The position numbers were made by a program, and so were the translations under genes. A stretch of DNA of 64,000 bases from Candidatus Kryptonium sp. (GTDB lineage Bacteria; Bacteroidota; Ignavibacteria; Kryptoniales; Kryptoniaceae), in NCBI GenBank assembly GCA_025060635.1, contig JANXBN010000006.1, forward strand, positions 1 through 64,000, given 5' to 3'. Positions 1 through 64,000 of this stretch are shown here, one piece after another (the stretch's first letter is position 1; each line of letters opens with the position of its first letter). A model generated the notes under the pieces. It did no database searches, was not told the origin of the DNA, and saw only the letters and a program-made list of their open reading frames with translations.

Positions 1-47
1 GCTCAAAAACTTGTTGTTTTCATGCGAAATTTTCTACTTTTATAAAG
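1..47 (+). promoter_or_regulatory. probable CRISPR leader end (cut by window edge)
   Basis: This AT-rich stretch lies immediately before the first repeat. If the array continued leftward, an identical repeat should end around position 10-12, but only AAAC matches there, so repeat 1 is probably the leader-proximal repeat. The repeat ends in AATTTAAAC on the plus strand, resembling the ATTGAAAC/ATTGAAAT 5' handles of type I-B and III repeats. This fits transcription from left to right with the leader on this side. The inference is limited because the window starts only 47 bases upstream. Confidence 0.4.
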
Positions 48-1197
48 GTGAGAATTGAACCAGTGTGGAATTTAAACTTTGATTTTCTATTACAACTTCA
101 GATTCAATTTCAAGTGAGAATTGAACCAGTGTGGAATTTAAACAAGATTTCTGCGTTGATTTGGGGAAAGGAAGCGAGGGTGAGAATTGAACCAGTGTGG
201 AATTTAAACTTTTTAACTACAAAGAATTTCCCCAGCGGGGTTTCGTGAGAATTGAACCAGTGTGGAATTTAAACAATTTTTTACAAGAAATAAATTATTC
301 TCTAATCTTGTGAGAATTGAACCAGTGTGGAATTTAAACGCCTTTTCAATTAATCCTCAAAATCCTTTTCTCTTAGTGAGAATTGAACCAGTGTGGAATT
401 TAAACTATGGTAATTTGAATGAAAAATTGGAAGAAGTGATAGTGAGAATTGAACCAGTGTGGAATTTAAACTTCTTCAAGACATAATAATGCCCCAAAGG
501 CATTTCAGTGAGAATTGAACCAGTGTGGAATTTAAACATTGAAAAATTCTTGAGATTTATGTATGAAATTCAAGTGAGAATTGAACCAGTGTGGAATTTA
601 AACGAGGTTTTTTCGTTTAAAATGGGAAATTTTGTTAAAGTGAGAATTGAACCAGTGTGGAATTTAAACTTTTTCAACACATAGTATTGGCCAATTCGGT
701 TCTCAGTGAGAATTGAACCAGTGTGGAATTTAAACGTTGTTAAGAGAAAAGAAGAAGTTGCGAAAAAGAAAGGTGAGAATTGAACCAGTGTGGAATTTAA
801 ACATGTGCTGCTAATTTTTTATCCTTATCGTAAAGTTAGTGAGAATTGAACCAGTGTGGAATTTAAACAATGATAATTCTTGTTCTCTTGTTATCGTCCT
901 TGCTGTGAGAATTGAACCAGTGTGGAATTTAAACATTGTTCGGGTTGTTTGTGTTCATTTTACAACAGAGTGAGAATTGAACCAGTGTGGAATTTAAACT
1001 ATTTTTTTTGTCTCATCAATTGCCTAATCGCTGGGTGAGAATTGAACCAGTGTGGAATTTAAACAATCCTTATGCAATTCAAGCAAATCAATAACATAAA
1101 GGTGAGAATTGAACCAGTGTGGAATTTAAACAGTAAAATTGATAGCTTGGATTACAGGATTGCAGTTGTGAGAATTGAACCAGTGTGGAATTTAAAC
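48..1197 (+). CRISPR. CRISPR array, 18 identical 30-bp repeats, 17 spacers
   Basis: Eighteen copies of one 30-bp repeat, beginning GTGAGAATTG and ending GAATTTAAAC, start at 48, 114, 180, 245, 310, 376, 442, 508, 574, 640, 706, 773, 839, 905, 970, 1035, 1102 and 1168. All look identical by eye. Spacers are 35-37 nt. The repeat resembles the family with GTTAAAATC...ACC...TGG and an ATTGAAAT handle, so a type I-B or III system is likely, but no cas gene is in the window. Open frames that run through the array are artefacts of the 66-bp periodicity. Spacers 7 (472-507) and 10 (670-705) are related to each other. A block resembling one more spacer follows the last repeat at 1198-1234. Confidence 0.98.
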
Positions 1198-1234
1198 TTT
1201 TATAGAAAAGGCGGTCAATGTGTGTTGGATGATT
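1198..1234 (+). repeat. spacer-like block after the last repeat, homologous to 3863-3898
   Basis: This spacer-length block after repeat 18 shares TATAGAA, then GGTCAAT, then TG, GTTGGAT and ATT in the same order as 3863-3898, with one gap and three transitions in the well aligned part. The copy at 3863-3898 is directly followed by a real repeat; this copy is not. The pair looks like one ancestral spacer or array-end sequence present at both ends of the 2.6-kb segment between them. Confidence 0.7.
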
Positions 1235-1305
1235 ACATTCCCCATATTAGACAATCCACTTGAAATTCAAAAATAAAATAAAAATTTGATAAAAGGATTG
1301 CCTTT

Positions 1306-1449
1306 ATGGAAGAAAAAGAAATAAATGACAGTTAAACAAGTCGCTGAGTATTTACATATGGATGAATACACCGTATATATACTTGTCCGCGCAGGACTTA
1401 CCCCTTCCCTAAAATAGATGGCCATAAAATGTTAACAACTTCCCTATAG
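1306..1449 (+). pseudogene. decayed excisionase/MerR-type HTH (HTH_17) protein
   Basis: Three frames together rebuild a small DNA-binding domain. ATG at 1306 gives MEEKEI. After a frame change, the codons from 1325 give MTVKQVAEYLHMDEYTVY and then ILVRAGLTP. After another change they give FPKIDGHKML, ending at the stop at 1447. This is the classic layout of helix-turn-helix domains of the excisionase/HTH_17 family (T-V-K-x-V-A-E-Y-L, then T-V-Y-x-L-V, then K-I-D-G). Two frameshifts make it a pseudogene. Such proteins are typical of integrative elements and toxin-antitoxin or plasmid loci, so it hints that the segment arrived by transfer. The identification is by motif only. Confidence 0.6.
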
Positions 1450-1888
1450 GATAAAAATCTGTAGCCTCCTTTAAATGTTTTATTATTCCTATTTGTTTAA
1501 TTGAAATTTTTTGACTTCCGACAATATCTCATTATTCTTTTAAGATTGAAAGTGCGTAATTGTTTAACTTTGATCTAATGCTGCTCCTTCTCTCATCGTA
1601 ATTATTTGTCCCAACCATAAGTCATCATATAACATCTCCTCCAGCTGTTTTTTGAAATGTTGAATATAATTTTTATACCATCAGCTATAAACTCAATGAG
1701 AAATGCCTTTTCAGGTAGTTTTTTCATCAATTTTATGTTGAATATTTTTATCCTTCAGAGTCAAGATGTTATTGTCAGTAAGGATTCATAAAAACTATAC
1801 AAGTTTTCGCTTACGAGAGATGCTTGAGATAATCCATGAAAGACCTCATCAAAATATTAAAATGATTCCATACTAATTAGATTCTTTT
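1450..1888. other. gene-less stretch with coding relics on the minus strand
   Basis: No intact gene is visible. On the minus strand, two overlapping frames give protein-like text: one contains MKKLPEKAFLIEFIADGIK (about 1725-1668), the other FKKQLEEMLYDDLWLGQ (about 1663-1613). Either could be half of one small frameshifted protein. I do not recognise the family. Together with the HTH relic on its left, this suggests a decaying mobile or accessory segment. Confidence 0.35.
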
Positions 1889-3547
1889 CTATTTAGTTTC
1901 GTGGCTCTGCGCGCATTTCTTTAGCCTCTTTCTTATACTCTCTATTATGGCACTTCTTCTTTTTTCTAAAAAACCTTCTATGTTATCCTTTAATAAATCG
2001 TCCAAAGCATCCGGAGGTATAATGTGAGATTCTAATATAGACTTTAATTTCTCCTCTCCATGTAGCTTAACTAGCGTACCAAAATATTCAGAAGGTTTTT
2101 TATTTGATTTTTCAGCATTTGTTGAGATTAAAGTTCTATTCAAAATACGATTATCCTTGTAAATTGACTTTGGGAATATGTGGTCATCTTGTACTTTTTC
2201 TTCATCAAATTGTGGGGGCTGTCCAGTTTTAAAATCATAGGCACCTTGCAGTGTAATCAGATTCATAACTCCTCTGTATATTGCGGAAGATTGTTATCAA
2301 CATCTAAGTCTACTTCATCACAGTTAAATTTCCGGATAAAGTCGGGTTCTTTGTTATTCTCAATCCAGTCCTTAATGGCTTTGAAATCATTCGCTGATTT
2401 AGTATCTACCGCTTGGTCGTACCTATTAGAAAACACAGAAGACCAATACCAGCAGTCTATTTTATCATAACTTGACGATATATTTATACTTTTATTCTTT
2501 CTACGTTTATTCTTTCCATGTTCATCAGTAAAACCAAGTATAAAAGCAAGCATAGCAGCAAGTGGAACTAACATCGTAGTATAAGGCATCCACTTTTTAA
2601 AATCTAAAACACCATAACCATCTTTTGTATTAACGACTCGGTCGTATGCCTTTTCTAATGCCTCACATGCTATTTCCCAATCTTCTTTGAAATTTTTAGG
2701 AGCTAACTTAAGGATGATGTTTTTACGTGTTGGCTCTTTCTCTCTTATTAAAGCAATTACCTTTAAAATAAATTCTGGCGGAACAAATTTTAAAAACTCG
2801 TAGTTTTCTTTAGCGTCTTCTAATAATTCTCCTAATTTAATCTTATTTCTGTATAGTTTTGCGGCCAAAAGATCAAAAATAGACAGCGGTTCTCCAGTCC
2901 TATTTATTCTCTCAAAAGTTTCAACTATTTTTTTTAAATCTGTGTCTTTAGGCAAGAAAACCATGTGAATTTCATAATTTAGAAAATTTTCAGCCAGTTC
3001 TTCAATTTTTTTAATTATATGCTTAAATCTTGGATTTTTTTAAGTTCATTTATATTTCTAAGGTAACTAAATGGGATAATATTTTTTTTATTTTTTATTT
3101 TTTTCTGGTTTTTTTTGTCGTTTTTGCTTACTGCAATTACTGCACTATCCCACTGCGGGTTTTTTTGTTGAGTACCTTCTTATTCAAATTAAGATAAAAT
3201 TTATACGAACCTTTTCTGTTTTTTAGAGGTATATCTGGTTCATACAAAGCATAAAATAATGCTGTAGTTCGCTGTTGACCGTCCAGTAATATTTTTACTG
3301 TTCGTTGTGGTTGTTTTTTGACATCTGGATTAATTTCTTCTACACCTTCAATGAACCTTGTAGCAAAAGGAAATTCAGATTTATCCCCAGAAAATTCCAT
3401 CAATAACATGGAACCAATAAAGTAACCACCCAAGACAGAGACAAGTAATTCTTTCACATCTTCTGGTTCCCAAATGAAACTCCTTTGAAAATCTGGCAAA
3501 ACAATACTTCCATTATACACTTCGTTTATAAGTTCAGATACTTTCAT
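1889..3547 (-). pseudogene. DUF262/DUF1524 (GmrSD-like) protein split by three frameshifts
   Basis: Three minus-strand pieces make one protein of about 550 residues. Piece 3547-3137 holds the DUF262 N-terminus (LPDFQRSFIWEPEDV and the ILLDGQQRTTAL motif, a ParB/sulfiredoxin-type nucleotide-binding fold). Piece 2964-2263 holds the middle (FERINRTGEPLSIFDLLAAK, then CWYWSSVFSNRYDQAV). Piece 2266-1889 holds the DUF1524 HNH-type end (DDHIFPKS). The first break is an A7 run (3160-3166) and the second another A7 run (3035-3041); one extra A in each restores the frame. The third, near 2270-2300, also needs one more base, giving AIYRGVMNLITLQGAYDFKTG-type text. The start at 3547 has AGGAGG seven bases upstream. 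Relatives are type IV restriction enzymes and other phage-defence proteins. It may be a true pseudogene, a gene rescued by slippage on A7, or carry assembly errors. Confidence 0.85.
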
Positions 3548-3648
3548 ATTTCCTCCTATGGTTTATTTTGGTTTATAACAGATTATTTATGCTTTTCTCC
3601 TCTTATTACCCTATTGCGAGTTCCTAACGAACAATTATAACTGCCAGT

Positions 3649-3840
3649 TTACCACCAAGTTTTAATGCCCAATAGATATTTTTTATAGATCCTTTTAAGT
3701 CCCTCATAATACAAGCCAACCCTTGGTGGTAATCCATTATAGTTATCCTTATTTTTCATTCCTAAAAATCTGGCTTTAATATATAAAAAAAATGGAATTA
3801 ATGTCAAGGGGGCGAATTGCCTTATCAAAAATCTAAACAA
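3649..3840 (-). CDS. doubtful small ORF, 63 aa
   Basis: This minus-strand frame encodes a basic, aromatic-rich peptide starting MFRFLIRQF and ending LLGIKTWW. I recognise no family. It overlaps a promoter-like sequence on the same strand (3778-3807) and has no clear ribosome-binding site. It may be a spurious frame or another relic of the accessory segment. Confidence 0.2.
   Translation of the reverse strand: MFRFLIRQFAPLTLIPFFLYIKARFLGMKNKDNYNGLPPRVGLYYEGLKRIYKKYLLGIKTWW
3778..3807 (-). promoter_or_regulatory. sigma-70-like promoter toward the DUF262 gene
   Basis: Read on the minus strand, TTGACA (3807-3802) is followed after 18 bases by TATATT (3783-3778), the same -10 sequence seen at several other putative promoters here. 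Transcription would run left toward the DUF262 gene starting at 3547, leaving a leader of about 220 nt. The TTGACA match is perfect, but AT-rich DNA makes chance -10 boxes common. Confidence 0.35.
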
Positions 3841-3862
3841 AATTGAATCGTTGCCTTACACA

Positions 3863-3898
3863 ATCTATAGAAGTGTGGTCAATATGCGTTGGATAATT
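3863..3898 (+). repeat. spacer-like copy of 1198-1234, adjacent to the solitary repeat
   Basis: This 36-nt block, exactly one spacer long, precedes the solitary CRISPR repeat at 3899 and matches the block after the main array (1198-1234) with one gap and a few transitions. The matching order of segments (TATAGAA, GGTCAAT, GTTGGAT, ATT) makes chance unlikely. The differences do not follow codon wobble, so this is more like drift of one ancestral sequence than two protospacers from related genes. Confidence 0.7.
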
Positions 3899-3928
3899 GT
3901 GAGAATTGAACCAGTGTGGAATTTGAAC
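3899..3928 (+). repeat. solitary CRISPR repeat, one mismatch
   Basis: This stretch matches the array repeat at 29 of 30 positions; the only change is G for A in the end (TTTGAAC instead of TTTAAAC). It lies 2.7 kb from the array, in the same orientation, and no further repeat follows at the expected spacing. It appears to be a detached distal end of the array. The substitution falls in the predicted crRNA handle, so it is probably no longer functional. Confidence 0.93.
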
Positions 3929-4131
3929 TTTGTAATACGCATATGACATTTTCAAAAACGAAGTGTACATATTTTTTCTCTATTTACTACGCAAGCTAAC
4001 TCCTGCGATATTTCATCAATCCTACGCACGAAGCTAAACCACAAAGCGATTGATTTTAGGCAATTTTACCATGTCGGCAGGCGTTCATATAAATATCACA
4101 TAATTTTACTTTTACGATGCATTGACATACT
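3929..4131. other. intergenic region between array relic and prfB
   Basis: No gene or convincing hairpin is seen here. It separates the accessory segment from the housekeeping run that starts with prfB. A TTGACA hexamer at 4122-4127 has no well-placed -10 box of its own and overlaps the region of the prfB promoter proposed just downstream. Confidence 0.4.
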
Positions 4132-4159
4132 TTGTAAATTCAAAAATTTTTGCTATCTT
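4132..4159 (+). promoter_or_regulatory. putative prfB promoter
   Basis: TTGTAA (4132-4137) and TATCTT (4154-4159) are separated by 16 bases whose sequence (ATTCAAAAATTTTTGC) closely resembles the spacer of the promoter proposed at 35587-35614. The expected start is about 30 bases before the prfB ATG at 4196. Confidence 0.45.
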
Positions 4160-4195
4160 TAAATCCAAAACAAAAGAAAGGGAATTTGAACGGAG

Positions 4196-5309
4196 ATGTT
4201 TGAAAATTTCAAAACGAAAGTTGAAGAACTTGCCGAAAGGTTTGAAACTTTGAGAGGGTTTCTTTGACATAGAAGGGAAGCGAAAACATTTAGCTGAACT
4301 TGAGGAAAAAACCGCAAATCCCGATTTCTGGAACGATCCCACTACAGCTCAAAAAACCATGCAAGAAATAAGTAAAATCAAAGACTGGCTTACCGAGTGG
4401 GAAAGCGTTCAAAAGATGATTGAAGACACAAAAGTTCTAATTGACCTCGCAGAGGAATCGCAGGATATCGCATTTACTAATGAATTACAAAAGGAGATAA
4501 AAAAACTTGAGAAAAAGATTGACGAACTTGAACTTAAAAATCTATTAAACGGCGAGGACGATCCAAAGAGCGCAATCTTGACAATTCATTCCGGAGCTGG
4601 TGGAACCGAAGCGCAGGATTGGGCTGAAATGCTTTTGAGAATGTATCTGCGATGGGCGGAAAGAAATGGATACAACGCAACCGTCGTTGATATACTTGAA
4701 GGAGATGGCGCCGGAATAAAGAGCGCTGTGGTTGAAATTGAAGGTCCTTATGCTTATGGATATCTAAAGTCCGAAAGCGGAGTACATCGGCTTGTTAGAA
4801 TTTCACCTTTTGACGCAAATAAGAGAAGACATACTTCATTTGCATCAGTATTCGTTTACCCTGAGCTTGACGAAGGCGATACGAAAATAGAAATAAATCC
4901 AGATGATTTGAAAATTGAGACATTTAGAGCAGGTGGACACGGTGGTCAAAATGTTAACAAAGTTGAAACCGCAGTTAGAATTACACATATACCTACAGGG
5001 ATAGTTGTACAATGTCAAAGCGAACGCTCGCAATATCAAAATAAGGTCAGGGCATTGCGCCTGCTTCAATCAAGGCTATATCAATTGCAAAAGGAGAAGG
5101 AAAGAGAGAAACTTGATGAATTTGAAAAACAGAAAAAGAAAATTGAATGGGGAAGCCAAATTCGTTCATATGTTTTTCATCCGTACAACCTCGTGAAAGA
5201 TCACAGAACTGGATATGAAACATCAAATGTCCAAGCAGTTATGGATGGCGAAATAGATGAGTTTATAAAAGCGTATCTTTTAAGCTCCGTCAAAGCAAAC
5301 TCCAACTAA
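4196..5309 (+). CDS. prfB: peptide chain release factor 2 (programmed +1 frameshift)
   Basis: RF2 recognises UGA and UAA stop codons and triggers peptide release on the ribosome. The reading frame starts at ATG 4196, runs 23 codons to CTT, meets an in-frame TGA at 4265-4267, and continues after a +1 shift (GAC at 4266) for 347 more residues, giving 370 aa, the usual RF2 length. The SPF anticodon-like motif lies near residue 203 and the catalytic GGQ near 249-251, positions that agree with E. coli RF2 only if the frameshifted N-terminus is included. An annotation from the first ATG after the shift (4359) would lose about 54 residues. It heads a co-directional run with yicC, gmk and rpoZ. Confidence 0.97.
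4253..4268 (+). promoter_or_regulatory. autoregulatory +1 frameshift site of prfB
   Basis: The sequence AGAGGG, TTT, CTT, TGA, C has the canonical RF2 layout: an SD-like purine run a few bases before the slippery CTT-T, then the UGA stop followed by C. When RF2 is scarce, UGA is read slowly and the ribosome slips +1 to make more RF2. Compared with E. coli (AGGGGG UAU CUU UGA C), the layout is conserved and the purine run is slightly weaker. Confidence 0.95.
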
Positions 5310-5329
5310 ATTTTTCCCTGCAAGCACAA

Positions 5330-6211
5330 ATGCTTTTAAGCATGACTGGCTTTGGAAGATCTGAACTTAAACGAGATGGAATTTCTGTCTCTGTTGAGAT
5401 AAAGAGTTTAAATTCTCGTTTCCTTGAGGTGATTCCGAAGATCCCGAAGATTCTTCAATCAAGAGAATTTGAAATAAGGGAACTGGTCCGCCAGAGGATT
5501 TTAAGAGGAAAGGTCACGATTTCAATTGATGTCGCAATTGAGCCGATGTATCAAATGCCTGTTAAAGTTAATTTTGATGTTTTGACGAATCTTTTAAAAG
5601 TGCTTCGTGAGGTGAAGAAGAAAGCCAAGATCAAGGGCGATATAAAACTTGAGCATTTGCTTATGTTTCGTGAAGTATTTGAGACGAATCAAGTTAATGA
5701 AATTTCCGATGAGCAATGGGAAGTGGTAAGAACCGCAATTGATGAAGCGATAGACAAACTTATTTCTTCAAGACAAAGAGAAGGGATTGAAATCTTAAAA
5801 GATGTTGAAAGCAGGATAAACTTAATTTCCAACAATCTTGAAAAAATCCTGACGCTTTCCGAACAAAGTTTGAAAGCTAAGCAAAGTTTGTTAAAGCAGA
5901 AAATTGAGGAGGTTTTTAAAGATGTAGAATTTGATAAAAATCGCCTTGAATCAGAGCTTGTTTGGCTTGCGAATAAACTTGATGTCACGGAGGAATGTGT
6001 CAGGTTGAAAAGCCATATAAAGTTCTTTCTTGATACATTGAAAAGTGATGATATTGCGGTTGGTCGTAGATTAAACTTTCTTCTTCAGGAGATGCTCCGC
6101 GAAGCAACGACGATAGGAGCAAAAACTGAGGACGCAGAGATAACTTATCTTGTTATCGCCATCAAAGAAGAAATTGAAAAGATCAGAGAACAGTTGCAAA
6201 ATGTTGAATAA
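5330..6211 (+). CDS. yicC: YicC-family endoribonuclease
   Basis: The 293-residue protein begins MLLSMTGFGRSE, the near-universal N-terminal signature of the YicC/YloC family, and ends with the family's conserved C-terminal block (GRRLNFLLQEMLREATTIG, then TEDAEITYLVIAIKEEIEKIREQ). Family members are reported endoribonucleases involved in RNA decay in E. coli and Bacillus. The gene lies 20 bases after prfB and 15 bases before gmk. A yicC-gmk-rpoZ order is common in bacteria and supports the call. There is no clear SD. A second ATG four codons in is possible but would lose the conserved start. Confidence 0.93.
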   Translation: MLLSMTGFGRSELKRDGISVSVEIKSLNSRFLEVIPKIPKILQSREFEIRELVRQRILRGKVTISIDVAIEPMYQMPVKVNFDVLTNLLKVLREVKKKAKIKGDIKLEHLLMFREVFETNQVNEISDEQWEVVRTAIDEAIDKLISSRQREGIEILKDVESRINLISNNLEKILTLSEQSLKAKQSLLKQKIEEVFKDVEFDKNRLESELVWLANKLDVTEECVRLKSHIKFFLDTLKSDDIAVGRRLNFLLQEMLREATTIGAKTEDAEITYLVIAIKEEIEKIREQLQNVE

Positions 6212-6226
6212 AATTTTAGGTTTGAG

Positions 6227-6820
6227 ATGCCAAGAGGAAGATTGATAGTTGTTTCAGCCCCAAGCGGTGCTGGGAAAACCACGATCGCAAAAAAAATAAT
6301 GGAAAAGTTCCCCTTCATAAAATTTTCTGTCTCAGCAACCACGAGACCGAAACGAGACGGCGAAGTTGACGGAAAAGATTATTTCTTTTTAACACGAGAG
6401 GAGTTTGAGAAAAAGATTCAAAATGGGGAACTGCTTGAATGGGAGGAAATTTATGGAAATTACTACGGGACATTGAAAAGCGTTGTTGAAGAGGCACTGA
6501 AAAATGGTAATGTTTTGCTTTTTGATGTTGATGTAAACGGCGCAATTTCAATAAAGAAAAAATTTCCAGACGATGCTATTTTAATTTTTCTAAAGCCACC
6601 AAATATAGAAACATTAAAAGAGAGATTAAAACGAAGGAAAACCGAATCTGAAGAACAATTGAAAAAACGACTTGAACGAGTCCCGATGGAACTTGAAAAA
6701 GCAATATATTTTGATTATATTTTTGTCAATGATAAACTTGAAGACACGATAAAATCAGTGGAAAGAGCGATTTTCAACGAAATTGAAAAATGGAAAGCGA
6801 TTCAGAAACACGAGTATTAA
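6227..6820 (+). CDS. gmk: guanylate kinase
   Basis: The enzyme phosphorylates GMP to GDP with ATP in the cytosol, feeding GTP, dGTP and (p)ppGpp pools. The 197-residue length is typical. The P-loop SAPSGAGKTT is at residues 9-18. It is followed by the GMP-binding region (SVSATTRPKRDGEVDGKDYFF) and GELLEWEEIYGNYYGT. The gene lies between yicC and rpoZ, the usual arrangement, and is probably cotranscribed with them. Confidence 0.97.
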   Translation: MPRGRLIVVSAPSGAGKTTIAKKIMEKFPFIKFSVSATTRPKRDGEVDGKDYFFLTREEFEKKIQNGELLEWEEIYGNYYGTLKSVVEEALKNGNVLLFDVDVNGAISIKKKFPDDAILIFLKPPNIETLKERLKRRKTESEEQLKKRLERVPMELEKAIYFDYIFVNDKLEDTIKSVERAIFNEIEKWKAIQKHEY

Positions 6821-6846
6821 AAACAAAATCAATTTAAACTTCAAAA

Positions 6847-7194
6847 ATGGGAATCAAGCCACTTGATCTTAAGAAAATTCAAGAGATTGCTGGAAACACA
6901 TATGAAGCAATTGTCATAATGGCTAAAAGAGCAAGACAGATAAACGATGAAAGAAAAATTATGTTTAACAAGCGACTTGAAGAGATGAAAGCAATCAAGG
7001 TACAACAACAGGCAAGTCCAACTGAGGAAGAAACGCCTAAATTTATAGACGACGAACGAGTTTTGAAGGCACCGCCAGAACAGGTCAGGATCGCTGAAGA
7101 ATTTGAGCAACTCCCAAAACCAACTGATGTCGCAGTAGAAGAATATCTTGATGGAAAAATTGAATGGAACTATGAGAAAAGAGGTAAATTTTAA
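6847..7194 (+). CDS. rpoZ: RNA polymerase omega subunit
   Basis: This 115-residue protein carries the omega core (GNTYEAIVIMAKRARQIN, residues 17-34), which promotes assembly and stability of RNA polymerase by wrapping the beta-prime C-terminus. The acidic tail (EEETPKF, then VAVEEYLDGKIEW) is typical of the longer omega proteins in the Bacteroidota and Chlorobi group. It follows gmk by 26 bases. I would expect coaBC next in many genomes, but it is not here. Confidence 0.9.
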   Translation: MGIKPLDLKKIQEIAGNTYEAIVIMAKRARQINDERKIMFNKRLEEMKAIKVQQQASPTEEETPKFIDDERVLKAPPEQVRIAEEFEQLPKPTDVAVEEYLDGKIEWNYEKRGKF

Positions 7195-7554
7195 AGAATC
7201 TTCAAGTTTAGGCATCGCCTTTGTAAAACCGATATTTAAAAATGTGGATGATAATTTTGAGAAGACAAGGTTATGCTCAATATACAGCATGCGCTTATTG
7301 AGAGCGAAAAAGAGTTGGATGAAACACTTGAATTAAGGGCACATACGGGGAATTCAAATAGATCTTTCGGTTTTAATTTTATTTTTTGGTTGATTTATAA
7401 AGTTCGGGGAGAACTTAATTTCAAGGGCTTCCCGCTTGATCTCTTTATTGAAAAATTTCCTTTGCTTGTTTTGAGCTTGGGAAGTTCGTGCGTTGAAATG
7501 AATAAAATTTTTCGTTTTCAGTATTTAACAATATAAAATAAATAGCGAGGATAA
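7195..7554. other. 360-bp gap between rpoZ and pta, no recognised gene
   Basis: Two open frames exist on the plus strand (7148-7336 and 7273-7536), but the first overlaps the end of rpoZ and neither resembles a known family. The second would encode a peptide containing NRSFGFNFIFWLIYKVRGEL. Codon usage looks poorer in purine-rich codons than that of the neighbours. I see no terminator hairpin or riboswitch. It may be the leader of pta or a decayed gene. Confidence 0.4.
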
Positions 7555-8535
7555 ATGTCAGGGATAACTTTGCTTGAAAAGATCAGGGAGAAAGCAAAGC
7601 AATTAAAGAAGCACATCGTTCTTCCAGACGCACTTGATGAAAGGACCTTAAAAGCAGCACGGATTATCGTTGATGAAAAAATTGCCAATATAACTTTAAT
7701 AGGTGACGAGGAAAAAATTTATTCGCTTGCTGAAAAGATTGATGTTAATTTATCGGGCATAAGGATCGTAGATCCGTTGAAGTCGGAGAAATTACAAGAT
7801 TTTTCGCAGATATTTTACAATTTGAGAAAGCACAAAGGAATCAGTTTTGAGCAAGCAAAAGAAACGATGAAAAATCCGCTTTTCTTCGGAGCTATGATGG
7901 TGAGGGAAGGATATGCAGATGGAAGCGTTGCTGGTTCAATTTCAACTACCGCGGATGTTTTAAAAGCTGGAATACAAGTTGTGGGATTGATGAACGGAAT
8001 TTCAATTGTTTCAAGCTTCTTTCTGATAGTTTTTCCAAACAAGGTTTATTCTTTTGCTGATTGTGGAGTTGTCCCAAATCCAACAGCTGAAGAGTTGGCT
8101 GATATCGCGATTGCGACTGCGATAAATCACAAAAAGTTAACAGGTGAAGAGCCGATAGTTGCAATGCTTTCTTTTTCAACGAAGGGAAGCGCTAAGCACG
8201 AGATGGTTGATAAAGTTGTTCAAGCAACTCAAATTGCAAAGCAAAAGATGCCAGAACTGATAATAGATGGGGAACTTCAACTTGACGCAGCGATTGTTCC
8301 AGAGGTTGCGAAGAGAAAAGCGCCAGACAGCCCTGTTAAAGGAAACGCAAATGTGTTGATTTTTCCGAATCTTGATGCTGGAAATATCGGATATAAAATG
8401 GCTCAAAGAATGGCTGGAGCAGAAGCACTCGGTCCATTAGTTCAAGGTTTAAAAAAGCCATGTTTTGATCTTTCAAGGGGTTGCAGTGTTGAAGATATTG
8501 TAAATGTCGTCGCTATAAATTGTGTTATGAGTTGA
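7555..8535 (+). CDS. pta: phosphate acetyltransferase
   Basis: Pta interconverts acetyl-CoA and acetyl phosphate, allowing ATP formation from acetyl-CoA when paired with acetate kinase. The 326-residue sequence is the minimal catalytic domain (PF01515) without the N-terminal regulatory domains of the enterobacterial form. It starts with KKHIVLPDALDERTLKAARI and has the signature KGNANVLIFPNLDAGNIGYK and EALGPLVQGL near the C-terminus. The start at 7555 follows a GAGGAT-type purine run. No ackA is present in the window, so the partner must be elsewhere. Confidence 0.95.
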   Translation: MSGITLLEKIREKAKQLKKHIVLPDALDERTLKAARIIVDEKIANITLIGDEEKIYSLAEKIDVNLSGIRIVDPLKSEKLQDFSQIFYNLRKHKGISFEQAKETMKNPLFFGAMMVREGYADGSVAGSISTTADVLKAGIQVVGLMNGISIVSSFFLIVFPNKVYSFADCGVVPNPTAEELADIAIATAINHKKLTGEEPIVAMLSFSTKGSAKHEMVDKVVQATQIAKQKMPELIIDGELQLDAAIVPEVAKRKAPDSPVKGNANVLIFPNLDAGNIGYKMAQRMAGAEALGPLVQGLKKPCFDLSRGCSVEDIVNVVAINCVMS

Positions 8536-8626
8536 ACAGCTGTTTTTCCCGGCTTTCGTTGTTTTAGCAAGCTTGTGGTTTTATGAATTGTCGTTTTGTG
8601 GTTAGGATTTACGGTTTTCGCTTTAT

Positions 8627-8656
8627 TTGCAAAAAATAATCTTGATTTTTTATATT
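8627..8656 (+). promoter_or_regulatory. promoter of tRNA-Leu
   Basis: TTGCAA (8627-8632) and TATATT (8651-8656) are spaced by 18 bases and sit 12 bases before the mature tRNA 5' end. The placement right before a stable RNA gene makes this one of the better supported promoters in the window and anchors the consensus TTGNNA plus TATATT. Confidence 0.6.
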
Positions 8657-8667
8657 TTAATTGCGTT

Positions 8668-8756
<89 letters not shown>

Positions 8757-8891
8757 TCTTTAATTTTTTTTGAATTATCAAGCCTGTGGCGATTGCTAGA
8801 GAAAACCTTGGATCTTACAAAGCAACTTTTAAAAGTGTTTTCAAAAATTGAATCTCAAATTTAGCTTTTCAACCAATTTTAGGAAACAAAA

Positions 8892-9557
8892 ATGGAAACT
8901 CTTTATATAATTCCGATCCTTCTTTTCAGCGTCGTTGTTCATGAAGTTATGCATGGATATGTTGCTTTGAAGTGTGGTGATCCAACTGCAAAGTATGCTG
9001 GAAGATTGACCTTGAATCCAATCCCACACATTGATTTATTCGGTTCAATCCTTGTTCCATTATTTTCTCTTCTTATTGCTGGCCGTGTTTTCATCGCCTG
9101 GGCTAAACCTGTGCCTGTCAATCCGTTGAACTTTAGAAATTACAGAAGGGATTCCATTCTTGTCTCCGCTGTTGGTCCGCTTTCTAATCTCTTTCTTGCT
9201 TTATGTTGCGCTTTTGCCGTGATTTTGCTTTTGAATCTTGAAGGTTTCTTCAATTCGTTTAATTCTGAACTTATTAGATTTGCTTATGAGTTTCTTGTTA
9301 AAATGTTTTACGGGGGAATTTACCTTAACATAGTTCTTGGTGTTTTTAATTTAATACCAGTGCCTCCGCTTGATGGTTCTCATGTTCTCGCTTCAATTTT
9401 ACCTGATAGAATCGGCGAAAGCTATAGGCAAATTGGTTTCTTTGGGATCTTTATCGTTATATTTTTGATGCGTGTTCCAGCATTTTCAAATATCTTCTTC
9501 ACGATAGTTCGGGCTATAGCAACTCCGATTGAATTTTTAATAAATGTCTTCGTTTAA
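8892..9557 (+). CDS. site-2 protease family (M50) membrane metalloprotease
   Basis: An intramembrane zinc protease of 221 residues with several hydrophobic segments. The zinc motif HEVMH lies at about residues 18-22 within the first membrane segment, followed by the family block GDPTAKYAGRLTLNP and the third zinc ligand region NLIPVPPLDGSH near residue 160. Lacking a PDZ domain, it belongs to the compact S2P group (cd06158-like) rather than RseP. The substrate is unknown; relatives cleave membrane-tethered regulators. The gene ends tail-to-tail with nupC, overlapping by four bases. Confidence 0.92.
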   Translation: METLYIIPILLFSVVVHEVMHGYVALKCGDPTAKYAGRLTLNPIPHIDLFGSILVPLFSLLIAGRVFIAWAKPVPVNPLNFRNYRRDSILVSAVGPLSNLFLALCCAFAVILLLNLEGFFNSFNSELIRFAYEFLVKMFYGGIYLNIVLGVFNLIPVPPLDGSHVLASILPDRIGESYRQIGFFGIFIVIFLMRVPAFSNIFFTIVRAIATPIEFLINVFV

Positions 9558-10909
9558 CCGACAAGGACTCCTGCGATTGTAGCGGTCATTAAATTTGCAA
9601 GTGTTCCACCGAGCACTGCTCTAAGACCAAGTCGTGCAAGGTCAGCTCTTCTATTTGGTGCCATCGGGCTTATACCACCAATTTGAATTGCAATTGAGGA
9701 AAAGTTCGCAAATCCACAGAGTGCAAATGTCGTCATTGTGATGGTCTTTTCAAGCATAATTTTGTTTTGTGCTATTAGCTCCGAAAACTTCAAGTAAGCA
9801 ACAAACTCGTTTATAACTATCTTTGTTCCGAGCAAGCTTCCGAAGTTCAATGCGTCGCTCCAAGGTATTCCAATTGCTACTCCGAGATATTGAAGCACGA
9901 GACCGAAGATTAGCTCAAGTTTTAAAGGTGAACCATATTTTTCAATCAAGATGTTATTTAATCCTCCAATCGTTCCGATTTTTTCAAGTCCCCAATTTGT
10001 CATTGCAATAAGTGCGATGAACGCAATTAACATTGCTCCAACATTTAAGGCAAGATGAAGGCCGTTGGAAGCACCTTCGGCAGCTGCTTCTATGACATTG
10101 CGTGCTGTTTTTTCAACTTTTACTTTCACAGTTCCTTTTGTAACGGGTTCTTCAGTTTCTGGCCACATAATTTTCGCCATTACAAGTGCAGCTGGCGCAG
10201 CCATTACACTTGCACCGAGGAGTTGCTCAGCAAATTTTACTTGTGCAGTCATTATATCAAGTCCGTGTGCTTGGGCAAATGAATATCCAAGCATTTGAAC
10301 ATAAGCAGCCATGACGCCACCAGCTATCGTTGCCATTCCACCAACCATGACAGCAAGCAGCTCGGACATAGTCATCATCGCAATGAAAGGACGCACCATA
10401 AGAGGTGCTTCAGTTTGACCAACAAATATATTCGCTGTGCAAGATAGACTTTCCGCACCGCTTGTTCCCATAAGGCGAAGCATGATCCATGCCATAGCTT
10501 GAACAACTCTTTGCATTATGCCAAGGAAATATAGCACAGACATCAATGAAGAAAAGAATATGATCGTTGGTAAAACTTGGAAAGCGAAGAAAAATCCAAG
10601 AGAATTATCTTGTCCTGGGCTTATCGCAAGATTACCGAATACAAATTTTGCACCTTCAATAGTGAAACCAAGTATGATGACGAACGCTTTGCTTATCCAT
10701 TCAAACAAAACCTTTGGCCAACCGAGAGGTGCCCACAAGTTTGCGAGTTCACGACCTTTGAGTATAAAAATTGCAAAGACGATTTGAATCAAAAGCCCAG
10801 AAATTACAAGTCGCCAATTAACTTTTTTCTTATTATTTGAAACGAGGAAGGCGATCCCAACTATAACTGCCATCCCAAGCAGTCCATTCAGAAGGGAAAG
10901 TAATTTCAT
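9554..10909 (-). CDS. nupC: NupC-family concentrative nucleoside transporter
   Basis: A 451-residue inner-membrane symporter with about ten hydrophobic helices. Diagnostic blocks are the N-terminal Nucleos_tra2_N region, the gate domain (SAESLSCTANIFVGQTEAPL), and the C-terminal region with GEFVAY-like (INEFVAYLKF) and FALCGFANFSSIAIQIGG. It imports nucleosides with sodium or protons. It is the third gene of a leftward cdd-tdk-nupC set, so nucleoside uptake is directly coupled to pyrimidine salvage. Confidence 0.94.
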   Translation of the reverse strand: MKLLSLLNGLLGMAVIVGIAFLVSNNKKKVNWRLVISGLLIQIVFAIFILKGRELANLWAPLGWPKVLFEWISKAFVIILGFTIEGAKFVFGNLAISPGQDNSLGFFFAFQVLPTIIFFSSLMSVLYFLGIMQRVVQAMAWIMLRLMGTSGAESLSCTANIFVGQTEAPLMVRPFIAMMTMSELLAVMVGGMATIAGGVMAAYVQMLGYSFAQAHGLDIMTAQVKFAEQLLGASVMAAPAALVMAKIMWPETEEPVTKGTVKVKVEKTARNVIEAAAEGASNGLHLALNVGAMLIAFIALIAMTNWGLEKIGTIGGLNNILIEKYGSPLKLELIFGLVLQYLGVAIGIPWSDALNFGSLLGTKIVINEFVAYLKFSELIAQNKIMLEKTITMTTFALCGFANFSSIAIQIGGISPMAPNRRADLARLGLRAVLGGTLANLMTATIAGVLVG

Positions 10910-10933
10910 CAGTTGATTTCTCCATTTTTATTT

Positions 10934-11518
10934 TTATTCTTCTGGAGGTTCAAAGCATCTTCTGCATCTTGCTTCGTATATATCTGAAGCTCCTACGACG
11001 ATCCTTTCCCCTGTTTTTATCTTTCTTTGGGTTTTACTTGCGGGATTTCCACAAACGACACAAATTGCGTGCATTTTTGTTATATACTCGGCAATTGCTA
11101 AAAGTTGTGGCATTGGCTCAAATGGTTTACCGCGATAATCTTGATCAAGCCCTGCAACAATTACTCTTTTACCATCATTGGCAAGTTGTTCACATACATC
11201 AACAAGATCCATACCGAAAAATTGAGCTTCGTCAATTCCAATCACTTGGGCATCTTTCGCAAGTTCAAGAATTTGCTTTGCGTTATCAACGACGATTGAC
11301 GCAATTGATATATCGCTATGCGAGACGATCTTATCAACGCTATATCTTGTATCAATTCTTGGTTTGAAGACAGCAACTTTTAATTTTGCTATTTGAGCTC
11401 TTCTTATCCTTCGGATAAGTTCTTCGGTTTTACCGCTGAACATGCTTCCTGCTATTACTTCAATCCATCCGGTTCCGCGTGTTCCTGGTGGAATTTTTTC
11501 AAACTCCGTTGTGTCCAT
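10934..11518 (-). CDS. tdk: thymidine kinase (type II)
   Basis: It phosphorylates thymidine (and deoxyuridine) with ATP. The 194-residue protein has the P-loop [14 protein letters not shown] at residues 26-39, the Walker B-like GIDEAQFF near 95-102, and the zinc-binding lasso [13 protein letters not shown] followed by CRRCF. This is the TK1-like, tetrameric family. It lies four bases downstream of cdd and 24 bases upstream of nupC. Confidence 0.96.
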
Positions 11519-11521
11519 ATT

Positions 11522-11962
11522 TTATTTCCTCTTTTTTGTTTTTAGATCTTTTGATCCAAACGGAAACGGGAGCAATTCACGAAGTTTTACGACTTTTTTC
11601 TTTCCTTCTGAATTTGTTAATATGACCTCAAGATCCTCCCCGGCTAAATCCATCAAAACTTGTCTACACGCTCCACAGGGGGAAATGTAATTTTTTGAAT
11701 CGGAAACAATGGCAATTGATTTGAATTTTCTCTTCCCTGCAGAATATGCTTTAAAGATTGCGACCCTTTCGGCGCAGATCGTCAGCGAGTAAGAGCTATT
11801 TTCAATGTTGCATCCTGTAAAAACTTCCCCGTCTTCTGTGAGGAGCGCTGAGCCGACATTAAATTTTGAGTATGGGGCGTATGCAAACTTCTTTGCTTCA
11901 ATAGCGAGCTTGATCAGTTCATCATGTTTCATTAAAAATTTTCGGTTTAATTTTAAAGGCAA
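11522..11962 (-). CDS. cdd: cytidine deaminase
   Basis: It deaminates cytidine and deoxycytidine to uridine and deoxyuridine. The zinc-site motifs are clear: CAERVAIFKA (Cys-Ala-Glu) and PCGACRQVL. Other conserved parts are YAPYSKFNVGSALLT and GCNIENSSY. The open frame begins at 11962 (MPLKLNRKFLMKHDEL), but the homologous region starts at the second ATG, 11932 (MKHDEL), which is the more likely start. The tail KDLKTKKRK is basic. It is the first gene of the salvage set. Confidence 0.95.
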   Translation of the reverse strand: MPLKLNRKFLMKHDELIKLAIEAKKFAYAPYSKFNVGSALLTEDGEVFTGCNIENSSYSLTICAERVAIFKAYSAGKRKFKSIAIVSDSKNYISPCGACRQVLMDLAGEDLEVILTNSEGKKKVVKLRELLPFPFGSKDLKTKKRK

Positions 11963-12123
11963 GTAAAAATATATTCAAAGTTGAGGATAAAAGCAACGGA
12001 ATTTTGCGTTGTGCGTCTCGGAATTTTTGAATGGATATTCTCTGCGATGTTTGAAACAAAATTGAGAAGTTGCTATGTTTATATAGTTTTTGGAAAGAAA
12101 AACAAAAACAAAAGGGCTGGAAA

Positions 12124-12732
12124 ATGTTTGAGGTTACATCATTATGGAGCAAATTCGTTTTGGCTTTCGTTCCTCTTTTTGTTGCGATTGATGTCCTCGG
12201 GATTTTGCCGATATTTATATCGCTTACTGAAGGATTAACAAGTAAACAAAGGAAAAAACTTGCGGTTGAAGCAACTTTAGCAGCACTTATCGTTGCTATT
12301 ATCTTTGCTCTCGCTGGAAGACCAATTTTTACATTTCTTGGTATAACGATCACTGATTTTAGAATTGGTGGAGGGATAATTCTTCTCGTTCTCGCAGTTA
12401 CAGATCTTTTGTTTTCAACTGAAGAGAGAAAAAGAAAAGAGACATCAATAGGTGTCGTCCCAATTGGAATGCCACTTATAATTGGACCTGCTGCTTTAAC
12501 CACGATTCTTCTTCTCGTTGACACTTATGGGATTTTTTTGACTATGTTTTCAATTTTTATTAATTTGATACTGGTTCTGCTTGTTTTTGTAAATTCAGGT
12601 TTTGTTATAAAAATTCTTGGAAATGCTGGCTCAAAAGCTTTTGCTAAGATCGCATCTTTGTTTTTGGCTGCGATAGCAGTTATGATGATCAGAGTTGGGC
12701 TTGTTGAAGCTTTAAAACAAATGGGTTTTTAA
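12124..12732 (+). CDS. marC: MarC-family (UPF0056) integral membrane protein
   Basis: A six-helix inner-membrane protein of about 202 residues starting MFEVTSLWSK. The open frame extends upstream to 12070, but those residues are basic and unlike the family, so 12124 is chosen. Conserved features are FVAIDVLGILPIF, ITDFRIGGGIILLVLA and VVPIGMPLIIGPAALTT. The family's transport substrate is not established. Divergent from cdd, with a 160-bp shared upstream region. Confidence 0.92.
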   Translation: MFEVTSLWSKFVLAFVPLFVAIDVLGILPIFISLTEGLTSKQRKKLAVEATLAALIVAIIFALAGRPIFTFLGITITDFRIGGGIILLVLAVTDLLFSTEERKRKETSIGVVPIGMPLIIGPAALTTILLLVDTYGIFLTMFSIFINLILVLLVFVNSGFVIKILGNAGSKAFAKIASLFLAAIAVMMIRVGLVEALKQMGF

Positions 12733-12757
12733 AATAAAAACATCAGTAAAAATTTCA

Positions 12758-13474
12758 ATGCTAAACCGAGATTATATCCTCACCGTCGTTGAAAAAAAGC
12801 TTGACACAGGAGATATACAAGGGGCAATGAGATTTATAGAGTCGCTTATCAAAGATAATCCTAATGATCTTGATGCTTTAAATCTTCTCGCAATTGCTTA
12901 TCGCTTGCAAGGTGATTTTGGCAAAGCGATGCAGATACTTAAAAAATCTCTCAAAATAGATCCGAATTATCCTGAAACGCACTATCACCTTGGGCTTCTT
13001 CACTATGAGCGTGGGAATTATTTAAAGGCGATTGAAGAATTTTATAAAGCAATTGAAAATTATTTGCCCCACGAGAAAAGATGGAAATCTGACGCCTACA
13101 CCGCACTTGGAGAGGCATTTTATAAAATTGGACTTGTTAACGATGCAATTAAATCTTGGAAGAAGGCACTTGAATCTTATCCTAAAAACAGGCGAGCGAA
13201 ATATTATCTCAATAAAGTTGAGAGCGAAGAAAGTAAAAAATTAAAAAGCTCAATACCCATCTTTGATTTCTTGCGCTTCAGCGATATAAAAATCAGTGAA
13301 TATTTGAAACAGAAGGGGAAAGATAGATTTGACTCTGAAAAAGAATATAAACGGGTGCTTGGAAAAATAATAAATGCGTGGAACACAAAAGTAGCAAAAA
13401 TTTCTGATAAACTGGAAAGAATGACGCACAAGGAAAAGTTGAAGTATTTCAAATCAATAAAAATAAACTTCTGA
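12758..13474 (+). CDS. tetratricopeptide repeat protein
   Basis: A 238-residue cytosolic protein with no signal peptide. About four TPR units are visible between residues 1 and 150 (for example PNDLDALNLLAIAYRLQGDF, then PNYPETHYHLGLLHYERGNY). The C-terminal 80 residues are lysine-rich and helical without a recognised domain. TPRs mediate protein-protein contact; the partner is unknown. It lies between marC and an SDR gene with short spacings, suggesting cotranscription. Confidence 0.8.
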   Translation: MLNRDYILTVVEKKLDTGDIQGAMRFIESLIKDNPNDLDALNLLAIAYRLQGDFGKAMQILKKSLKIDPNYPETHYHLGLLHYERGNYLKAIEEFYKAIENYLPHEKRWKSDAYTALGEAFYKIGLVNDAIKSWKKALESYPKNRRAKYYLNKVESEESKKLKSSIPIFDFLRFSDIKISEYLKQKGKDRFDSEKEYKRVLGKIINAWNTKVAKISDKLERMTHKEKLKYFKSIKINF

Positions 13475-13482
13475 GTTCTCTG

Positions 13483-14274
13483 ATGGATCTTGGGCTCAAG
13501 GATAAAGTCGCTATAGTTTCTGCATCAAGCAAGGGGCTTGGGAAAGCTTGTGCATTAGGACTTGCTCGTGAAGGTGCAAGAGTTGTTATATGCGCAAGAA
13601 ATCAAGAAGAGCTTTTAAAAGCGAAGAACGAAATTGAAAGCAAATCAAACAATGAAGTTTTAGCAATTCGTGCGGATGTCACAAATTACGAAGATATAAA
13701 AAACCTTGTTAAATCAACTGTTGAAAAATTTGGCACTGTTCACATTCTAATTACAAATGCAGGTGGACCACCAGCGGGATATTTTGAAAATTTCTCCGAC
13801 GATGATTGGAACAACGCTTTCAATTTAAACTTTATGAGCGCAGTGCGATTAATTCGCGAAGTTTTGCCCTATATGAAAACGCAAAGGTGGGGACGAATAA
13901 TAAATATAACTTCCGTAGCTGTCAAACAGCCGATAGATAACCTCGTGCTTTCAAATTCAATCCGAATGTCCGTCGTCGGACTTGCTAAAACGCTTGCTCT
14001 TCAACTTGCAAAATATAACATCCTTGTTAACAATGTCGCTCCGGGTTATACGCTTACAGATAGAGTTAAGTTTGTAATAGAACAGCGAGCGAAAGATAGC
14101 GGAAAAACATTTGACGAAGTAAAATTAGAACTTGCGAAAGATATCCCTCTCGGGAGATTGGCTGAACCAGAGGAACTCGCAAATGTCGTCGTCTTCCTCG
14201 CTTCGGAGAGAGCAAGTTATATAACTGGCGTAACTATCCCAGTTGATGGTGGCTGGGTAAAGGGAGTTTATTGA
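13483..14274 (+). CDS. short-chain dehydrogenase-like protein, atypical active site
   Basis: A 263-residue Rossmann-fold SDR resembling 3-oxoacyl-ACP reductase. It has a cofactor motif VSASSKGLGKACALGLA (residues 12-28; the usual first Gly of TGxxxGxG is Ser), ITNAGGPPAG (the usual NAG), and a C-terminal ITGVTIPVDGGWVKG. The catalytic serine is kept (INITSVAV), but the Tyr-x-x-x-Lys pair is replaced in LSNSIRMSVVG, where Ser and Arg occupy the positions. This matches the known BKR-like SDR subgroup that lacks a perfect tetrad (cd05344 as I recall), so catalysis cannot be assumed. Confidence 0.88.
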   Translation: MDLGLKDKVAIVSASSKGLGKACALGLAREGARVVICARNQEELLKAKNEIESKSNNEVLAIRADVTNYEDIKNLVKSTVEKFGTVHILITNAGGPPAGYFENFSDDDWNNAFNLNFMSAVRLIREVLPYMKTQRWGRIINITSVAVKQPIDNLVLSNSIRMSVVGLAKTLALQLAKYNILVNNVAPGYTLTDRVKFVIEQRAKDSGKTFDEVKLELAKDIPLGRLAEPEELANVVVFLASERASYITGVTIPVDGGWVKGVY

Positions 14275-14299
14275 TGAAAAAACAAATGCAAACCTATTG

Positions 14300-15988
14300 A
14301 TGAAAAGACTAATCATCTTTCTTCTTCTATTTCAAAATCTTTACGCTCAAATTCTTAAATCTCCACCATATGAAAAGTATGTTGATTCTGTCAGAATAAC
14401 ATTTTCGTGGCGGACTCTTTCAATCTCGGACACAAGAGTTAAAATTGGGAAAACACCGAACTATGAGATCGGTGAATTCATTGATACCACAAGAACAACA
14501 AATCACGAGATAACTGTCTCGGGGCTTGAACCAGCGACGATTTATTATGTCCAGATCGCATCTTACGGGGTTATAAGAGATTCAGTCCGCTTTATCACTT
14601 CAACTTCTTCTGACTCAAGGTCAACAGGAAGAATTAATGTTTATTTTAACAAAAGTGTTGACACAAGCGTAAGCGTATGGCAGAAAGCAAATGGAAATGT
14701 TGATTTAAAAGCAAAGTTAATTGAGAGAATAAATCAGGCGAGATATTCAATTGATATATGTATTTATAATTTTTCAGGTACGGTCGCAAGCCAAATAGCA
14801 GATGCGCTCGTTAATGCAAAAAACCGCGGTGTTAAAATTAGATTTATAACTGAACAAGAAAATTATAATCCAGCGAGAGCAGGTTATTCAAAATTGATAA
14901 ATGCTGGGATCCCGATTTTGAGGGATAACACAAGCGGATATATGCATAACAAGTTTGTAATAATTGATTATAGGGATACAAGTTCCTGGAGCAATGTTTG
15001 GGTTTTAACTGGCTCGTGGAATTTCACGGACGAAGGAACTAACAGGGATTTTCAAAATTTGATAGAGATCCAAGATAGAGCGATTGCTGGTGCATTTACG
15101 CGAGAGTTTGAGGAGATGTGGGGCGGTAGTGGTGATTTCCCAGATACCGCAAGAATGAGGTTCGGATCAAACAAGACGGAAAACACTCCACATGTTTTCA
15201 ACATAAAAGGAAAAAGAGTTGAAGTATACTTCAGTCCCTCGGACGGGGTCGCTTCAAAGATAACCAAAGCATTAAACCAGGCAAATCATTCAATCTTTTT
15301 TGCGCTTTTGACATTTACAAATTCAACTTTATCAAACGCAATTAAAGCAAGATACGACGCTGGCGTAAGAAAAATTAAGGGAATACTTGATAACAACACA
15401 GACACAGGAAGTCAATATTCCTTCCTTTTAAATTTTTCTGAAGTTCTAATTGATACAGATAGAGCCGCGTTACTTCATCACAAGTATTGTTTGATTGATC
15501 CAACGCATATTTTTTCAGATCCAATTCTTATCACTGGTTCATACAATTGGTCAAACTCCGCTGAAAATAGCAACGATGAAAATGTTTTGATAATTTGGGA
15601 TACTCTTCTTGTAAATCTTTATCTACAGGAGTTCGTTGCAAGGTATAAGCAAAACGGCGGGCGCGATGTAATTACATCCGTCCAGGAAATCTCAAACGAG
15701 GTTCAAGATTTTGAACTTTCACAAAATTATCCAAATCCTTTTAATCTGGAAACTAACATCATTTATTCAATTCCGTTTGATGGCTTTGTTAGTTTGAAGG
15801 TTTTTGATGTTCTTGGCAGGGAGGTTTTAAGCGCAGTGAATTCATATCAAAAGTCCGGAAGATATCGTTTGAATTTAAAATTTGATAGTGTTAATTTAAG
15901 CTCCGGAGTTTATTTTTACCATCTTGAGGTCACAAATTCAGGGCGACGCATAGTTTCGCCCACAAGAAAGATGATTATTATAAAGTGA
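14300..15988 (+). CDS. secreted phospholipase D-like protein with T9SS sorting domain
   Basis: A 562-residue secreted protein. The signal peptide is MKRLIIFLLLFQNLYAQ. A fibronectin III-like domain (residues 18-110) precedes two PLD phosphodiesterase domains. The first has the HKD motif YMHNKFVIID followed by GSWNFTDEG, the second LLHHKYCLIDP followed by GSYNWSNSAENSNDEN. The C-terminal domain (NYPNPFNLETN, VFDVLGREV, SSGVYFYHL) is a type IX sorting signal of the type A class. A TTG codon precedes the ATG; I use the ATG at 14300. It probably hydrolyses phosphodiesters (lipid or nucleic acid) outside the cell; substrate unknown. Confidence 0.9.
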   Translation: MKRLIIFLLLFQNLYAQILKSPPYEKYVDSVRITFSWRTLSISDTRVKIGKTPNYEIGEFIDTTRTTNHEITVSGLEPATIYYVQIASYGVIRDSVRFITSTSSDSRSTGRINVYFNKSVDTSVSVWQKANGNVDLKAKLIERINQARYSIDICIYNFSGTVASQIADALVNAKNRGVKIRFITEQENYNPARAGYSKLINAGIPILRDNTSGYMHNKFVIIDYRDTSSWSNVWVLTGSWNFTDEGTNRDFQNLIEIQDRAIAGAFTREFEEMWGGSGDFPDTARMRFGSNKTENTPHVFNIKGKRVEVYFSPSDGVASKITKALNQANHSIFFALLTFTNSTLSNAIKARYDAGVRKIKGILDNNTDTGSQYSFLLNFSEVLIDTDRAALLHHKYCLIDPTHIFSDPILITGSYNWSNSAENSNDENVLIIWDTLLVNLYLQEFVARYKQNGGRDVITSVQEISNEVQDFELSQNYPNPFNLETNIIYSIPFDGFVSLKVFDVLGREVLSAVNSYQKSGRYRLNLKFDSVNLSSGVYFYHLEVTNSGRRIVSPTRKMIIIK

Positions 15989-15998
15989 TTCAAAGTTG

Positions 15999-16526
15999 AT
16001 GGAAAAAAATTTACCTTATGATGAAATAAGACGGCGTTTTATAGAATCCGAGGATTTTAACGAAATTTTTGATGCTGTAGAGGAAGCGATAAGGCAGAAA
16101 ATAGACGATGTTGAACTTTATAGGTTGCTTTTCTGGAACAATTCTCTTTCTGCCGAGGCAATTGCTATGTTTGGGGAGAAAATTGCAAGTGAGTTTCCCT
16201 CAATTGCATACGATATTTATATGTGGCTTGCGAGTGTTTTTGAAGTAGTTTATTCAAAATTTGATAACTATGAGGGAGCGTTGAAGTTTTATAGAAAAGC
16301 TTCCAAAATCAGACCACAAGAAATTGATCCATATCTTGACGCTGCGGATTGTTACGATCCCGATTTGAATATTCCACCTGCTGAATCTTTAATTGAATTC
16401 CTTGTTGAAGGATTAAAATATGTGAGAACTCCTAAACCGATCTACCAACGATTGTATGCTTTACACAAGGCGATCGGAAACGAAGAAATGGCAAGATATT
16501 ACGAACAAAAGATGAAAGAAGTTTGA
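15999..16526 (+). CDS. hypothetical TPR-like helical protein
   Basis: A 175-residue acidic, all-helical protein (MEKNLPYDEIRRRFIESED) with one or two TPR-like segments near residues 80-110 (NYEGALKFYRKASKIRPQEIDPYLDAADCY). No enzymatic motif, signal peptide or membrane segment is seen. The ATG at 15999 is preceded by an in-frame TTG. Its stop overlaps the TTG start of the next gene, so the two are likely translationally coupled. Confidence 0.75.
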   Translation: MEKNLPYDEIRRRFIESEDFNEIFDAVEEAIRQKIDDVELYRLLFWNNSLSAEAIAMFGEKIASEFPSIAYDIYMWLASVFEVVYSKFDNYEGALKFYRKASKIRPQEIDPYLDAADCYDPDLNIPPAESLIEFLVEGLKYVRTPKPIYQRLYALHKAIGNEEMARYYEQKMKEV

Positions 16527-17419
16527 GAACCTATGATTTAAAAGGTTATCTGAGCATAGCCACAGCAACACTTTTCTGGGGTTTTTCAGCAACGATTGCT
16601 AAGTTTTTATTTAAGCAAGAAGTTGATCTCCTCGCTCTCGTTCAAATGAGATCAACTCTTTCGTTTATTGTTTTGTTTCTCGTCCTTTCTGCGTTCAAAA
16701 GAGAATATATGAAAATTTCAATAAGCGACATTCCGAAGTTTGCTTTGCTTGGTGTGATTGGAATTGCGGGTTCAAATTTTACATATTACTTTACATTAAA
16801 CGAGATAAATGTCGCCACAGCGATAATTATGCAGTATACTGCTCCAGTTCTCGTTGTTCTTTATGGGGTGCTGTTCGGAAGTGAAAAAATCACATCTGTT
16901 AAGGTGCTCTCTGCTTTTCTTTCGTTATTTGGATGTTCGCTTGTGGTTCGGATTTTTGATGTGCAATTTCTAAACATAAGTAAAATTGGCATAGTAAGTG
17001 GCGTTGCCTCAGCTTTGTGCTGGGCATTTTTCAATATCTATGGCAAAAAAGTTGGATTTAAATACAACACTTGGACAAACCTCACATTTGGATTAATGTT
17101 TGCGGGAATTTTTTGGCTTTTCTTCAATCCACCGTGGAAGATCCTTGAAGCAAATTACTCGGTAAATGATTGGCTTATTTTCTTTGTATTCGCGATGATC
17201 TCTGTCCTGATACCGTATTTTTTCTATTTTAGTGGTTTGAAACTTATTTTGCCATCATCTGCAATTATAACGAGCACCCTTGAACCAGTTGTCGCAATCG
17301 TTTCTGCTTGGATGATTGTTGGGGAAAGGTTATCTTTAATTCAAATTTTAGGAGCGATCTTTGTCTTGAAATCGGTCATTTTGTTGCAAGTTGCAAATAA
17401 ACAAAGAGGCACAAGTTGA
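16523..17419 (+). CDS. EamA/DMT-family transporter, TTG start
   Basis: A 298-residue inner-membrane protein with ten predicted helices and two EamA repeats (ATLFWGFSATIAKFLF near the start; SALCWAFFNIYGKK opening the second half). Typical substrates are metabolites or amino acids; none can be assigned. The start must be TTG 16523, because the next ATG is over 40 codons in and would remove the first helix. This TTG overlaps the stop of the preceding gene (TTGA). The stop of this gene overlaps the next start in the same way. Confidence 0.9.
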   Translation: MRTYDLKGYLSIATATLFWGFSATIAKFLFKQEVDLLALVQMRSTLSFIVLFLVLSAFKREYMKISISDIPKFALLGVIGIAGSNFTYYFTLNEINVATAIIMQYTAPVLVVLYGVLFGSEKITSVKVLSAFLSLFGCSLVVRIFDVQFLNISKIGIVSGVASALCWAFFNIYGKKVGFKYNTWTNLTFGLMFAGIFWLFFNPPWKILEANYSVNDWLIFFVFAMISVLIPYFFYFSGLKLILPSSAIITSTLEPVVAIVSAWMIVGERLSLIQILGAIFVLKSVILLQVANKQRGTS

Positions 17420-17997
17420 GGACAGAAAGAAGGATTGAAAGGATAAAATATGTTCTATCTCATAGACAGGATGATTTAACCGTTGTCGTTGAGAACATTC
17501 ACGATCCGCATAATGTTAGCGCAATTATAAGAACTTGTGATGCGGTTGGGGTTTTTATGATAAATCTCGTTTATACAATTGAAGAATTTCCAGACATCGG
17601 GAAGAAATCAAGCGCCGGGACGATGAAGTGGGTTTACAGGAGAAATTTTAAAAGCATTGATGATTGTTATAATACATTGAGAAGCGAAGGATTTAAAATT
17701 TATGCAACTAAAATTGTTGAGAACGCTAAATCTCTTTATGAACTTGACTTAACTCAAAAGGTTGCCTTCGTTTTTGGAAACGAGCATCGCGGCGTTTCTG
17801 ATGAGGCAAGTGAAAAAGCAGACGCAATTTTCATGATCCCTATGTTCGGAATGGTTCAAAGTTTGAATGTTTCGGTTGCTTGCGCTGTAACTCTTTATGA
17901 AACATTGAGACAGCGACTTTACGCAGGACATTACGATAAACCGAAGCTAAAACCAGAACTTTTTGAAAAAATTTTTCTTGAATGGCTTGAAAAATAA
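17416..17997 (+). CDS. trmH: TrmH-family tRNA/rRNA 2'-O-methyltransferase, TTG start
   Basis: A SPOUT (trefoil-knot) methyltransferase of 193 residues. The three family motifs are present: ENIHDPHNVSAIIRTCDAVG (residues 26-45), VFGNEHRGVS near 118-127, and IPMFGMVQSLNVSVACAVTL near 139-158. Length and an N-terminal RRIERIKYVLSHRQ fit TrmH (Gm18 in tRNA) better than the longer RlmB. TTG 17416 is the only workable start and overlaps the previous stop. Confidence 0.9.
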   Translation: MRTERRIERIKYVLSHRQDDLTVVVENIHDPHNVSAIIRTCDAVGVFMINLVYTIEEFPDIGKKSSAGTMKWVYRRNFKSIDDCYNTLRSEGFKIYATKIVENAKSLYELDLTQKVAFVFGNEHRGVSDEASEKADAIFMIPMFGMVQSLNVSVACAVTLYETLRQRLYAGHYDKPKLKPELFEKIFLEWLEK

Positions 17998-18000
17998 AAG

Positions 18001-19413
18001 ATGGATCAATCTATGTTAATTGATACACACGCACATATTTACTGGGAAAGCTACAACGAAGATAGAGAAGAGATGTTGAAAAGAGCTATTGATTCAGGGG
18101 TTAAATATATCATTTGCCCCGGGACAGATATTGAAACAAGCGTGAAAGCAATTGAGCTTGCAGAAAAATACGATTTTGTCTATGCTGGGGTTGGCTTTCA
18201 TCCACACGATGCGATCAAAGCAGGAGATAGAGAACTTGAAAAGATTGAAGAGTTAAGCTATCATCCAAAGGTTGTCGCAATAGGTGAAATTGGACTTGAT
18301 TTTCATTACAATTTTTCGCCAAGAGAAAAGCAAATTGAGGTTTTTAAAAAACAAATTCAAATTGCCAAACGAAGAAATTTACCAGTTATAATTCACAATA
18401 GGGAATCACATAAGGAAATTTTTGAAGTTCTTGAATCAGAAATAGATGATAAATGGACAGGTTTCGGCAAACTTGCTGATGGGAAATTGCCACCACCGCG
18501 AGGTGTATTTCACGCATTTAGTGGAACGGTTGAAGACGCATGGAGAGCGATAAAGCTTGGATTTTATATTTCAATTCCAGGTGTTATAACTTTTAAAAAC
18601 GCTCAAAATTTGATTGATGTTGTACGGGAAATCCAGCCGGAGCATTTGCTTGTTGAAACCGATTCACCGTTTCTTACACCACATCCGTTTCGCGGAAAGA
18701 GAAATGAGCCGATGTATGTTAAATTTGTCGCTGAAAAAATTGCACAAATTCAAGGACTGACGGTTGAAGATATTGAAAGGACCACTAGCTTCAATGTCTA
18801 TCGCCTTTTCAGAATCGGACCAAAACCCGAGCCAAGGATCGCATATAAAATTAGAAATTCACTTTGTCTTAATGTAACATTGCGGTGTAACGCAGATTGT
18901 ATTTTCTGCGATAGAAAAGGCGAAGCGATTGTTAAAGGCTACTTCTTAAAAATTGATCGCGATCCAACAGTTGAAGAATTTATAAAGGAAATTGGGGACC
19001 CAAAACAATATGATGAAATTGTCTTCGTTGGATATGGCGAGCCAACGATACGACTTGATGTTGTAAAAGAGGTTGCTAAATATGTTAAAGAACGCGGCGG
19101 GAAAACTCGTCTTGATACAGATGGACATGGGAACATAATCAACAAAAGAAACATAGTTCCAGAACTTGTTGGTTTAATTGATGTCGTATCAATAAGTTTA
19201 AATTCAATTGACCCAATTGAATACGGGAGATTGATGAACATAGATGGTGAGAAGTTTCATCCAGCAATGATTGAATTTGCAAAAGAATGTAAAAAATATG
19301 GAATTGAAACAATAATGACAATCGTTGGAGTTGATGGGATTGATGTTGAAAGGCACAAAAAATTCGTTGAGGAGGAGCTGGGTTTGAAATTTAAATATAG
19401 ACCACTCTTTTAA
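18001..19413 (+). CDS. TatD-family nuclease fused to a radical SAM domain
   Basis: Residues 1-270 form a TatD metal-dependent hydrolase: DTHAHIYWES, GVGFHPHD, GEIGLDFHYNFSPREKQ, PVIIHNRE, FHAFSGT and ETDSPFLTP, the complete metal-site set. Residues 285-470 form a radical SAM domain with C296, C300 and C303 (CNADCIFC) for the 4Fe-4S cluster and the glycine-rich FVGYGEPTIRLD. The pairing matches the known TatD-linked radical SAM family, whose product is unknown. The hydrolase half may process nucleic acid or another phosphoester. No domain is truncated. The next gene begins two bases after the stop. Confidence 0.93.
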   Translation: MDQSMLIDTHAHIYWESYNEDREEMLKRAIDSGVKYIICPGTDIETSVKAIELAEKYDFVYAGVGFHPHDAIKAGDRELEKIEELSYHPKVVAIGEIGLDFHYNFSPREKQIEVFKKQIQIAKRRNLPVIIHNRESHKEIFEVLESEIDDKWTGFGKLADGKLPPPRGVFHAFSGTVEDAWRAIKLGFYISIPGVITFKNAQNLIDVVREIQPEHLLVETDSPFLTPHPFRGKRNEPMYVKFVAEKIAQIQGLTVEDIERTTSFNVYRLFRIGPKPEPRIAYKIRNSLCLNVTLRCNADCIFCDRKGEAIVKGYFLKIDRDPTVEEFIKEIGDPKQYDEIVFVGYGEPTIRLDVVKEVAKYVKERGGKTRLDTDGHGNIINKRNIVPELVGLIDVVSISLNSIDPIEYGRLMNIDGEKFHPAMIEFAKECKKYGIETIMTIVGVDGIDVERHKKFVEEELGLKFKYRPLF

Positions 19414-19415
19414 TT

Positions 19416-20078
19416 ATGCCAAGCATATTTGACATACTTGGACCTGTGATGATAGGCCCATCAAGTTCACACACTGCTGGAGCTGCAAAATTAGGTTATA
19501 TCGCAAGGCAACTTCTTGGATCTGAACCAAAACGAGCAGAGATAACCTTGTATAATTCGTTTGCAAGAACTTACAAAGGTCATGGGACAGATAGGGCAAT
19601 TATTGGTGGAATTCTTGGCATCAAACCAGACGATGAGAGGTTGAGAAACTCGCTTGAGATAGCGAAAGAAAATGGTTTGAAATATGAGTTCAAACTCATA
19701 ATGAAAGCTCCAAAACTTCATCCGAACTCTGCACGAATTAAATTATACGGTTCTGATAACAATGAAATTGAGATGGTTGGTTCATCGCTCGGTGGCGGAA
19801 GAATTGAAATTGTTGAGATAGAAGGTTTCAAGGTGAGCTTCTCGGTTATGACTCATACCATCGTTATAATTGCTGATGATATCCCAGGAAGTATCGCGCA
19901 CATAAGCGGGGCGATCGCGGAGAAAAATATAAACATCGCAAATATGTTCGTCTCGCGCGAGGAAAAACTTGCAAACATGATAATTGAGGTAGATCAAGAT
20001 GTTCCTGATGAGGTGCTTGAAAAGATTCGTTCTTTTGGATGGGTTCACTATGTTCGTTTGGTTGAGCCAATTTATTAA
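19416..20078 (+). CDS. sdaAB: L-serine ammonia-lyase, beta subunit
   Basis: With the alpha subunit downstream it forms the iron-sulfur L-serine dehydratase, converting serine to pyruvate and ammonia. The 220-residue protein has the beta-domain signature GPVMIGPSSSHTAGAAKLG (residues 9-27) and a C-terminal ACT domain (DIPGSIAHISGAIAEKNINI), the ligand-binding module of this form. It is followed by sdaAA after 23 bases. Confidence 0.95.
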   Translation: MPSIFDILGPVMIGPSSSHTAGAAKLGYIARQLLGSEPKRAEITLYNSFARTYKGHGTDRAIIGGILGIKPDDERLRNSLEIAKENGLKYEFKLIMKAPKLHPNSARIKLYGSDNNEIEMVGSSLGGGRIEIVEIEGFKVSFSVMTHTIVIIADDIPGSIAHISGAIAEKNINIANMFVSREEKLANMIIEVDQDVPDEVLEKIRSFGWVHYVRLVEPIY

Positions 20079-20101
20079 CAAAAAATTTTGGAGCATAAGC
20101 T

Positions 20102-20983
20102 ATGGAGATAAATTCTTTTGAAGATATTTTAAAGCACTGTCGCGAGCTGAAAGCGACAATCCCTGAAGTTATGATTGAGTATGAGGTTCGTAAAACTGGG
20201 AGAACGCGTGAGCAAGTGATTGAAGGTGTAAGAAGAATTTTAAATGTTATGATAGAGTCGGTAAATAATGGCTTAACCCGCGATGTTAAATCTCCAAGTG
20301 GTTTGTTAAACAATTACGCCAAAAAGGTATATAATGCAAAGATCAATGTTTTAACTGTGAATTTCCAAAGGGCAATTGCAAGAGCTATGGCTGTTAGCGA
20401 AGTTAACGCTTGCATGGGCAGGATCGCAGCGGCTCCAACCGCAGGTTCTTCCGGGATCATGCCAGCGGTTATAACAACTATGATGGAAGAGCATGGGATA
20501 GATGAAGATAAGGCAATTGAAGGTTTGCTCGTCGCTTCTGCGATCGGTCTCTTAATCGTTAAAAACGCGTCCGTCGCTGGCTCTGAAGCTGGATGTATGG
20601 GTGAGACAGGAAGCGCAGCTGCTATGGGCGCAGCTGCTATCGTTTATCTTCTTGGTGGAAACAATAAGCAAATTGAAAGTGCTGCGTCTTTCGCAATTCA
20701 AAATACAATGGGGCTTGTCTGCGATCCAATTGCAGGACTTGTTGAAGTGCCTTGTATTTTCAGAAACGCTGTTGGTGTTGCAAACGCTTTCACATCAGCA
20801 CAAATCGCTCTTTCTGGAGTTGAATCTATCATCCCGCTTGATGAAGTGATATTTGCGATGAACGAGGTAGCGGAATTGATGTCCCCGAAACTTAAGGAAA
20901 CAGCGCAGGGAGGTCTTGCAAATACAAAAACAGCAAGGGAAATTCAGCGAAGGTTCATATATCAAATTGATTTAGGAAAATAA
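20102..20983 (+). CDS. sdaAA: L-serine ammonia-lyase, alpha subunit
   Basis: The 293-residue catalytic subunit carries the three cysteines expected to hold the 4Fe-4S cluster: in AGCMGETGSAAAMG, LVCDPIAGLVEVPCIF and nearby. APTAGSSGIMPAV is the serine-binding region. A purine-rich GGAGC lies eight bases before the start. Split alpha and beta genes are the Gram-positive and anaerobe-type arrangement. Serine degradation to pyruvate fits an amino-acid-consuming heterotroph, as does the gdhA gene at 57403. Confidence 0.95.
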   Translation: MEINSFEDILKHCRELKATIPEVMIEYEVRKTGRTREQVIEGVRRILNVMIESVNNGLTRDVKSPSGLLNNYAKKVYNAKINVLTVNFQRAIARAMAVSEVNACMGRIAAAPTAGSSGIMPAVITTMMEEHGIDEDKAIEGLLVASAIGLLIVKNASVAGSEAGCMGETGSAAAMGAAAIVYLLGGNNKQIESAASFAIQNTMGLVCDPIAGLVEVPCIFRNAVGVANAFTSAQIALSGVESIIPLDEVIFAMNEVAELMSPKLKETAQGGLANTKTAREIQRRFIYQIDLGK

Positions 20984-20995
20984 ATCTCTTTTGAG

Positions 20996-23089
20996 ATGAC
21001 ATTTTTAAATCCAGCTTTTCTGTTCGCACTTGTTGCCTCTGCGATCCCAGTTCTAATTCATCTATTCAACCTCCGCAGGTTGAGAACGGTTGAGTTCAGT
21101 AGTGTTAAGTTTTTAAAAGAGCTCCAACGCTCAAGGATTCGTTCTTTAAAAATAAAACAAATAATTCTTCTGATCATTCGTGTCCTTGCTATCGTTTTCT
21201 TGGTCCTTGCTTTTTCAAGGCCTGTGATAAAAGGCTATCTTTTCAAGCCAATCATCGCAGGGCAAGCAAGAAGCAGTGTTATCCTGATAATTGACAATAC
21301 CTTGAGCATGGCTTCAACTGACGAGAACGGAAGCTTCATCAATCAAGCAAAATCAGTTGCACAAGGCATTGCGGATGTTTTGAGCGAATCCGATGAGTTC
21401 GCACTAATCCGCATGTCGGATCTTCCAATTGTTGCTACCGATGGATTTATACACAATGTTTCTTTTTTTAGAAAGCTTATTGAAGAAACAGAATTCACAT
21501 ATACACACAAAAAACTCTATGAAGCGCTCGCAGTTGCGAGCGAGCTTATTGAAAAAGCAAAGAATTTAAATCGCGAAATTTACATAATTTCTGATCTTCA
21601 AAAGAGCGAATTTGAGTTTTCACTTGACACTTTAAATCGCAAGATCAAAATCCCTCCAGATGTTCGTGTTTTTTTAGTAAATGTTGGCGAATTCGGAGGA
21701 CAAAATTTTTCCGTTGATAAAATTGAAATAAAGAACAAGATAATTTTCCCGGGGCGAACTCTCGGTCTTGACGCAATTGTTTCAAACCATGGGCAAAGCG
21801 ATGTCTCAAATTATGTCGCAAGCGTTTTTCTAAATGGTAGAAGAGTTGCGCAGAAAAGCGTAAACATTAAAAGCGGTGAATCACGGCTGATTGATTTTAA
21901 TATCTTAACAGAAGATCTGTCGGGATTTGTTGAAGGTTTCGTTGAAATAGAAGATGATAACTTCAGCTTTGACAACAGACGATTTTTCACCTTTTTCATA
22001 CCGACCGGGATAAAACTTTTGCTTGTAGGAAATGACGAGGATCTTAGATTTTTAAAACTTGCTCTTTCAACAGTCCAGGAGATATACAGGAGAGAATTTT
22101 TCAAGATAACACAGGCATCGTTTCAATCCTTGGGGCGATTTGAATTTTCAAATTTTGATGTTGTCTTCCTTGTGAAGCCAACTCAAATTGATAGGAGCGT
22201 TTCCGATAGATTGAGAAATTTTGTTTCAGATGGCGGTGGGGTTGTGATTTTTATGGGTGGATTTGCGAATTTCCAAAATTTAAATCAGAATTTTAATTCC
22301 GTTTTTAAATTGCCTGAGTTTGAAGGGATAGTGAAGCAAAAAATGTTTTTTTCAAAAGTTGATTTGAATCATCCAATTTTTGAGAATGTCTTCACGGAAG
22401 CGCCCAAGAAATTTGACTCCCCAGAGGTAAGAGAATATGTCAAGTTTAAAACAAATTATGGTTTTACATCCATTGTTGAATTTTCGGATGGAAGTCCGTT
22501 TCTAATTGAAAAATCTGAGGGAAGCGGTAGAATTTTAATTTTTACAACTGAACCAACCGATAGAGTTTCAGATTTACCTTACAAGGGGATCTTTGTCCCG
22601 CTCGTTTTTCAGTCGGTTCTGTATTTAACAACTCCAACTGGGCTTAAACCTGAATATGCAATTGGTGATACAGCTGAATTTAGAGTTGATTTGATCAAAA
22701 AGTTTTATGGGCAAAGTTTTAAAGACTTAAAACTTGTGCGACCAGATGGTAGCGATTTCGCTTTCGGATCAAATGGAAATTTTGTGAGGATAGGCCAAGC
22801 GACGATTCCAGGAATTTACGCCATATCAAGCGGTGGAAGAGGGGATATCTTGAAATTTGCTTTTAATCCGCCAGCGGAGGAGTTTGAATATGAGAAAGAA
22901 AATGAAAAAGAAATCACCTCTTTCCTTGAAACCTTTGGAGTGAAACAATATAAAACACTTGGATATTCAGAGCGTAAGATCAAAGATGAAATTTTAAGGG
23001 CAAGGTATGGGATTGAATTGTGGAAGTTCTTCCTTGCGCTTTCAATCTTGATGTTTCTTGCCGAAAGTTTGATCTCAAGAAAAATGTGA
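20996..23089 (+). CDS. BatA/VWA-type membrane protein
   Basis: A 697-residue inner-membrane protein. It opens with the BatA N-terminal domain (FLNPAFLFALVASAIPVLIH, then LRRLRTVEFSSVKFL), a second helix at about 60-75, and a VWA-like domain from about 95 (VILIIDNTLSMAS, with Thr in the MIDAS Ser position). A CARDB/DUF4159-like central part follows and a C-terminal helix (FFLALSILMFLAESLI). The family occurs in aerotolerance-type (Bat) and envelope operons of Bacteroidota, function unsettled. It stands alone here, without moxR or the usual bat genes. Confidence 0.85.
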   Translation: MTFLNPAFLFALVASAIPVLIHLFNLRRLRTVEFSSVKFLKELQRSRIRSLKIKQIILLIIRVLAIVFLVLAFSRPVIKGYLFKPIIAGQARSSVILIIDNTLSMASTDENGSFINQAKSVAQGIADVLSESDEFALIRMSDLPIVATDGFIHNVSFFRKLIEETEFTYTHKKLYEALAVASELIEKAKNLNREIYIISDLQKSEFEFSLDTLNRKIKIPPDVRVFLVNVGEFGGQNFSVDKIEIKNKIIFPGRTLGLDAIVSNHGQSDVSNYVASVFLNGRRVAQKSVNIKSGESRLIDFNILTEDLSGFVEGFVEIEDDNFSFDNRRFFTFFIPTGIKLLLVGNDEDLRFLKLALSTVQEIYRREFFKITQASFQSLGRFEFSNFDVVFLVKPTQIDRSVSDRLRNFVSDGGGVVIFMGGFANFQNLNQNFNSVFKLPEFEGIVKQKMFFSKVDLNHPIFENVFTEAPKKFDSPEVREYVKFKTNYGFTSIVEFSDGSPFLIEKSEGSGRILIFTTEPTDRVSDLPYKGIFVPLVFQSVLYLTTPTGLKPEYAIGDTAEFRVDLIKKFYGQSFKDLKLVRPDGSDFAFGSNGNFVRIGQATIPGIYAISSGGRGDILKFAFNPPAEEFEYEKENEKEITSFLETFGVKQYKTLGYSERKIKDEILRARYGIELWKFFLALSILMFLAESLISRKM

Positions 23090-23119
23090 ATTCATAAAAA
23101 ACTTAAATTTAACGCACAA

Positions 23120-24004
23120 ATGAAAGTTGAAATTAAACATTTAATTCTTCACAACTCTTCAGGGGATCGGATAACAGCGAATGTTCATTTTGTTGGCGAC
23201 TTTTTACCAGCACCTGTCGTAGTTTATTCGCATGGTTTCCTTGGATTTAAAGATTGGGGTTTCATCCCGTATGTCGCGGACAAATTCGCTGAAAATGGTT
23301 TTGTATTTGTGAGGTTTAACTTTTCACACAACGGAATTAGCGAAAATCCTAACAAGATAACAGATTACGACAAACTTGCGAGAAATACCATCTCAAAGCA
23401 ACTTGAAGATTTAACTGCGGTGATTGAATATGTTTTTTCAAAAGAATTTAAAATGCTAAACAATGGTCAATTGTTTTTGCTCGGACATTCGGCTGGCGGT
23501 GGTATCTCAATTATAAAGGCAGTTGAAGATGAAAGAGTTAAAGCGATCGCCTTGTGGGCTTCAGTATCAACATTCCAAAGATACAGCAGACATCAGATTG
23601 AAGAATTGGAAAAAAATGGTTATATTTTTGTGCGTGTTCCCGATTCTATGATTCAAATTAAAATTGAAAAGATAGTTTACGATGATTTCGTTAAGAATCA
23701 GGAAAGGTATGATGTCGTGAAGGCGATTTCAAAATTGAAAATCCCGATTTTAATTATTCACGGATCAGCTGATGTAATAGTGCCATTGATTGAGGCGGAG
23801 AGATTGAAAAATGCGAACCCGGAACATACGAAACTTGTTTTAATTCCAGAAGCAAATCACTTTTTCAACATAAAGCATCCAATGGATCAACCAAGTCATC
23901 AACTTATCAAAGTTGTTGAAGAGACGGTTTTATTTTTTAAAGAACCAACTTTTAAAAACAAAAACCTTGTGCGAGATGAAGCAGATAAAAGCATTATCAA
24001 TTGA
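23120..24004 (+). CDS. alpha/beta hydrolase
   Basis: A 294-residue cytosolic hydrolase. The oxyanion region is VVVYSHGFLGFKDWGF, the nucleophile elbow GHSAGGG (serine near residue 122), the acid region IPILIIHGSADVIVPL and the histidine in EANHFFNIKHP. The layout is close to the dienelactone-hydrolase and esterase-like groups. The substrate cannot be told. Its 3' end overlaps bioY by 29 bases. Confidence 0.9.
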   Translation: MKVEIKHLILHNSSGDRITANVHFVGDFLPAPVVVYSHGFLGFKDWGFIPYVADKFAENGFVFVRFNFSHNGISENPNKITDYDKLARNTISKQLEDLTAVIEYVFSKEFKMLNNGQLFLLGHSAGGGISIIKAVEDERVKAIALWASVSTFQRYSRHQIEELEKNGYIFVRVPDSMIQIKIEKIVYDDFVKNQERYDVVKAISKLKIPILIIHGSADVIVPLIEAERLKNANPEHTKLVLIPEANHFFNIKHPMDQPSHQLIKVVEETVLFFKEPTFKNKNLVRDEADKSIIN

Positions 24005-24530
24005 TCTATCACGAGCGACAACATTAACGAACGCATTATGGGTGCTTGCATTTGCAAGCCTTACATTTCTTGGAGCGAAGATAGAAATCCCAACTTATCC
24101 AGTTCCTTACACATTGCAAACCATGTTTGTGCTATTAAGTGGAGCTTTTCTTGGTCCGTATCTTGGGGCTTTGAGTCAATTTATATATCTTGGTCTTGGA
24201 TCGGTTGGTTTGCCTGTTTTCGCAGGACCAACAGCTGGATTTGTTAAACTGCTCGGACCAACTGGTGGATATCTTCTTGCTTTCCCGATTTCAGCTTTCA
24301 TCACAGGTTACCTTGTTAGGTTGAAAAATGGATTTGGGTGGGTTCTTTTCTCAATGTTTTTAGGATTAATTTTGATCTTCGTTTTTGGCACGATTCAGTT
24401 AAATCTTGTCTTGATTAAGAATTGGAGCGAAGCAATTAAATCTGGATTTTTGATTTTTTCGGTTTGGGATTTGGTGAAGCTTTTCGCATCTGCTTCAATT
24501 TTCTATAGCTTGAGGAGATTTTCAAAATAA
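23976..24530 (+). CDS. bioY: biotin transporter substrate-binding component BioY
   Basis: The S component of a biotin ECF transporter, 184 residues with six hydrophobic helices. Conserved parts are GAKIEIPTYPVPYTLQTMFVL trimmed to its core (IPTYPVPYTLQT), LLSGAFLGPYLGALSQFIYL, and FAGPTAGFVKLLGPTGGYLL. The frame is open upstream to 23913, but the family N-terminus begins at the ATG at 23976 (MKQIKALS). No EcfT or EcfA is next to it; solitary BioY is common. It implies biotin uptake, possibly auxotrophy. Confidence 0.93.
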   Translation: MKQIKALSIDLSRATTLTNALWVLAFASLTFLGAKIEIPTYPVPYTLQTMFVLLSGAFLGPYLGALSQFIYLGLGSVGLPVFAGPTAGFVKLLGPTGGYLLAFPISAFITGYLVRLKNGFGWVLFSMFLGLILIFVFGTIQLNLVLIKNWSEAIKSGFLIFSVWDLVKLFASASIFYSLRRFSK

Positions 24531-24539
24531 AGGTCAAGA

Positions 24540-25520
24540 TTGGCAAATATGCACTTAACAGAGACATTAATGTGGATTTTGTTCAATGTTTTCGTTCTTG
24601 GCATGCTTGCGCTTGATCTCGGGGTATTTCATAGGAAGGCGCATGAGGTCAAGTTCAAAGAAGCTGTTATATGGAGCATCGTTTGGATTGCTTTAGCTCT
24701 TGCGTTCAATGTCCTTGTCTACTTCTGGCACGGAACTCAATCCGCGCTTGAATTTTTAACAGGTTACCTTGTTGAGAAATCTCTGAGCGTTGATAATATA
24801 TTCGTCTTCTTGATGATATTTACATACTTTGGTGTTAGCCCGATGTATCAGCACAAAGTTTTGTTCTGGGGAATTCTTGGCGCAATAATCATGAGAGCGA
24901 TCTTCATATTCGCTGGAGTGACATTGATAAAAATTTTCCATCCGATAATTTATATCTTTGGTGCTTTTCTAATTTTCACAGGTATAAAAATGGGATTACA
25001 AAAGGACAGGGAGATACATCCTGAAAGAAATCCCGTTTTGAAGGTTTTTCGTAAATTTTTCAGCATCACTCCGGATTATGTAGATGGGAAATTTTTCGTA
25101 AGACAAGGGAAGAAACTAATTGCAACTCCGCTTTTCGTTGTCCTTCTCGTTGTTGAAAGCACGGATGTCGTTTTCGCTGTTGATTCAATCCCGGCGATAA
25201 TTGCGATAACTCGTGATCCTTTCATAGTTTATACATCAAACATATTTGCAATTCTTGGTTTAAGGGCTCTTTATTTTGCGATCGCTGGATTTGTTAAGTT
25301 GTTTAGGTATTTTAAATATGGTTTATCAATCGTTCTTGTCTTCATCGGCATAAAGATGTTGATTTCCGATTTTTATAAAATTCCAACGGTGATTGCTCTT
25401 ATTACTGTTTTCAGCATAATTACGATTTCAATCCTCGCGTCAATTATAATTCCAGAGCCGAGGCCAGCTCTTAATCCAGCCGGCAATCCAGGCGAAAAAG
25501 AGAAGGAAAACAAAAGTTAA
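24540..25520 (+). CDS. TerC/Alx-family membrane protein
   Basis: A 326-residue integral membrane protein with about eight helices. Signatures are LDLGVFHRKAHEVKFKEA near the start, GYLVEKSLSVDNIFVFLMIF, and VESTDVVFAVDSIPAI with acidic residues in the membrane. The family is linked to metal (manganese) export and tellurite resistance. The TTG at 24540 is preceded by AAAGG at a six-base spacing, which suits it better than the ATG three codons later. Confidence 0.93.
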   Translation: MANMHLTETLMWILFNVFVLGMLALDLGVFHRKAHEVKFKEAVIWSIVWIALALAFNVLVYFWHGTQSALEFLTGYLVEKSLSVDNIFVFLMIFTYFGVSPMYQHKVLFWGILGAIIMRAIFIFAGVTLIKIFHPIIYIFGAFLIFTGIKMGLQKDREIHPERNPVLKVFRKFFSITPDYVDGKFFVRQGKKLIATPLFVVLLVVESTDVVFAVDSIPAIIAITRDPFIVYTSNIFAILGLRALYFAIAGFVKLFRYFKYGLSIVLVFIGIKMLISDFYKIPTVIALITVFSIITISILASIIIPEPRPALNPAGNPGEKEKENKS

Positions 25521-25529
25521 AAAGCAAAA

Positions 25530-26555
25530 ATGGGGTTGGCACAATTAACAACTCAGACGGTAGGTTTCCCTATAACGCGGCTTAGAAGGTTAAGGATGAC
25601 AGAACAATTTAGAAAAATGGTAGCTGAAACACAGCTTTCAACCGATGATTTTATTTATCCGCTTTTTGTCTGTCCAGGTGAAAATGTTAAGAGAGAAGTT
25701 CGTTCAATGCCAGGTGTTTATCAGCAATCAATAGACAACATAATTCGTGAATGCGAGGAGGTATATAAACTTGGTATTCCAGCGGTGATCTTGTTTGGTA
25801 TTCCGGAAAGAAAGGATGAATTTGGCTCCGAAGCTTATGATGAAAATGGTATAATTCAAAGGGCTGTTAGAGCTTTGAAAAAAGAAATACCGGAGCTTGT
25901 CGTCATAACTGATGTTTGCTTGTGTGAGTATACATCGCACGGGCACTGTGGAATAGTTAAAGAAGTCGCCCCAGGTAAATATGAAATTTTAAATGACGAA
26001 ACAGTTGAACTTTTGGCCAAAGAGGCTTTAACTCATGCGGAGGCGGGAGCAGATATGGTAGCTCCAAGTGATATGATGGATGGGAGGGTTTTAGCGATAA
26101 GAAAAATTCTTGATGAGAATGGTTTCCAAAATGTTCCCATAATGTCATATGCTGCAAAGTATGCATCTGGATTTTATGGACCATTTAGAGAGGCAGCTGA
26201 GTCTACCCCAAAGTTTGGTGATAGAAAAAGTCACCAGATGAACCCGGCTAATTCGGATGAGGCGATGAGGGAAATAGCACTTGATATCCAGGAGGGAGCA
26301 GATATAGTTATGGTTAAACCAGCGCTTGCTTATCTTGATGTGATTTACAGAGCAAAGCAGGAATTTAAAGTTCCAATTGCAGCATATCAGGTCAGTGGTG
26401 AATATTCAATGATAAAAGCTGCTTCTCTAAATGGGTGGATAGACGAACAGCGAATAATGATTGAGACATTGACAGCGATAAAGAGAGCAGGTGCTGATTT
26501 GATCTTAACATATTTTGCTAAAGATGCTGCGAAAATTTTAAAAAGTGGGAGTTGA
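25530..26555 (+). CDS. hemB: porphobilinogen synthase (delta-aminolevulinate dehydratase)
   Basis: It condenses two aminolevulinates to porphobilinogen in haem synthesis. The 341-residue protein has the metal-binding region [15 protein letters not shown], the first Schiff-base lysine in [17 protein letters not shown], and the second in [13 protein letters not shown]. The N-terminus ([18 protein letters not shown]) is typical. The cysteine-rich metal site predicts zinc use. No other hem gene is near. Confidence 0.97.
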
Positions 26556-26573
26556 AAAATCCGCAGAAAAAGT

Positions 26574-26604
26574 TTGCAAATTCTCCGTTGGAAAAAATTA
26601 TAAA
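26574..26604 (+). promoter_or_regulatory. possible promoter of the NSS transporter gene
   Basis: TTGCAA (26574-26579) and TATAAA (26599-26604) are spaced by 19 bases, slightly long, and lie just before a strong SD (AAGGAGG, 26617-26623). The gene is preceded by a 72-bp gap after hemB, consistent with its own promoter. Confidence 0.35.
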
Positions 26605-26627
26605 AACTAATTCCACAAGGAGGCGTA

Positions 26628-28184
26628 ATGGCTAAAAGAGAGCGCTGGGCTACAAGAATTGGGTTGATACTTGCAATGGCGGGAAATGCAGTCGGGCTCG
26701 GAAACTTTCTTAGATTTCCAGTTCAGGCTGCACAAAATGGCGGGGGAGCATTCATGATCCCATATTTTGTTGCTTTTCTCTTGCTTGGTATACCTCTTAT
26801 GTGGGTTGAATGGGCTATTGGAAGATACGGGGGAAAATTCGGACACGGAAGCGCTCCAGGAATGTTTGATGCTATGTGGAAAGCTCCGATTTCAAAATAT
26901 CTCGGCGCCCTTGGTCTTTTTATTTCAACAGTTATAATGATCTATTACACATACATTGAATCGTGGACGCTTGCCTTTAGCTTTTTCTCTATTACCAAGG
27001 CCTATTTCGGTGAGACGACATTTGAAGCTATGAGAAGTTTTTTGCATAGTTATCAAGGCATAGAGAAAAATTATTTCCAAAGCATTCTTCCTGCTTACTT
27101 TTTCATGTGCTTAACTCTCTTCCTTAACTTTTTTATACTTTACCGTGGCATTTCAAGAGGCATTGAGATGTTTGCAAAAATAGCGATGCCGATGCTTTTC
27201 CTTTTCGCAATTATACTTGTTATAAGAGTTGTAACTCTCGGGACTCCAGATCCAGTGAACTATCCAGAACGAAGTGTTGAAAGTGGTTTCGCTTTTATTT
27301 GGAATCCCGATTTTTCAAAACTTGATGATGCAAAGATATGGCTTGCAGCTGCAGGTCAAATTTTCTTTACTCTTAGCGTCGGTATGGGAACGCTTCAAGC
27401 GTATGCAAGTTATCTAAGGGAAACCGATGATATTGCTTTAAGCGGTCTTTCAACGGCGTCAACGAATGAGTTTGTTGAAGTAATCCTTGGTGCAAGCATT
27501 GCAATACCTGTTGCGGCTGCATTTTTTGGAATTGAAGCGACTCAAGAAATTGCAAAGGGAGGTGCGTTCAATCTTGGCTTCGTTTCAATGCCGATAATCT
27601 TTCAAAAATTGCCATTCGGTGAGTTCTTTGGATTTCTCTGGTTTTTGCTTCTTTTCTTTGCTGGAATAACTTCATCTGTTGCGATGGCTCAACCTTTAAT
27701 TGCATTTTTAAAAGAAGAGTTTGGAATTTCACATGGTAGAGCGACTGCTTTGATCGGTTTCTTCGTTTTTATCGCAATTCAATTTGTTGTTTTCTTTTTG
27801 GAGCATGGGTTCCTTGATGAAATGGATTATTGGGCTGGGACATTTGGGCTTGTCCTTTTTGCCTTGTTTGAAATTATAATTTTCGCTTGGATCTTTGGAA
27901 TGGATAAAGGTTGGGCTGAAATTACAAAAGGTGCAGATATAAAGGTGCCACGAATTTTCTACTACATCATCAAATACATCACACCGCTCTATCTTCTTTT
28001 CATCATGATAAACTGGTTGATTCAAGATGCTATACCAACATTTTTGATGGAAGGTGTAAATCCCGAAGATGTTCCCTATAGATGGGGTGCAAGAGCGTTG
28101 ATGCTTTTGGTATTCATTGTTATTATTCTGCTAGTTAGAACTGCGTGGAAAAGACGAGAAAATAAATTTGGGGTAGCAGAATGA
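26628..28184 (+). CDS. sodium-dependent (NSS-family) amino acid transporter
   Basis: A 518-residue, 12-helix symporter of the neurotransmitter:sodium family. The first helix carries the substrate and sodium site (GNAVGLGNFLRFPVQAAQNG), followed by AFMIPYFVAFLLLGIPLMW and WAIGRYGG. The AAGGAGG ribosome-binding site is the best in the window. A 42-residue partner gene overlaps its stop, as in the MetP/MetS pair of Corynebacterium that imports methionine and alanine, so amino-acid uptake is likely. Confidence 0.95.
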   Translation: MAKRERWATRIGLILAMAGNAVGLGNFLRFPVQAAQNGGGAFMIPYFVAFLLLGIPLMWVEWAIGRYGGKFGHGSAPGMFDAMWKAPISKYLGALGLFISTVIMIYYTYIESWTLAFSFFSITKAYFGETTFEAMRSFLHSYQGIEKNYFQSILPAYFFMCLTLFLNFFILYRGISRGIEMFAKIAMPMLFLFAIILVIRVVTLGTPDPVNYPERSVESGFAFIWNPDFSKLDDAKIWLAAAGQIFFTLSVGMGTLQAYASYLRETDDIALSGLSTASTNEFVEVILGASIAIPVAAAFFGIEATQEIAKGGAFNLGFVSMPIIFQKLPFGEFFGFLWFLLLFFAGITSSVAMAQPLIAFLKEEFGISHGRATALIGFFVFIAIQFVVFFLEHGFLDEMDYWAGTFGLVLFALFEIIIFAWIFGMDKGWAEITKGADIKVPRIFYYIIKYITPLYLLFIMINWLIQDAIPTFLMEGVNPEDVPYRWGARALMLLVFIVIILLVRTAWKRRENKFGVAE

Positions 28185-28309
28185 AGCTGACAGTAGAAGG
28201 AATCATTTTTATGACGATTGCGTGGGGAATCGTTGCGACTCTTACATTTTACTGCTTTACTAAAGTTTTGAAGACAAAAATAAAATATGACAACCAAGAC
28301 GACGAGTAA
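28181..28309 (+). CDS. MetS-like small subunit of the NSS transporter, 42 aa
   Basis: This tiny gene starts in the ATGA overlap of the transporter stop. The protein starts MKLTVEGIIFMTIAW and continues GIVATLTFYCFTKVL, one membrane helix, then a charged tail (KTKIKYDNQDDE). Its size, topology and position match the MetS-type small subunits required for activity of some NSS transporters. It is below common length cut-offs and would usually be missed. Confidence 0.85.
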   Translation: MKLTVEGIIFMTIAWGIVATLTFYCFTKVLKTKIKYDNQDDE

Positions 28310-28380
28310 AAAATTAACTTAATTTTTGAGACCAAGTGAATCAATTGTAACGAGGGGAATTTACCAAAGCTGGCTAAATT

Positions 28381-28428
28381 CTTACCCCTGCCCCCTCTCA
28401 ATCTCACCGAGAGGGGAACAGGGGTAAG
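28381..28428. terminator. long bidirectional hairpin between convergent genes
   Basis: CTTACCCCTG (28381-28390) pairs with CAGGGGTAAG (28419-28428), and CCCCTCTC (28392-28399) with GAGAGGGG (28409-28416), leaving a 9-base loop and a small internal bulge. It lies between a rightward and a leftward gene, so it can terminate both. There is no long U-tract on either side. Its GC-rich arms in AT-rich DNA resemble dispersed REP/MITE-type palindromes. Confidence 0.7.
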
Positions 28429-28435
28429 TTAATAA

Positions 28436-31234
28436 TTACTTCAACAACATCATCTTCTTCGTTTGCACGAACTTACCTGCTTTCATCACATAGAAATAAA
28501 CACCGCTTGCGACCATCCTTCCGTTTTTATCTCTTGCATCCCATCTTACTCTGTATTTTCCTGGCTGAACGAACTCATTTATAAGCGTTGTGACTTCCCT
28601 TCCGAGAATGTCGTAAATTTTTATCTCAACATTCACAGCAATTGGAACAGAGAATTCAATGTCAGTTGTCGGGTTGAATGGATTTGGATAGTTTTGGGCA
28701 AGGTAAAATTCTTTTGGAACTTCATTAGTGGCGATTTGAACTTTAACAGGTTTCGGAGCTTCGCGAATTTCAATTGCATCGGCTCTGATAACGAAGCTAT
28801 CTCGCTTTGCTCTGTTAACAAGTGAATCAGCGTAGTATGCATTTACAAGTGCTGTATCATTTTCAAGTCGTATATAGCCAAAGATTGCGGTTTGCTTTGA
28901 ACCCATTGTGAAGTCGCGACCACCGCGTCTAAACTGGAATCTACCGAGGCGAATTCTTTCAACGCCCATTTGGCTAACGATAACAGTTTCGGGTTTAACT
29001 CCACCTTGTTGATAGATTAAATATCTTGCTCTTGGAGTTGAATTTGCCGCTGCAAGCCCTGTTCTTGCGAAAACATCAAAGCTATCCACCTCAGGCGCAC
29101 CTTCCCTCATTGGGATGAATGGATACCATTCTGCAAATGCATTTGGAGCTCCATAAATATAAGCAATCAATCTTGAGTTGTTAATTCCGCTTCCAGTTAT
29201 CTTATTCCACTTATCAAATGTCGTATCAACAGGTGGATAAACATAGCTAACTATTGACGGTTGAGCATAAAATTCGTTTTCAACATCGTTGTCCGCATAA
29301 ATTAATGTTCCTCTTCCTACTCCAGTGAAAACAATGGTTAAAACGCTATCATATTTTGAATTTGAAACGATGTAAAGTGTGTCAACATAGGTTCTCAAAT
29401 CTCTTGGTGCAAATTCAATTACAAGGTTAAGTTTTCCATTTATCGCTGGCAGTTCAATTGGTAATCTTGGCATGTTGATAACTCTAAAAATCCCTGATGT
29501 ATCGGCGAAACGAATTTCATAAATCCAAAGTGATCTTTCTCCGTTGCTTCCAATTGTTATCGTTCTCCTATAGTTACCCTGCAATTCCCTTTCAATAAGG
29601 TCAATTGCAACTTCGCCAAAGCCAACAGTCCTTGAGGCAATAGTAATTTGTGGATGTGTTGGGACTTTTCTAACTCTTAAAAGATCTGTTCTCAGGAAGT
29701 TACCAGAAGCTTGTCCTGGATTGCTAAATATAACTTGTGTTGGCCCTCCGGGATTTAGTTTAAATGTAAACCCAGGACCGCCAATTTGTGCCCAAAGCAG
29801 AACAGTAGTGATCTGTCTTTGGTTAAAGCCAGTTACCCTTTGTGTATCAGCAAAGAATGGCGTTATGACATCAATCTGTGCTGCTGTAGCTGCATTTGGA
29901 GAACCAGCAGGTCCACTATATTCAAGTATGTAATCTCCACCAAGTGTATCCGGAATAACAAATTGATACAAAGCCCTAGGTATTTGATCTGTTCCAGTGT
30001 AAACTCTGCTGAAACGATTTCCACCAGGAATTGGAAATGGATATGGGCTTATAACGCTATTCAACCATCCAGTTGGAGTTTCTTGATATAAAACTTCACT
30101 TCCACCCGGAGCTCTCCAATGTGGTTCGCTTCCATCACTTGCATTCATAATGAAATTATAATTAAGACCTTGCCCAACGACATGCAAATAAGCAACTGGT
30201 TCCAACGGATCATTACTTTCTATCCTAAGTGAATCAACAGCAAATTCTTCTTGATATGGTCTGAAAACAATAGTAAGATCATAATAACTCCCTGGGTTTA
30301 TTCTTATCGGCATTGGATCAGTTGTATAAAATCTGCCAGTATGTCCATAGACATTGTAAATTGTTAAAACGCTATCGCCAAGATTATACAAACGAACTTT
30401 CTTTTCCGCTGTTTCTCCAATCGTGACTTCTGGGAAAGTTTCACCTACTCTGTAAAGTGCGAAATGGTCCATGTTTGGTCTCGTAGTATCTGGAGTTGTC
30501 AATTGCCAGGGATTTCCTTTCATCCTTCGTCCGAACTCAAGGTCACGAGGGAGATCACTTCTTAACACTCTTACAGCATCAACCCTTAGAAATGCTGGTG
30601 TTAGTGTATCAGCACCTATCGTAACAATCGTCGGTGCCCCAGCATTTAATCTCAAAATTGTAAGTGGATACCAAGCACCATCGCCAGTATTTTGTGTTGG
30701 TCTCCAAAGCCCCGCTCGTTGCAAAACAGGTAAATCTGCACCATTTAACATTTGATTATGTCTTAATGAGTCAGCATAAAATCCCTCCCCAAATCTTTCT
30801 ACAGTAACATAGCTATTCGGCGAAGCATTACCACTTTGTTGTAAGTAGTAATAAAGGATATAATAATCATCTTTGTCAAGGATGTTTTGCTGTGTTTGGG
30901 TCGGGATACCGAAAATATATCTTGCCCATGCACCCGATGGGCTTCCAGCTGTGAATGGAGTTCGTCTGTGATCAGGACCAACATTCGCTCCGCCAGTATT
31001 TGTAAACCAACCAGGTCCAGGTTGTCCAGATGCAACTGAGTTTGGTGGTTTTTCGTAATATCCATCCGATGAATCACGGTCAACTTCCCAATTTGCCGAT
31101 GTTCCAGCTAAATTCGGCGTGTTATCAACTGTGAACCATTTTTGCTTCGTTGTATCAAGCGGTGCCCATTGTGAATAAGCATTGCTTGAAAATATGATTA
31201 AAATGGCTACGATTAAAAATATAATTTGACGCAT
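28436..31234 (-). CDS. large secreted protein with T9SS sorting domain
   Basis: A 932-residue exported protein. The signal peptide is MRQIIFLIVAILIIFSSNAYSQ in outline (cleavage after YS). Golvesin/xanthan-lyase-CBM-like beta-sandwich modules appear to alternate with choice-of-anchor D (ASH-like) modules, recognisable by LRIESNDPLEPVAYLHVVGQ and by IEFAPRDLRTYVDTLYIVSN. The C-terminal type IX sorting domain starts NYPNPFNPTTDIEFSVP and ends with the basic KKMMLLK. An AGAGGTGA ribosome-binding site precedes the start. Function is unknown; a surface matrix or adhesive role is plausible. It is cotranscribed with the lipoprotein gene upstream. Confidence 0.88.
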   Translation of the reverse strand: MRQIIFLIVAILIIFSSNAYSQWAPLDTTKQKWFTVDNTPNLAGTSANWEVDRDSSDGYYEKPPNSVASGQPGPGWFTNTGGANVGPDHRRTPFTAGSPSGAWARYIFGIPTQTQQNILDKDDYYILYYYLQQSGNASPNSYVTVERFGEGFYADSLRHNQMLNGADLPVLQRAGLWRPTQNTGDGAWYPLTILRLNAGAPTIVTIGADTLTPAFLRVDAVRVLRSDLPRDLEFGRRMKGNPWQLTTPDTTRPNMDHFALYRVGETFPEVTIGETAEKKVRLYNLGDSVLTIYNVYGHTGRFYTTDPMPIRINPGSYYDLTIVFRPYQEEFAVDSLRIESNDPLEPVAYLHVVGQGLNYNFIMNASDGSEPHWRAPGGSEVLYQETPTGWLNSVISPYPFPIPGGNRFSRVYTGTDQIPRALYQFVIPDTLGGDYILEYSGPAGSPNAATAAQIDVITPFFADTQRVTGFNQRQITTVLLWAQIGGPGFTFKLNPGGPTQVIFSNPGQASGNFLRTDLLRVRKVPTHPQITIASRTVGFGEVAIDLIERELQGNYRRTITIGSNGERSLWIYEIRFADTSGIFRVINMPRLPIELPAINGKLNLVIEFAPRDLRTYVDTLYIVSNSKYDSVLTIVFTGVGRGTLIYADNDVENEFYAQPSIVSYVYPPVDTTFDKWNKITGSGINNSRLIAYIYGAPNAFAEWYPFIPMREGAPEVDSFDVFARTGLAAANSTPRARYLIYQQGGVKPETVIVSQMGVERIRLGRFQFRRGGRDFTMGSKQTAIFGYIRLENDTALVNAYYADSLVNRAKRDSFVIRADAIEIREAPKPVKVQIATNEVPKEFYLAQNYPNPFNPTTDIEFSVPIAVNVEIKIYDILGREVTTLINEFVQPGKYRVRWDARDKNGRMVASGVYFYVMKAGKFVQTKKMMLLK

Positions 31235-31255
31235 ATAGATTCACCTCTTTTTATG

Positions 31256-31669
31256 TTATTTTTTGCGTTTGTAAATAGTTATCCGAATTACTCCGGGCTT
31301 TCCAAGAAACCTATCGTATCCAACTGGAATAACTTTGTAATATACCCAGACGCTATCCTCAGCAAAACTTGGGATAGTTGAATCTGCATAGCTTGGAACT
31401 CTTACAGGAGGTTGAAGCAACGAGAGCTTACCTCCGGCGGTATCACGCAAAGCCCTATAAACTTCCCACTCCCTTAAGTTGCCATTGTCATTATACTCCC
31501 AATTTAAGGTAACAAGATACTTGCCCGTCCTTGTAGTATCTACCCTTGCGCGTAGGTTTTTAACATCTGGGACTCTCTCTATATGTGTTGGTGTAATCAA
31601 ATCTCTCGGTTTATCGCAACCATACAGTAAAACTATTAAGAGGCAAGTTAAAAAAAATCTTTGAAGCAT
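31256..31669 (-). CDS. lipoprotein with a fibronectin III-like domain
   Basis: A 137-residue protein with a lipoprotein signal (MLQRFFLTCLLIVLLYGC; lipobox LLYG-C). The rest reads as one Fn3-like beta-sandwich (LVTLNWEYNDNGNLREWEVYR, then VWVYYKVIPVGYDRF). It is probably anchored in the outer or inner membrane. Its stop is 21 bases upstream of the large T9SS gene on the same strand, suggesting the two products act together at the surface. Confidence 0.8.
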   Translation of the reverse strand: MLQRFFLTCLLIVLLYGCDKPRDLITPTHIERVPDVKNLRARVDTTRTGKYLVTLNWEYNDNGNLREWEVYRALRDTAGGKLSLLQPPVRVPSYADSTIPSFAEDSVWVYYKVIPVGYDRFLGKPGVIRITIYKRKK

Positions 31670-31687
31670 CTTCTCAAGAAATTTTGT

Positions 31688-31745
31688 TTACGGATTTTTA
31701 ATTTCTCGCTGACACGAGATTAAAAACTTAATTAAACATCCGTTC
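31688..31745. other. nested inverted repeats between divergent genes
   Basis: ACGGAT (about 31690-31695) pairs with ATCCGT (about 31739-31744). Inside, TTTTTAAT plus TCTCG pairs with CGAGA plus TTAAAAA with a two-base bulge. The element sits 20-75 bases upstream of the lipoprotein start, so it would be in its 5' leader or promoter. It could be a regulatory structure, but AT-rich arms make the inference weak. Confidence 0.3.
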
Positions 31746-31890
31746 GGAATTAAATGGATTTCTCTTCCAAAAGTAAGGTAACCTTTGAAAGAATAAAAAG
31801 CAAGAAAAATCGGTGCAAAATTTTAAATCGTGAAAAATTCTTATTCCTCCGAGCTTGACCATAGGGATAACCTGCGGAACGATTGAGAAA

Positions 31891-31919
31891 TTGATAATTT
31901 ATCCCGCATTTTCTATATT
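31891..31919 (+). promoter_or_regulatory. promoter of the two-component operon
   Basis: TTGATA (31891-31896), 17 bases, TATATT (31914-31919), 42 bases before the kinase start. The ideal spacing and the same -10 as at the tRNA promoter support it. No sigma-54 promoter (GG-N10-GC) is evident here. Confidence 0.55.
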
Positions 31920-31961
31920 TTTTTATGCTTGGTTGGCTTTTAAAACGAAGAAAATCGGAAT

Positions 31962-33500
31962 ATGAAAATTTTGATAGTTGACGATGTGTCCGAAAGCCTT
32001 GAATTGTTGAAAGAAGTTTTTGAAACGATGGGATATGCTGTTTTAACCGCAAACAATGGTGCGGAAGCTCTTAAAATTCTTGATGAGGAAAGAGTTGATG
32101 TTATAATCTCTGATGTTTTAATGCCGAAAATGGATGGATTTGTATTTTGTAGGGAGGTCAAGAGGAATGAACATACTCGGAACATTCCATTTATATTTTA
32201 TACAGCAAATTATACTGATCCTGAAGATGAAAAATTTGGGCTAGGGCTCGGGGCAGATGCTTATCTTATTAAACCTATAGATATTCAAATTCTCATTAAC
32301 ACTGTTGAAAAATTGCTTCAAAAAGGTAAAGCGGAGATCTCAAAAGTGGATGCTGTGAGCGATGATGTTCAATATCTGCGTGAGTATAATACAGTTTTAA
32401 TTCGCAAGCTTGAGGATAAAATGTATGAACTTGAGCGGGCAAATGAGATGTTGATGAAGATGAACCGAGAGCTTCAAGTTTCACACGAACAATATAAGAG
32501 CTTATTTGAAAACGCTGGGAAACCAATTTTCATTGTTCAGCCGGAGACCTGGATGGTTCTTGATGCAAACAATCAGGCTGAAAATCTTTTGAAATGCACA
32601 AGGGATGAGATTTTGAATTTAAATTTCGCAAAATACAAAAAATTCTTCCAACCGCTTTTTGAGGGGGAAAGAGTTGTTAATTTTGAAACAACCATAATTG
32701 ATTTTGAGGGAAACGAAAAAATTGTTGAGATGACGGCGAATTTAATCGGGTATGCTGATACAAGCACGATTCAAATTATAATCTCGGATCTTACCGAGAA
32801 AAGAAAAATTCAAGATGAGCTAATCCAGACAGAAAAACTTGCTTCGCTCGGACGATTATCCGCTTCAATTGCTCATGAAATAAGGAATCCGCTTTCAGCG
32901 ATAAATATAAATCTTCAGTTTCTTGTAAGAAAATTTCAAGAAGGAACACAAGAGAGAAAATACCTTGATCTTGCGCTTGAGGGGGTTCGTAGGATTGAGA
33001 AAATAGTTGAAGCAACTTTGAACTTCGCCAGACCAAGTAAGCCAAATGTTAAAGAGGAAAACATAAATGATGTGATAAATGCCACGCTTCCGCTTGTTGA
33101 GATATCAACATTAAAAAAGAAAATTGAAATCATGACGAAGCTTGAACCAGACCTTCCAAAAGTGAAAATTGATTTTAAGCAAATTCAGCAAGTTATTTTA
33201 AATATATTAACAAACGCGGTTGATGCAATTAACGATGTAGGACAAATATGCATAAAATCATATCTTGCGGAAGAAGGTGGAACAAATTATGTTGTCGTTT
33301 CAATTTCCGATACTGGATGTGGAATTCCAAAAGATGAGCTTACGAAAATTTTTGAACCATTTTACACCAAGAAAAGCGATGGAACGGGGCTTGGCCTTGC
33401 TATAAGCAAGCAAGTTATGAATCATCACGATGGAAAAATTGAGGTTGAAAGCGAAGTAAATCGTGGGACAACTTTTTATTTAAAATTTAAAGTAAAATAA
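31962..33500 (+). CDS. hybrid sensor histidine kinase (REC-PAS-HisKA-HATPase)
   Basis: A 512-residue cytosolic kinase with an N-terminal receiver domain (phosphoacceptor D51 in VIISDVLMP; acidic pair D7/D8), a coiled coil (about 140-180), a PAS domain (about 183-300, YKSLFENAGKPIFIV), and a HisKA domain with H305 (SASIAHEIRNPLSA). The ATPase domain carries NAVDAI, DTGCGIP, and GTGLGLAISKQV. The receiver-first order suggests it is itself controlled by an upstream kinase. Its immediate partner is the NtrC-type regulator 13 bases downstream. Confidence 0.93.
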   Translation: MKILIVDDVSESLELLKEVFETMGYAVLTANNGAEALKILDEERVDVIISDVLMPKMDGFVFCREVKRNEHTRNIPFIFYTANYTDPEDEKFGLGLGADAYLIKPIDIQILINTVEKLLQKGKAEISKVDAVSDDVQYLREYNTVLIRKLEDKMYELERANEMLMKMNRELQVSHEQYKSLFENAGKPIFIVQPETWMVLDANNQAENLLKCTRDEILNLNFAKYKKFFQPLFEGERVVNFETTIIDFEGNEKIVEMTANLIGYADTSTIQIIISDLTEKRKIQDELIQTEKLASLGRLSASIAHEIRNPLSAININLQFLVRKFQEGTQERKYLDLALEGVRRIEKIVEATLNFARPSKPNVKEENINDVINATLPLVEISTLKKKIEIMTKLEPDLPKVKIDFKQIQQVILNILTNAVDAINDVGQICIKSYLAEEGGTNYVVVSISDTGCGIPKDELTKIFEPFYTKKSDGTGLGLAISKQVMNHHDGKIEVESEVNRGTTFYLKFKVK

Positions 33501-33513
33501 GAGAGGCGTTAAA

Positions 33514-34917
33514 ATGAAGATTAAGGTCATGGTCATTGACGATGATGAACTTTTTAACCGATCTATAACCCAGGTTCTTAAAGATTCTGGTTATGAGGTG
33601 TCTTCACATTTAAGTGGAGAAGAGGCATTCAGAGAATTGCAAAACGATCAGCCTGATATAGTTTTACTTGATATCTTCCTCAAGGGTGAAAATGGGCTTG
33701 ATATCTTAAAAAAAATTAAAGATGAGTTCACCTCTCTTCCAGTTCTAATGATAACTGCTTATTCCGATGTTAATCTCGCTGTCCAGGCGATAAAACTTGG
33801 TGCTGAAGATTTCATACTAAAACCGCTTGATTTTGAGCAACTTGAGATCGCAATGCAGAAAGCTGTCAAAAATATAAAGTTGCAGCGAGAAGTTCAGCAA
33901 TTGAAGGAACAGCTGGCGGAACGCGCGGGTGAGTATCGCATAATTGGACAAAGCAAGGGACTTCTTGACGCTCTTATTTTGGCTGAGAAATATGCACTCG
34001 GAGATGATACGACCGTTTTGATAATAGGAGAAACGGGGACAGGCAAAGAATTAATTGCAAGATATATCCACGAAAAAAGCGCAAGGCGAGATGGCCCATT
34101 TATAGCAATCAATTGTGGTGCGATCCCTAAGGATTTGGTAGAAAGCGAACTTTTTGGATATGAGCGTGGAGCTTTCACAGGAGCAACTGAAAAAATGAAA
34201 CAAGGAAAGTTTGAACTCGCACACGGTGGGACCATTCTTCTTGATGAGATTGGCGAATTGAGCCCTGAGGCACAAGTAAAACTTTTAAGAGTTCTGCAAG
34301 ATAAAAAATTTTATCGGCTCGGTGGAACAAAGGAAATATCAGTTGATGTTAGAGTGATAGCTTCAACTAATAAGAATCTAAAAGAAGAAGTTGAGGCAGG
34401 CAGATTTAGAAGCGATCTTTACTATAGATTAAATGTAGCAACAATTTACCTTCCTCCGCTCAGGGAACGAAAAGAGGATATACCACTTCTTGTTATGAGC
34501 TTCATTGAGGAATTTAATAAGAAGTTTAGAAAAAACTTTATCGGAGTTAATGAGAAAGCGCTTGATATTTTGAAGTCATATCACTGGCCCGGAAACATTC
34601 GTGAGTTGCGAAATACAATAGAGAGAATATTACTGGTTGAAAACGACACGGAAATTAAACCAGAACATCTTAGGCATCTTCAACTTCAAAAAGCTGATGT
34701 TGAAATTGACAAGGAAAGTGAATTTGTGCTTAAAATTCCACCGACAGGGATAAGCATGGATAAGGTTTTGCGTGAGCTTATAATTCAAACATTAAAAATA
34801 ACAAATGGTAATCAAGTCCAAGCAGCAAAAATTCTCGGGATAACTCGCTCAAAGTTGAGGTATAGAATGGAACAATTAAAAATTGAACAAAAGAAAACAA
34901 TTACGGAAGGGAAATGA
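33514..34917 (+). CDS. sigma-54-dependent NtrC-family response regulator
   Basis: A 467-residue activator. It has a receiver domain (D53 in IVLLDIFLKG) and an AAA+ domain with Walker A GETGTGKE at 172-179 and GAFTGA at 219-224 (sigma-54 contact). Walker B is ILLDEIGEL, the arginine region YRLNV, and there is a C-terminal Fis-type HTH (GNQVQAAKILGITRSKLRYRM). A sigma-54 regulon should therefore exist. An SD-like GAGAGGCG precedes the start. Its stop overlaps dcd by ATGA. Confidence 0.96.
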   Translation: MKIKVMVIDDDELFNRSITQVLKDSGYEVSSHLSGEEAFRELQNDQPDIVLLDIFLKGENGLDILKKIKDEFTSLPVLMITAYSDVNLAVQAIKLGAEDFILKPLDFEQLEIAMQKAVKNIKLQREVQQLKEQLAERAGEYRIIGQSKGLLDALILAEKYALGDDTTVLIIGETGTGKELIARYIHEKSARRDGPFIAINCGAIPKDLVESELFGYERGAFTGATEKMKQGKFELAHGGTILLDEIGELSPEAQVKLLRVLQDKKFYRLGGTKEISVDVRVIASTNKNLKEEVEAGRFRSDLYYRLNVATIYLPPLRERKEDIPLLVMSFIEEFNKKFRKNFIGVNEKALDILKSYHWPGNIRELRNTIERILLVENDTEIKPEHLRHLQLQKADVEIDKESEFVLKIPPTGISMDKVLRELIIQTLKITNGNQVQAAKILGITRSKLRYRMEQLKIEQKKTITEGK

Positions 34918-35450
34918 TACTTAGCGACAAAAGAATTCTTGAGGAAATTGAAAAAGGTAATATCGTAATTGATCCGTTTGATATAAATTGTCTCGGGACA
35001 AATAGCTACGATGTGCATCTTGGGGAATGGATGGCTGTTTACAAAAATGAGATACTTGATGCGAAAATAGAGAATGAACTTGAGTATTTCAAGATCCCTC
35101 CAGAGGGTTTGATTCTTTATCCGAACCGACTCTACCTGGGAGTTACGCTTGAATATACTGAAACACATGGCTTCGTCCCATTTCTTGAGGGAAAATCAAG
35201 CGTTGGGCGACTTGGAATTGATATTCATTCCACAGCTGGAAAAGGGGACGCTGGTTATTGCAACCACTGGACGCTTGAAATATCAGTGAAGCAACCGGTC
35301 AGAATCTATGCTGGTATGCCAATTGGTCAACTGATTTACTTTGAAATCTCGGGCGAGATCCTGACACCTTACAACAAAAAGAAAACAGCTAAATATAATC
35401 AGCGTTCCAATAAGCCGATCGGCTCAATGATGTGGAAAAATTTTCTGTAA
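34914..35450 (+). CDS. dcd: dCTP deaminase
   Basis: It deaminates dCTP to dUTP, the route to dTTP. The 178-residue protein has the trimeric dUTPase-fold motifs GKSSVGRLGIDIHSTAGKGD and WTLEISVKQPVRIYAGMPIG. The C-terminal KYNQRSNKP region closes over the nucleotide. Translational coupling to a response regulator is unusual; it may simply share the transcript. It complements the thymidine and cytidine salvage genes at 9554-11962. Confidence 0.95.
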   Translation: MILSDKRILEEIEKGNIVIDPFDINCLGTNSYDVHLGEWMAVYKNEILDAKIENELEYFKIPPEGLILYPNRLYLGVTLEYTETHGFVPFLEGKSSVGRLGIDIHSTAGKGDAGYCNHWTLEISVKQPVRIYAGMPIGQLIYFEISGEILTPYNKKKTAKYNQRSNKPIGSMMWKNFL

Positions 35451-35574
35451 ATTCTCAAAGTTGACACCTCATATGATTTGAAAAATTATTAACACACTAA
35501 ATTTTGCAATCTTGTCTTACGCTTGTTCATTTCTTACTCCAGGGGCGAAAAGAAATCATCTGATGACTCTGAAT

Positions 35575-35614
35575 GTGTTTAAACACTTGACAAATTCAAA
35601 AAATTTTTTATATT
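35575..35614 (+). promoter_or_regulatory. palindromic operator and promoter of the ligase/aminomutase unit
   Basis: A perfect 12-bp palindrome GTGTTTAAACAC (35575-35586) abuts TTGACA (35587-35592), and TATATT (35609-35614) follows after 16 bases. The ATG of the first ligase lies 40 bases on. The perfect -35, good -10 and an adjoining dyad suggest a regulated promoter with a dimeric repressor or activator. Confidence 0.6.
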
Positions 35615-35654
35615 TATAATTGAGAACTGATTTAAAACAAATTGCAAACACTTT

Positions 35655-36734
35655 ATGAATGTTGGTCTTGTGTTTAACTTGAAGAAGGAAAGAAACGATG
35701 ACTCATCTGGAGATGACTCGTTTAGTAGTGTTAAGTTATTAAATAAGTTAAGTGGTGAACAGAAGGAAGTTTCAATTGATGATACATATGCCGAATGGGA
35801 CACATGGGAAACAATAAACGCTGTTAAACTTGCGCTTGAAGAAAATCACACCGTCACGCTAATTGAAGCTGATGAGAATGTCTTTGAAAACCTCAAGAGA
35901 GCAAAACCTGATATAGTCTTTAACATCGCCGAAGGGTTTTACGGGGTAAGCAGGGAAGCCCAAGTGCCAGCAATTCTTGAAATGTTAAACATACCTTACA
36001 CTGGGAGCGATCCACTAACACTTGCCATCTGTTTAGATAAAGCAAGAACAAAGGAAATTTTATCCTATCACAAAATTCCAACCGCAAAATTTTTCGTGGT
36101 TGAAGACCTTGATGAGTTTGATGGAAATATTGAACTTGAATTCCCTCTCATAGTTAAGCCCTTACATGAAGGTTCAAGCAAAGGTATTTTCAACTCATCC
36201 GTTGTTGAAAATAAAAATGAACTTTTCAGAGAGATAGAAAGGATATTGATAACATATAAAGAACCAGCTCTCGTTGAGGAATTTTTACCTGGAAGAGAGT
36301 TTACAGTTGCAATTCTTGGAAATGGCAAAGAGGCTCGTGTCTTACCAATAGTTGAAATTAAGTTTGATGCTTTACCAAAAGATGCAAGACCGATTTATTC
36401 ATTTGAAGCAAAGTGGATATGGGATACCCCAGAAAAACCACTTGATATTTTCAAATGTCCAGCTGAAATAGACATCCATCTTAAAGAAACAATTGAGAAA
36501 ATAGCGCTTTCAACATTTAGAGTTTTACGCTGTCGGGATTGGTGCAGGATTGATATGCGCCTTGACAAAAACGGGATCCCAAACATACTTGAGGTTAATC
36601 CATTGCCCGGCATCCTTCCGAATCCGGAAGATAATTCATGCTTTCCGAAAGCAGCGCGTGCAGCGGGGTTAACTTACAATCAAATGATAAATGAAGTTTT
36701 AAATGCTGCGCTAAAAAGATACAAGATGATTTAA
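35655..36734 (+). CDS. ATP-grasp ligase, D-Ala-D-Ala ligase-like (first of two)
   Basis: A 359-residue carboxylate-amine ligase resembling Ddl in its ATP-grasp parts: YTGSDPLTLAICLDKARTKEIL, FPLIVKPLHEGSSKGIF, ALVEEFLPGREFTVAILG and the magnesium site RIDMRLDKNG...LEVNPLPG. The N-terminus is not Ddl-like: the glycine-rich substrate loop (GGxSxE) is missing, and an acidic serine-rich insert (NDDSSGDDSFSS) followed by YAEWDTWETINAVKLAL stands there. The substrate is therefore probably not D-alanine. It is the first gene of a four-gene unit with a second ligase, a GNAT and kamA. Confidence 0.85.
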   Translation: MNVGLVFNLKKERNDDSSGDDSFSSVKLLNKLSGEQKEVSIDDTYAEWDTWETINAVKLALEENHTVTLIEADENVFENLKRAKPDIVFNIAEGFYGVSREAQVPAILEMLNIPYTGSDPLTLAICLDKARTKEILSYHKIPTAKFFVVEDLDEFDGNIELEFPLIVKPLHEGSSKGIFNSSVVENKNELFREIERILITYKEPALVEEFLPGREFTVAILGNGKEARVLPIVEIKFDALPKDARPIYSFEAKWIWDTPEKPLDIFKCPAEIDIHLKETIEKIALSTFRVLRCRDWCRIDMRLDKNGIPNILEVNPLPGILPNPEDNSCFPKAARAAGLTYNQMINEVLNAALKRYKMI

Positions 36735-36778
36735 AATGATTGATATTCAATCAGCAAAAATAAAAAATCAGGATCTTT

Positions 36779-37813
36779 ATGTTTAAAGGAACGGAAATAA
36801 CGGTTATATATAACGACCCTACTATGATTGAGCCAAAGCCCCAGCAGATTGACGCTTCCATTACCGAAGTTAAAGACGAAATTGATTTCATAGTGAACTC
36901 GCTTGAAAATGCCGGTTTCAAAGTTAAATGTTTATCTGTCTACAATGCGAGAAAATTCATAAATGACCTTATGAATTTGAAAACTGATTTGATATATAAC
37001 TTTTGTGAGATGGTTGAACTTGAGTCAAGGGAAGAAGTTTTCGCAGCCGGATTATATGAACTACTGAGAATTCCATATACTGGTTCACCACCTATGACAT
37101 TAGGACTTTGTCTTGATAAAGCGAAGACGAAAATAATACTTTCGCATTATAAAATTCCAACTGCGAAATTTGAGGTTTTTGATGAACCTTTGAATGGTTA
37201 TAGAAAAATTAACCTAAACTTCCCTTTGATTGTGAAACCGCTTCATGAAGATGCAAGCGTCGGGATAAGCGAGAAATCAGTCGTTTATGAAATTAAAGAA
37301 TTAGATGAAAGAGTTGAGTTTATTTTGAAATCGTTTAAACAACCTGCTCTCGTTGAGGAATTCATAGATGGCAGAGAGATTAATGTTGCAATTCTTGGGA
37401 ATGAACCGCCCATTGTTTTGCCAATTTCAGAAATTGATTTTTCTAATCTGCCATCTCATCTGCCGAGGATAGTAAGCTATGAAGCTAAGTGGTTTCCTGA
37501 TACAGAGTATTATCAGAAGACTATACCTATTTGTCCTGCGCCACTTGAACCAGAACTTGAAAATAAAATCAAAGAAATAGCTCTTTCATGCTACAAGATA
37601 ATGGGTTGCAGAGATTATGCAAGGGTTGATATGAGGATTGATAAAAATGGAAATCCGTATGTCCTTGAGGTTAATCCAAATCCCGATCTCTCGCGCAACG
37701 CTGGATTTATGCGTTCCGCTTCTGTTTATGGATTAACACCATCTGAAACCATCGTTAAAATAGCAGAAATAGCACTTGAGAGAAGTTATGTTAATAAGGG
37801 AGCTGAGAAATAA
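36779..37813 (+). CDS. ATP-grasp ligase, D-Ala-D-Ala ligase-like (second)
   Basis: A 344-residue paralogue of the preceding enzyme, with YTGSPPMTLGLCLDKAKTKIIL, FPLIVKPLHEDASVGIS, ALVEEFIDGREINVAILG and RVDMRIDKNGNPYVLEVNPNPD. The C-terminal substrate-side loop differs clearly from the first ligase (NPNPDLSRNAGFMRSA against NPLPGILPNPEDNSCFPKAA), so the two probably add different residues. The N-terminus again lacks the Ddl GGxSxE loop. It lies 44 bases after the first ligase and overlaps the GNAT gene. Confidence 0.85.
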   Translation: MFKGTEITVIYNDPTMIEPKPQQIDASITEVKDEIDFIVNSLENAGFKVKCLSVYNARKFINDLMNLKTDLIYNFCEMVELESREEVFAAGLYELLRIPYTGSPPMTLGLCLDKAKTKIILSHYKIPTAKFEVFDEPLNGYRKINLNFPLIVKPLHEDASVGISEKSVVYEIKELDERVEFILKSFKQPALVEEFIDGREINVAILGNEPPIVLPISEIDFSNLPSHLPRIVSYEAKWFPDTEYYQKTIPICPAPLEPELENKIKEIALSCYKIMGCRDYARVDMRIDKNGNPYVLEVNPNPDLSRNAGFMRSASVYGLTPSETIVKIAEIALERSYVNKGAEK

Positions 37814-38261
37814 AGACAAAAATAGAATAATAGAAATTTTGAAAGAAACCAATATGTTTACCGACGAGGAAATAGGAGTTGCTATTGAGTTAATTGATGA
37901 ATTCGTCAAAAACGGCGAGAGTAGCGGTTATGAAATTTACACAATGGTTGATGAAGAGGATGAACCAATTGGATATATATGTTTCGGCAAGAGACCTTTA
38001 ACGCAGGGTGTTTACGATGTCTACTGGATCGCTGTTGATCCTGCATTGCAAGGAAATGGAATTGGGAAAAGTTTGATGAAATTTGTTGAACAAAAAATAA
38101 GAGAAATGGGAGGGAACTTAATTCTTGTAGAGACATCTTCACAGGAAAAGTATTTAAAAACCAGATTGTTCTACAAAGCATGCGGGTATGATGAGATAGC
38201 CCGCATAAAAGATTTTTACAAGAAGGGTGACGATTTAATAATTTTTGCAAAATATATTTAG
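37788..38261 (+). CDS. GNAT-family N-acetyltransferase
   Basis: A 157-residue acetyltransferase. The acetyl-CoA site is VDPALQGNGIGKSLMKFVE, preceded by VYDVYWIAV and followed by LFYKACGYDEIARI. The start is taken at ATG 37788, 26 bases inside the previous gene; an in-frame TTG at 37776 is possible. Its position directly before lysine 2,3-aminomutase recalls ablB, the beta-lysine acetyltransferase of the osmolyte pathway, but it is much shorter than typical AblB, so the substrate is only a suggestion. Confidence 0.85.
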   Translation: MLIRELRNKDKNRIIEILKETNMFTDEEIGVAIELIDEFVKNGESSGYEIYTMVDEEDEPIGYICFGKRPLTQGVYDVYWIAVDPALQGNGIGKSLMKFVEQKIREMGGNLILVETSSQEKYLKTRLFYKACGYDEIARIKDFYKKGDDLIIFAKYI

Positions 38262-38273
38262 GAGGGAAAAATT

Positions 38274-39401
38274 ATGGAGCTTTGGCAAGAGCTATTAAGA
38301 AAAAGTATTGAAACAGCCGAGGACTTTGCCGAGGTTTTTGGGGTGGATAAAGATTTGATGCGAAGGATAGTGGAGAAATACCCCGCAAGGATCAATCCAT
38401 ATTACTTGAGCTTGATAAGATATAAAGGAGATCCAATCTGGCTACAATGTTTCCCAGATATAGAAGAGCTTGCTGATGAAGGGATGCCTGAAGATCCACT
38501 TGATGAAGATTCAATGAGCCCAGTGCCAAGCATTACACATAGATACCCAGATAGAGTTCTTTTTCTCGTGACGAGTCAGTGTTCAATGTATTGCAGATTT
38601 TGCACGAGAAAAAGAAAAGTTGGAGATTCAAGCAAGATAAGTATGAAATTTATTCACGATGGGATTGAATATATAAGAAATCATCCAGAGGTTAGAGATG
38701 TAATTTTATCCGGTGGCGATCCGCTAATGCTCACGGATTATATGCTTGAGAAAATTATTAGGGCATTGAGGGAGATTCCACATGTTGAGATAATAAGAAT
38801 AGGGACAAAAATGCCTTGCGTTCTTCCTCAAAGAATTACGGAAAATCTATGCAACATGCTGAAAAAGTATCATCCGATTTATGTTAACACTCATTTCAAT
38901 CATCCGTGGGAGATAACGCCTGAGAGCAAACGAGCTTGTGAGATGCTTGCAGATGCCGGAATTCCAGTTGGAAATCAGACTGTTCTTTTGCGAGGTGTTA
39001 ATGATGACCCGTATGTTATGCAAGATTTGATGAAAAAGCTTCTCGCTATAAGAGTTAGACCATATTATATTTATCAAGCGGATATAACTCGCGGGGCAAA
39101 TCATTTTAGAACTCCAATAAGAGTTGGAATTGAGATAATGGATAAACTTCGTGGACATATCTCTGGGCTTGCTGTTCCTTATTATGTCATAGATGCACCA
39201 GGTGGAGGTGGGAAAATTCCAATTCTGCCTCAATATGTCATAGCGCATAATGAAAACGAAATTATCGTTAGAAACTTTAGATATGAAATCTATGTCTATC
39301 CAGAGGTGAAGGAAGAAGAGATTGAAGAAATAAAATATGAACCGAAACCAGCTACTGAGCCGAGGAAGATAATTGAGCGTAGGAAGTGGCTCGTTGAATA
39401 A
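38274..39401 (+). CDS. kamA: lysine 2,3-aminomutase (KamA family radical SAM)
   Basis: A 375-residue radical SAM, PLP-dependent enzyme that moves the alpha-amino group of lysine to the beta carbon. C103, C107 and C110 (CSMYCRFC) bind the cluster; SGGDPLML follows. Two acidic residues that bind the lysine side-chain amine in the clostridial enzyme (D293, D330) are both present: D270 (QADITRG) and D307 (VIDAPGGGGK), at the same spacing of 37. This favours lysine over glutamate as substrate. An AGGAGGG site precedes the start. Last gene of the unit, followed by a terminator. EpmB-like use on elongation factor P is the alternative. Confidence 0.9.
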   Translation: MELWQELLRKSIETAEDFAEVFGVDKDLMRRIVEKYPARINPYYLSLIRYKGDPIWLQCFPDIEELADEGMPEDPLDEDSMSPVPSITHRYPDRVLFLVTSQCSMYCRFCTRKRKVGDSSKISMKFIHDGIEYIRNHPEVRDVILSGGDPLMLTDYMLEKIIRALREIPHVEIIRIGTKMPCVLPQRITENLCNMLKKYHPIYVNTHFNHPWEITPESKRACEMLADAGIPVGNQTVLLRGVNDDPYVMQDLMKKLLAIRVRPYYIYQADITRGANHFRTPIRVGIEIMDKLRGHISGLAVPYYVIDAPGGGGKIPILPQYVIAHNENEIIVRNFRYEIYVYPEVKEEEIEEIKYEPKPATEPRKIIERRKWLVE

Positions 39402-39432
39402 AAATGTTTCAAATTAATTTTTTGTGTAGATG

Positions 39433-39459
39433 GGCAGGAGCTTGGCTCCTGCCTTTTTT
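39433..39459 (+). terminator. rho-independent terminator after kamA
   Basis: A perfect nine-pair stem (GGCAGGAGC, loop TTG, GCTCCTGCC) is followed by TTTTTT and another T-run. It closes the ligase-GNAT-kamA transcript 31 bases after the kamA stop and is the clearest intrinsic terminator in the window. Confidence 0.95.
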
Positions 39460-39575
39460 GTTTTTGAGGAATTTTTTTAACTTATTTATGAACTCAAAGG
39501 TCTAAAATAAAGGAACTCCGCTTTGTAGGAACTGGTTAAATTTTTTGAATAAAAATTTAAGCGAGGTTTTTTCCG

Positions 39576-40268
39576 ATGAAGAAAATAATTGCAATTTCGG
39601 CTTTAATTTTTATTTTTTTGAGCGTGGTTTATTCGCAGGACAAAAAATCAAGACCACCATCTCTTAGAGATAGTATCATTGTATATGACAGCCCACAGGA
39701 TTTTAAACTCGTTGATACCGTCGGTTATAGGAAGTCGTGGGGGATAGATCTTTCGGTTGCAAATAATGGTTTTGCTTTCGGCACTTTTTATAGATATATG
39801 TTGAAAGATGTTTATTTTCTTCAATTGACACTTAATTTTATGACAGCGAAGGATAAAAATGAGGTTGAGTATGTTGACTGGTTGACTGGTCAAACATTTG
39901 TTCCGAACAAGGTTAACAGAATAATGGTTATACCACTTTCCATATCTTTTCAATATCGCTTGTTCAAAGATGAACTTTCCGATAATCTTCGCCCATTTCT
40001 TACGGCTGGTGCTGGACCGACTTTGATTTTCACGACCCCGTATGAGAAGGAGTTTTTCAGTAGTTTGAAGTACGGTAGAGCTTATTACACTGTGAATTTT
40101 TACATCGGCGCAGGTGCTTATATTGGGCTTGACCCGCGGACGGTAAGCGGATTGAGCGTGAGGTATTATTTAATACCGTATTCAAAGGGGATTGAATCTC
40201 TTCGTGGAAGACCGATAAAGGAATTTGGCGGGATAAACCTTACCTTGACATTTGGGATCAATTTTTAA
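39576..40268 (+). CDS. outer-membrane beta-barrel protein, small
   Basis: A 230-residue exported protein with the signal peptide MKKIIAISALIFIFLSVVYSQ in outline (cleaved after YS). The mature part is rich in alternating aromatic and hydrophobic strands (PLSISFQYRLF, FLTAGAGPTLIF, LSVRYYLIPYSK) and ends in phenylalanine (LTLTFGINF), the usual BAM recognition signal. It belongs to the general porin-like/OmpW-type group; no specific function can be assigned. Confidence 0.8.
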   Translation: MKKIIAISALIFIFLSVVYSQDKKSRPPSLRDSIIVYDSPQDFKLVDTVGYRKSWGIDLSVANNGFAFGTFYRYMLKDVYFLQLTLNFMTAKDKNEVEYVDWLTGQTFVPNKVNRIMVIPLSISFQYRLFKDELSDNLRPFLTAGAGPTLIFTTPYEKEFFSSLKYGRAYYTVNFYIGAGAYIGLDPRTVSGLSVRYYLIPYSKGIESLRGRPIKEFGGINLTLTFGINF

Positions 40269-40284
40269 ATAAAATAAAAATTGC

Positions 40285-40911
40285 ATGAACAAATACACCG
40301 AAAGATTCCTGCTCAATGTTGCCAAGCAAAAATCCGCTGAAATAATATCGTTGATCTTCGCACCTCAAATTGTAAGTTTCGTTTCGTTTCTTTTCATATC
40401 ATTTTATCTTGAGACAGATATTAAAATGAAGATTATTTCTGCGTTCACAACGATCTCTTTCACTTCTATTTTTCCGACTGCTTTTATTTACTATCTGATC
40501 TACCGGGGCAAGATAGACCATCCTTTTGTTCCGGTTCGTGAGCAAAGAACAATTCCTTATCTTTTTGCTGTGTTAAGTGCGTTTATCGGATTTTTGATCT
40601 TGCTTTACTTCAAATCGCATTGGCTTATAATCGCATCACAATGGTGTTATGTTTTAAACACTCTTTTAATTTTGCTTATAAATTCGCGCTGGAAGATAAG
40701 TGCTCATTCCGCAGGATTAAGTGGACCTTTAACTATTCTTGCTTGGATATTTGGTTATAAAGTGATACCTCTATTTTTACTGATTCCACTTGTTGGTTGG
40801 TCAAGGTTATATCTCAAGGCACATACGCTCGGACAAGTTATTGGTGGGACGATGCTCGGAATTTTTTCAACATCAATTCAAATTTATCTTATTTCAAAAA
40901 TATTCGTGTAA
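40285..40911 (+). CDS. PAP2-family membrane phosphatase-like protein
   Basis: A 208-residue protein with five or six hydrophobic helices. A PAP2-type site is recognisable: a basic residue before the helix (REQRTIPYLF), SAHSAGLSG in place of PSGH, and SRLYLKAHT as the SRxxxxxH motif. Members dephosphorylate lipid phosphates such as undecaprenyl diphosphate. The first motif is weak, so activity is uncertain. Confidence 0.75.
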   Translation: MNKYTERFLLNVAKQKSAEIISLIFAPQIVSFVSFLFISFYLETDIKMKIISAFTTISFTSIFPTAFIYYLIYRGKIDHPFVPVREQRTIPYLFAVLSAFIGFLILLYFKSHWLIIASQWCYVLNTLLILLINSRWKISAHSAGLSGPLTILAWIFGYKVIPLFLLIPLVGWSRLYLKAHTLGQVIGGTMLGIFSTSIQIYLISKIFV

Positions 40912-40917
40912 TCTTAA

Positions 40918-42654
40918 ATGCAAGAGAAGATTGTAGATAAAAAATTCGTCGCTGAGATACTTGAAGAGATCGCAGATATGCTTGAGTTAAAGGGCGAAAT
41001 TGAGTTCAAGGTAAGGGCATACAGGAATGCCTCAAGAATTATTCGCGAGGTTAAAAAAGATTTAAGGGAACTCGTCAACTCTGGCGAGCTTGCAAAGATA
41101 AAAGGAATTGGACCGAATCTTTTTGAGAAAATAAAAGAAATAGTTGATACCGGACATTCAAAATATCATGAAGAGTTGAAAAGAACTATACCAGATGGAT
41201 TGTTTGATCTTCTTCAGGTGCGAGGGCTTGGACCTAAAAGGATAAAAGCAATTTATGAAAAACTTGGCATCACGACTCTTGCTGAACTTGAATACGCTTG
41301 CAGGGAAAATCGCCTTCTAAAGCTTGAAGGTTTCGGCAAAACGATTCAAGACAAAGTTTTAAAAGAGATAGAACGATTGAAACGAAATGCACAATATCAT
41401 TTGATCACCTCCGCATACAATGTCGCTGAATTCATTACTTCATTCATTAAAACAAACCTTGATGTTATCAACTTCACAATAACAGGAAGTTTGAGGAGGA
41501 GAAAAGAGATAGTAAGAGATATTGATGTAGTGCTAAATGTCAAAAAAAGGGACTTTAAGGGCGTAATTGAAAAAGTTCTAAAAAAATTCCCTCATACAAG
41601 TGTCATTGCTAATGATGATGATTTTGTGAGTTTGGTCTCTGAATTCGGAATGCAAGTTGATTTTATACTTGCTGATGAGGATTACGGCTTCAAGGTTTTC
41701 TATACCACAGGGAGCAAGGATTTTTTGAGTAGATTTGAAGAGCTAGTGCTAAAATCAGATTTCAGAATGAATGAAAATGGAATTTTTAAAAATGGTGAAA
41801 AGATCAACTTTTTATCCGAAGAGCAGATTTTCAGCAAATTTGGGATGGATTTCATACCTCCGGAGTTAAGAGAAGGATTTAACGAAATTGATCTTGCTTT
41901 AAGTGGTAAAATCCCTGAGCTTTTAAGTGAAAAAGATATAATTGGGATCTTCCATGTTCACTCAACCTATAGTGATGGTTCAGATACGCTTGAGGATATG
42001 ATCGCAGAGTGTGAAAAAATTGGTTTGAAATATGTTGGGATCTCGGATCACAGCAAGTCAGCCTATTATGCTGGTGGTTTAACCGAGGAGCGACTGGAAC
42101 AACAATGGAAGGAGATAGAGGAATTACAAAGGAAGTTTAAAATAAAAATTTTGAAAGGAGCTGAAGTTGATATACTTCCTGACGGAACTCTTGATTATTC
42201 AGATGATGTGCTTTCAAAGTTTGATTTTGTGATAGCTTCAATTCATAGCAAGTTTAGGATGACATTGGACGAGGCAACTCAGAGAATAATAAGGGCAATG
42301 CAAAATCCATATGTTACGATCCTCGGACATCCAACGGGACGACTTCTTCTTGGAAGGGAGGGTTATCCCGTGGATATGAAAAAAGTTATTGATGAAGCAT
42401 CAAAACTTGGTGTTGTGATTGAATTCAACGCAAATCCACATCGTCTTGACATTGATTGGAGGCATATAAATTACGCAATACAGAAGGGTGTTAAAATAAG
42501 TATAAATCCTGATGCGCACGCGATCGGTGAAATTTATTATACTTTTCTTTCGCTTGGGACAGCAAGAAAAGGGATGCTTACCAAAAATGATGTGTTAAAT
42601 GCGATGGATTTTGAGCAAGTTCAAAGTTTCTTGAGAAGACGCAGAGGAAAATAA
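40918..42654 (+). CDS. polX: DNA polymerase X with PHP domain
   Basis: A 578-residue repair polymerase. The N-terminal helix-hairpin-helix region (IKGIGPNLFEKIKEIV, then VRGLGPKRIKAIYEKLG) precedes the nucleotidyltransferase palm with TGSLRRRKEIVRDIDVVL (aspartates for metal). The C-terminal PHP phosphoesterase/3'-5' exonuclease domain starts IIGIFHVHSTYSDGSDTLEDM and includes GISDHSKSAYY and ILGHPTGR. The length is typical of bacterial PolX, which fills gaps in base-excision repair. Confidence 0.96.
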   Translation: MQEKIVDKKFVAEILEEIADMLELKGEIEFKVRAYRNASRIIREVKKDLRELVNSGELAKIKGIGPNLFEKIKEIVDTGHSKYHEELKRTIPDGLFDLLQVRGLGPKRIKAIYEKLGITTLAELEYACRENRLLKLEGFGKTIQDKVLKEIERLKRNAQYHLITSAYNVAEFITSFIKTNLDVINFTITGSLRRRKEIVRDIDVVLNVKKRDFKGVIEKVLKKFPHTSVIANDDDFVSLVSEFGMQVDFILADEDYGFKVFYTTGSKDFLSRFEELVLKSDFRMNENGIFKNGEKINFLSEEQIFSKFGMDFIPPELREGFNEIDLALSGKIPELLSEKDIIGIFHVHSTYSDGSDTLEDMIAECEKIGLKYVGISDHSKSAYYAGGLTEERLEQQWKEIEELQRKFKIKILKGAEVDILPDGTLDYSDDVLSKFDFVIASIHSKFRMTLDEATQRIIRAMQNPYVTILGHPTGRLLLGREGYPVDMKKVIDEASKLGVVIEFNANPHRLDIDWRHINYAIQKGVKISINPDAHAIGEIYYTFLSLGTARKGMLTKNDVLNAMDFEQVQSFLRRRRGK

Positions 42655-42801
42655 AGATTGTTAAGTGAAATTTCTATATCGGGGGACATCTATCCCTTTG
42701 TGTTTTCCACTGGGGCAAGGTTAGATTTGCGATGTGGAAAGTTTTATTTTGTAAAGTTTTCTTTTTAATTTTATGAGCGAAAAATAAATATCTGCGGGAT
42801 T

Positions 42802-43653
42802 ATGCGAATTATCACAAAAGTTAAGGAAATGCAAAAAGTTGCCGATGAATTAAGAAGAGAAGGCAAAATTATCGGTGTTGTTCCAACTATGGGTTATTTG
42901 CACGAGGGACACTTGAGCTTAATCAGGATCGCCAAAGAAAGAAGCGATGTCGTGATAACGACGATTTTTGTTAATCCATTGCAGTTTGCACCACACGAGG
43001 ATTACGACAGATATCCGAGGGATTTTGAAAGAGATGTTAAGCTTGCTCAATCAGCTGGATGTGATATAATTTTCCATCCAAGTGTTGAAGAGATGTATCC
43101 AGGAAATTTTTTAAGTTATGTTGAGGTGGAGAAATTAAGCAAAGTTTTGGAAGGTGAATTTAGACCAACGCATTTCCGAGGTGTTACAACAGTTGTCGCT
43201 AAACTTTTTAACATAACTAAACCACATATCGCTGTTTTTGGACAAAAGGACGCTCAACAAGCGTTAATAATAAGGCAAATGGTTAAAGATTTAAATTTTG
43301 ACATTGACATAATCGTTGCCCCGATTGTCCGAGAGCCAGATGGACTTGCGATGAGCTCAAGAAATGTCTATCTTTCGGAAACAGAGAGAAAAGAAGCGAC
43401 AGTTCTTTACGAAAGTTTGAAATTGGCAGAAAATCTCGTCGCACAGGGTGAGAGGAATTCAAAAGTTATAATTTCAAAAATGGAGGAACTTATAAAATCA
43501 AAACCATCAGCAAAAATTGACTACATTGCGATAGTTAAACCAGATACGCTTGAGAAAGTTGAGAACTTAAATGAAGGAAACGAATATTTAATTGCTCTCG
43601 CCGTGAGGATAGGAACGACGAGGTTAATTGATAACACAATTGTAAAAATTTAG
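42802..43653 (+). CDS. panC: pantothenate synthetase
   Basis: It joins pantoate to beta-alanine with ATP. The 283-residue protein has [17 protein letters not shown] with the HIGH-like [40 protein letters not shown] and the KMSKS-like MSSRNVYL. It is followed by panD, which makes beta-alanine. A 147-bp AT-rich gap precedes it, likely containing the promoter. Confidence 0.97.
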
Positions 43654-43678
43654 TTTAAACAAAATTTGTATTACTTGG

Positions 43679-44068
43679 ATGACAATATATCGTGAGATGT
43701 GCAAATCAAAAATTCACGGTGCAACCGTAACTCAAGCTGAACTTTATTATGAGGGAAGCATAACAATTGACGAAGACATCCTTGAATTAGCCGAGATCCT
43801 GCCTTATGAGAAGGTTCAAGTTGTAAATGTAAATAACGGTGCGAGGTTTGAAACTTACACAATTCCTGGCGAAAGAGGCTCAGGGGTAATTTGTCTTAAT
43901 GGGCCTGCAGCTAGGCTCGGGGCTGTGGGGGATCAGATAATTATCATATCTTATGCTCAATATCCACAAGAGATTGCTGAAAATCACAAGCCAAAGGTCA
44001 TAATACTTGACAAAGACAACAAAATTAAGCAAATTATTTATGGGCATATAGGTGAACTTACGAAGTAA
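43679..44068 (+). CDS. panD: aspartate 1-decarboxylase (pyruvoyl enzyme precursor)
   Basis: It decarboxylates aspartate to beta-alanine for panC. The 129-residue precursor has the self-cleavage site YYEGSITID, where the chain breaks between Gly and Ser to make the pyruvoyl group at residue 27. [14 protein letters not shown] and [17 protein letters not shown] are conserved. It lies 25 bases after panC. panB and panE are not seen. Confidence 0.96.
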
Positions 44069-44095
44069 AAAATTTCAACTAAGTATGGAGGATTA

Positions 44096-44890
44096 ATGGC
44101 GGAAATTTTTTCTAATTATAAACATCCAAGAAATCTCGCAACCGTCATACTTGCAGCTGGAAAGGGGACAAGGATGAAAAATCCAGATATGTCAAAGGTC
44201 ATGTTTTATCTAAATGGTGAGCCGATGATAAAAAATGTTGTGAATCTCGCTTTTAAAATCAATTCTGATAGGGTCATTGTGGTTGTCGGATACAATAAAG
44301 AGATGGTCATGGACTATCTTAAGAGAATTGCTCCATCGGTTGAGTTCGCTATACAAGAGGAACAGCTTGGCACAGGGCATGCGGTTATGCAAACGGAAGA
44401 AATGTTGAAAAATTTTGACGGTGATGTGCTTGTGCTTTCTGGTGATGTCCCACTTTTGACCGTGAAAACTATGAGGCGACTTTTGAAGCACCACTATGAG
44501 TCAAATGCAGTAGCAACACTTTTAACAGCTGAAGTTGATGATCCAACTGGTTATGGCAGAATCATTAGAAATCCTGATGGATCAGTTGATAGAATTGTTG
44601 AACACAAAGATGCAACGGAGGAGGAACGAAAGATAAAAGAGATAAATTCTGGTATCTATGTTTTTAAAAGAGAACCGCTTTTTGAGGCACTTAAACATAT
44701 CACTCCGCATAATGTCCAGGGCGAATACTATTTAACAGATGTTTTTTACTATTTTTCGCATCACGATATGAAAATTTGTGCTCTGAAAGCGGAAAATTGG
44801 GATGAGATTCACGGTATAAACACAATGGAACAACTTGAAAAGGCAAGGGAAATTTTGGAACGAAGAAGACAACTTGGCATTGAAGAGTGA
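44096..44890 (+). CDS. GlmU N-terminal-like nucleotidyltransferase, stand-alone
   Basis: A 264-residue sugar-phosphate nucleotidyltransferase closest to the uridyltransferase half of GlmU: ATVILAAGKGTRMKN, EEQLGTGHAVMQTEE, LVLSGDVPLL and INSGIYVF. The left-handed beta-helix acetyltransferase half (LbH) of GlmU is absent; the protein stops after EILERRRQLGIEE. A good GGAGG site precedes the start. It may make UDP-GlcNAc with a separate acetyltransferase, or activate another sugar. Confidence 0.9.
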   Translation: MAEIFSNYKHPRNLATVILAAGKGTRMKNPDMSKVMFYLNGEPMIKNVVNLAFKINSDRVIVVVGYNKEMVMDYLKRIAPSVEFAIQEEQLGTGHAVMQTEEMLKNFDGDVLVLSGDVPLLTVKTMRRLLKHHYESNAVATLLTAEVDDPTGYGRIIRNPDGSVDRIVEHKDATEEERKIKEINSGIYVFKREPLFEALKHITPHNVQGEYYLTDVFYYFSHHDMKICALKAENWDEIHGINTMEQLEKAREILERRRQLGIEE

Positions 44891-44893
44891 AAT

Positions 44894-45541
44894 ATGAAAA
44901 AGTTTAAATTAATCATAATTCTTTTACCAATTCTGCTTGGTTTGCTTCTTATCGTTCTCGTCAGAAAAAAACAGGAAGTTATGGAAATTGAGGAAGCGAG
45001 CGCACCTTATTCAGTTGAATATGTTAAGAATTTAATTTTCAATTCAAGCTTTGAAACTGGAACGGGGGATAAAGCAAATGGTTGGAATTTTGAAGGGTTT
45101 GGAAATAAAGTTTATTTTGAAAGAGACGCAATTGAAAAATTTGATGGCAAATTTACAGCGAATTTAACCTCCGATGAGAGCTCATCAAAAGCCTTCCTCG
45201 TTCAAGAAATTGAAAATTTCCCAAAAGATAAAAAATTCATCCTCTACGGAGCTATCAAAACTTACAGCGCTGATACAGCGTTTTTAAGAATTGAAGTTTA
45301 TGATACGCTCGGAAATTTGAAATCGTTTAACTCAACCGATTTTTTAACTGGGACAAACGATTGGCGTGTTTATACCTGTGCTGTGCTCGTTGGAAAGGAC
45401 GCAGGAAAAATAAAAGTTAAATGCGTCTTGCTTGGCAAAGGAAGGGCGTGGTTTGATAGCGTTGAACTTGTTGCAGTGAAATATGAAGAGAAAGATTATC
45501 CGTTCTGGTGGAGATATTGGACAAGACAATTTACAAGGTGA
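44894..45541 (+). CDS. membrane-anchored carbohydrate-binding-like protein
   Basis: A 215-residue protein with one N-terminal helix (LIIILLPILLGLLLIVLVRKK), then a jelly-roll module starting NLIFNSSFETGTGDKANGWNFEG and ending WFDSVELVAV, as in CBM4/9-like or DUF-type carbohydrate-binding modules. It is probably exposed in the periplasm. The ligand is unknown. It starts three bases after the nucleotidyltransferase gene. Confidence 0.7.
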   Translation: MKKFKLIIILLPILLGLLLIVLVRKKQEVMEIEEASAPYSVEYVKNLIFNSSFETGTGDKANGWNFEGFGNKVYFERDAIEKFDGKFTANLTSDESSSKAFLVQEIENFPKDKKFILYGAIKTYSADTAFLRIEVYDTLGNLKSFNSTDFLTGTNDWRVYTCAVLVGKDAGKIKVKCVLLGKGRAWFDSVELVAVKYEEKDYPFWWRYWTRQFTR

Positions 45542-45542
45542 A

Positions 45543-46712
45543 ATGGGAAAAGTCGTTTTAAAGAGAGATGGCGACAAGAGAATTTTGAAAGGTCATCTTT
45601 GGATTTTCAGCAACGAGATAAAAGAGATAAGGGGAAATCCAAAGATCGGTGATGTTGTTGATGTTTATCGCTTTAATGGTGAGTTTCTTGGTGTTGGTTT
45701 TTTCAATCCGCATTCGCTCATTTCGGTTAGGTTGTTAAGTAGAGAAAAAATTGAAGTTGATTTTGAATTTTTCAAAGAGCGGATTTTAAATGCGTATAAA
45801 TTAAGAAAAATTTTATATCCAAATTCGGAAACATTTCGTCTCGTACATGGCGAGAGTGACTTTCTCCCGGGGCTTGTGATTGACAAGTATAACGAGTTTT
45901 TATCAATTCAAACATTTTCATACGGAATGGATTTAAGGTTAAATTTAATTTGTGATGTTCTTGAAGATCTGTTCAAGTCGGAAGGAATAGTTGAAAGAAA
46001 TGAATCACCTTTAAGAGAACTTGAGGGGCTTGGGAACCGAAAAGGGATTTTAAGGGGTAAAGTGAGGGAGACGATTTTTGAAGATGATGGAGTTAAATTT
46101 AGAATTGATTTGCTTTCAGGTCAAAAAACAGGTTTTTATCTTGATCAAAGGGAAAATAGAAAAGCTTTGAGAAGATTTGCAAAGGATAAAAAGGTGCTTG
46201 ATTGTTTCACTAATGAAGGTGGGTTCGCGCTCCACTGTGCCTATGCTGGTGCCGAAGATGTGATCGGAATTGATGTCTCCGAAACTGCAATTGAAAAAGC
46301 GAAATTGAACGCTGAATTGAACAACTTAAAAAATGTTAAGTTTGAAATCGGTGATGTTTTTGATAAACTTCGCGAGTATTTAAGCAAGGGTGAAAAGTTT
46401 GATATAGTTATCCTTGATCCACCGTCATTTACGAAGTCAAAGAAGACAGTTAAATCTGCTCTTTCTGGATATCGGGAGATAAATTCAACAGCGATGAAAA
46501 TTTTAAAATCGGGTGGGATTCTCGCTACTGCGTCGTGTTCGCATCACATTGACGATGAAAGCTTTATGAATGTGATCATTGAAAGTTCAATTTTGGCAAA
46601 GAAAAAACTTCGCTTGATAGAATGGCGTGGTGCATCGTTAGATCATCCAGTTTTGCCGTCAATGCCAGAGACAAAATATCTTAAATTTGGAATTTTTCAA
46701 GTAATTGAGTGA
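45543..46712 (+). CDS. rlmI: RlmI-like class I rRNA (cytosine-5) methyltransferase
   Basis: A 389-residue enzyme with a PUA domain (residues 1-75, GHLWIFSNEIKEIRGNPKIG), a central RlmI-specific domain (GQKTGFYLDQRENR), and a Rossmann methyltransferase domain: VLDCFTNEGGFALHCAYAGA, GIDVSETAIEKA, and VILDPPSF (catalytic motif). The start at 45543 (MGKVVLKRDG) is chosen because it opens directly into the PUA domain; the frame upstream overlaps the previous gene. Family members methylate C1962 of 23S rRNA. Confidence 0.9.
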   Translation: MGKVVLKRDGDKRILKGHLWIFSNEIKEIRGNPKIGDVVDVYRFNGEFLGVGFFNPHSLISVRLLSREKIEVDFEFFKERILNAYKLRKILYPNSETFRLVHGESDFLPGLVIDKYNEFLSIQTFSYGMDLRLNLICDVLEDLFKSEGIVERNESPLRELEGLGNRKGILRGKVRETIFEDDGVKFRIDLLSGQKTGFYLDQRENRKALRRFAKDKKVLDCFTNEGGFALHCAYAGAEDVIGIDVSETAIEKAKLNAELNNLKNVKFEIGDVFDKLREYLSKGEKFDIVILDPPSFTKSKKTVKSALSGYREINSTAMKILKSGGILATASCSHHIDDESFMNVIIESSILAKKKLRLIEWRGASLDHPVLPSMPETKYLKFGIFQVIE

Positions 46713-46725
46713 AAAATTATTCTTT

Positions 46726-48132
46726 TTAATCTATCGGCGGTCTTTTTAGATGCCAATCGGTTCTATCTTGATAGGCATTTCCGATCTGGATTAATGTTTT
46801 TTCAGTGAATGCTTTGCTCATGAATTGAATTGATGTCGGTAAGTTATTTAATCCAAATCCGTTCGGCAGACATATAGCAGGGACACCTCCAGCGTTTCCT
46901 GCTGGAATTAAAGCAGGTCCTCCGCTTATGCCAGGATAAGCTTTATCAAAATCAACTCCAATTGGATAAGCAACAGTCGCTCTGGTTGGTGCTACAATGG
47001 CGTCATATTTTGAGAGAAACTCCTCAAGAGCTTTTCGCATCTTTTTTCTCAATCGCATTGCGTTTAGATATTCCACTGCTGAAACTTGTATCATTGAGTA
47101 TCCACCAACTTTGTCTCTTTTGTTTCTTAACTTTGAAATTTCGCCTGAAATGATCAAATCATAAAACGCGCTTGCCCCTTCAGCATCAACGATTGTTCCG
47201 ACAACTGCGCCCCATGGATAATCTGGAAATTCAACATCATATTCAAGTTCTGCAAATTCGGAGATAACTTTTAAAGATTCCTCAAAATTTTTCTTAACTT
47301 CGGGTTGTGCTTTGTCAGTCGTTCCTTTGATCACTGCGATTTTAAATTTTCGGTTCGGTAGTAGTTTGCGAGTGTAGTTGAATTCTTTTTTAACGGTTGT
47401 CTCATCCTTTGGATCATAACCTGCGATTGCTGATAAAACAATTCCACAATCATCAGCGGTCCTGCACATCGGACCGATCTTATCAAGCGTCCAAGATAAA
47501 GCCATCGCTCCATATCTACTTACGAGCCCATAAGTTGGTCTTAATCCGGTGATTCCACAAAAGGCTGATGGTGTTAAAATTGAACCGGATGTTTCTGAAC
47601 CTATTGCGAAAGCAACTAAACCAGCTGAAACAGCTGAGCCGGAACCACTTGATGAGCCACCGCTCCAATAATTTAAATTCCAAGGCGTTCTGCCAGGTCC
47701 AGTGAAAGAAGCATCTGCATCATCGTATCCCATTCCACCAGCGAGTTCAACCATTGAAAGCTTCGCAACGAGTATTGCTCCAGCGTCGTAAAGTTTTTTT
47801 ATGACTGTAGCATCGTAATCAAAAATTTGGTTTCGGTATGGTTCAGCTCCCCATGTTGTTGGGATTCCGCGCGTTGCAAGTAAATCTTTCGCTCCGAAGG
47901 GTATACCGTGAAGCAAACCTCTATATTTCCCCGCCATTATTTCTTTTTCTGCTTGCTTCGCCTGTTTAATTGCGAGCTCTTCGGTTATTGTTACAACTGC
48001 GCCAAGTTTTTCTCCATGCTTTTTTAATCTCTCAATGTAAATTTGTGTTAACTCTACGGGTGAAATTTTTTTGGTTCTAATCAAAGACGAGAGTTGGCGA
48101 ATTGAAAGGAAAGCGATGTCCCTGTCGCTCAT
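46726..48132 (-). CDS. amidase-signature enzyme
   Basis: A 468-residue amide hydrolase with the Ser-cisSer-Lys triad: lysine in GIPFGAKDLLATRG, the serine region GGSSSGSGSAVSAGLVAFAIG, and the nucleophile in SETSGSILTPSAFCGITGLR. GGAGG lies six bases before the ATG at 48132, so that start (MSDRDIAF) is preferred over an ATG at 48144 that is part of the SD itself. It may be a generic amidase rather than GatA. It pairs with the small Tat-signal protein upstream. Confidence 0.92.
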   Translation of the reverse strand: MSDRDIAFLSIRQLSSLIRTKKISPVELTQIYIERLKKHGEKLGAVVTITEELAIKQAKQAEKEIMAGKYRGLLHGIPFGAKDLLATRGIPTTWGAEPYRNQIFDYDATVIKKLYDAGAILVAKLSMVELAGGMGYDDADASFTGPGRTPWNLNYWSGGSSSGSGSAVSAGLVAFAIGSETSGSILTPSAFCGITGLRPTYGLVSRYGAMALSWTLDKIGPMCRTADDCGIVLSAIAGYDPKDETTVKKEFNYTRKLLPNRKFKIAVIKGTTDKAQPEVKKNFEESLKVISEFAELEYDVEFPDYPWGAVVGTIVDAEGASAFYDLIISGEISKLRNKRDKVGGYSMIQVSAVEYLNAMRLRKKMRKALEEFLSKYDAIVAPTRATVAYPIGVDFDKAYPGISGGPALIPAGNAGGVPAICLPNGFGLNNLPTSIQFMSKAFTEKTLIQIGNAYQDRTDWHLKRPPID

Positions 48133-48148
48133 ATTTGCCTCCATTTTT

Positions 48149-48424
48149 TTAAACTTGAAATTTAAAATCGGGTTCGTCCCAATTTGAGAGATTATAACTT
48201 AACAATCGTTCCCTTCTTCTTACATTTGCTTCAATCTCTTCTTTGATAATTTTCATCTGCTCATCTGACAATCTCTCGCCATATTTTAATTTGACCAGCT
48301 CGGTAATTTTTTCAATTTCGTTTGAAAGATCTTTTTCCGGTGCTTGAATCTTTGAAATACCAAGATAGCCTACTGCTGGCAGTGAGACCGCGATTTTTAG
48401 AAATTTTCTCCTTTTGATCTTCAT
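48149..48424 (-). CDS. small Tat-signal protein
   Basis: A 91-residue protein with a twin-arginine signal (KRRKFLKIAVSLPAVGYLG). The mature part is charged and helical (LKYGERLSDEQMKIIKEEI), without metal motifs. Its stop is 16 bases upstream of the amidase, so they are probably cotranscribed. The Tat motif suggests export as a folded protein or complex. Its role is unknown. Confidence 0.75.
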   Translation of the reverse strand: MKIKRRKFLKIAVSLPAVGYLGISKIQAPEKDLSNEIEKITELVKLKYGERLSDEQMKIIKEEIEANVRRRERLLSYNLSNWDEPDFKFQV

Positions 48425-48445
48425 CTTGTTTTTGCTCCATTTTGT

Positions 48446-49537
48446 TTAATCAAGAGGATAACTTTCAAAAAGCTTTCCCCATTTTGAGCTCTTTCTCAGT
48501 TTTTCTTGAATCTTTTTCCCTTTTAACGGCCACCAGACGAAATCATGATAAAAGTATGAGCCGAAGACAAAAATATAAACAAGGGGCGTTCTAAAAAATA
48601 GATATTGAATCCCTTTCAAAGGTCCAAACCAAAGTATATCACCGACTCGGCTTGCCATGTTATCACCGACGAAAAATTTTAAATTGACATTTGAAATGTC
48701 CTCACCAACTATTTCAATTTCTCTCGGATCCCCGACGCCAAGTCCAGCTTCGTAAGCCAGACGAATGTATTTTATCTTCATCGGGTCAAATCCCATGATC
48801 TTTGCCGAGACAGCGTCAATTGCTACTTGATCTGCGCTTGCAAGAATATAGTCGGTTTCAACTGGGATCATCGTCCTCGGTCCAGGACCATTTCCAGCTA
48901 TAGTTCCGTCCATAACTGCAAATATCCCAGTGTGAATTTCCTTTTGAATTGCAAGCAAATCAACAAGTGTTTCGTGTATCCAAGTGTGAGTATAGTGTCT
49001 TCGTGTATTTAAAAGACCACCGAATGCGTTTTTCATTGCGCCGGTTGTCGTTGTGTAAATATGTGTTTTCATCGTTGGAAGGTGAATGATATTTTTACCG
49101 ATGAAAAATTCAGGGATGTGTATCCCTTTTGGATAAACCTTGTGCAAAGCGAGCATCTTATGTTTTGGCTCATACCGAATCCATTTTATGTCAGTTTTGA
49201 TAAAGTTATATCGTTCTTCAATCCCGTATTTTTTATAGATCGGTTCAAGCTTGTTAAGTTTTCCACCTTTGAATGGATCTGTGACGACTGTGTTATTATG
49301 AACTGCAACAAGTTTATCAAAGCCAGCGTTTTTCAGAGCAATTATAACTCCCTCAAGTTGCCACGGCGTCGTGTTTGAGCTTAAATATGGCAAATGCCAA
49401 GAGATGTTGTCTTTCAAAATAGTGACTGAATTTTTATCAAGGTAATTTTCAAAATCGGCAAGTTTCATCAATTTTTCTATGTCTTGTAAAACTGTATCTG
49501 GCTTTGTCCTTAAGACTGCGACTTTTGAACGGGGCAT
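48446..49537 (-). CDS. DUF362-domain protein
   Basis: A 363-residue protein of the DUF362 family: KVAVLRTKPDTVLQDIEKL, HLPTMKTHIYTTTTGAMKNA, and FAVMDGTIAGNGPGPRTMIP. No cysteine-rich ferredoxin part is visible. The open frame runs on to 49735, but the upstream residues are low in conservation, so the start is taken at 49537 (MPRSKVAV). The C-terminus is hydrophobic (YIFVFGSYFYHDFVWWPL), possibly membrane-associated. The family is often near iron-sulfur or redox proteins; function unresolved. Confidence 0.85.
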   Translation of the reverse strand: MPRSKVAVLRTKPDTVLQDIEKLMKLADFENYLDKNSVTILKDNISWHLPYLSSNTTPWQLEGVIIALKNAGFDKLVAVHNNTVVTDPFKGGKLNKLEPIYKKYGIEERYNFIKTDIKWIRYEPKHKMLALHKVYPKGIHIPEFFIGKNIIHLPTMKTHIYTTTTGAMKNAFGGLLNTRRHYTHTWIHETLVDLLAIQKEIHTGIFAVMDGTIAGNGPGPRTMIPVETDYILASADQVAIDAVSAKIMGFDPMKIKYIRLAYEAGLGVGDPREIEIVGEDISNVNLKFFVGDNMASRVGDILWFGPLKGIQYLFFRTPLVYIFVFGSYFYHDFVWWPLKGKKIQEKLRKSSKWGKLFESYPLD

Positions 49538-49738
49538 AGAAGAGGTTTTTTGTTTTAATATAATTGTGACCAATTTAAAATTCAACAGGAAAAATCTGGT
49601 TGAGGAGTTTGGTTCAATTTCTCGGGCAATGAAAATTTGCGAATTTGAAGCGTAAATTTTTAATTTCAAAAATTCATAGCACGATTGATTTTTGAGAATT
49701 TTTGTTTGTAAATTTAGCAAAAAATAAAAGCACATCTT

Positions 49739-51100
49739 ATGACGCTTGATATAGATTCGTCGCGTCGCGGAATGAGATATTCAATAATAGAAGGAAGTTT
49801 TGCGACGATCTTTATCGCTCTTTCAACAGGTGCGTTTTTAACTGGTTACGCTCTAATGCTTGGTGCTGAGGAGTTCGTCATTGGCTTAATTGGAGCTATA
49901 CCTTTTATTTCTCAAACTATGCAAATTTTGGGGGCGTATCTACTGCGAAAGTATAAAAGTCCTCAAAAGCTTTCAATAATCTATAGCATATTAAATCGCT
50001 GGGTTTGGTTCATACTCATATTCTTGCCGTTTTTAAAAATTGGCAACGAAATCAAAATTTTAATTTTTCTAACCATTCTTTTCATATCTTCATCCGCTGG
50101 GAGCATACTTGCAAACATTTGGACAACTTGGATCGGTGAAATCGTCCCGAGAGATATTTGGGGTAAGTATTTTGGTAAAAGAACATCTTACAACAATATG
50201 GTCAATATAGTGATTTTCTTTGTTTCGGCGTGGCTTCTTGATTATTTGAAACAAATTGATGTAAAGATTGGCTATTTGGTTATAACTTCTATTTGTTTTG
50301 CAAGTGGTGTTGTGACGACATTTTTGTTCAGGTATCATCCAGATGTTAAGTTTGAGTTTAAAGATAGAACTTCTCTCAAAGATGAAATTTTAAAGCCTTT
50401 GAAGGATAAAAATTTCAGAAGATTTATCTTGTTTTTTGCGCATTGGAATTTTTCGGTTGGGCTTGCTGCTCCTTTTATGACTTATCATATGCTAAAAAAT
50501 TTAAATGTAAATTTTTCAACGATTGCTATTTTCAACATGCTTACGATGACATTTAACATTATTTTTTCAAGGTGGTGGGGGAAATTGATTGACAGGTTTG
50601 GTGCTAAAAATGTGCTTATATTTAATGCTTCAAACATTGCCTATATACCGGTTCTGTGGCTCATTGCGACGCCTGATTTTTTGTTTCCGCTTTTTATTGA
50701 TGCTATACTTGCTGGTGTTGCTTGGAGTGGATTCAACCTCGCTGCTTTCAATATCCCTCTATCAAAAGCTCCAAAGGAAAATCGTTCTGCCTATGTCGCT
50801 GTGCTTTCAATTTTTTCTGGATTTGGTTATCTATCCGCATCAATGCTTGCGGGATATATTGCAACTCTTCTTAAAGATTTCTCAATCTGGATATTTGGCT
50901 TGAAGTTTATAAATCTTCACATATTGTTTTTACTTTCGTTTATTTCAAGGATTATTGGGACTATTATTCTTTTGAAGATACCCGAATTTGGGGAGAAGCC
51001 GTTCTTTGCGATGGTTGATTCAATAAGCAGTACGATTTTTAAAGTTTTTACGACGCTTGGTGGGGTTATATCAGATTCAAGGGATGAAGAGCGAAGGTAA
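49739..51100 (+). CDS. MFS transporter
   Basis: A 453-residue protein with about 12 helices. Between helices 2 and 3 lies the MFS-type loop (LRKYKSPQKLSIIYSI), and FGAKNVLIFNASNIAYIP opens a second repeat. It has the profile of multidrug or sugar-type exporters in Bacteroidota; substrate unknown. It is divergent from the DUF362 gene with a 201-bp shared upstream region (49538-49738), where no clear promoter could be assigned. Confidence 0.85.
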   Translation: MTLDIDSSRRGMRYSIIEGSFATIFIALSTGAFLTGYALMLGAEEFVIGLIGAIPFISQTMQILGAYLLRKYKSPQKLSIIYSILNRWVWFILIFLPFLKIGNEIKILIFLTILFISSSAGSILANIWTTWIGEIVPRDIWGKYFGKRTSYNNMVNIVIFFVSAWLLDYLKQIDVKIGYLVITSICFASGVVTTFLFRYHPDVKFEFKDRTSLKDEILKPLKDKNFRRFILFFAHWNFSVGLAAPFMTYHMLKNLNVNFSTIAIFNMLTMTFNIIFSRWWGKLIDRFGAKNVLIFNASNIAYIPVLWLIATPDFLFPLFIDAILAGVAWSGFNLAAFNIPLSKAPKENRSAYVAVLSIFSGFGYLSASMLAGYIATLLKDFSIWIFGLKFINLHILFLLSFISRIIGTIILLKIPEFGEKPFFAMVDSISSTIFKVFTTLGGVISDSRDEERR

Positions 51101-51166
51101 AATTGTTTTTTCACCCCTCTTTTTTTAATTTCAATTCAAAATCAAAACAAAATTTTATCTACCGAA

Positions 51167-52465
51167 ATGGCACCTGAAGTATATATTGAAAATCTCTCTG
51201 ATTATGTTGGCAAAGAGGTGAAAATTTACGGTTGGGTCTATAACAAAAGATCAAGCGGTAAAATCCGCTTTGTGCTCGTCCGTGATGGAACCGGAATTCT
51301 GCAATGCGTTATGACGAAAGGTGAAACTCCAGACGAAGTTTTTGATAAATACGATATTTTAACTCAAGAGTCATCATTGATCGTCAGTGGAGTTGTTAAC
51401 GAAGACAAAAGAGCTCCAGGTGGTTATGAACTTCACATAAAAGATATTCAGATAATCCACATTTCTCAAGATTATCCAATAACTCCAAAGGAGCATGGTG
51501 TTGATTTTCTTATGGATCATAGGCACTTGTGGCTTCGTTCCCGGAGACCGCATGCTATTTTAAGAATAAGGCATCGCCTTGTTAAGGCGATAAGAGATTT
51601 TTTTGATTCAAAGGGTTTTGTTTTGATTGACGCGCCGATTTTAACACCTTCTGCTTGTGAGGGAACAACGACGCTATTTGAAACGGATTATTTTGATCTT
51701 GGCAAAGCATACCTTTCACAGTCAGGTCAACTATATGTTGAAGCTGCTGCGATGGCTTTTGGAAAAGTTTATTGCTTTGGTCCAACTTTCAGAGCAGAGA
51801 AATCAAAGACGAGACGACACTTAACAGAATTTTGGATGGTTGAGCCAGAGGTTGCATTCTATGAACTTGACGATATAATGAACCTCGCTGAAGAATTTGT
51901 TGAATATATAGTTGGACGAGTTCTTGAAACAAGCAAAAAAGAATTTGAAGTCCTGGAAAGAAACACTGAGCCACTTGAAAAAATAAAACGACCATTTCCG
52001 AGAATTTCTTATAACGAGGCAGTTGAAATTTTGAGAAAGAACGGGGTTGATTTTAAATGGGGTAACGATTTTGGAAACACGGATGAGACGATAATTTCTC
52101 AACAATTTGATAAGCCGATTATAGTCCATCGCTATCCTGCTGCTGTTAAAGCTTTTTATATGAAACGAGATCCAAACGATGAAACCTATGCGCTTTCATT
52201 TGACATGCTTGCACCCGAAGGATACGGCGAGATCATAGGAGGAAGCCAAAGAGAGGATGATTATGACACGCTTTTGAAGAGGATAAAAGAACATAATCTG
52301 CCAGTGGAGGCTTTTGATTGGTATCTTGACCTTAGAAAATATGGAAGCGTCCCTCATTCGGGATTTGGACTCGGAGTTGAAAGAACACTTGCTTGGATAT
52401 GCGGACTTGACCATGTAAGAGAAACGATACCATTTCCGAGGATGATTTATAGAATAAAGCCATAA
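51167..52465 (+). CDS. asnS: asparaginyl-tRNA synthetase
   Basis: A class II synthetase of 432 residues. The N-terminal OB fold ([20 protein letters not shown]) binds the anticodon. Motif 2 is [20 protein letters not shown], and motif 3 is [30 protein letters not shown] is typical of AsnRS rather than AspRS (FRDEDLRADRQPEF). With asnS present, an amidotransferase route for Asn-tRNA is not required. Confidence 0.95.
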
Positions 52466-52473
52466 CTTTAATT

Positions 52474-53721
52474 ATGATTGGTTCCAAACATATTCAAACT
52501 GAATCTGCAATCAAGGGAATCGTATATGTAGCGGATAGCAGGGAAATGCCTGAAATTGAAGATGAAACAATTGATCTTGTTATTACCTCACCCCCATATT
52601 GGCATATAAAAGATTACGGTATTGAAGGTCAGATTGGCTATGGGCAAACTTTGCATGAATATCTTAAGGATTTATACAAGGTTTGGACAGAATGCTTTAG
52701 AGTTCTTAAACCAGGTGCGAGGACTTGTATAAACATAGGCGATCAATTTTTAAGAAGCATAATATACGGGAGGTATAAAATCGCTTCGCTTCATTCTGAA
52801 GTTATCAATCAATGTGAAAAGATAGGTTTTGATTATATGGGCGCCATAATATGGCAGAAGAAAACAACTATGAATACAACTGGTGGCGCAAATGTTATGG
52901 GTTCATATCCGTATCCTTCAAATGGAATGATTGAAATTGATTACGAGTTTATACTCATATTTAAAAAGCCGGGCAAAAGGAAGGTTTCAAAAGAAATAAA
53001 AGAGCGCTCAAAACTTTCAAAGGAGGAGTGGAAGGAGTATTTTTCAGGACATTGGAATTTTCCGGGTGAAAAACAGATTGATCACGAAGCTATGTTTCCC
53101 GATGAGCTTCCGAGGAGATTGATAAAAATGTTCTCTTTTGTAGGTGACACTGTTCTTGATCCTTTTTTGGGAAGCGGAACAACATTAAAAGTTGCCCTTG
53201 AGCTTAACAGAAATGGAATTGGATATGAGATAAATCCTAATTTTGTTCCAATTATTGAAGAAAAACTTGGTTTAATGGTTAATCTTGTTGAGTTTAAAAA
53301 GAGAAGCTGGGTCTATAATTATAAGTTTGAGAATGTGGACTATCAACCTTATATAAAAGATATTGCTCCGATCATAGAACCATCAAGATTGGGGTTTGAA
53401 AAGGGAGGGACTTACAAAGTTGTTGAAGTTTTAAGCGATGGGAAGATAAAACTTGACACAGGGCTTATTGTTAAGTTTTGTGGGATAGAAATTGCGGATT
53501 TTGAGCGAGCCTTGAAGTATTTAAATGATTTTATTAAGGGAAGGCAAGTGTTTTTGAAATTTGATCAGAGTTGTAAAACGACCGATAAGGAGGTTTGCGC
53601 GTATGTTTTTCTGAAGAACAAAATTTTTGTTAATAAGGAACTCGTGAAAAATAAATCAGCAAAGGTTGCTAATTATAATTTCAAGTTTAGAAAGAGGTTT
53701 GAGGAAATTCAAAATGGCTAA
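52474..53721 (+). CDS. beta-class DNA methyltransferase with SNase-like C-terminal domain
   Basis: The modification enzyme of the R-M pair, 415 residues. Motif IV TSPPYW is at 38-43 and precedes motif I DPFLGSGTT at 229-237, the beta-class order. TSPPY points to N4-cytosine (or N6-adenine) methylation. Residues about 305-410 resemble a staphylococcal-nuclease fold: GTYKVVEVLSDGKIKLDTG, FCGIEIADFERAL, GRQVFLKFD, and AYVFLKNKIFVNKELVKNK. The catalytic DGDT position reads SDGKI, so nuclease activity is doubtful and a DNA-binding role is likely. Its stop overlaps the nuclease gene by eight bases. Confidence 0.9.
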   Translation: MIGSKHIQTESAIKGIVYVADSREMPEIEDETIDLVITSPPYWHIKDYGIEGQIGYGQTLHEYLKDLYKVWTECFRVLKPGARTCINIGDQFLRSIIYGRYKIASLHSEVINQCEKIGFDYMGAIIWQKKTTMNTTGGANVMGSYPYPSNGMIEIDYEFILIFKKPGKRKVSKEIKERSKLSKEEWKEYFSGHWNFPGEKQIDHEAMFPDELPRRLIKMFSFVGDTVLDPFLGSGTTLKVALELNRNGIGYEINPNFVPIIEEKLGLMVNLVEFKKRSWVYNYKFENVDYQPYIKDIAPIIEPSRLGFEKGGTYKVVEVLSDGKIKLDTGLIVKFCGIEIADFERALKYLNDFIKGRQVFLKFDQSCKTTDKEVCAYVFLKNKIFVNKELVKNKSAKVANYNFKFRKRFEEIQNG

Positions 53722-54382
53722 GGAATGGATTTTAAATATAACAATGAATAGATGGGGGTTAAATAAAAAAGATAGTGTTGTACCTGTGTCAGCGTGGATA
53801 AGAGAATGTTCACCAAGGTCTAAAGAGGATTGGGAAAAATTTTACATAAATAAGCTTTCGGAGTTTTTGGAAAAGAAAGGAATAAATTTATCTCCAACGG
53901 AGTATCTTGTGGGTCTTGGAAAGAAACTTTATGTGAAAATTTCAGAAGTCATTAGGGCGGAGATAGAAGATGTCACCGAAGAAGATTGTATAAACTTTGT
54001 ATATCAGGTTGTTATTGATAGAACTTTTGAGGGTTATCAAACAGAACGAGAGACAATTTATAGGCAATTACAAAATGCGTTGGGAGTTTCAATACAACCT
54101 GCGCCCGATGAATGGGACAGATTATATAATGTTGACTTTTATATTCATATAGGGGATAAATTCATAGGTTTACAAATTAAGCCAATCACCTTTGAGCACG
54201 CTCCGGAGTATGAAATAAAGTGGAAAGAGGTTTACAGGGAAAGTCACCAAAAATTTGAGGAAGAATTTGGAGGAAAGGTCTTTACAGTGTTATCTGTTAA
54301 AGAGGGGGAATTGCGAAGGATTTACAATGAGGAAGTTATTGAACAGATTAAAAGTGAAATTAAGCGCCTGAAAAATAAATGA
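53714..54382 (+). CDS. MjaI-family type II restriction endonuclease
   Basis: A 222-residue endonuclease starting MAKEWILNITMNRWGLNKK, as in the MjaI family (recalled prototype: Methanocaldococcus MjaI, cutting CTAG). The PD-(D/E)xK core reads VDFYIHIGDKFIGLQIKP, with Gln in the usual Glu/Asp position (QxK variant). ATG 53714 is chosen over an upstream TTG because the family signature starts there. With the methyltransferase it forms a complete type II system; CTAG rarity in the window fits. Confidence 0.9.
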   Translation: MAKEWILNITMNRWGLNKKDSVVPVSAWIRECSPRSKEDWEKFYINKLSEFLEKKGINLSPTEYLVGLGKKLYVKISEVIRAEIEDVTEEDCINFVYQVVIDRTFEGYQTERETIYRQLQNALGVSIQPAPDEWDRLYNVDFYIHIGDKFIGLQIKPITFEHAPEYEIKWKEVYRESHQKFEEEFGGKVFTVLSVKEGELRRIYNEEVIEQIKSEIKRLKNK

Positions 54383-54396
54383 ACTTAAAATAGCTT

Positions 54397-55299
54397 ATGC
54401 TTAAAGTTGAGAACTTAAAAAAGGCATTTTCAAACATCGTTGCTGTTGATGGGGTTTCATTTGAGGTCAAGCGTGGTGAAATTTTCGGGCTTCTTGGTCC
54501 AAATGGAGCTGGGAAAACCACAACTATTAGAATGATACTTGACATAATTAAACCTGATTATGGAACTATAAAGTTTGATGGTGTTGAAATTAATGATGAA
54601 ATTAAAAGCAAAATTGGATATCTGCCTGAAGAGCGAGGGCTTTATAGAAAAACAAAAGTTCTTGAAACGATTCTTTACTTTGCGGAATTGAAAGGGGTTG
54701 AAAAGAAAACAGCACTTGAAAGAGCAAGATATTGGCTTAAAAGATTTGGCTTGATTGATAGAGTAAACAGTAAAATTGAAGAGCTATCAAAGGGAAATCA
54801 ACAAAAAGTCCAAATTATAATTTCAATTCTTCATGATCCCGAGATAGTAATACTTGACGAACCTTTTGCAGGTCTTGACCCAGTTAATCAAGAATTGTTT
54901 AAACAAGTTCTACTTGAGTTGAAAGATAAAAACAAGGTAATTATTTTCTCAACTCATCAAATGGATCAGGTTGAAAAACTGTGCGATTCAATTTGCCTTA
55001 TAAATAAAGGAAAACCACTTCTTTTTGGTCCTCTTGCTGAGGTTAAGAGTAGATTTGGAAGAAATACAATTCATGTTGAGTTTGAGGGGAACGGGGAAAT
55101 TTTAAAAAACATTAATGGGATAAAGAAGGTAAATTTGTATTCAAACTACGCTGAGCTAACATTGATGGAAAATGTGAATTCAGGTGATATTTTAAGAGAA
55201 TTGATAAATGTTGTGAATTTGAAAAAATTTGAGATAAAAGAACCGTCTCTTCATTCAATCTTTATTGATGCGGTTAGTCGTGGTATGTCTCAAAATTGA
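54397..55299 (+). CDS. ABC transporter ATP-binding protein
   Basis: A 300-residue ATPase of the NatA/drug-exporter (ABC-2) type. Walker A is GPNGAGKTTT (residues 35-44), the signature LSKGNQQKVQI, Walker B EIVILDEPFAGLDP and the switch FSTHQ. The C-terminal 80 residues match the DUF4162 extension. An ABC-2 permease normally follows, but the next gene is htpX, so the partner is missing here. Confidence 0.94.
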   Translation: MLKVENLKKAFSNIVAVDGVSFEVKRGEIFGLLGPNGAGKTTTIRMILDIIKPDYGTIKFDGVEINDEIKSKIGYLPEERGLYRKTKVLETILYFAELKGVEKKTALERARYWLKRFGLIDRVNSKIEELSKGNQQKVQIIISILHDPEIVILDEPFAGLDPVNQELFKQVLLELKDKNKVIIFSTHQMDQVEKLCDSICLINKGKPLLFGPLAEVKSRFGRNTIHVEFEGNGEILKNINGIKKVNLYSNYAELTLMENVNSGDILRELINVVNLKKFEIKEPSLHSIFIDAVSRGMSQN

Positions 55300-55385
55300 A
55301 TTTGTAAAAATTTGGTGGTTTTGATAAATTTATAAAGACCTTTGTTACAGAAATTAGTAAAAAACAAATTTTGGGGTGAATAGAG

Positions 55386-56252
55386 ATGAACAACACTTTG
55401 AAAACGGTTTTCCTGATGACATTGATGACGGTTCTTTTGCTTGCAGTTGGAAGTGCGATAGGTGGACAATCAGGACTTGTGATCGCATTTATAATTTCAT
55501 TATTAATGAATTTCTTCGCTTATTGGTTCTCTGATAAAATTGTCCTCGCTATGTATGGTGCAAGACAGGTAACCGAAGCTGAGGCACCGAGGTTATATTC
55601 AATGGTTCGTCGTCTTGCGACTAAAGCAGGCTTGCCAATGCCTAAAGTTTATATCATACCGAGCTTGACCCCGAACGCATTTGCAACAGGCAGGAATCCC
55701 AAAAATGCTGCGGTTGCAGTAACAGAAGGTATTATGAGAATTCTAAACGAAGATGAACTTGAAGGTGTATTAGGGCATGAGCTCGCACATATTAAACATA
55801 GAGATATTTTAACTGCGACAATAGTTGCAACGATGGTTGGAACTATAACTTTTCTTGCTCGTATGGCACAATGGTCTTTCTTCTTTTTAGGTGGAAGCAG
55901 AGATAGAGAGAATAATACGAATTGGATTGCTGAGCTTGTTTTGATAATCCTTGCTCCGATAGCTGCTGTTTTAATTCAGCTTGCTATTTCAAGGGCAAGG
56001 GAATTTGCAGCGGATGAAGGAGGTGCAAGGATTTCTGGCAAGCCGTTATCACTTGCAAGCGCATTGAAGAAACTTGAGAACGCTGCTGAGGCCATACCAA
56101 TGGAGGAAGCGAGACCGGAAACAGCACACTTGTTTATAGTTAATCCGTTGCGTGGTGAAGGTATACTTAAATTATTCTCAACGCATCCGCCAATTAAAGA
56201 GAGAGTTGCACGGCTTGAGAAGCTTGCGCGAGCGATGGGAGTTTACTATTAA
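55386..56252 (+). CDS. htpX: M48-family membrane metalloprotease HtpX
   Basis: A zinc protease of 288 residues with four hydrophobic segments. [15 protein letters not shown] (HEXXH) lies near residues 130-145, the third ligand region is [14 protein letters not shown], and [16 protein letters not shown] precedes the site. HtpX degrades misfolded membrane proteins, commonly under heat stress. The 86-bp gap before it contains no clear hairpin. Confidence 0.96.
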
Positions 56253-56272
56253 ACAAATTTTTTAAATAATTA

Positions 56273-57382
56273 ATGCCTGGAATATCCGAGATAAAAGATA
56301 AACTTTCGCAAGCTTTTGGCGAGCAGCAGACGAATGTTTTAGTTGAAATCGTTGCTATGCTTTATGAGCAAGTTATAAAGGCGTTTAATTTAGACGAGAT
56401 AAAGCAAGTTATAAAAGAACTTGCGGAGGCCCAGAAGAAGACAGAGGAAAGATTAAATGCTCTTACCTTAAGATTTGATCAGCTTACAGAGAGAGTTACT
56501 CAGCTTGCTGAAGCGCAACGAAAAACCGAAGAGAGATTAAATACTCTTGCCTTTAGAGTTGATCAGCTTGCTGAGAGATTGGAACAGCTTACTCAAAGAG
56601 TTGACCAGCTTGCTGAAGCGCAACGAGAAACCGAAGAGAGATTAAATGCTCTTGCCTTTAGAGTTGATCAGCTTGCTGAGGCACAGCGAAAAACCGAAGA
56701 GAGATTAAATGCTCTTGCCTTGAGAGTTGATCAGCTTGCTGAGAGATTGGAACAGCTTACTCAAAGAGTTGACCAGATTGCTGAGGCGCAGCGAAAAACC
56801 GAAGAGAGATTAAATGCTCTTGCCCTGAGAGTTGATCAGCTTGCTGAGAGATTAGAACAGCTTACTCAAAGAGTTGACCAGCTTGCTGAAGCGCAGCGAG
56901 AAACTCAAGAGCAGTTGCAGAAACTCGCTGAGGCGCAAACTAGAGTTGAAGACGCTATCGCTATGTTGCTTGGAAGAATGAAAACTGTAGAAGAGCGACT
57001 TGATTGGGTTTTCCATTCAATAGGATTCGCGGTTGAAGATAAATCTTTGCGAGTTCTTCCCGAACTTTTGAAAAAGGAAGGAATTGAAGTTGAAGGAAAA
57101 CTTATTAGAAAATACTACTGGATCAAAGATGATTACAATCAAATTAATATCTTCGGTTGGGGCAAAAAGAATGGAAGTAAAGTTTTGATCCTTGGTGAGG
57201 TTAAGATGAGAGCATCAAAGAAAGAAGTTGACAAATTTCTAAAGATAGCAAATGAAATCAAAAAAAGAGAAGGCGAACCACCTGTTTTTCTCGTTTTTGT
57301 TGCTTCAGATTTTCATCCAAATGTTGAAGAGTACCTACAAAGCAAAGGTATAAAATACTATTGGTCATTTGAACTTGATTAA
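56273..57382 (+). CDS. coiled-coil protein with PD-(D/E)xK-like C-terminal domain
   Basis: A 369-residue protein. Residues 50-235 are a continuous coiled coil built from near-identical units of 28, 35, 21, 35 and 35 residues, all multiples of seven. Each starts LAEAQ-KTEERLNALA and may add RVDQLAERLEQLTQ. Residues 260-369 form a globular domain with LILGEVKMRASKKEVDKF and PPVFLVFVASDFHPNVEEYL, resembling the DUF3782/PD-(D/E)xK nuclease-like group with GEVK as the ExK core. Such proteins are common in thermophiles; function unknown. Confidence 0.8.
   Translation: MPGISEIKDKLSQAFGEQQTNVLVEIVAMLYEQVIKAFNLDEIKQVIKELAEAQKKTEERLNALTLRFDQLTERVTQLAEAQRKTEERLNTLAFRVDQLAERLEQLTQRVDQLAEAQRETEERLNALAFRVDQLAEAQRKTEERLNALALRVDQLAERLEQLTQRVDQIAEAQRKTEERLNALALRVDQLAERLEQLTQRVDQLAEAQRETQEQLQKLAEAQTRVEDAIAMLLGRMKTVEERLDWVFHSIGFAVEDKSLRVLPELLKKEGIEVEGKLIRKYYWIKDDYNQINIFGWGKKNGSKVLILGEVKMRASKKEVDKFLKIANEIKKREGEPPVFLVFVASDFHPNVEEYLQSKGIKYYWSFELD
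56420..56940 (+). repeat. tandem DNA repeats encoding heptads
   Basis: Units begin at 56420, 56504, 56609, 56672, 56777 and 56882 (84, 105, 63, 105 and 105 bp). Long stretches between units are identical or differ by one or two bases. The 105-bp units contain an extra 42-bp segment (starting CTTGCTGAGAGATT) that the 63-bp unit lacks. The repeats should recombine easily, changing coil length in steps of 7 residues without breaking the frame. Confidence 0.95.
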
Positions 57383-57402
57383 AAACAAAAATCTAAAGTC
57401 AA

Positions 57403-58683
57403 ATGTCATACAAAGAACCCGCACCTATCCCAGATATTGAGAATCCATTTGAGTCAATGATGCAAAGATTTGACAAAGCAGCTGAGATCCTCCAGCTTGA
57501 GAAAGGGGTTTATGAATTTCTAAAAACCCCGGCTTTACAAGTTATTGTTTCAATACCAATTCAAATGGATGATGGAAGAATTGAAGTTTTTGAAGGTTAT
57601 CGCGTCATTCATAACTATGCTCTCGGACCCGCAAAAGGTGGAATAAGATATGCTCCAGATGTCACGCTTGATGAAGTCAAAGCACTTGCAGCGTGGATGA
57701 CATGGAAATGTGCTGTAATGGACATACCGTTTGGAGGAGCAAAGGGAGCTGTCAAATGCGATCCAAGAAAATTAACAAAAATTGAATTGGAAAAAATAAC
57801 ACGCAGATATACAGCAAATCTTCTTGATATTATCGGACCAGATAAAGACATACCAGCACCTGATCTTAACACTGATGAACAGATAATGGCTTGGATAATG
57901 GATACATATAGCATGCATGTCAGAAGAACAGAAAGAGCGGTTGTTACTGGAAAACCTCTCATACTTGGCGGTTCACCAGGTAGGCGTGAAGCAACAGGAC
58001 GGGGCGTTATGATCGCAACGCTTGCAGCAATGAAAAAACTGAATCTAGATCCGAAAAAATCAACCGCTGTTATTCAAGGTTTTGGAAATGTTGGCTCCGT
58101 TTCAGCAAAACTACTTTCTGAACAAGGGCTCAAAATTATCGCTATAAGTGATATAACAGGAGGATATTACAATAAAAAAGGAATTGATGTTGAAAAGGCA
58201 ATTCAATATGTGCAGAATAACCCAGATAGAACACTTGAAGGTTTTGATGGTGGTGAAAAAATTACAAATGAAGAACTACTTGAACTTGAGTGTGATGTTT
58301 TAATTCCAGCTGCGCGTGAAGATCAAATAACTAAATATAATGCTCCAAGAATAAAAGCTAAGTTAATAGTTGAAGGTGCAAACGGTCCAACTACCGCAAG
58401 CGCTGATCCAATCCTTGAGGAAAAAGGTATACTCGTTGTTCCAGATATAGTTGCAAATGCCGGTGGAGTTACAGTTTCGTATTTTGAATGGGTGCAAGAT
58501 AGAATGGGATTCTACTGGACAATTGATATGGTTAATGAGCGACTTGAACAAATGATGCTTTCAGCGTTTGAAAATGTTTATAATACAGCAAAATTGTATG
58601 GTATCTCACTACGACTTGGCGCATATGTTCTTGCGGTTGATAAAGTTGCCAAAACTTTGAAACTCCGTGGAATTTATGGATGA
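57403..58683 (+). CDS. gdhA: glutamate dehydrogenase
   Basis: A 426-residue Glu/Leu/Phe/Val dehydrogenase family enzyme that converts glutamate to 2-oxoglutarate and ammonia. The catalytic region is KGGIRYAPDVTLDEVKALA and PFGGAKGAVKCDP (active-site lysine). The dinucleotide motif GFGNVGS is near residues 227-233. The size fits the hexameric NAD(P)-dependent type of thermophiles. Its end overlaps the next gene by eight bases. Confidence 0.95.
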   Translation: MSYKEPAPIPDIENPFESMMQRFDKAAEILQLEKGVYEFLKTPALQVIVSIPIQMDDGRIEVFEGYRVIHNYALGPAKGGIRYAPDVTLDEVKALAAWMTWKCAVMDIPFGGAKGAVKCDPRKLTKIELEKITRRYTANLLDIIGPDKDIPAPDLNTDEQIMAWIMDTYSMHVRRTERAVVTGKPLILGGSPGRREATGRGVMIATLAAMKKLNLDPKKSTAVIQGFGNVGSVSAKLLSEQGLKIIAISDITGGYYNKKGIDVEKAIQYVQNNPDRTLEGFDGGEKITNEELLELECDVLIPAAREDQITKYNAPRIKAKLIVEGANGPTTASADPILEEKGILVVPDIVANAGGVTVSYFEWVQDRMGFYWTIDMVNERLEQMMLSAFENVYNTAKLYGISLRLGAYVLAVDKVAKTLKLRGIYG

Positions 58684-59254
58684 TATTTTTCGTAAAATTT
58701 TTATTCTTTCTATCTTTTTAAACTTTTCGTTCGCGCAAACGCAAACAAACTTTGAGGTAATTGACAGTTTACTAAATTCAATTGTTGGTGAAATTTCAGA
58801 GCAAATAAGGTCAGATAAAATAAAAGTTGAAACCAGCTTACAAAACAAGGTAATAGAGAATAGAATCCTGAACTCGTTTTCCAAAAGATTTGCACTTTAT
58901 ATAAACGATGATGCTGATGCTATTCTTGTTCGCCTTGATGCTTTCAAAAGTAGAATTAAGTATGCTCCAGTATCAAGAGGCTTGTTCAGAAAATTTGTTA
59001 ATAGACGCGTGGAAATAAATTTATATTGCTCCGTAATTCAAGATGGAAAGGTTTTGTTTAGTCGTGATTTCAAGAGGGAGCATTCCGATTATGTTAAAGA
59101 TGATGCAATTCAGGATCTTGAAGATGAAAGCTTTGACTTTACACGAGGCGAATTTATTGGAAATACATTAACAATTGACAAACTGCTTGAGGTAGCTGTC
59201 CTTGTTTTATCGGTTGGGATCTCAATTTATCTTCTTTTTGCTGTGAGAAAATAA
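58676..59254 (+). CDS. exported hypothetical protein with C-terminal membrane anchor
   Basis: A 192-residue protein with a signal peptide (FRKIFILSIFLNFSFAQ) and a C-terminal helix (LLEVAVLVLSVGISIYLLFA). The middle (DADAILVRLDAFKSRIKYAPV, FVNRRVEINLYCSVIQ) is mixed alpha/beta with no motif I recognise. The ATG at 58676 is preferred over an upstream GTG at 58667. It lies in an envelope gene string before bamD. Confidence 0.75.
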   Translation: MDDIFRKIFILSIFLNFSFAQTQTNFEVIDSLLNSIVGEISEQIRSDKIKVETSLQNKVIENRILNSFSKRFALYINDDADAILVRLDAFKSRIKYAPVSRGLFRKFVNRRVEINLYCSVIQDGKVLFSRDFKREHSDYVKDDAIQDLEDESFDFTRGEFIGNTLTIDKLLEVAVLVLSVGISIYLLFAVRK

Positions 59255-59272
59255 ATCTTTTGGAAAGAAGAA

Positions 59273-60055
59273 ATGTCAAAATTCAAAATTATTTTACTGC
59301 TAATTATACCCTTCGCTGTTCTGATTTTAGGTTGCTCGTCATCAAAAGAGATCGCGAACCTGTCAGCTGAGGACAGATTTGAAATAGGTAAGGACAAATT
59401 TGATAGGAAGAAATATCTTGATGCAATTGAAGATTTCAAGTATATCCTGATTCAATATCCTGGGAGCGCAGTTGCGGACGATGCCCAGTTTTATCTTGCG
59501 GAGTGTTATTACAATCGGGGTGAATATCTACTTGCCTCGTCCGAGTACGAAAATCTCATAAGGGGTTATCCATCAAGTGAATATGTTCCAGTGTCAAGAT
59601 ATAAGCTTGGCCTTTGTTACTATAATCTTTCTCCTAAATCAGAACTTGATCAAACATATACATATAAAGCAATAGATGCGCTTCAAGGATTTATTGAGTA
59701 TCATCCGACAAACGAATATGTTCAAGATGCGGAGAGAAAAATGATTGAACTTGTAAATAAACTTGCAAAAAGAGATTACGAAACTGGCTTGTTCTATATG
59801 CGAAGGGAGTTTTACAAAGCGGCTATGATCTACTTTGATTCTGTCATTGAAAAATATCCCGATTCAGATTACCTTGAAAAGGCATATGCTAGTAAAATTG
59901 AATGTTTATTGAAAAGAGAAGATTATACCGAGGCAATAAGAATTGCTGAGGAATTTGAACGAAAGTTCCCATCAAGCGAGCTTATTGATAAGGTCAGGAG
60001 AATAAAGGAAGAGGCGAAATCACATGTTGGAAAAGAATTACAAACAGGAAGATAA
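59273..60055 (+). CDS. bamD: outer-membrane assembly lipoprotein BamD
   Basis: A 260-residue lipoprotein (FAVLILGC, lipobox cysteine) with five TPR-like units of the BamD/YfiO type: KYLDAIEDFKYILIQYPGS, GEYLLASSEYENLIRGYPSS, AIDALQGFIEYHPTNEY, FYKAAMIYFDSVIEKYPDS, and YTEAIRIAEEFERKFPSS. It is part of the BAM machine that inserts outer-membrane barrels. Cells with T9SS and barrel proteins require it. Its end overlaps the next gene by 32 bases. Confidence 0.9.
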   Translation: MSKFKIILLLIIPFAVLILGCSSSKEIANLSAEDRFEIGKDKFDRKKYLDAIEDFKYILIQYPGSAVADDAQFYLAECYYNRGEYLLASSEYENLIRGYPSSEYVPVSRYKLGLCYYNLSPKSELDQTYTYKAIDALQGFIEYHPTNEYVQDAERKMIELVNKLAKRDYETGLFYMRREFYKAAMIYFDSVIEKYPDSDYLEKAYASKIECLLKREDYTEAIRIAEEFERKFPSSELIDKVRRIKEEAKSHVGKELQTGR

Positions 60056-60563
60056 AGTTGAAAAAGCCAAACGCGTGAAAGATTCTCAAGTTGAAATGAC
60101 GGAGCTCATTTTGCCAAGCGATGCAAATCCGTTTGGATTTTTGTTAGGTGGAAGGTTAATGCATTGGATTGATATCTGTGCAGCAATGTCTGCGATGAAA
60201 CACGCAGGCAAAGTTGTTGTAACCGCAAGCGTGGATGAGCTGAATTTTCTCTGTCCAATAAAAATTGGAGAAGTCGTCATCTTAAAAGCGTCCGTTAATC
60301 GTGTGTTCAGAACTTCAATGGAGGTTGGGGTGAAAGTTTTTGCGATGAATCCGCTCACTGGCGAGTTAAGGCATGCTAATTCTGCTTATTTAACATTTGT
60401 AGCAATAGACGAAACGGGAAAACCTGTCCCAGTGCCTCCGATACTTCCCGAGACGGAAGAAGAAATAAGAAGGTATGAGGAAGCACTTATAAGACGAGAA
60501 CAAAGATTGAAGCACAAAGAAGAACTTAAAAATGCCCGAAAACAAAGAGTTGAAAATCAATAG
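60024..60563 (+). CDS. acyl-CoA thioesterase, hot-dog fold
   Basis: A 179-residue hot-dog protein: PSDANPFGFLLGGRLMHWID (catalytic loop with the aspartate) and TASVDELNFLCPIKIGEVV. It belongs to the YciA/BACH-like group that hydrolyses acyl-CoA. The C-terminus has an extra helical, charged tail (RRYEEALIRREQRLKHKEEL). The start at 60024 overlaps bamD; the first conserved part is near residue 30. Confidence 0.9.
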   Translation: MLEKNYKQEDKVEKAKRVKDSQVEMTELILPSDANPFGFLLGGRLMHWIDICAAMSAMKHAGKVVVTASVDELNFLCPIKIGEVVILKASVNRVFRTSMEVGVKVFAMNPLTGELRHANSAYLTFVAIDETGKPVPVPPILPETEEEIRRYEEALIRREQRLKHKEELKNARKQRVENQ

Positions 60564-62679
60564 ATTTTTTCTCTATCTGTTTGCTTTTTACATTGAAATT
60601 TTAATATCTCAAAATAAACCTTTCCCAGTTTTTTTTATAAGTGAGATTCCGCTCCCAGAAGGCGCTTCTGCTTTTTCGGTTGGAAATTTAAATAGTGATA
60701 ATTTTCGTGATATAGTTGCTATCTCTCGCCGTGCGATAACTTGTTTAGAAAATAATCAAAAAAGAGAATTTAACTTTTATTATAGCATTCCAATAAGAGA
60801 GAAGCCATCGGATGTTAAGCTTGAAGATATTGATAACGATGGCGAATCCGAAATTATAGTGGTTTACCGCGCAAACTCAACAATTGAAATTTTTAAAAAA
60901 GACACGCTTGGCTTTAAAAAGTTTACCTCTTTTGAAACAGGTATCTATCCAGATATGCTTATGTGTTCGGATATTGATTTAAACGGATATGCAGATTTGA
61001 TAACAGTTGGGAAAATAATGCTCGGTATAACTGTCAATTATCAAATGGCTCCATATGAATTTTCAACGCCTGTTAATTTTCTCCCTAAGATACCTTTCAA
61101 AAAAGTGCAAATAGTTGATTTAAACTATGATGGTGTTCCAGACCTCGCTGGGATTGATTGGCTTAATAACTTGCTTGTCATCTCGTACGGTAGAGGGGAT
61201 GGAAGATTCGGGTTAGCATATAACTATAAACTTCCTGAAGAGCCAAATGAGTTCGCAGTTGCTGATTTGGATGGCGATGGCTTATTTGATTATGTGATTT
61301 CTTACTATTATCTTGGTGAAGTTCAATTTCATTATACCACTCAAGTTGGGATAAATTCTCGTTTTAGATTTAAAATTTCCAAACCTTCAAAGGTTTCTAT
61401 CGGCGACTTTAACGGAGATGGTTTTAAAGATGTCGTTGTCAGCAATGGTGAAAAACTTTATGTTTTTTTTAATTCCAAGACAAACTTTGAGAGATATGAA
61501 TTTTTAAGTGATGGAACTGCTGAGATCAAATGCGTTGATATTGATGGAAATGGAAGAGACGATATAATTGCTCTTGACTCTGTCAGGAACAGATTAAGAA
61601 TTTTCTACTCCGATGATAAATTCATATTATCCCGGAATTTTGCACTTGCTGTCGGCTCAAGTTCTATGGATCTTGTGGTCGCTGATTTTAATAATGATGG
61701 ATATATTGATTTTGCCACCGTCGGAGATAGTTTGGGTTTAATCTTCGCATATCAGAATGGTGGGGAATTTACGGTGTATCAAAATCAAAAAAACGGTTTA
61801 TTTACCGATGTCAAGTTTTCATCTTTTTTAAATACAAACTATCTTTTTTGTTCAAATTACGAAACTGGGGCTGTTTCCCTATTTCGCTTCAGCGATGAAA
61901 AAAAGGTGAGCGAAATTTTTAAATACAATTTTGATAAACCAAGGCAAATTTTTATCGGGATGTCTGCTGATAAAACGATCGCTATCTTTATTACCATATC
62001 TGACTCAAATCTTATTCTGATAAAACCAAAAGGGGAAACAGAGTTTGAAGAAATTAGCATAAAAGAAATTGACAGCACTAAAGTAATTGCTTCAACGGTT
62101 GGCGATTTTAATAACGATGGATATTTTGATGTCGCAGTTATAAATCGTGAAGGTGAAAATATCCGATTAAATATATTTGTCAAGGCGAAGGGTAGCGAAT
62201 ATATCAAAGTTTACTCTGGAAATTTAAACAAAATGATAAAGCGTGCTTTTCTTTACACTGACGATTTCAATAGCGATGGTTATCAAGATATACTTGCCTA
62301 TTACGATTATTCTGAAACAAGAATTTCCGATGGCGAACTAAATCTCTTTCTAAACGATGGAACAGCGAAGTTCAGGGAAAGAAAAAGGATTGATACGCAT
62401 ATCCATCTTTCTACAAGCAAACTTTTGAAGATCGGTGATTTTTCTGGTGATTATAAGAAAGATATCGTCGTTTTTGACAAATTTAGAGATAAAATCTACC
62501 TCTATGCGGCTGGTGATAAAGGTTTTGAAAAGAAACAAGTATATTATACATCAGGAAATAAAATCAATGCAATCGGTGTTGCCGATGTTAATCATGATGG
62601 ATTTCTTGATTTGATTTTACTTAACGGAGCAAATGGAGGAATTGAATTTTTAATAAACAAAAATGGTCAGTTTGAATGA
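60532..62679 (+). CDS. secreted FG-GAP/VCBS-repeat protein
   Basis: A 715-residue protein with an N-terminal hydrophobic segment (FFLYLFAFYIEILISQ) and many FG-GAP/VCBS beta-propeller repeats containing calcium-binding loops of the D-x-D-x-D/N-G type, for example DIDNDGESEI, DLDGDGLFDY, DFNGDGFKDV, DIDGNGRDDI, DFNNDGYIDF and DVNHDGFLDL. It is likely a surface or periplasmic propeller. No T9SS domain is seen at the C-terminus. It overlaps both neighbours, the next by ATGA. Confidence 0.85.
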   Translation: MPENKELKINRFFLYLFAFYIEILISQNKPFPVFFISEIPLPEGASAFSVGNLNSDNFRDIVAISRRAITCLENNQKREFNFYYSIPIREKPSDVKLEDIDNDGESEIIVVYRANSTIEIFKKDTLGFKKFTSFETGIYPDMLMCSDIDLNGYADLITVGKIMLGITVNYQMAPYEFSTPVNFLPKIPFKKVQIVDLNYDGVPDLAGIDWLNNLLVISYGRGDGRFGLAYNYKLPEEPNEFAVADLDGDGLFDYVISYYYLGEVQFHYTTQVGINSRFRFKISKPSKVSIGDFNGDGFKDVVVSNGEKLYVFFNSKTNFERYEFLSDGTAEIKCVDIDGNGRDDIIALDSVRNRLRIFYSDDKFILSRNFALAVGSSSMDLVVADFNNDGYIDFATVGDSLGLIFAYQNGGEFTVYQNQKNGLFTDVKFSSFLNTNYLFCSNYETGAVSLFRFSDEKKVSEIFKYNFDKPRQIFIGMSADKTIAIFITISDSNLILIKPKGETEFEEISIKEIDSTKVIASTVGDFNNDGYFDVAVINREGENIRLNIFVKAKGSEYIKVYSGNLNKMIKRAFLYTDDFNSDGYQDILAYYDYSETRISDGELNLFLNDGTAKFRERKRIDTHIHLSTSKLLKIGDFSGDYKKDIVVFDKFRDKIYLYAAGDKGFEKKQVYYTSGNKINAIGVADVNHDGFLDLILLNGANGGIEFLINKNGQFE

Positions 62680-64000
62680 AAATTCTTTTGCTTTTGTTTG
62701 TTATCTCAAGTTTACTGTTTTCGCAGAATGAAAAGATTGAACGAATTTATTATACGATTTGCGATAGAGCTGGAATTGATGTGAGCAAACCTTTTGACTT
62801 TAAGCCATTTGATACAGGTAAATGTGGATTTAATCTTTATGTTGAAGCGGGGAAAAATTGGGATAGTTTTAGCGAGCTTCAAAAGACGAACATAAAGAAA
62901 TCTTTAGAGAGACCACGACTTCAGGCGAGCGTCTTGTCCCCAAGCAAAAAATTTAGAATTCACTTTGACACGACGGGGGTAAATGAGCCATTTTTATTTG
63001 ATCAAAATGGAAGCAGGATCCCGAACTCGTGGAAAATGTATGTTGATTCTGTTGCAAAGTATATAGATTCAGTTTACAATGTTGAGGTAAATTTATTAGG
63101 TTTTGAGTTTGACTTTAACGATAACGGCGCTGGGGGTGGGAATGAATATGATATTTATATTCAAGATCTTGATGATGGTCTTTATGGTGAAACGGTCTTT
63201 GATCCTTCAAGTCCTCTGCCCAGAGGTGGAGTTGCGAAAAGATATCTGAGCTATATGAGAATTGATAACTCATATTATGAGACTTCTTATTATACTCGTG
63301 GTATAGATGGTTTAAAAGTGACGCTTGCACACGAATTTGGGCATGCAGTTCAAATTTTATCTTACGGGCTTTGGTTTGAAGATATTTGGTTTTATGAAAT
63401 GACCTCCACTTGGCTTGAAGAGGTCGTCTTTGACGAGGTGAATGACTACTATGCTTATATTCCAAAGTTTTTCAGATCAACAAAAACTCCAATTTATCTT
63501 CAAGATGGTTACTCTCTTGTTGTCCTTGGGATATTTCTACAAGGAAGATTTACACATAGGATAATGGTAAAGGCGTGGGAGAACATAAGAAATTATACTC
63601 CTCTTTTATCGCTTGAGTTCGCACTAAATTTCTTCAATAGCAGTTTGAAGCGTGAGTTTGTTGAGTTTTCACTCTGGAACTATTACACTGGCAGTAGAGC
63701 GAAAACTGGATATTACTACAAAGAAGCTAAAAATTATCCTGAAATTAGGTTTGAAACGCAACCTGTTGTTATAACATCAAATGAGGCAATGGTGGAAAAT
63801 TCCACTGGGGCGCTCTCAACACAATATTATAAGTTCATTTGGCGAAGTGATACGATTATTGCGATAATTTCAAATGTTAATTTGAATTCTGCGTTTGCTC
63901 GTTTTGAGGACGAGTTTATTTTTCAATATCACATAACAACTGGAACTTATGAAGGTTATACAACGCTTGGCAACGGTCTGAGGGCAAAATTAAAAGTTTC
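62676..64000 (+). CDS. secreted zinc metalloprotease (MXAN_6640-like), C-terminus cut by window
   Basis: The frame starts in the ATGA overlap with the FG-GAP gene and runs beyond the window (at least 441 residues). The signal peptide is MKILLLLFVISSLLFSQ. SWKMYVDSVAKYIDSVYNVE and DNGAGGGNEYDIYI-type text, then LAHEFGHAVQ (HEXXH) and MTSTWLEEVVFDEVNDYYAY (likely third-ligand Glu) match the MXAN_6640 group of gluzincin-type metalloproteases. A C-terminal sorting domain may lie outside the window. Confidence 0.85.
   Translation, partial: MKILLLLFVISSLLFSQNEKIERIYYTICDRAGIDVSKPFDFKPFDTGKCGFNLYVEAGKNWDSFSELQKTNIKKSLERPRLQASVLSPSKKFRIHFDTTGVNEPFLFDQNGSRIPNSWKMYVDSVAKYIDSVYNVEVNLLGFEFDFNDNGAGGGNEYDIYIQDLDDGLYGETVFDPSSPLPRGGVAKRYLSYMRIDNSYYETSYYTRGIDGLKVTLAHEFGHAVQILSYGLWFEDIWFYEMTSTWLEEVVFDEVNDYYAYIPKFFRSTKTPIYLQDGYSLVVLGIFLQGRFTHRIMVKAWENIRNYTPLLSLEFALNFFNSSLKREFVEFSLWNYYTGSRAKTGYYYKEAKNYPEIRFETQPVVITSNEAMVENSTGALSTQYYKFIWRSDTIIAIISNVNLNSAFARFEDEFIFQYHITTGTYEGYTTLGNGLRAKLKV

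Follow-up and report, generated by a model that had tools for sequence, protein, structure and literature searches.

Spacers of two CRISPR array families in a Candidatus Kryptonium genome converge on two small reconstructed genes

The R1 array of the window and the common site of spacers 3, 7 and 10

The window, i.e. the whole stretch of 64,000 nucleotides analysed here, lies on contig C6 of a 154-contig, 2.5 Mb assembly of Candidatus Kryptonium sp. and opens with a CRISPR array on the plus strand (positions 48 to 1197), composed of 18 perfect copies of a 30-nt repeat, hereafter R1 (GTGAGAATTGAACCAGTGTGGAATTTAAAC), and 17 complete spacers. The leader end of the array (1 to 47, plus strand) begins with the contig itself at position 1; on contig C26 a similar segment of 47 nt precedes the first repeat, and its last ~32 nt are identical to the leader end of the window. 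A degenerate terminal R1 repeat maps to positions 3899 to 3928 of the plus strand, with about 2.7 kb of other DNA between it and the array. This insert, which splits the last perfect repeat from the terminal one within the interval 1198 to 3928, carries small minus-strand ORFs, one of them weakly Cas9-like (below the cut-off) and another weakly PDC-M55C-like, and the 37-nt stretches on its two sides agree at 23/37 positions.

A preliminary description of this DNA had proposed that spacers 7 (472 to 507) and 10 (670 to 705), both 36 nt long, target the same site in two variants of one gene. The figures on which it relied were reproduced: the two spacers are identical at 24/36 positions without gaps, and 9 of the 12 differences (positions 3, 9, 15, 18, 21, 24, 26, 27, 28, 30, 31 and 33) fall in one codon phase, with a binomial P of 0.004. 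When spacer 10 was shuffled 200,000 times, its match to spacer 7 never rose above 22/36 and averaged 9.7. Read on the minus strand, the two spacers give the expected peptides EMPLGHYYVLK (spacer 7) and ENRIGQYYVLK (spacer 10). In addition, spacer 3 (210 to 244, minus strand, ETPLGKFFVVK), which was absent from that description, proved to be a third copy of the site, matching each of the other two at 22/35 positions in the same register. When all spacer pairs of the window array were compared, with offsets and strands tried, the pairings among spacers 3, 7 and 10 ranked as the top three.

All three spacers correspond to residues 23 to 33 of a small protein, PA, reconstructed from spacers as described below; spacers 7 and 10 are antisense to its mRNA and each has a predicted CCG PAM. 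The proposed repeated sampling of one site is borne out, and the remaining readable spacers in this genome support the derivation of spacers 7 and 10 from the identical spot, with the same codons and the same reading phase, in two variants of one gene. Moreover, spacer 3 is identical over 35 nt (35/35) to spacer C18.23, which belongs to an array with a different repeat, R2. The starts of these two spacers are 1 nt apart, which points to independent acquisition at one site. The sequence at C18:1513 was also considered as the protospacer itself, and was rejected because it is a spacer flanked by R2 repeats.

Further spacers of the window array could be assigned. Specifically, spacers 8 (538 to 573, IEKFLRFMYEIQ), 9 (604 to 639, EVFSFKMGNFVK) and 12 (803 to 838, VLLIFYPYRKV), all on the plus strand, correspond in sense orientation to a second reconstructed protein, PB. 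On the minus strand, spacer 4 (275 to 309, RLENNLFLVKN) maps to P2, an ORF overlapping the 3' end of PA, and spacer 5 (340 to 375) to the C-terminal end (..KDFED stop) of P5, another small ORF. Spacer 15 (1000 to 1034, no strand assigned) belongs to a T-rich spacer cluster defined at the DNA level, with a terminator-like hairpin region.

Reconstruction of PA and PB from the spacers of the genome

The R1 repeat is also present on contigs C13 and C26. The second repeat, R2 (GTTTGAATCGCACCTGTGAGGGATTGAAAC), was met through a peptide-motif search that reached contig C18, and occurs in 802 copies in the genome; named genomes with similar repeats belong to Ca. Kryptonium, Chrysopegis and Thermokryptus. 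All contigs carrying R1 or R2 together yielded 883 distinct readable spacers (98 R1 and 785 R2), a number counted on contigs of at least 3 kb, so that the true one may be higher. Strains may have been merged in the assembly. The end spacer of C26 is an internal spacer of C13, and these two contigs may therefore represent two versions of the leader end of a single array, each from a different strain.

An all-against-all comparison of the spacers returned 788 same-strand pairs at a score of at least 17, versus 9 in the reversed control and 7 in the complement control, and 79 clusters hold 622 of the spacers. By translating and tiling the largest clusters we obtained a PA consensus of about 82 aa (MYLNIISDEKIIAVYNPKRKMFENPIGKFFVLKNGIYLAIIFNNNYEIKKLLVQNGKYVFLEWQGAIPGDVLLKLNELKNKK) and a PB consensus of about 108 aa (MKLFINDVVEVFSFKQGNFVKPFEKFLRFVYEVEPPDVLLIFYPYPRISFNVNWKVIELKGTKLKDGYFYAIAINKDKIEILDGKLCLMLLKTGYGYLKVVKTIKLKN), which together account for ~570 nt. 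Both are reconstructions, since neither a protospacer nor a homologue was found, and each represents a consensus of spacers rather than any single real gene. The PA profile collected 223 spacers and the PB profile 220, with 2 control matches each; as disjoint sets, 221 and 210 spacers were assigned, i.e. 431/883 (49%), and P2, P5, P7 and P8 together took a further 59. The interpretation of the two spacers initially noticed is supported, and they are two of hundreds of such cases in the genome.

Because the same spacers both built and filled the profiles, the assignment was repeated with each contig withheld in turn: 427/883 spacers still fell on PA or PB, compared to 5 reversed spacers, a result which, with the controls, meets the circularity only in part. 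Profiles trained on R2 spacers alone recognised 19/98 R1 spacers and none of the reversed ones, and with C6 left out of the training, spacers 3, 7 and 10 were still placed on PA and spacers 8, 9 and 12 on PB. Among the spacers of four same-genus relatives, 1/333 passed the PA/PB profiles, and none passed at threshold 13 with earlier, separate profiles. The differences among PA spacers are distributed over the three codon positions with shares of 0.31/0.20/0.49, third positions being the highest. As for gene order, the P2 ORF follows PA and overlaps it, and some spacers, C4.17 for example, seem to contain the end of PA together with the start of P2; a few spacers suggest, not securely, that PB would lie just upstream of PA. 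A relationship of PA and PB as paralogues was not supported.

Several searches for the target were carried out. Against PHROGs, PA gave best E values of 0.034 (early version) and 0.13 (consensus), none of them significant, and PB gave no match. Early versions of PA, P0 and P2 had no match in Pfam, nor had PA and PB in NCBIfam; in the PDB the best value for PA was 0.18, not significant, and PB had none. Phage sequences were not matched by 20 spacers in blastn searches, nor phages and plasmids by the early PA reconstruction, the only query used, in tblastn. In viral contigs, degenerate patterns built on the peptides of PA, PB and the end of P5 found zero or unrelated matches; 5 viral-contig matches to the DVLLMFYPYK pattern were rejected for want of supporting context, and 2 to the KNGIY pattern because their frames contain stops. 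The PA search in 294 relatives returned matches in own-genome arrays plus three weak ones, with E close to 0.002, whose frames are long or interrupted, the combined PB and PA profile matched only own arrays in 395 genomes of the phylum, and a related-locus search in collections of genome contigs and viral contigs gave candidate stretches but no relative. Hence, of the proposed origin of spacers 7 and 10 from homologous genes of related phages or plasmids, the shared gene site stands, while no protospacer that would identify the carrier replicon came from the collections searched.

Many spacers, among them C14.20, C14.31, C5.40 and their neighbours (on L027 and L025), fall on GCACAATTGC-type repeats and on a GC hairpin with a T-run behind it. 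In the target, these elements are probably iterons and a terminator. Terminator-like and iteron-like targets, together with the PAM described below, speak for a DNA target.

The cas locus, PAMs, strand and time of sampling

Contig C12 carries a cas locus of type I-B gene content (cas6, cas8b1, cas7, cas5, cas3, cas4, cas1 and cas2). Cas8b1/Cst1, Cas7/DevR, Cas5b, Cas4, Cas1b and Cas2 scored over the NCBIfam cut-offs, and Cas3b was recognised by PADLOC. The predicted 5' PAMs, CCN for R1 and mainly TCN for R2, are consistent with the same type. The same contig also carries cmr1 and CARF genes, and it terminates in the R2 leader sequence that is likewise present on C4 and C9. No cas locus was found beside the R1 arrays, and a single Cas1 was found in the genome although the PAMs of R1 and R2 differ. 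Within the I-B locus, the protein encoded at L012:4492-6210 fuses a CARF/ring-nuclease-type domain to a sigma-54 activator domain, and a second CARF protein adjoins it.

The PAM bases were deduced from overlapping spacers, which stand in for real protospacer flanks. On this basis, CC occupies positions -3/-2 in 13/14 resolved R1 protospacers, versus a background of 3%, in agreement with the conserved PAM anticipated in the preliminary description. R2 protospacers are mainly preceded by TC (41% versus a background of 5%), and TT is near background. The protospacer of spacers 3, 7 and 10 ends beside the conserved Asn34-Gly35 of PA; the CC next to these spacers is explained by its being the complement of the conserved Asn-Gly codon pair. 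More generally, the 195 antisense PA spacers share 81 5' ends, compared to 135 +/- 5 expected under uniform placement.

A clear strand preference emerged for R2, whose spacers on PA and PB are 348 antisense and 63 sense to the mRNA (n = 411, 85%; P = 7e-49). Most of the corresponding crRNAs are thus antisense to the target mRNA, as a type III-B system sharing these arrays would require; the R1 spacers on the two genes show no strand bias (11 antisense, 9 sense). With respect to time, the oldest parts of the R1 arrays hold no PA or PB spacers (0/19 for spacers 27 to 45 of C26 and 0/20 for spacers 17 to 36 of C13, 0/39 in all), versus 14/42 in the younger parts of the same contigs. The PA/PB share is 24% and 41% in the two leader-attached R2 contigs versus 31-69% elsewhere, which may indicate that the targeting pressure has eased.

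Origin of the focus on PA and PB

The reading that we favour, and that we hold to be likely, is that PAM-limited I-B acquisition came first, and that selection, in which type III took part, then favoured spacers directed at an early operon carried by a DNA virus or plasmid of extreme diversity. According to this model, spacers 3, 7 and 10 would have been acquired independently from codons 23 to 33 of three PA alleles, each cut being fixed by a CCN PAM, and PA and PB would most likely be expressed early and belong to a single, very diverse family of DNA viruses or plasmids. The focus would then have been produced by interference-based selection, with type III as the candidate for R2 spacers, and not by biased uptake; the antisense bias of R2 would follow from selection for crRNAs that target RNA. 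Acquisition itself would be of the ordinary, PAM-bound kind, repeated over many alleles: the kind is known, and it is the degree of focus that is extreme and unusual.

The main competitor, which we regard as rather unlikely, places the origin of the focus at acquisition, with repeated I-B primed adaptation at mismatched protospacers drawing uptake back to one operon and one strand. The I-B locus and its PAM are present, identity among many of the overlapping variants is only ~60-65%, a degree of mismatch at which targets can prime, and the strand bias of R2 is strong. However, array neighbours fall on the same gene not clearly more often than by chance (120 versus 110 +/- 9) and are not clearly closer in position (median 78 versus 81 nt by chance), and R1, with its stricter PAM, has no strand bias.

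Somewhat less probable still is a target replicon so tiny that PA and PB make up a large part of it, in which case no special focus would be needed. That ~570 nt take half of the spacers, and that iteron-like and terminator-like sequences recur among them, would fit such a replicon; yet about 390 spacers lie outside PA, PB and P2/P5/P7/P8, and 211/394 unassigned spacers have no DNA neighbour, versus 18/223 PA spacers, which indicates that the remaining targets are much larger or far less sampled.

We consider very improbable that the target is an RNA phage, sampled from RNA through a reverse-transcriptase Cas1. The high nucleotide diversity, the antisense bias and the absence from DNA virus collections would agree with it, but a search of the genome for reverse transcriptase (PF00078), the mark of RT-CRISPR systems, gave no match, Cas1 is a plain 355-aa protein of I-B type, the PAM is clearly of DNA type, sense spacers exist, and a terminator-like hairpin with a T-run is among the targets. 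Finally, duplication and mutation of spacers within the arrays, in favour of which nothing was found, is virtually out of the question, given that the differences track codon positions, that matches are spread over three R1 contigs and over R2 arrays, whose repeat and PAM are different, and that spacers tile overlapping offsets on both strands, tiling and phase being already in contradiction with it.

Beyond the favoured model of PAM-limited acquisition followed by selection, we tentatively put forward, as a possibility on the doubtful side, that a hyperdiverse and so far undescribed lineage of Ca. Kryptonia viruses carries PA and PB as its pre-early or anti-defence operon, which would almost monopolise the memory of the host, so that two array families with differing PAMs and strand rules would record one long arms race over these two genes.

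A comparable focus has been described for the Thermus thermophilus phage phiFa, where most type III spacers derive from a short early region that encodes small proteins, and target its transcripts, a bias attributed by the authors to selection (PMC7515739). Both cases involve a thermophile and a small region whose short protein products have no known function, early in phiFa and putatively early here. In contrast, phiFa is one laboratory phage, whereas here two ORFs of ~570 nt in all, in many alleles, draw 49% of the spacers in a natural repertoire, and the I-B PAM is clear; moreover, the strand bias on phiFa vanished among unique spacers, whereas unique R2 spacers are 85% antisense. For I-B systems reported alongside type III, both CCN and TCN are listed as PAMs and a coding-strand bias is described, as observed here, but with an average of 55-65% on the coding strand, compared to 85% for R2 and no bias for R1.

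In Ca. Kryptonia, the excerpted text of PMC4737851 describes I-B/III-A CRISPR-Cas, with active spacer acquisition in Ca. Kryptobacter tengchongensis. The lineage and the combination of I-B with type III components are the same as here, the latter being III-A in that text and represented by cmr1 (III-B) in our genome; spacers were grouped there by 90-95% nucleotide identity, and those excerpts do not describe a focus on one operon. Likewise, certain virioplankton genes are preferentially matched by spacers (PMC6401485), so that in both cases some viral genes gather many of them, although those data are marine, community-wide and concern known functions, whereas ours concern one host and two genes without known function.

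Taken together, these arrays show with unusual clarity how CRISPR memory has converged on two genes in nature, a case in which independent spacers suffice to rebuild both target proteins, to read two PAMs and to date the onset of targeting. Should PA and PB indeed form an operon with an early or anti-defence role, sets of spacers could be used to flag the most important genes of unknown viruses. The arrays also provide a natural data set on biased uptake versus selection, because two array families in one genome have the same targets and different strand rules.

As a minor observation on the R2 arrays themselves, two of them, on L025 and L028, are followed at the trailer end, past the last R2 repeat, by R2-like sequences that contain an insert (CCTGTCCCGAAGGGATCCCTTAGGAATGAGGGATTGAAA).
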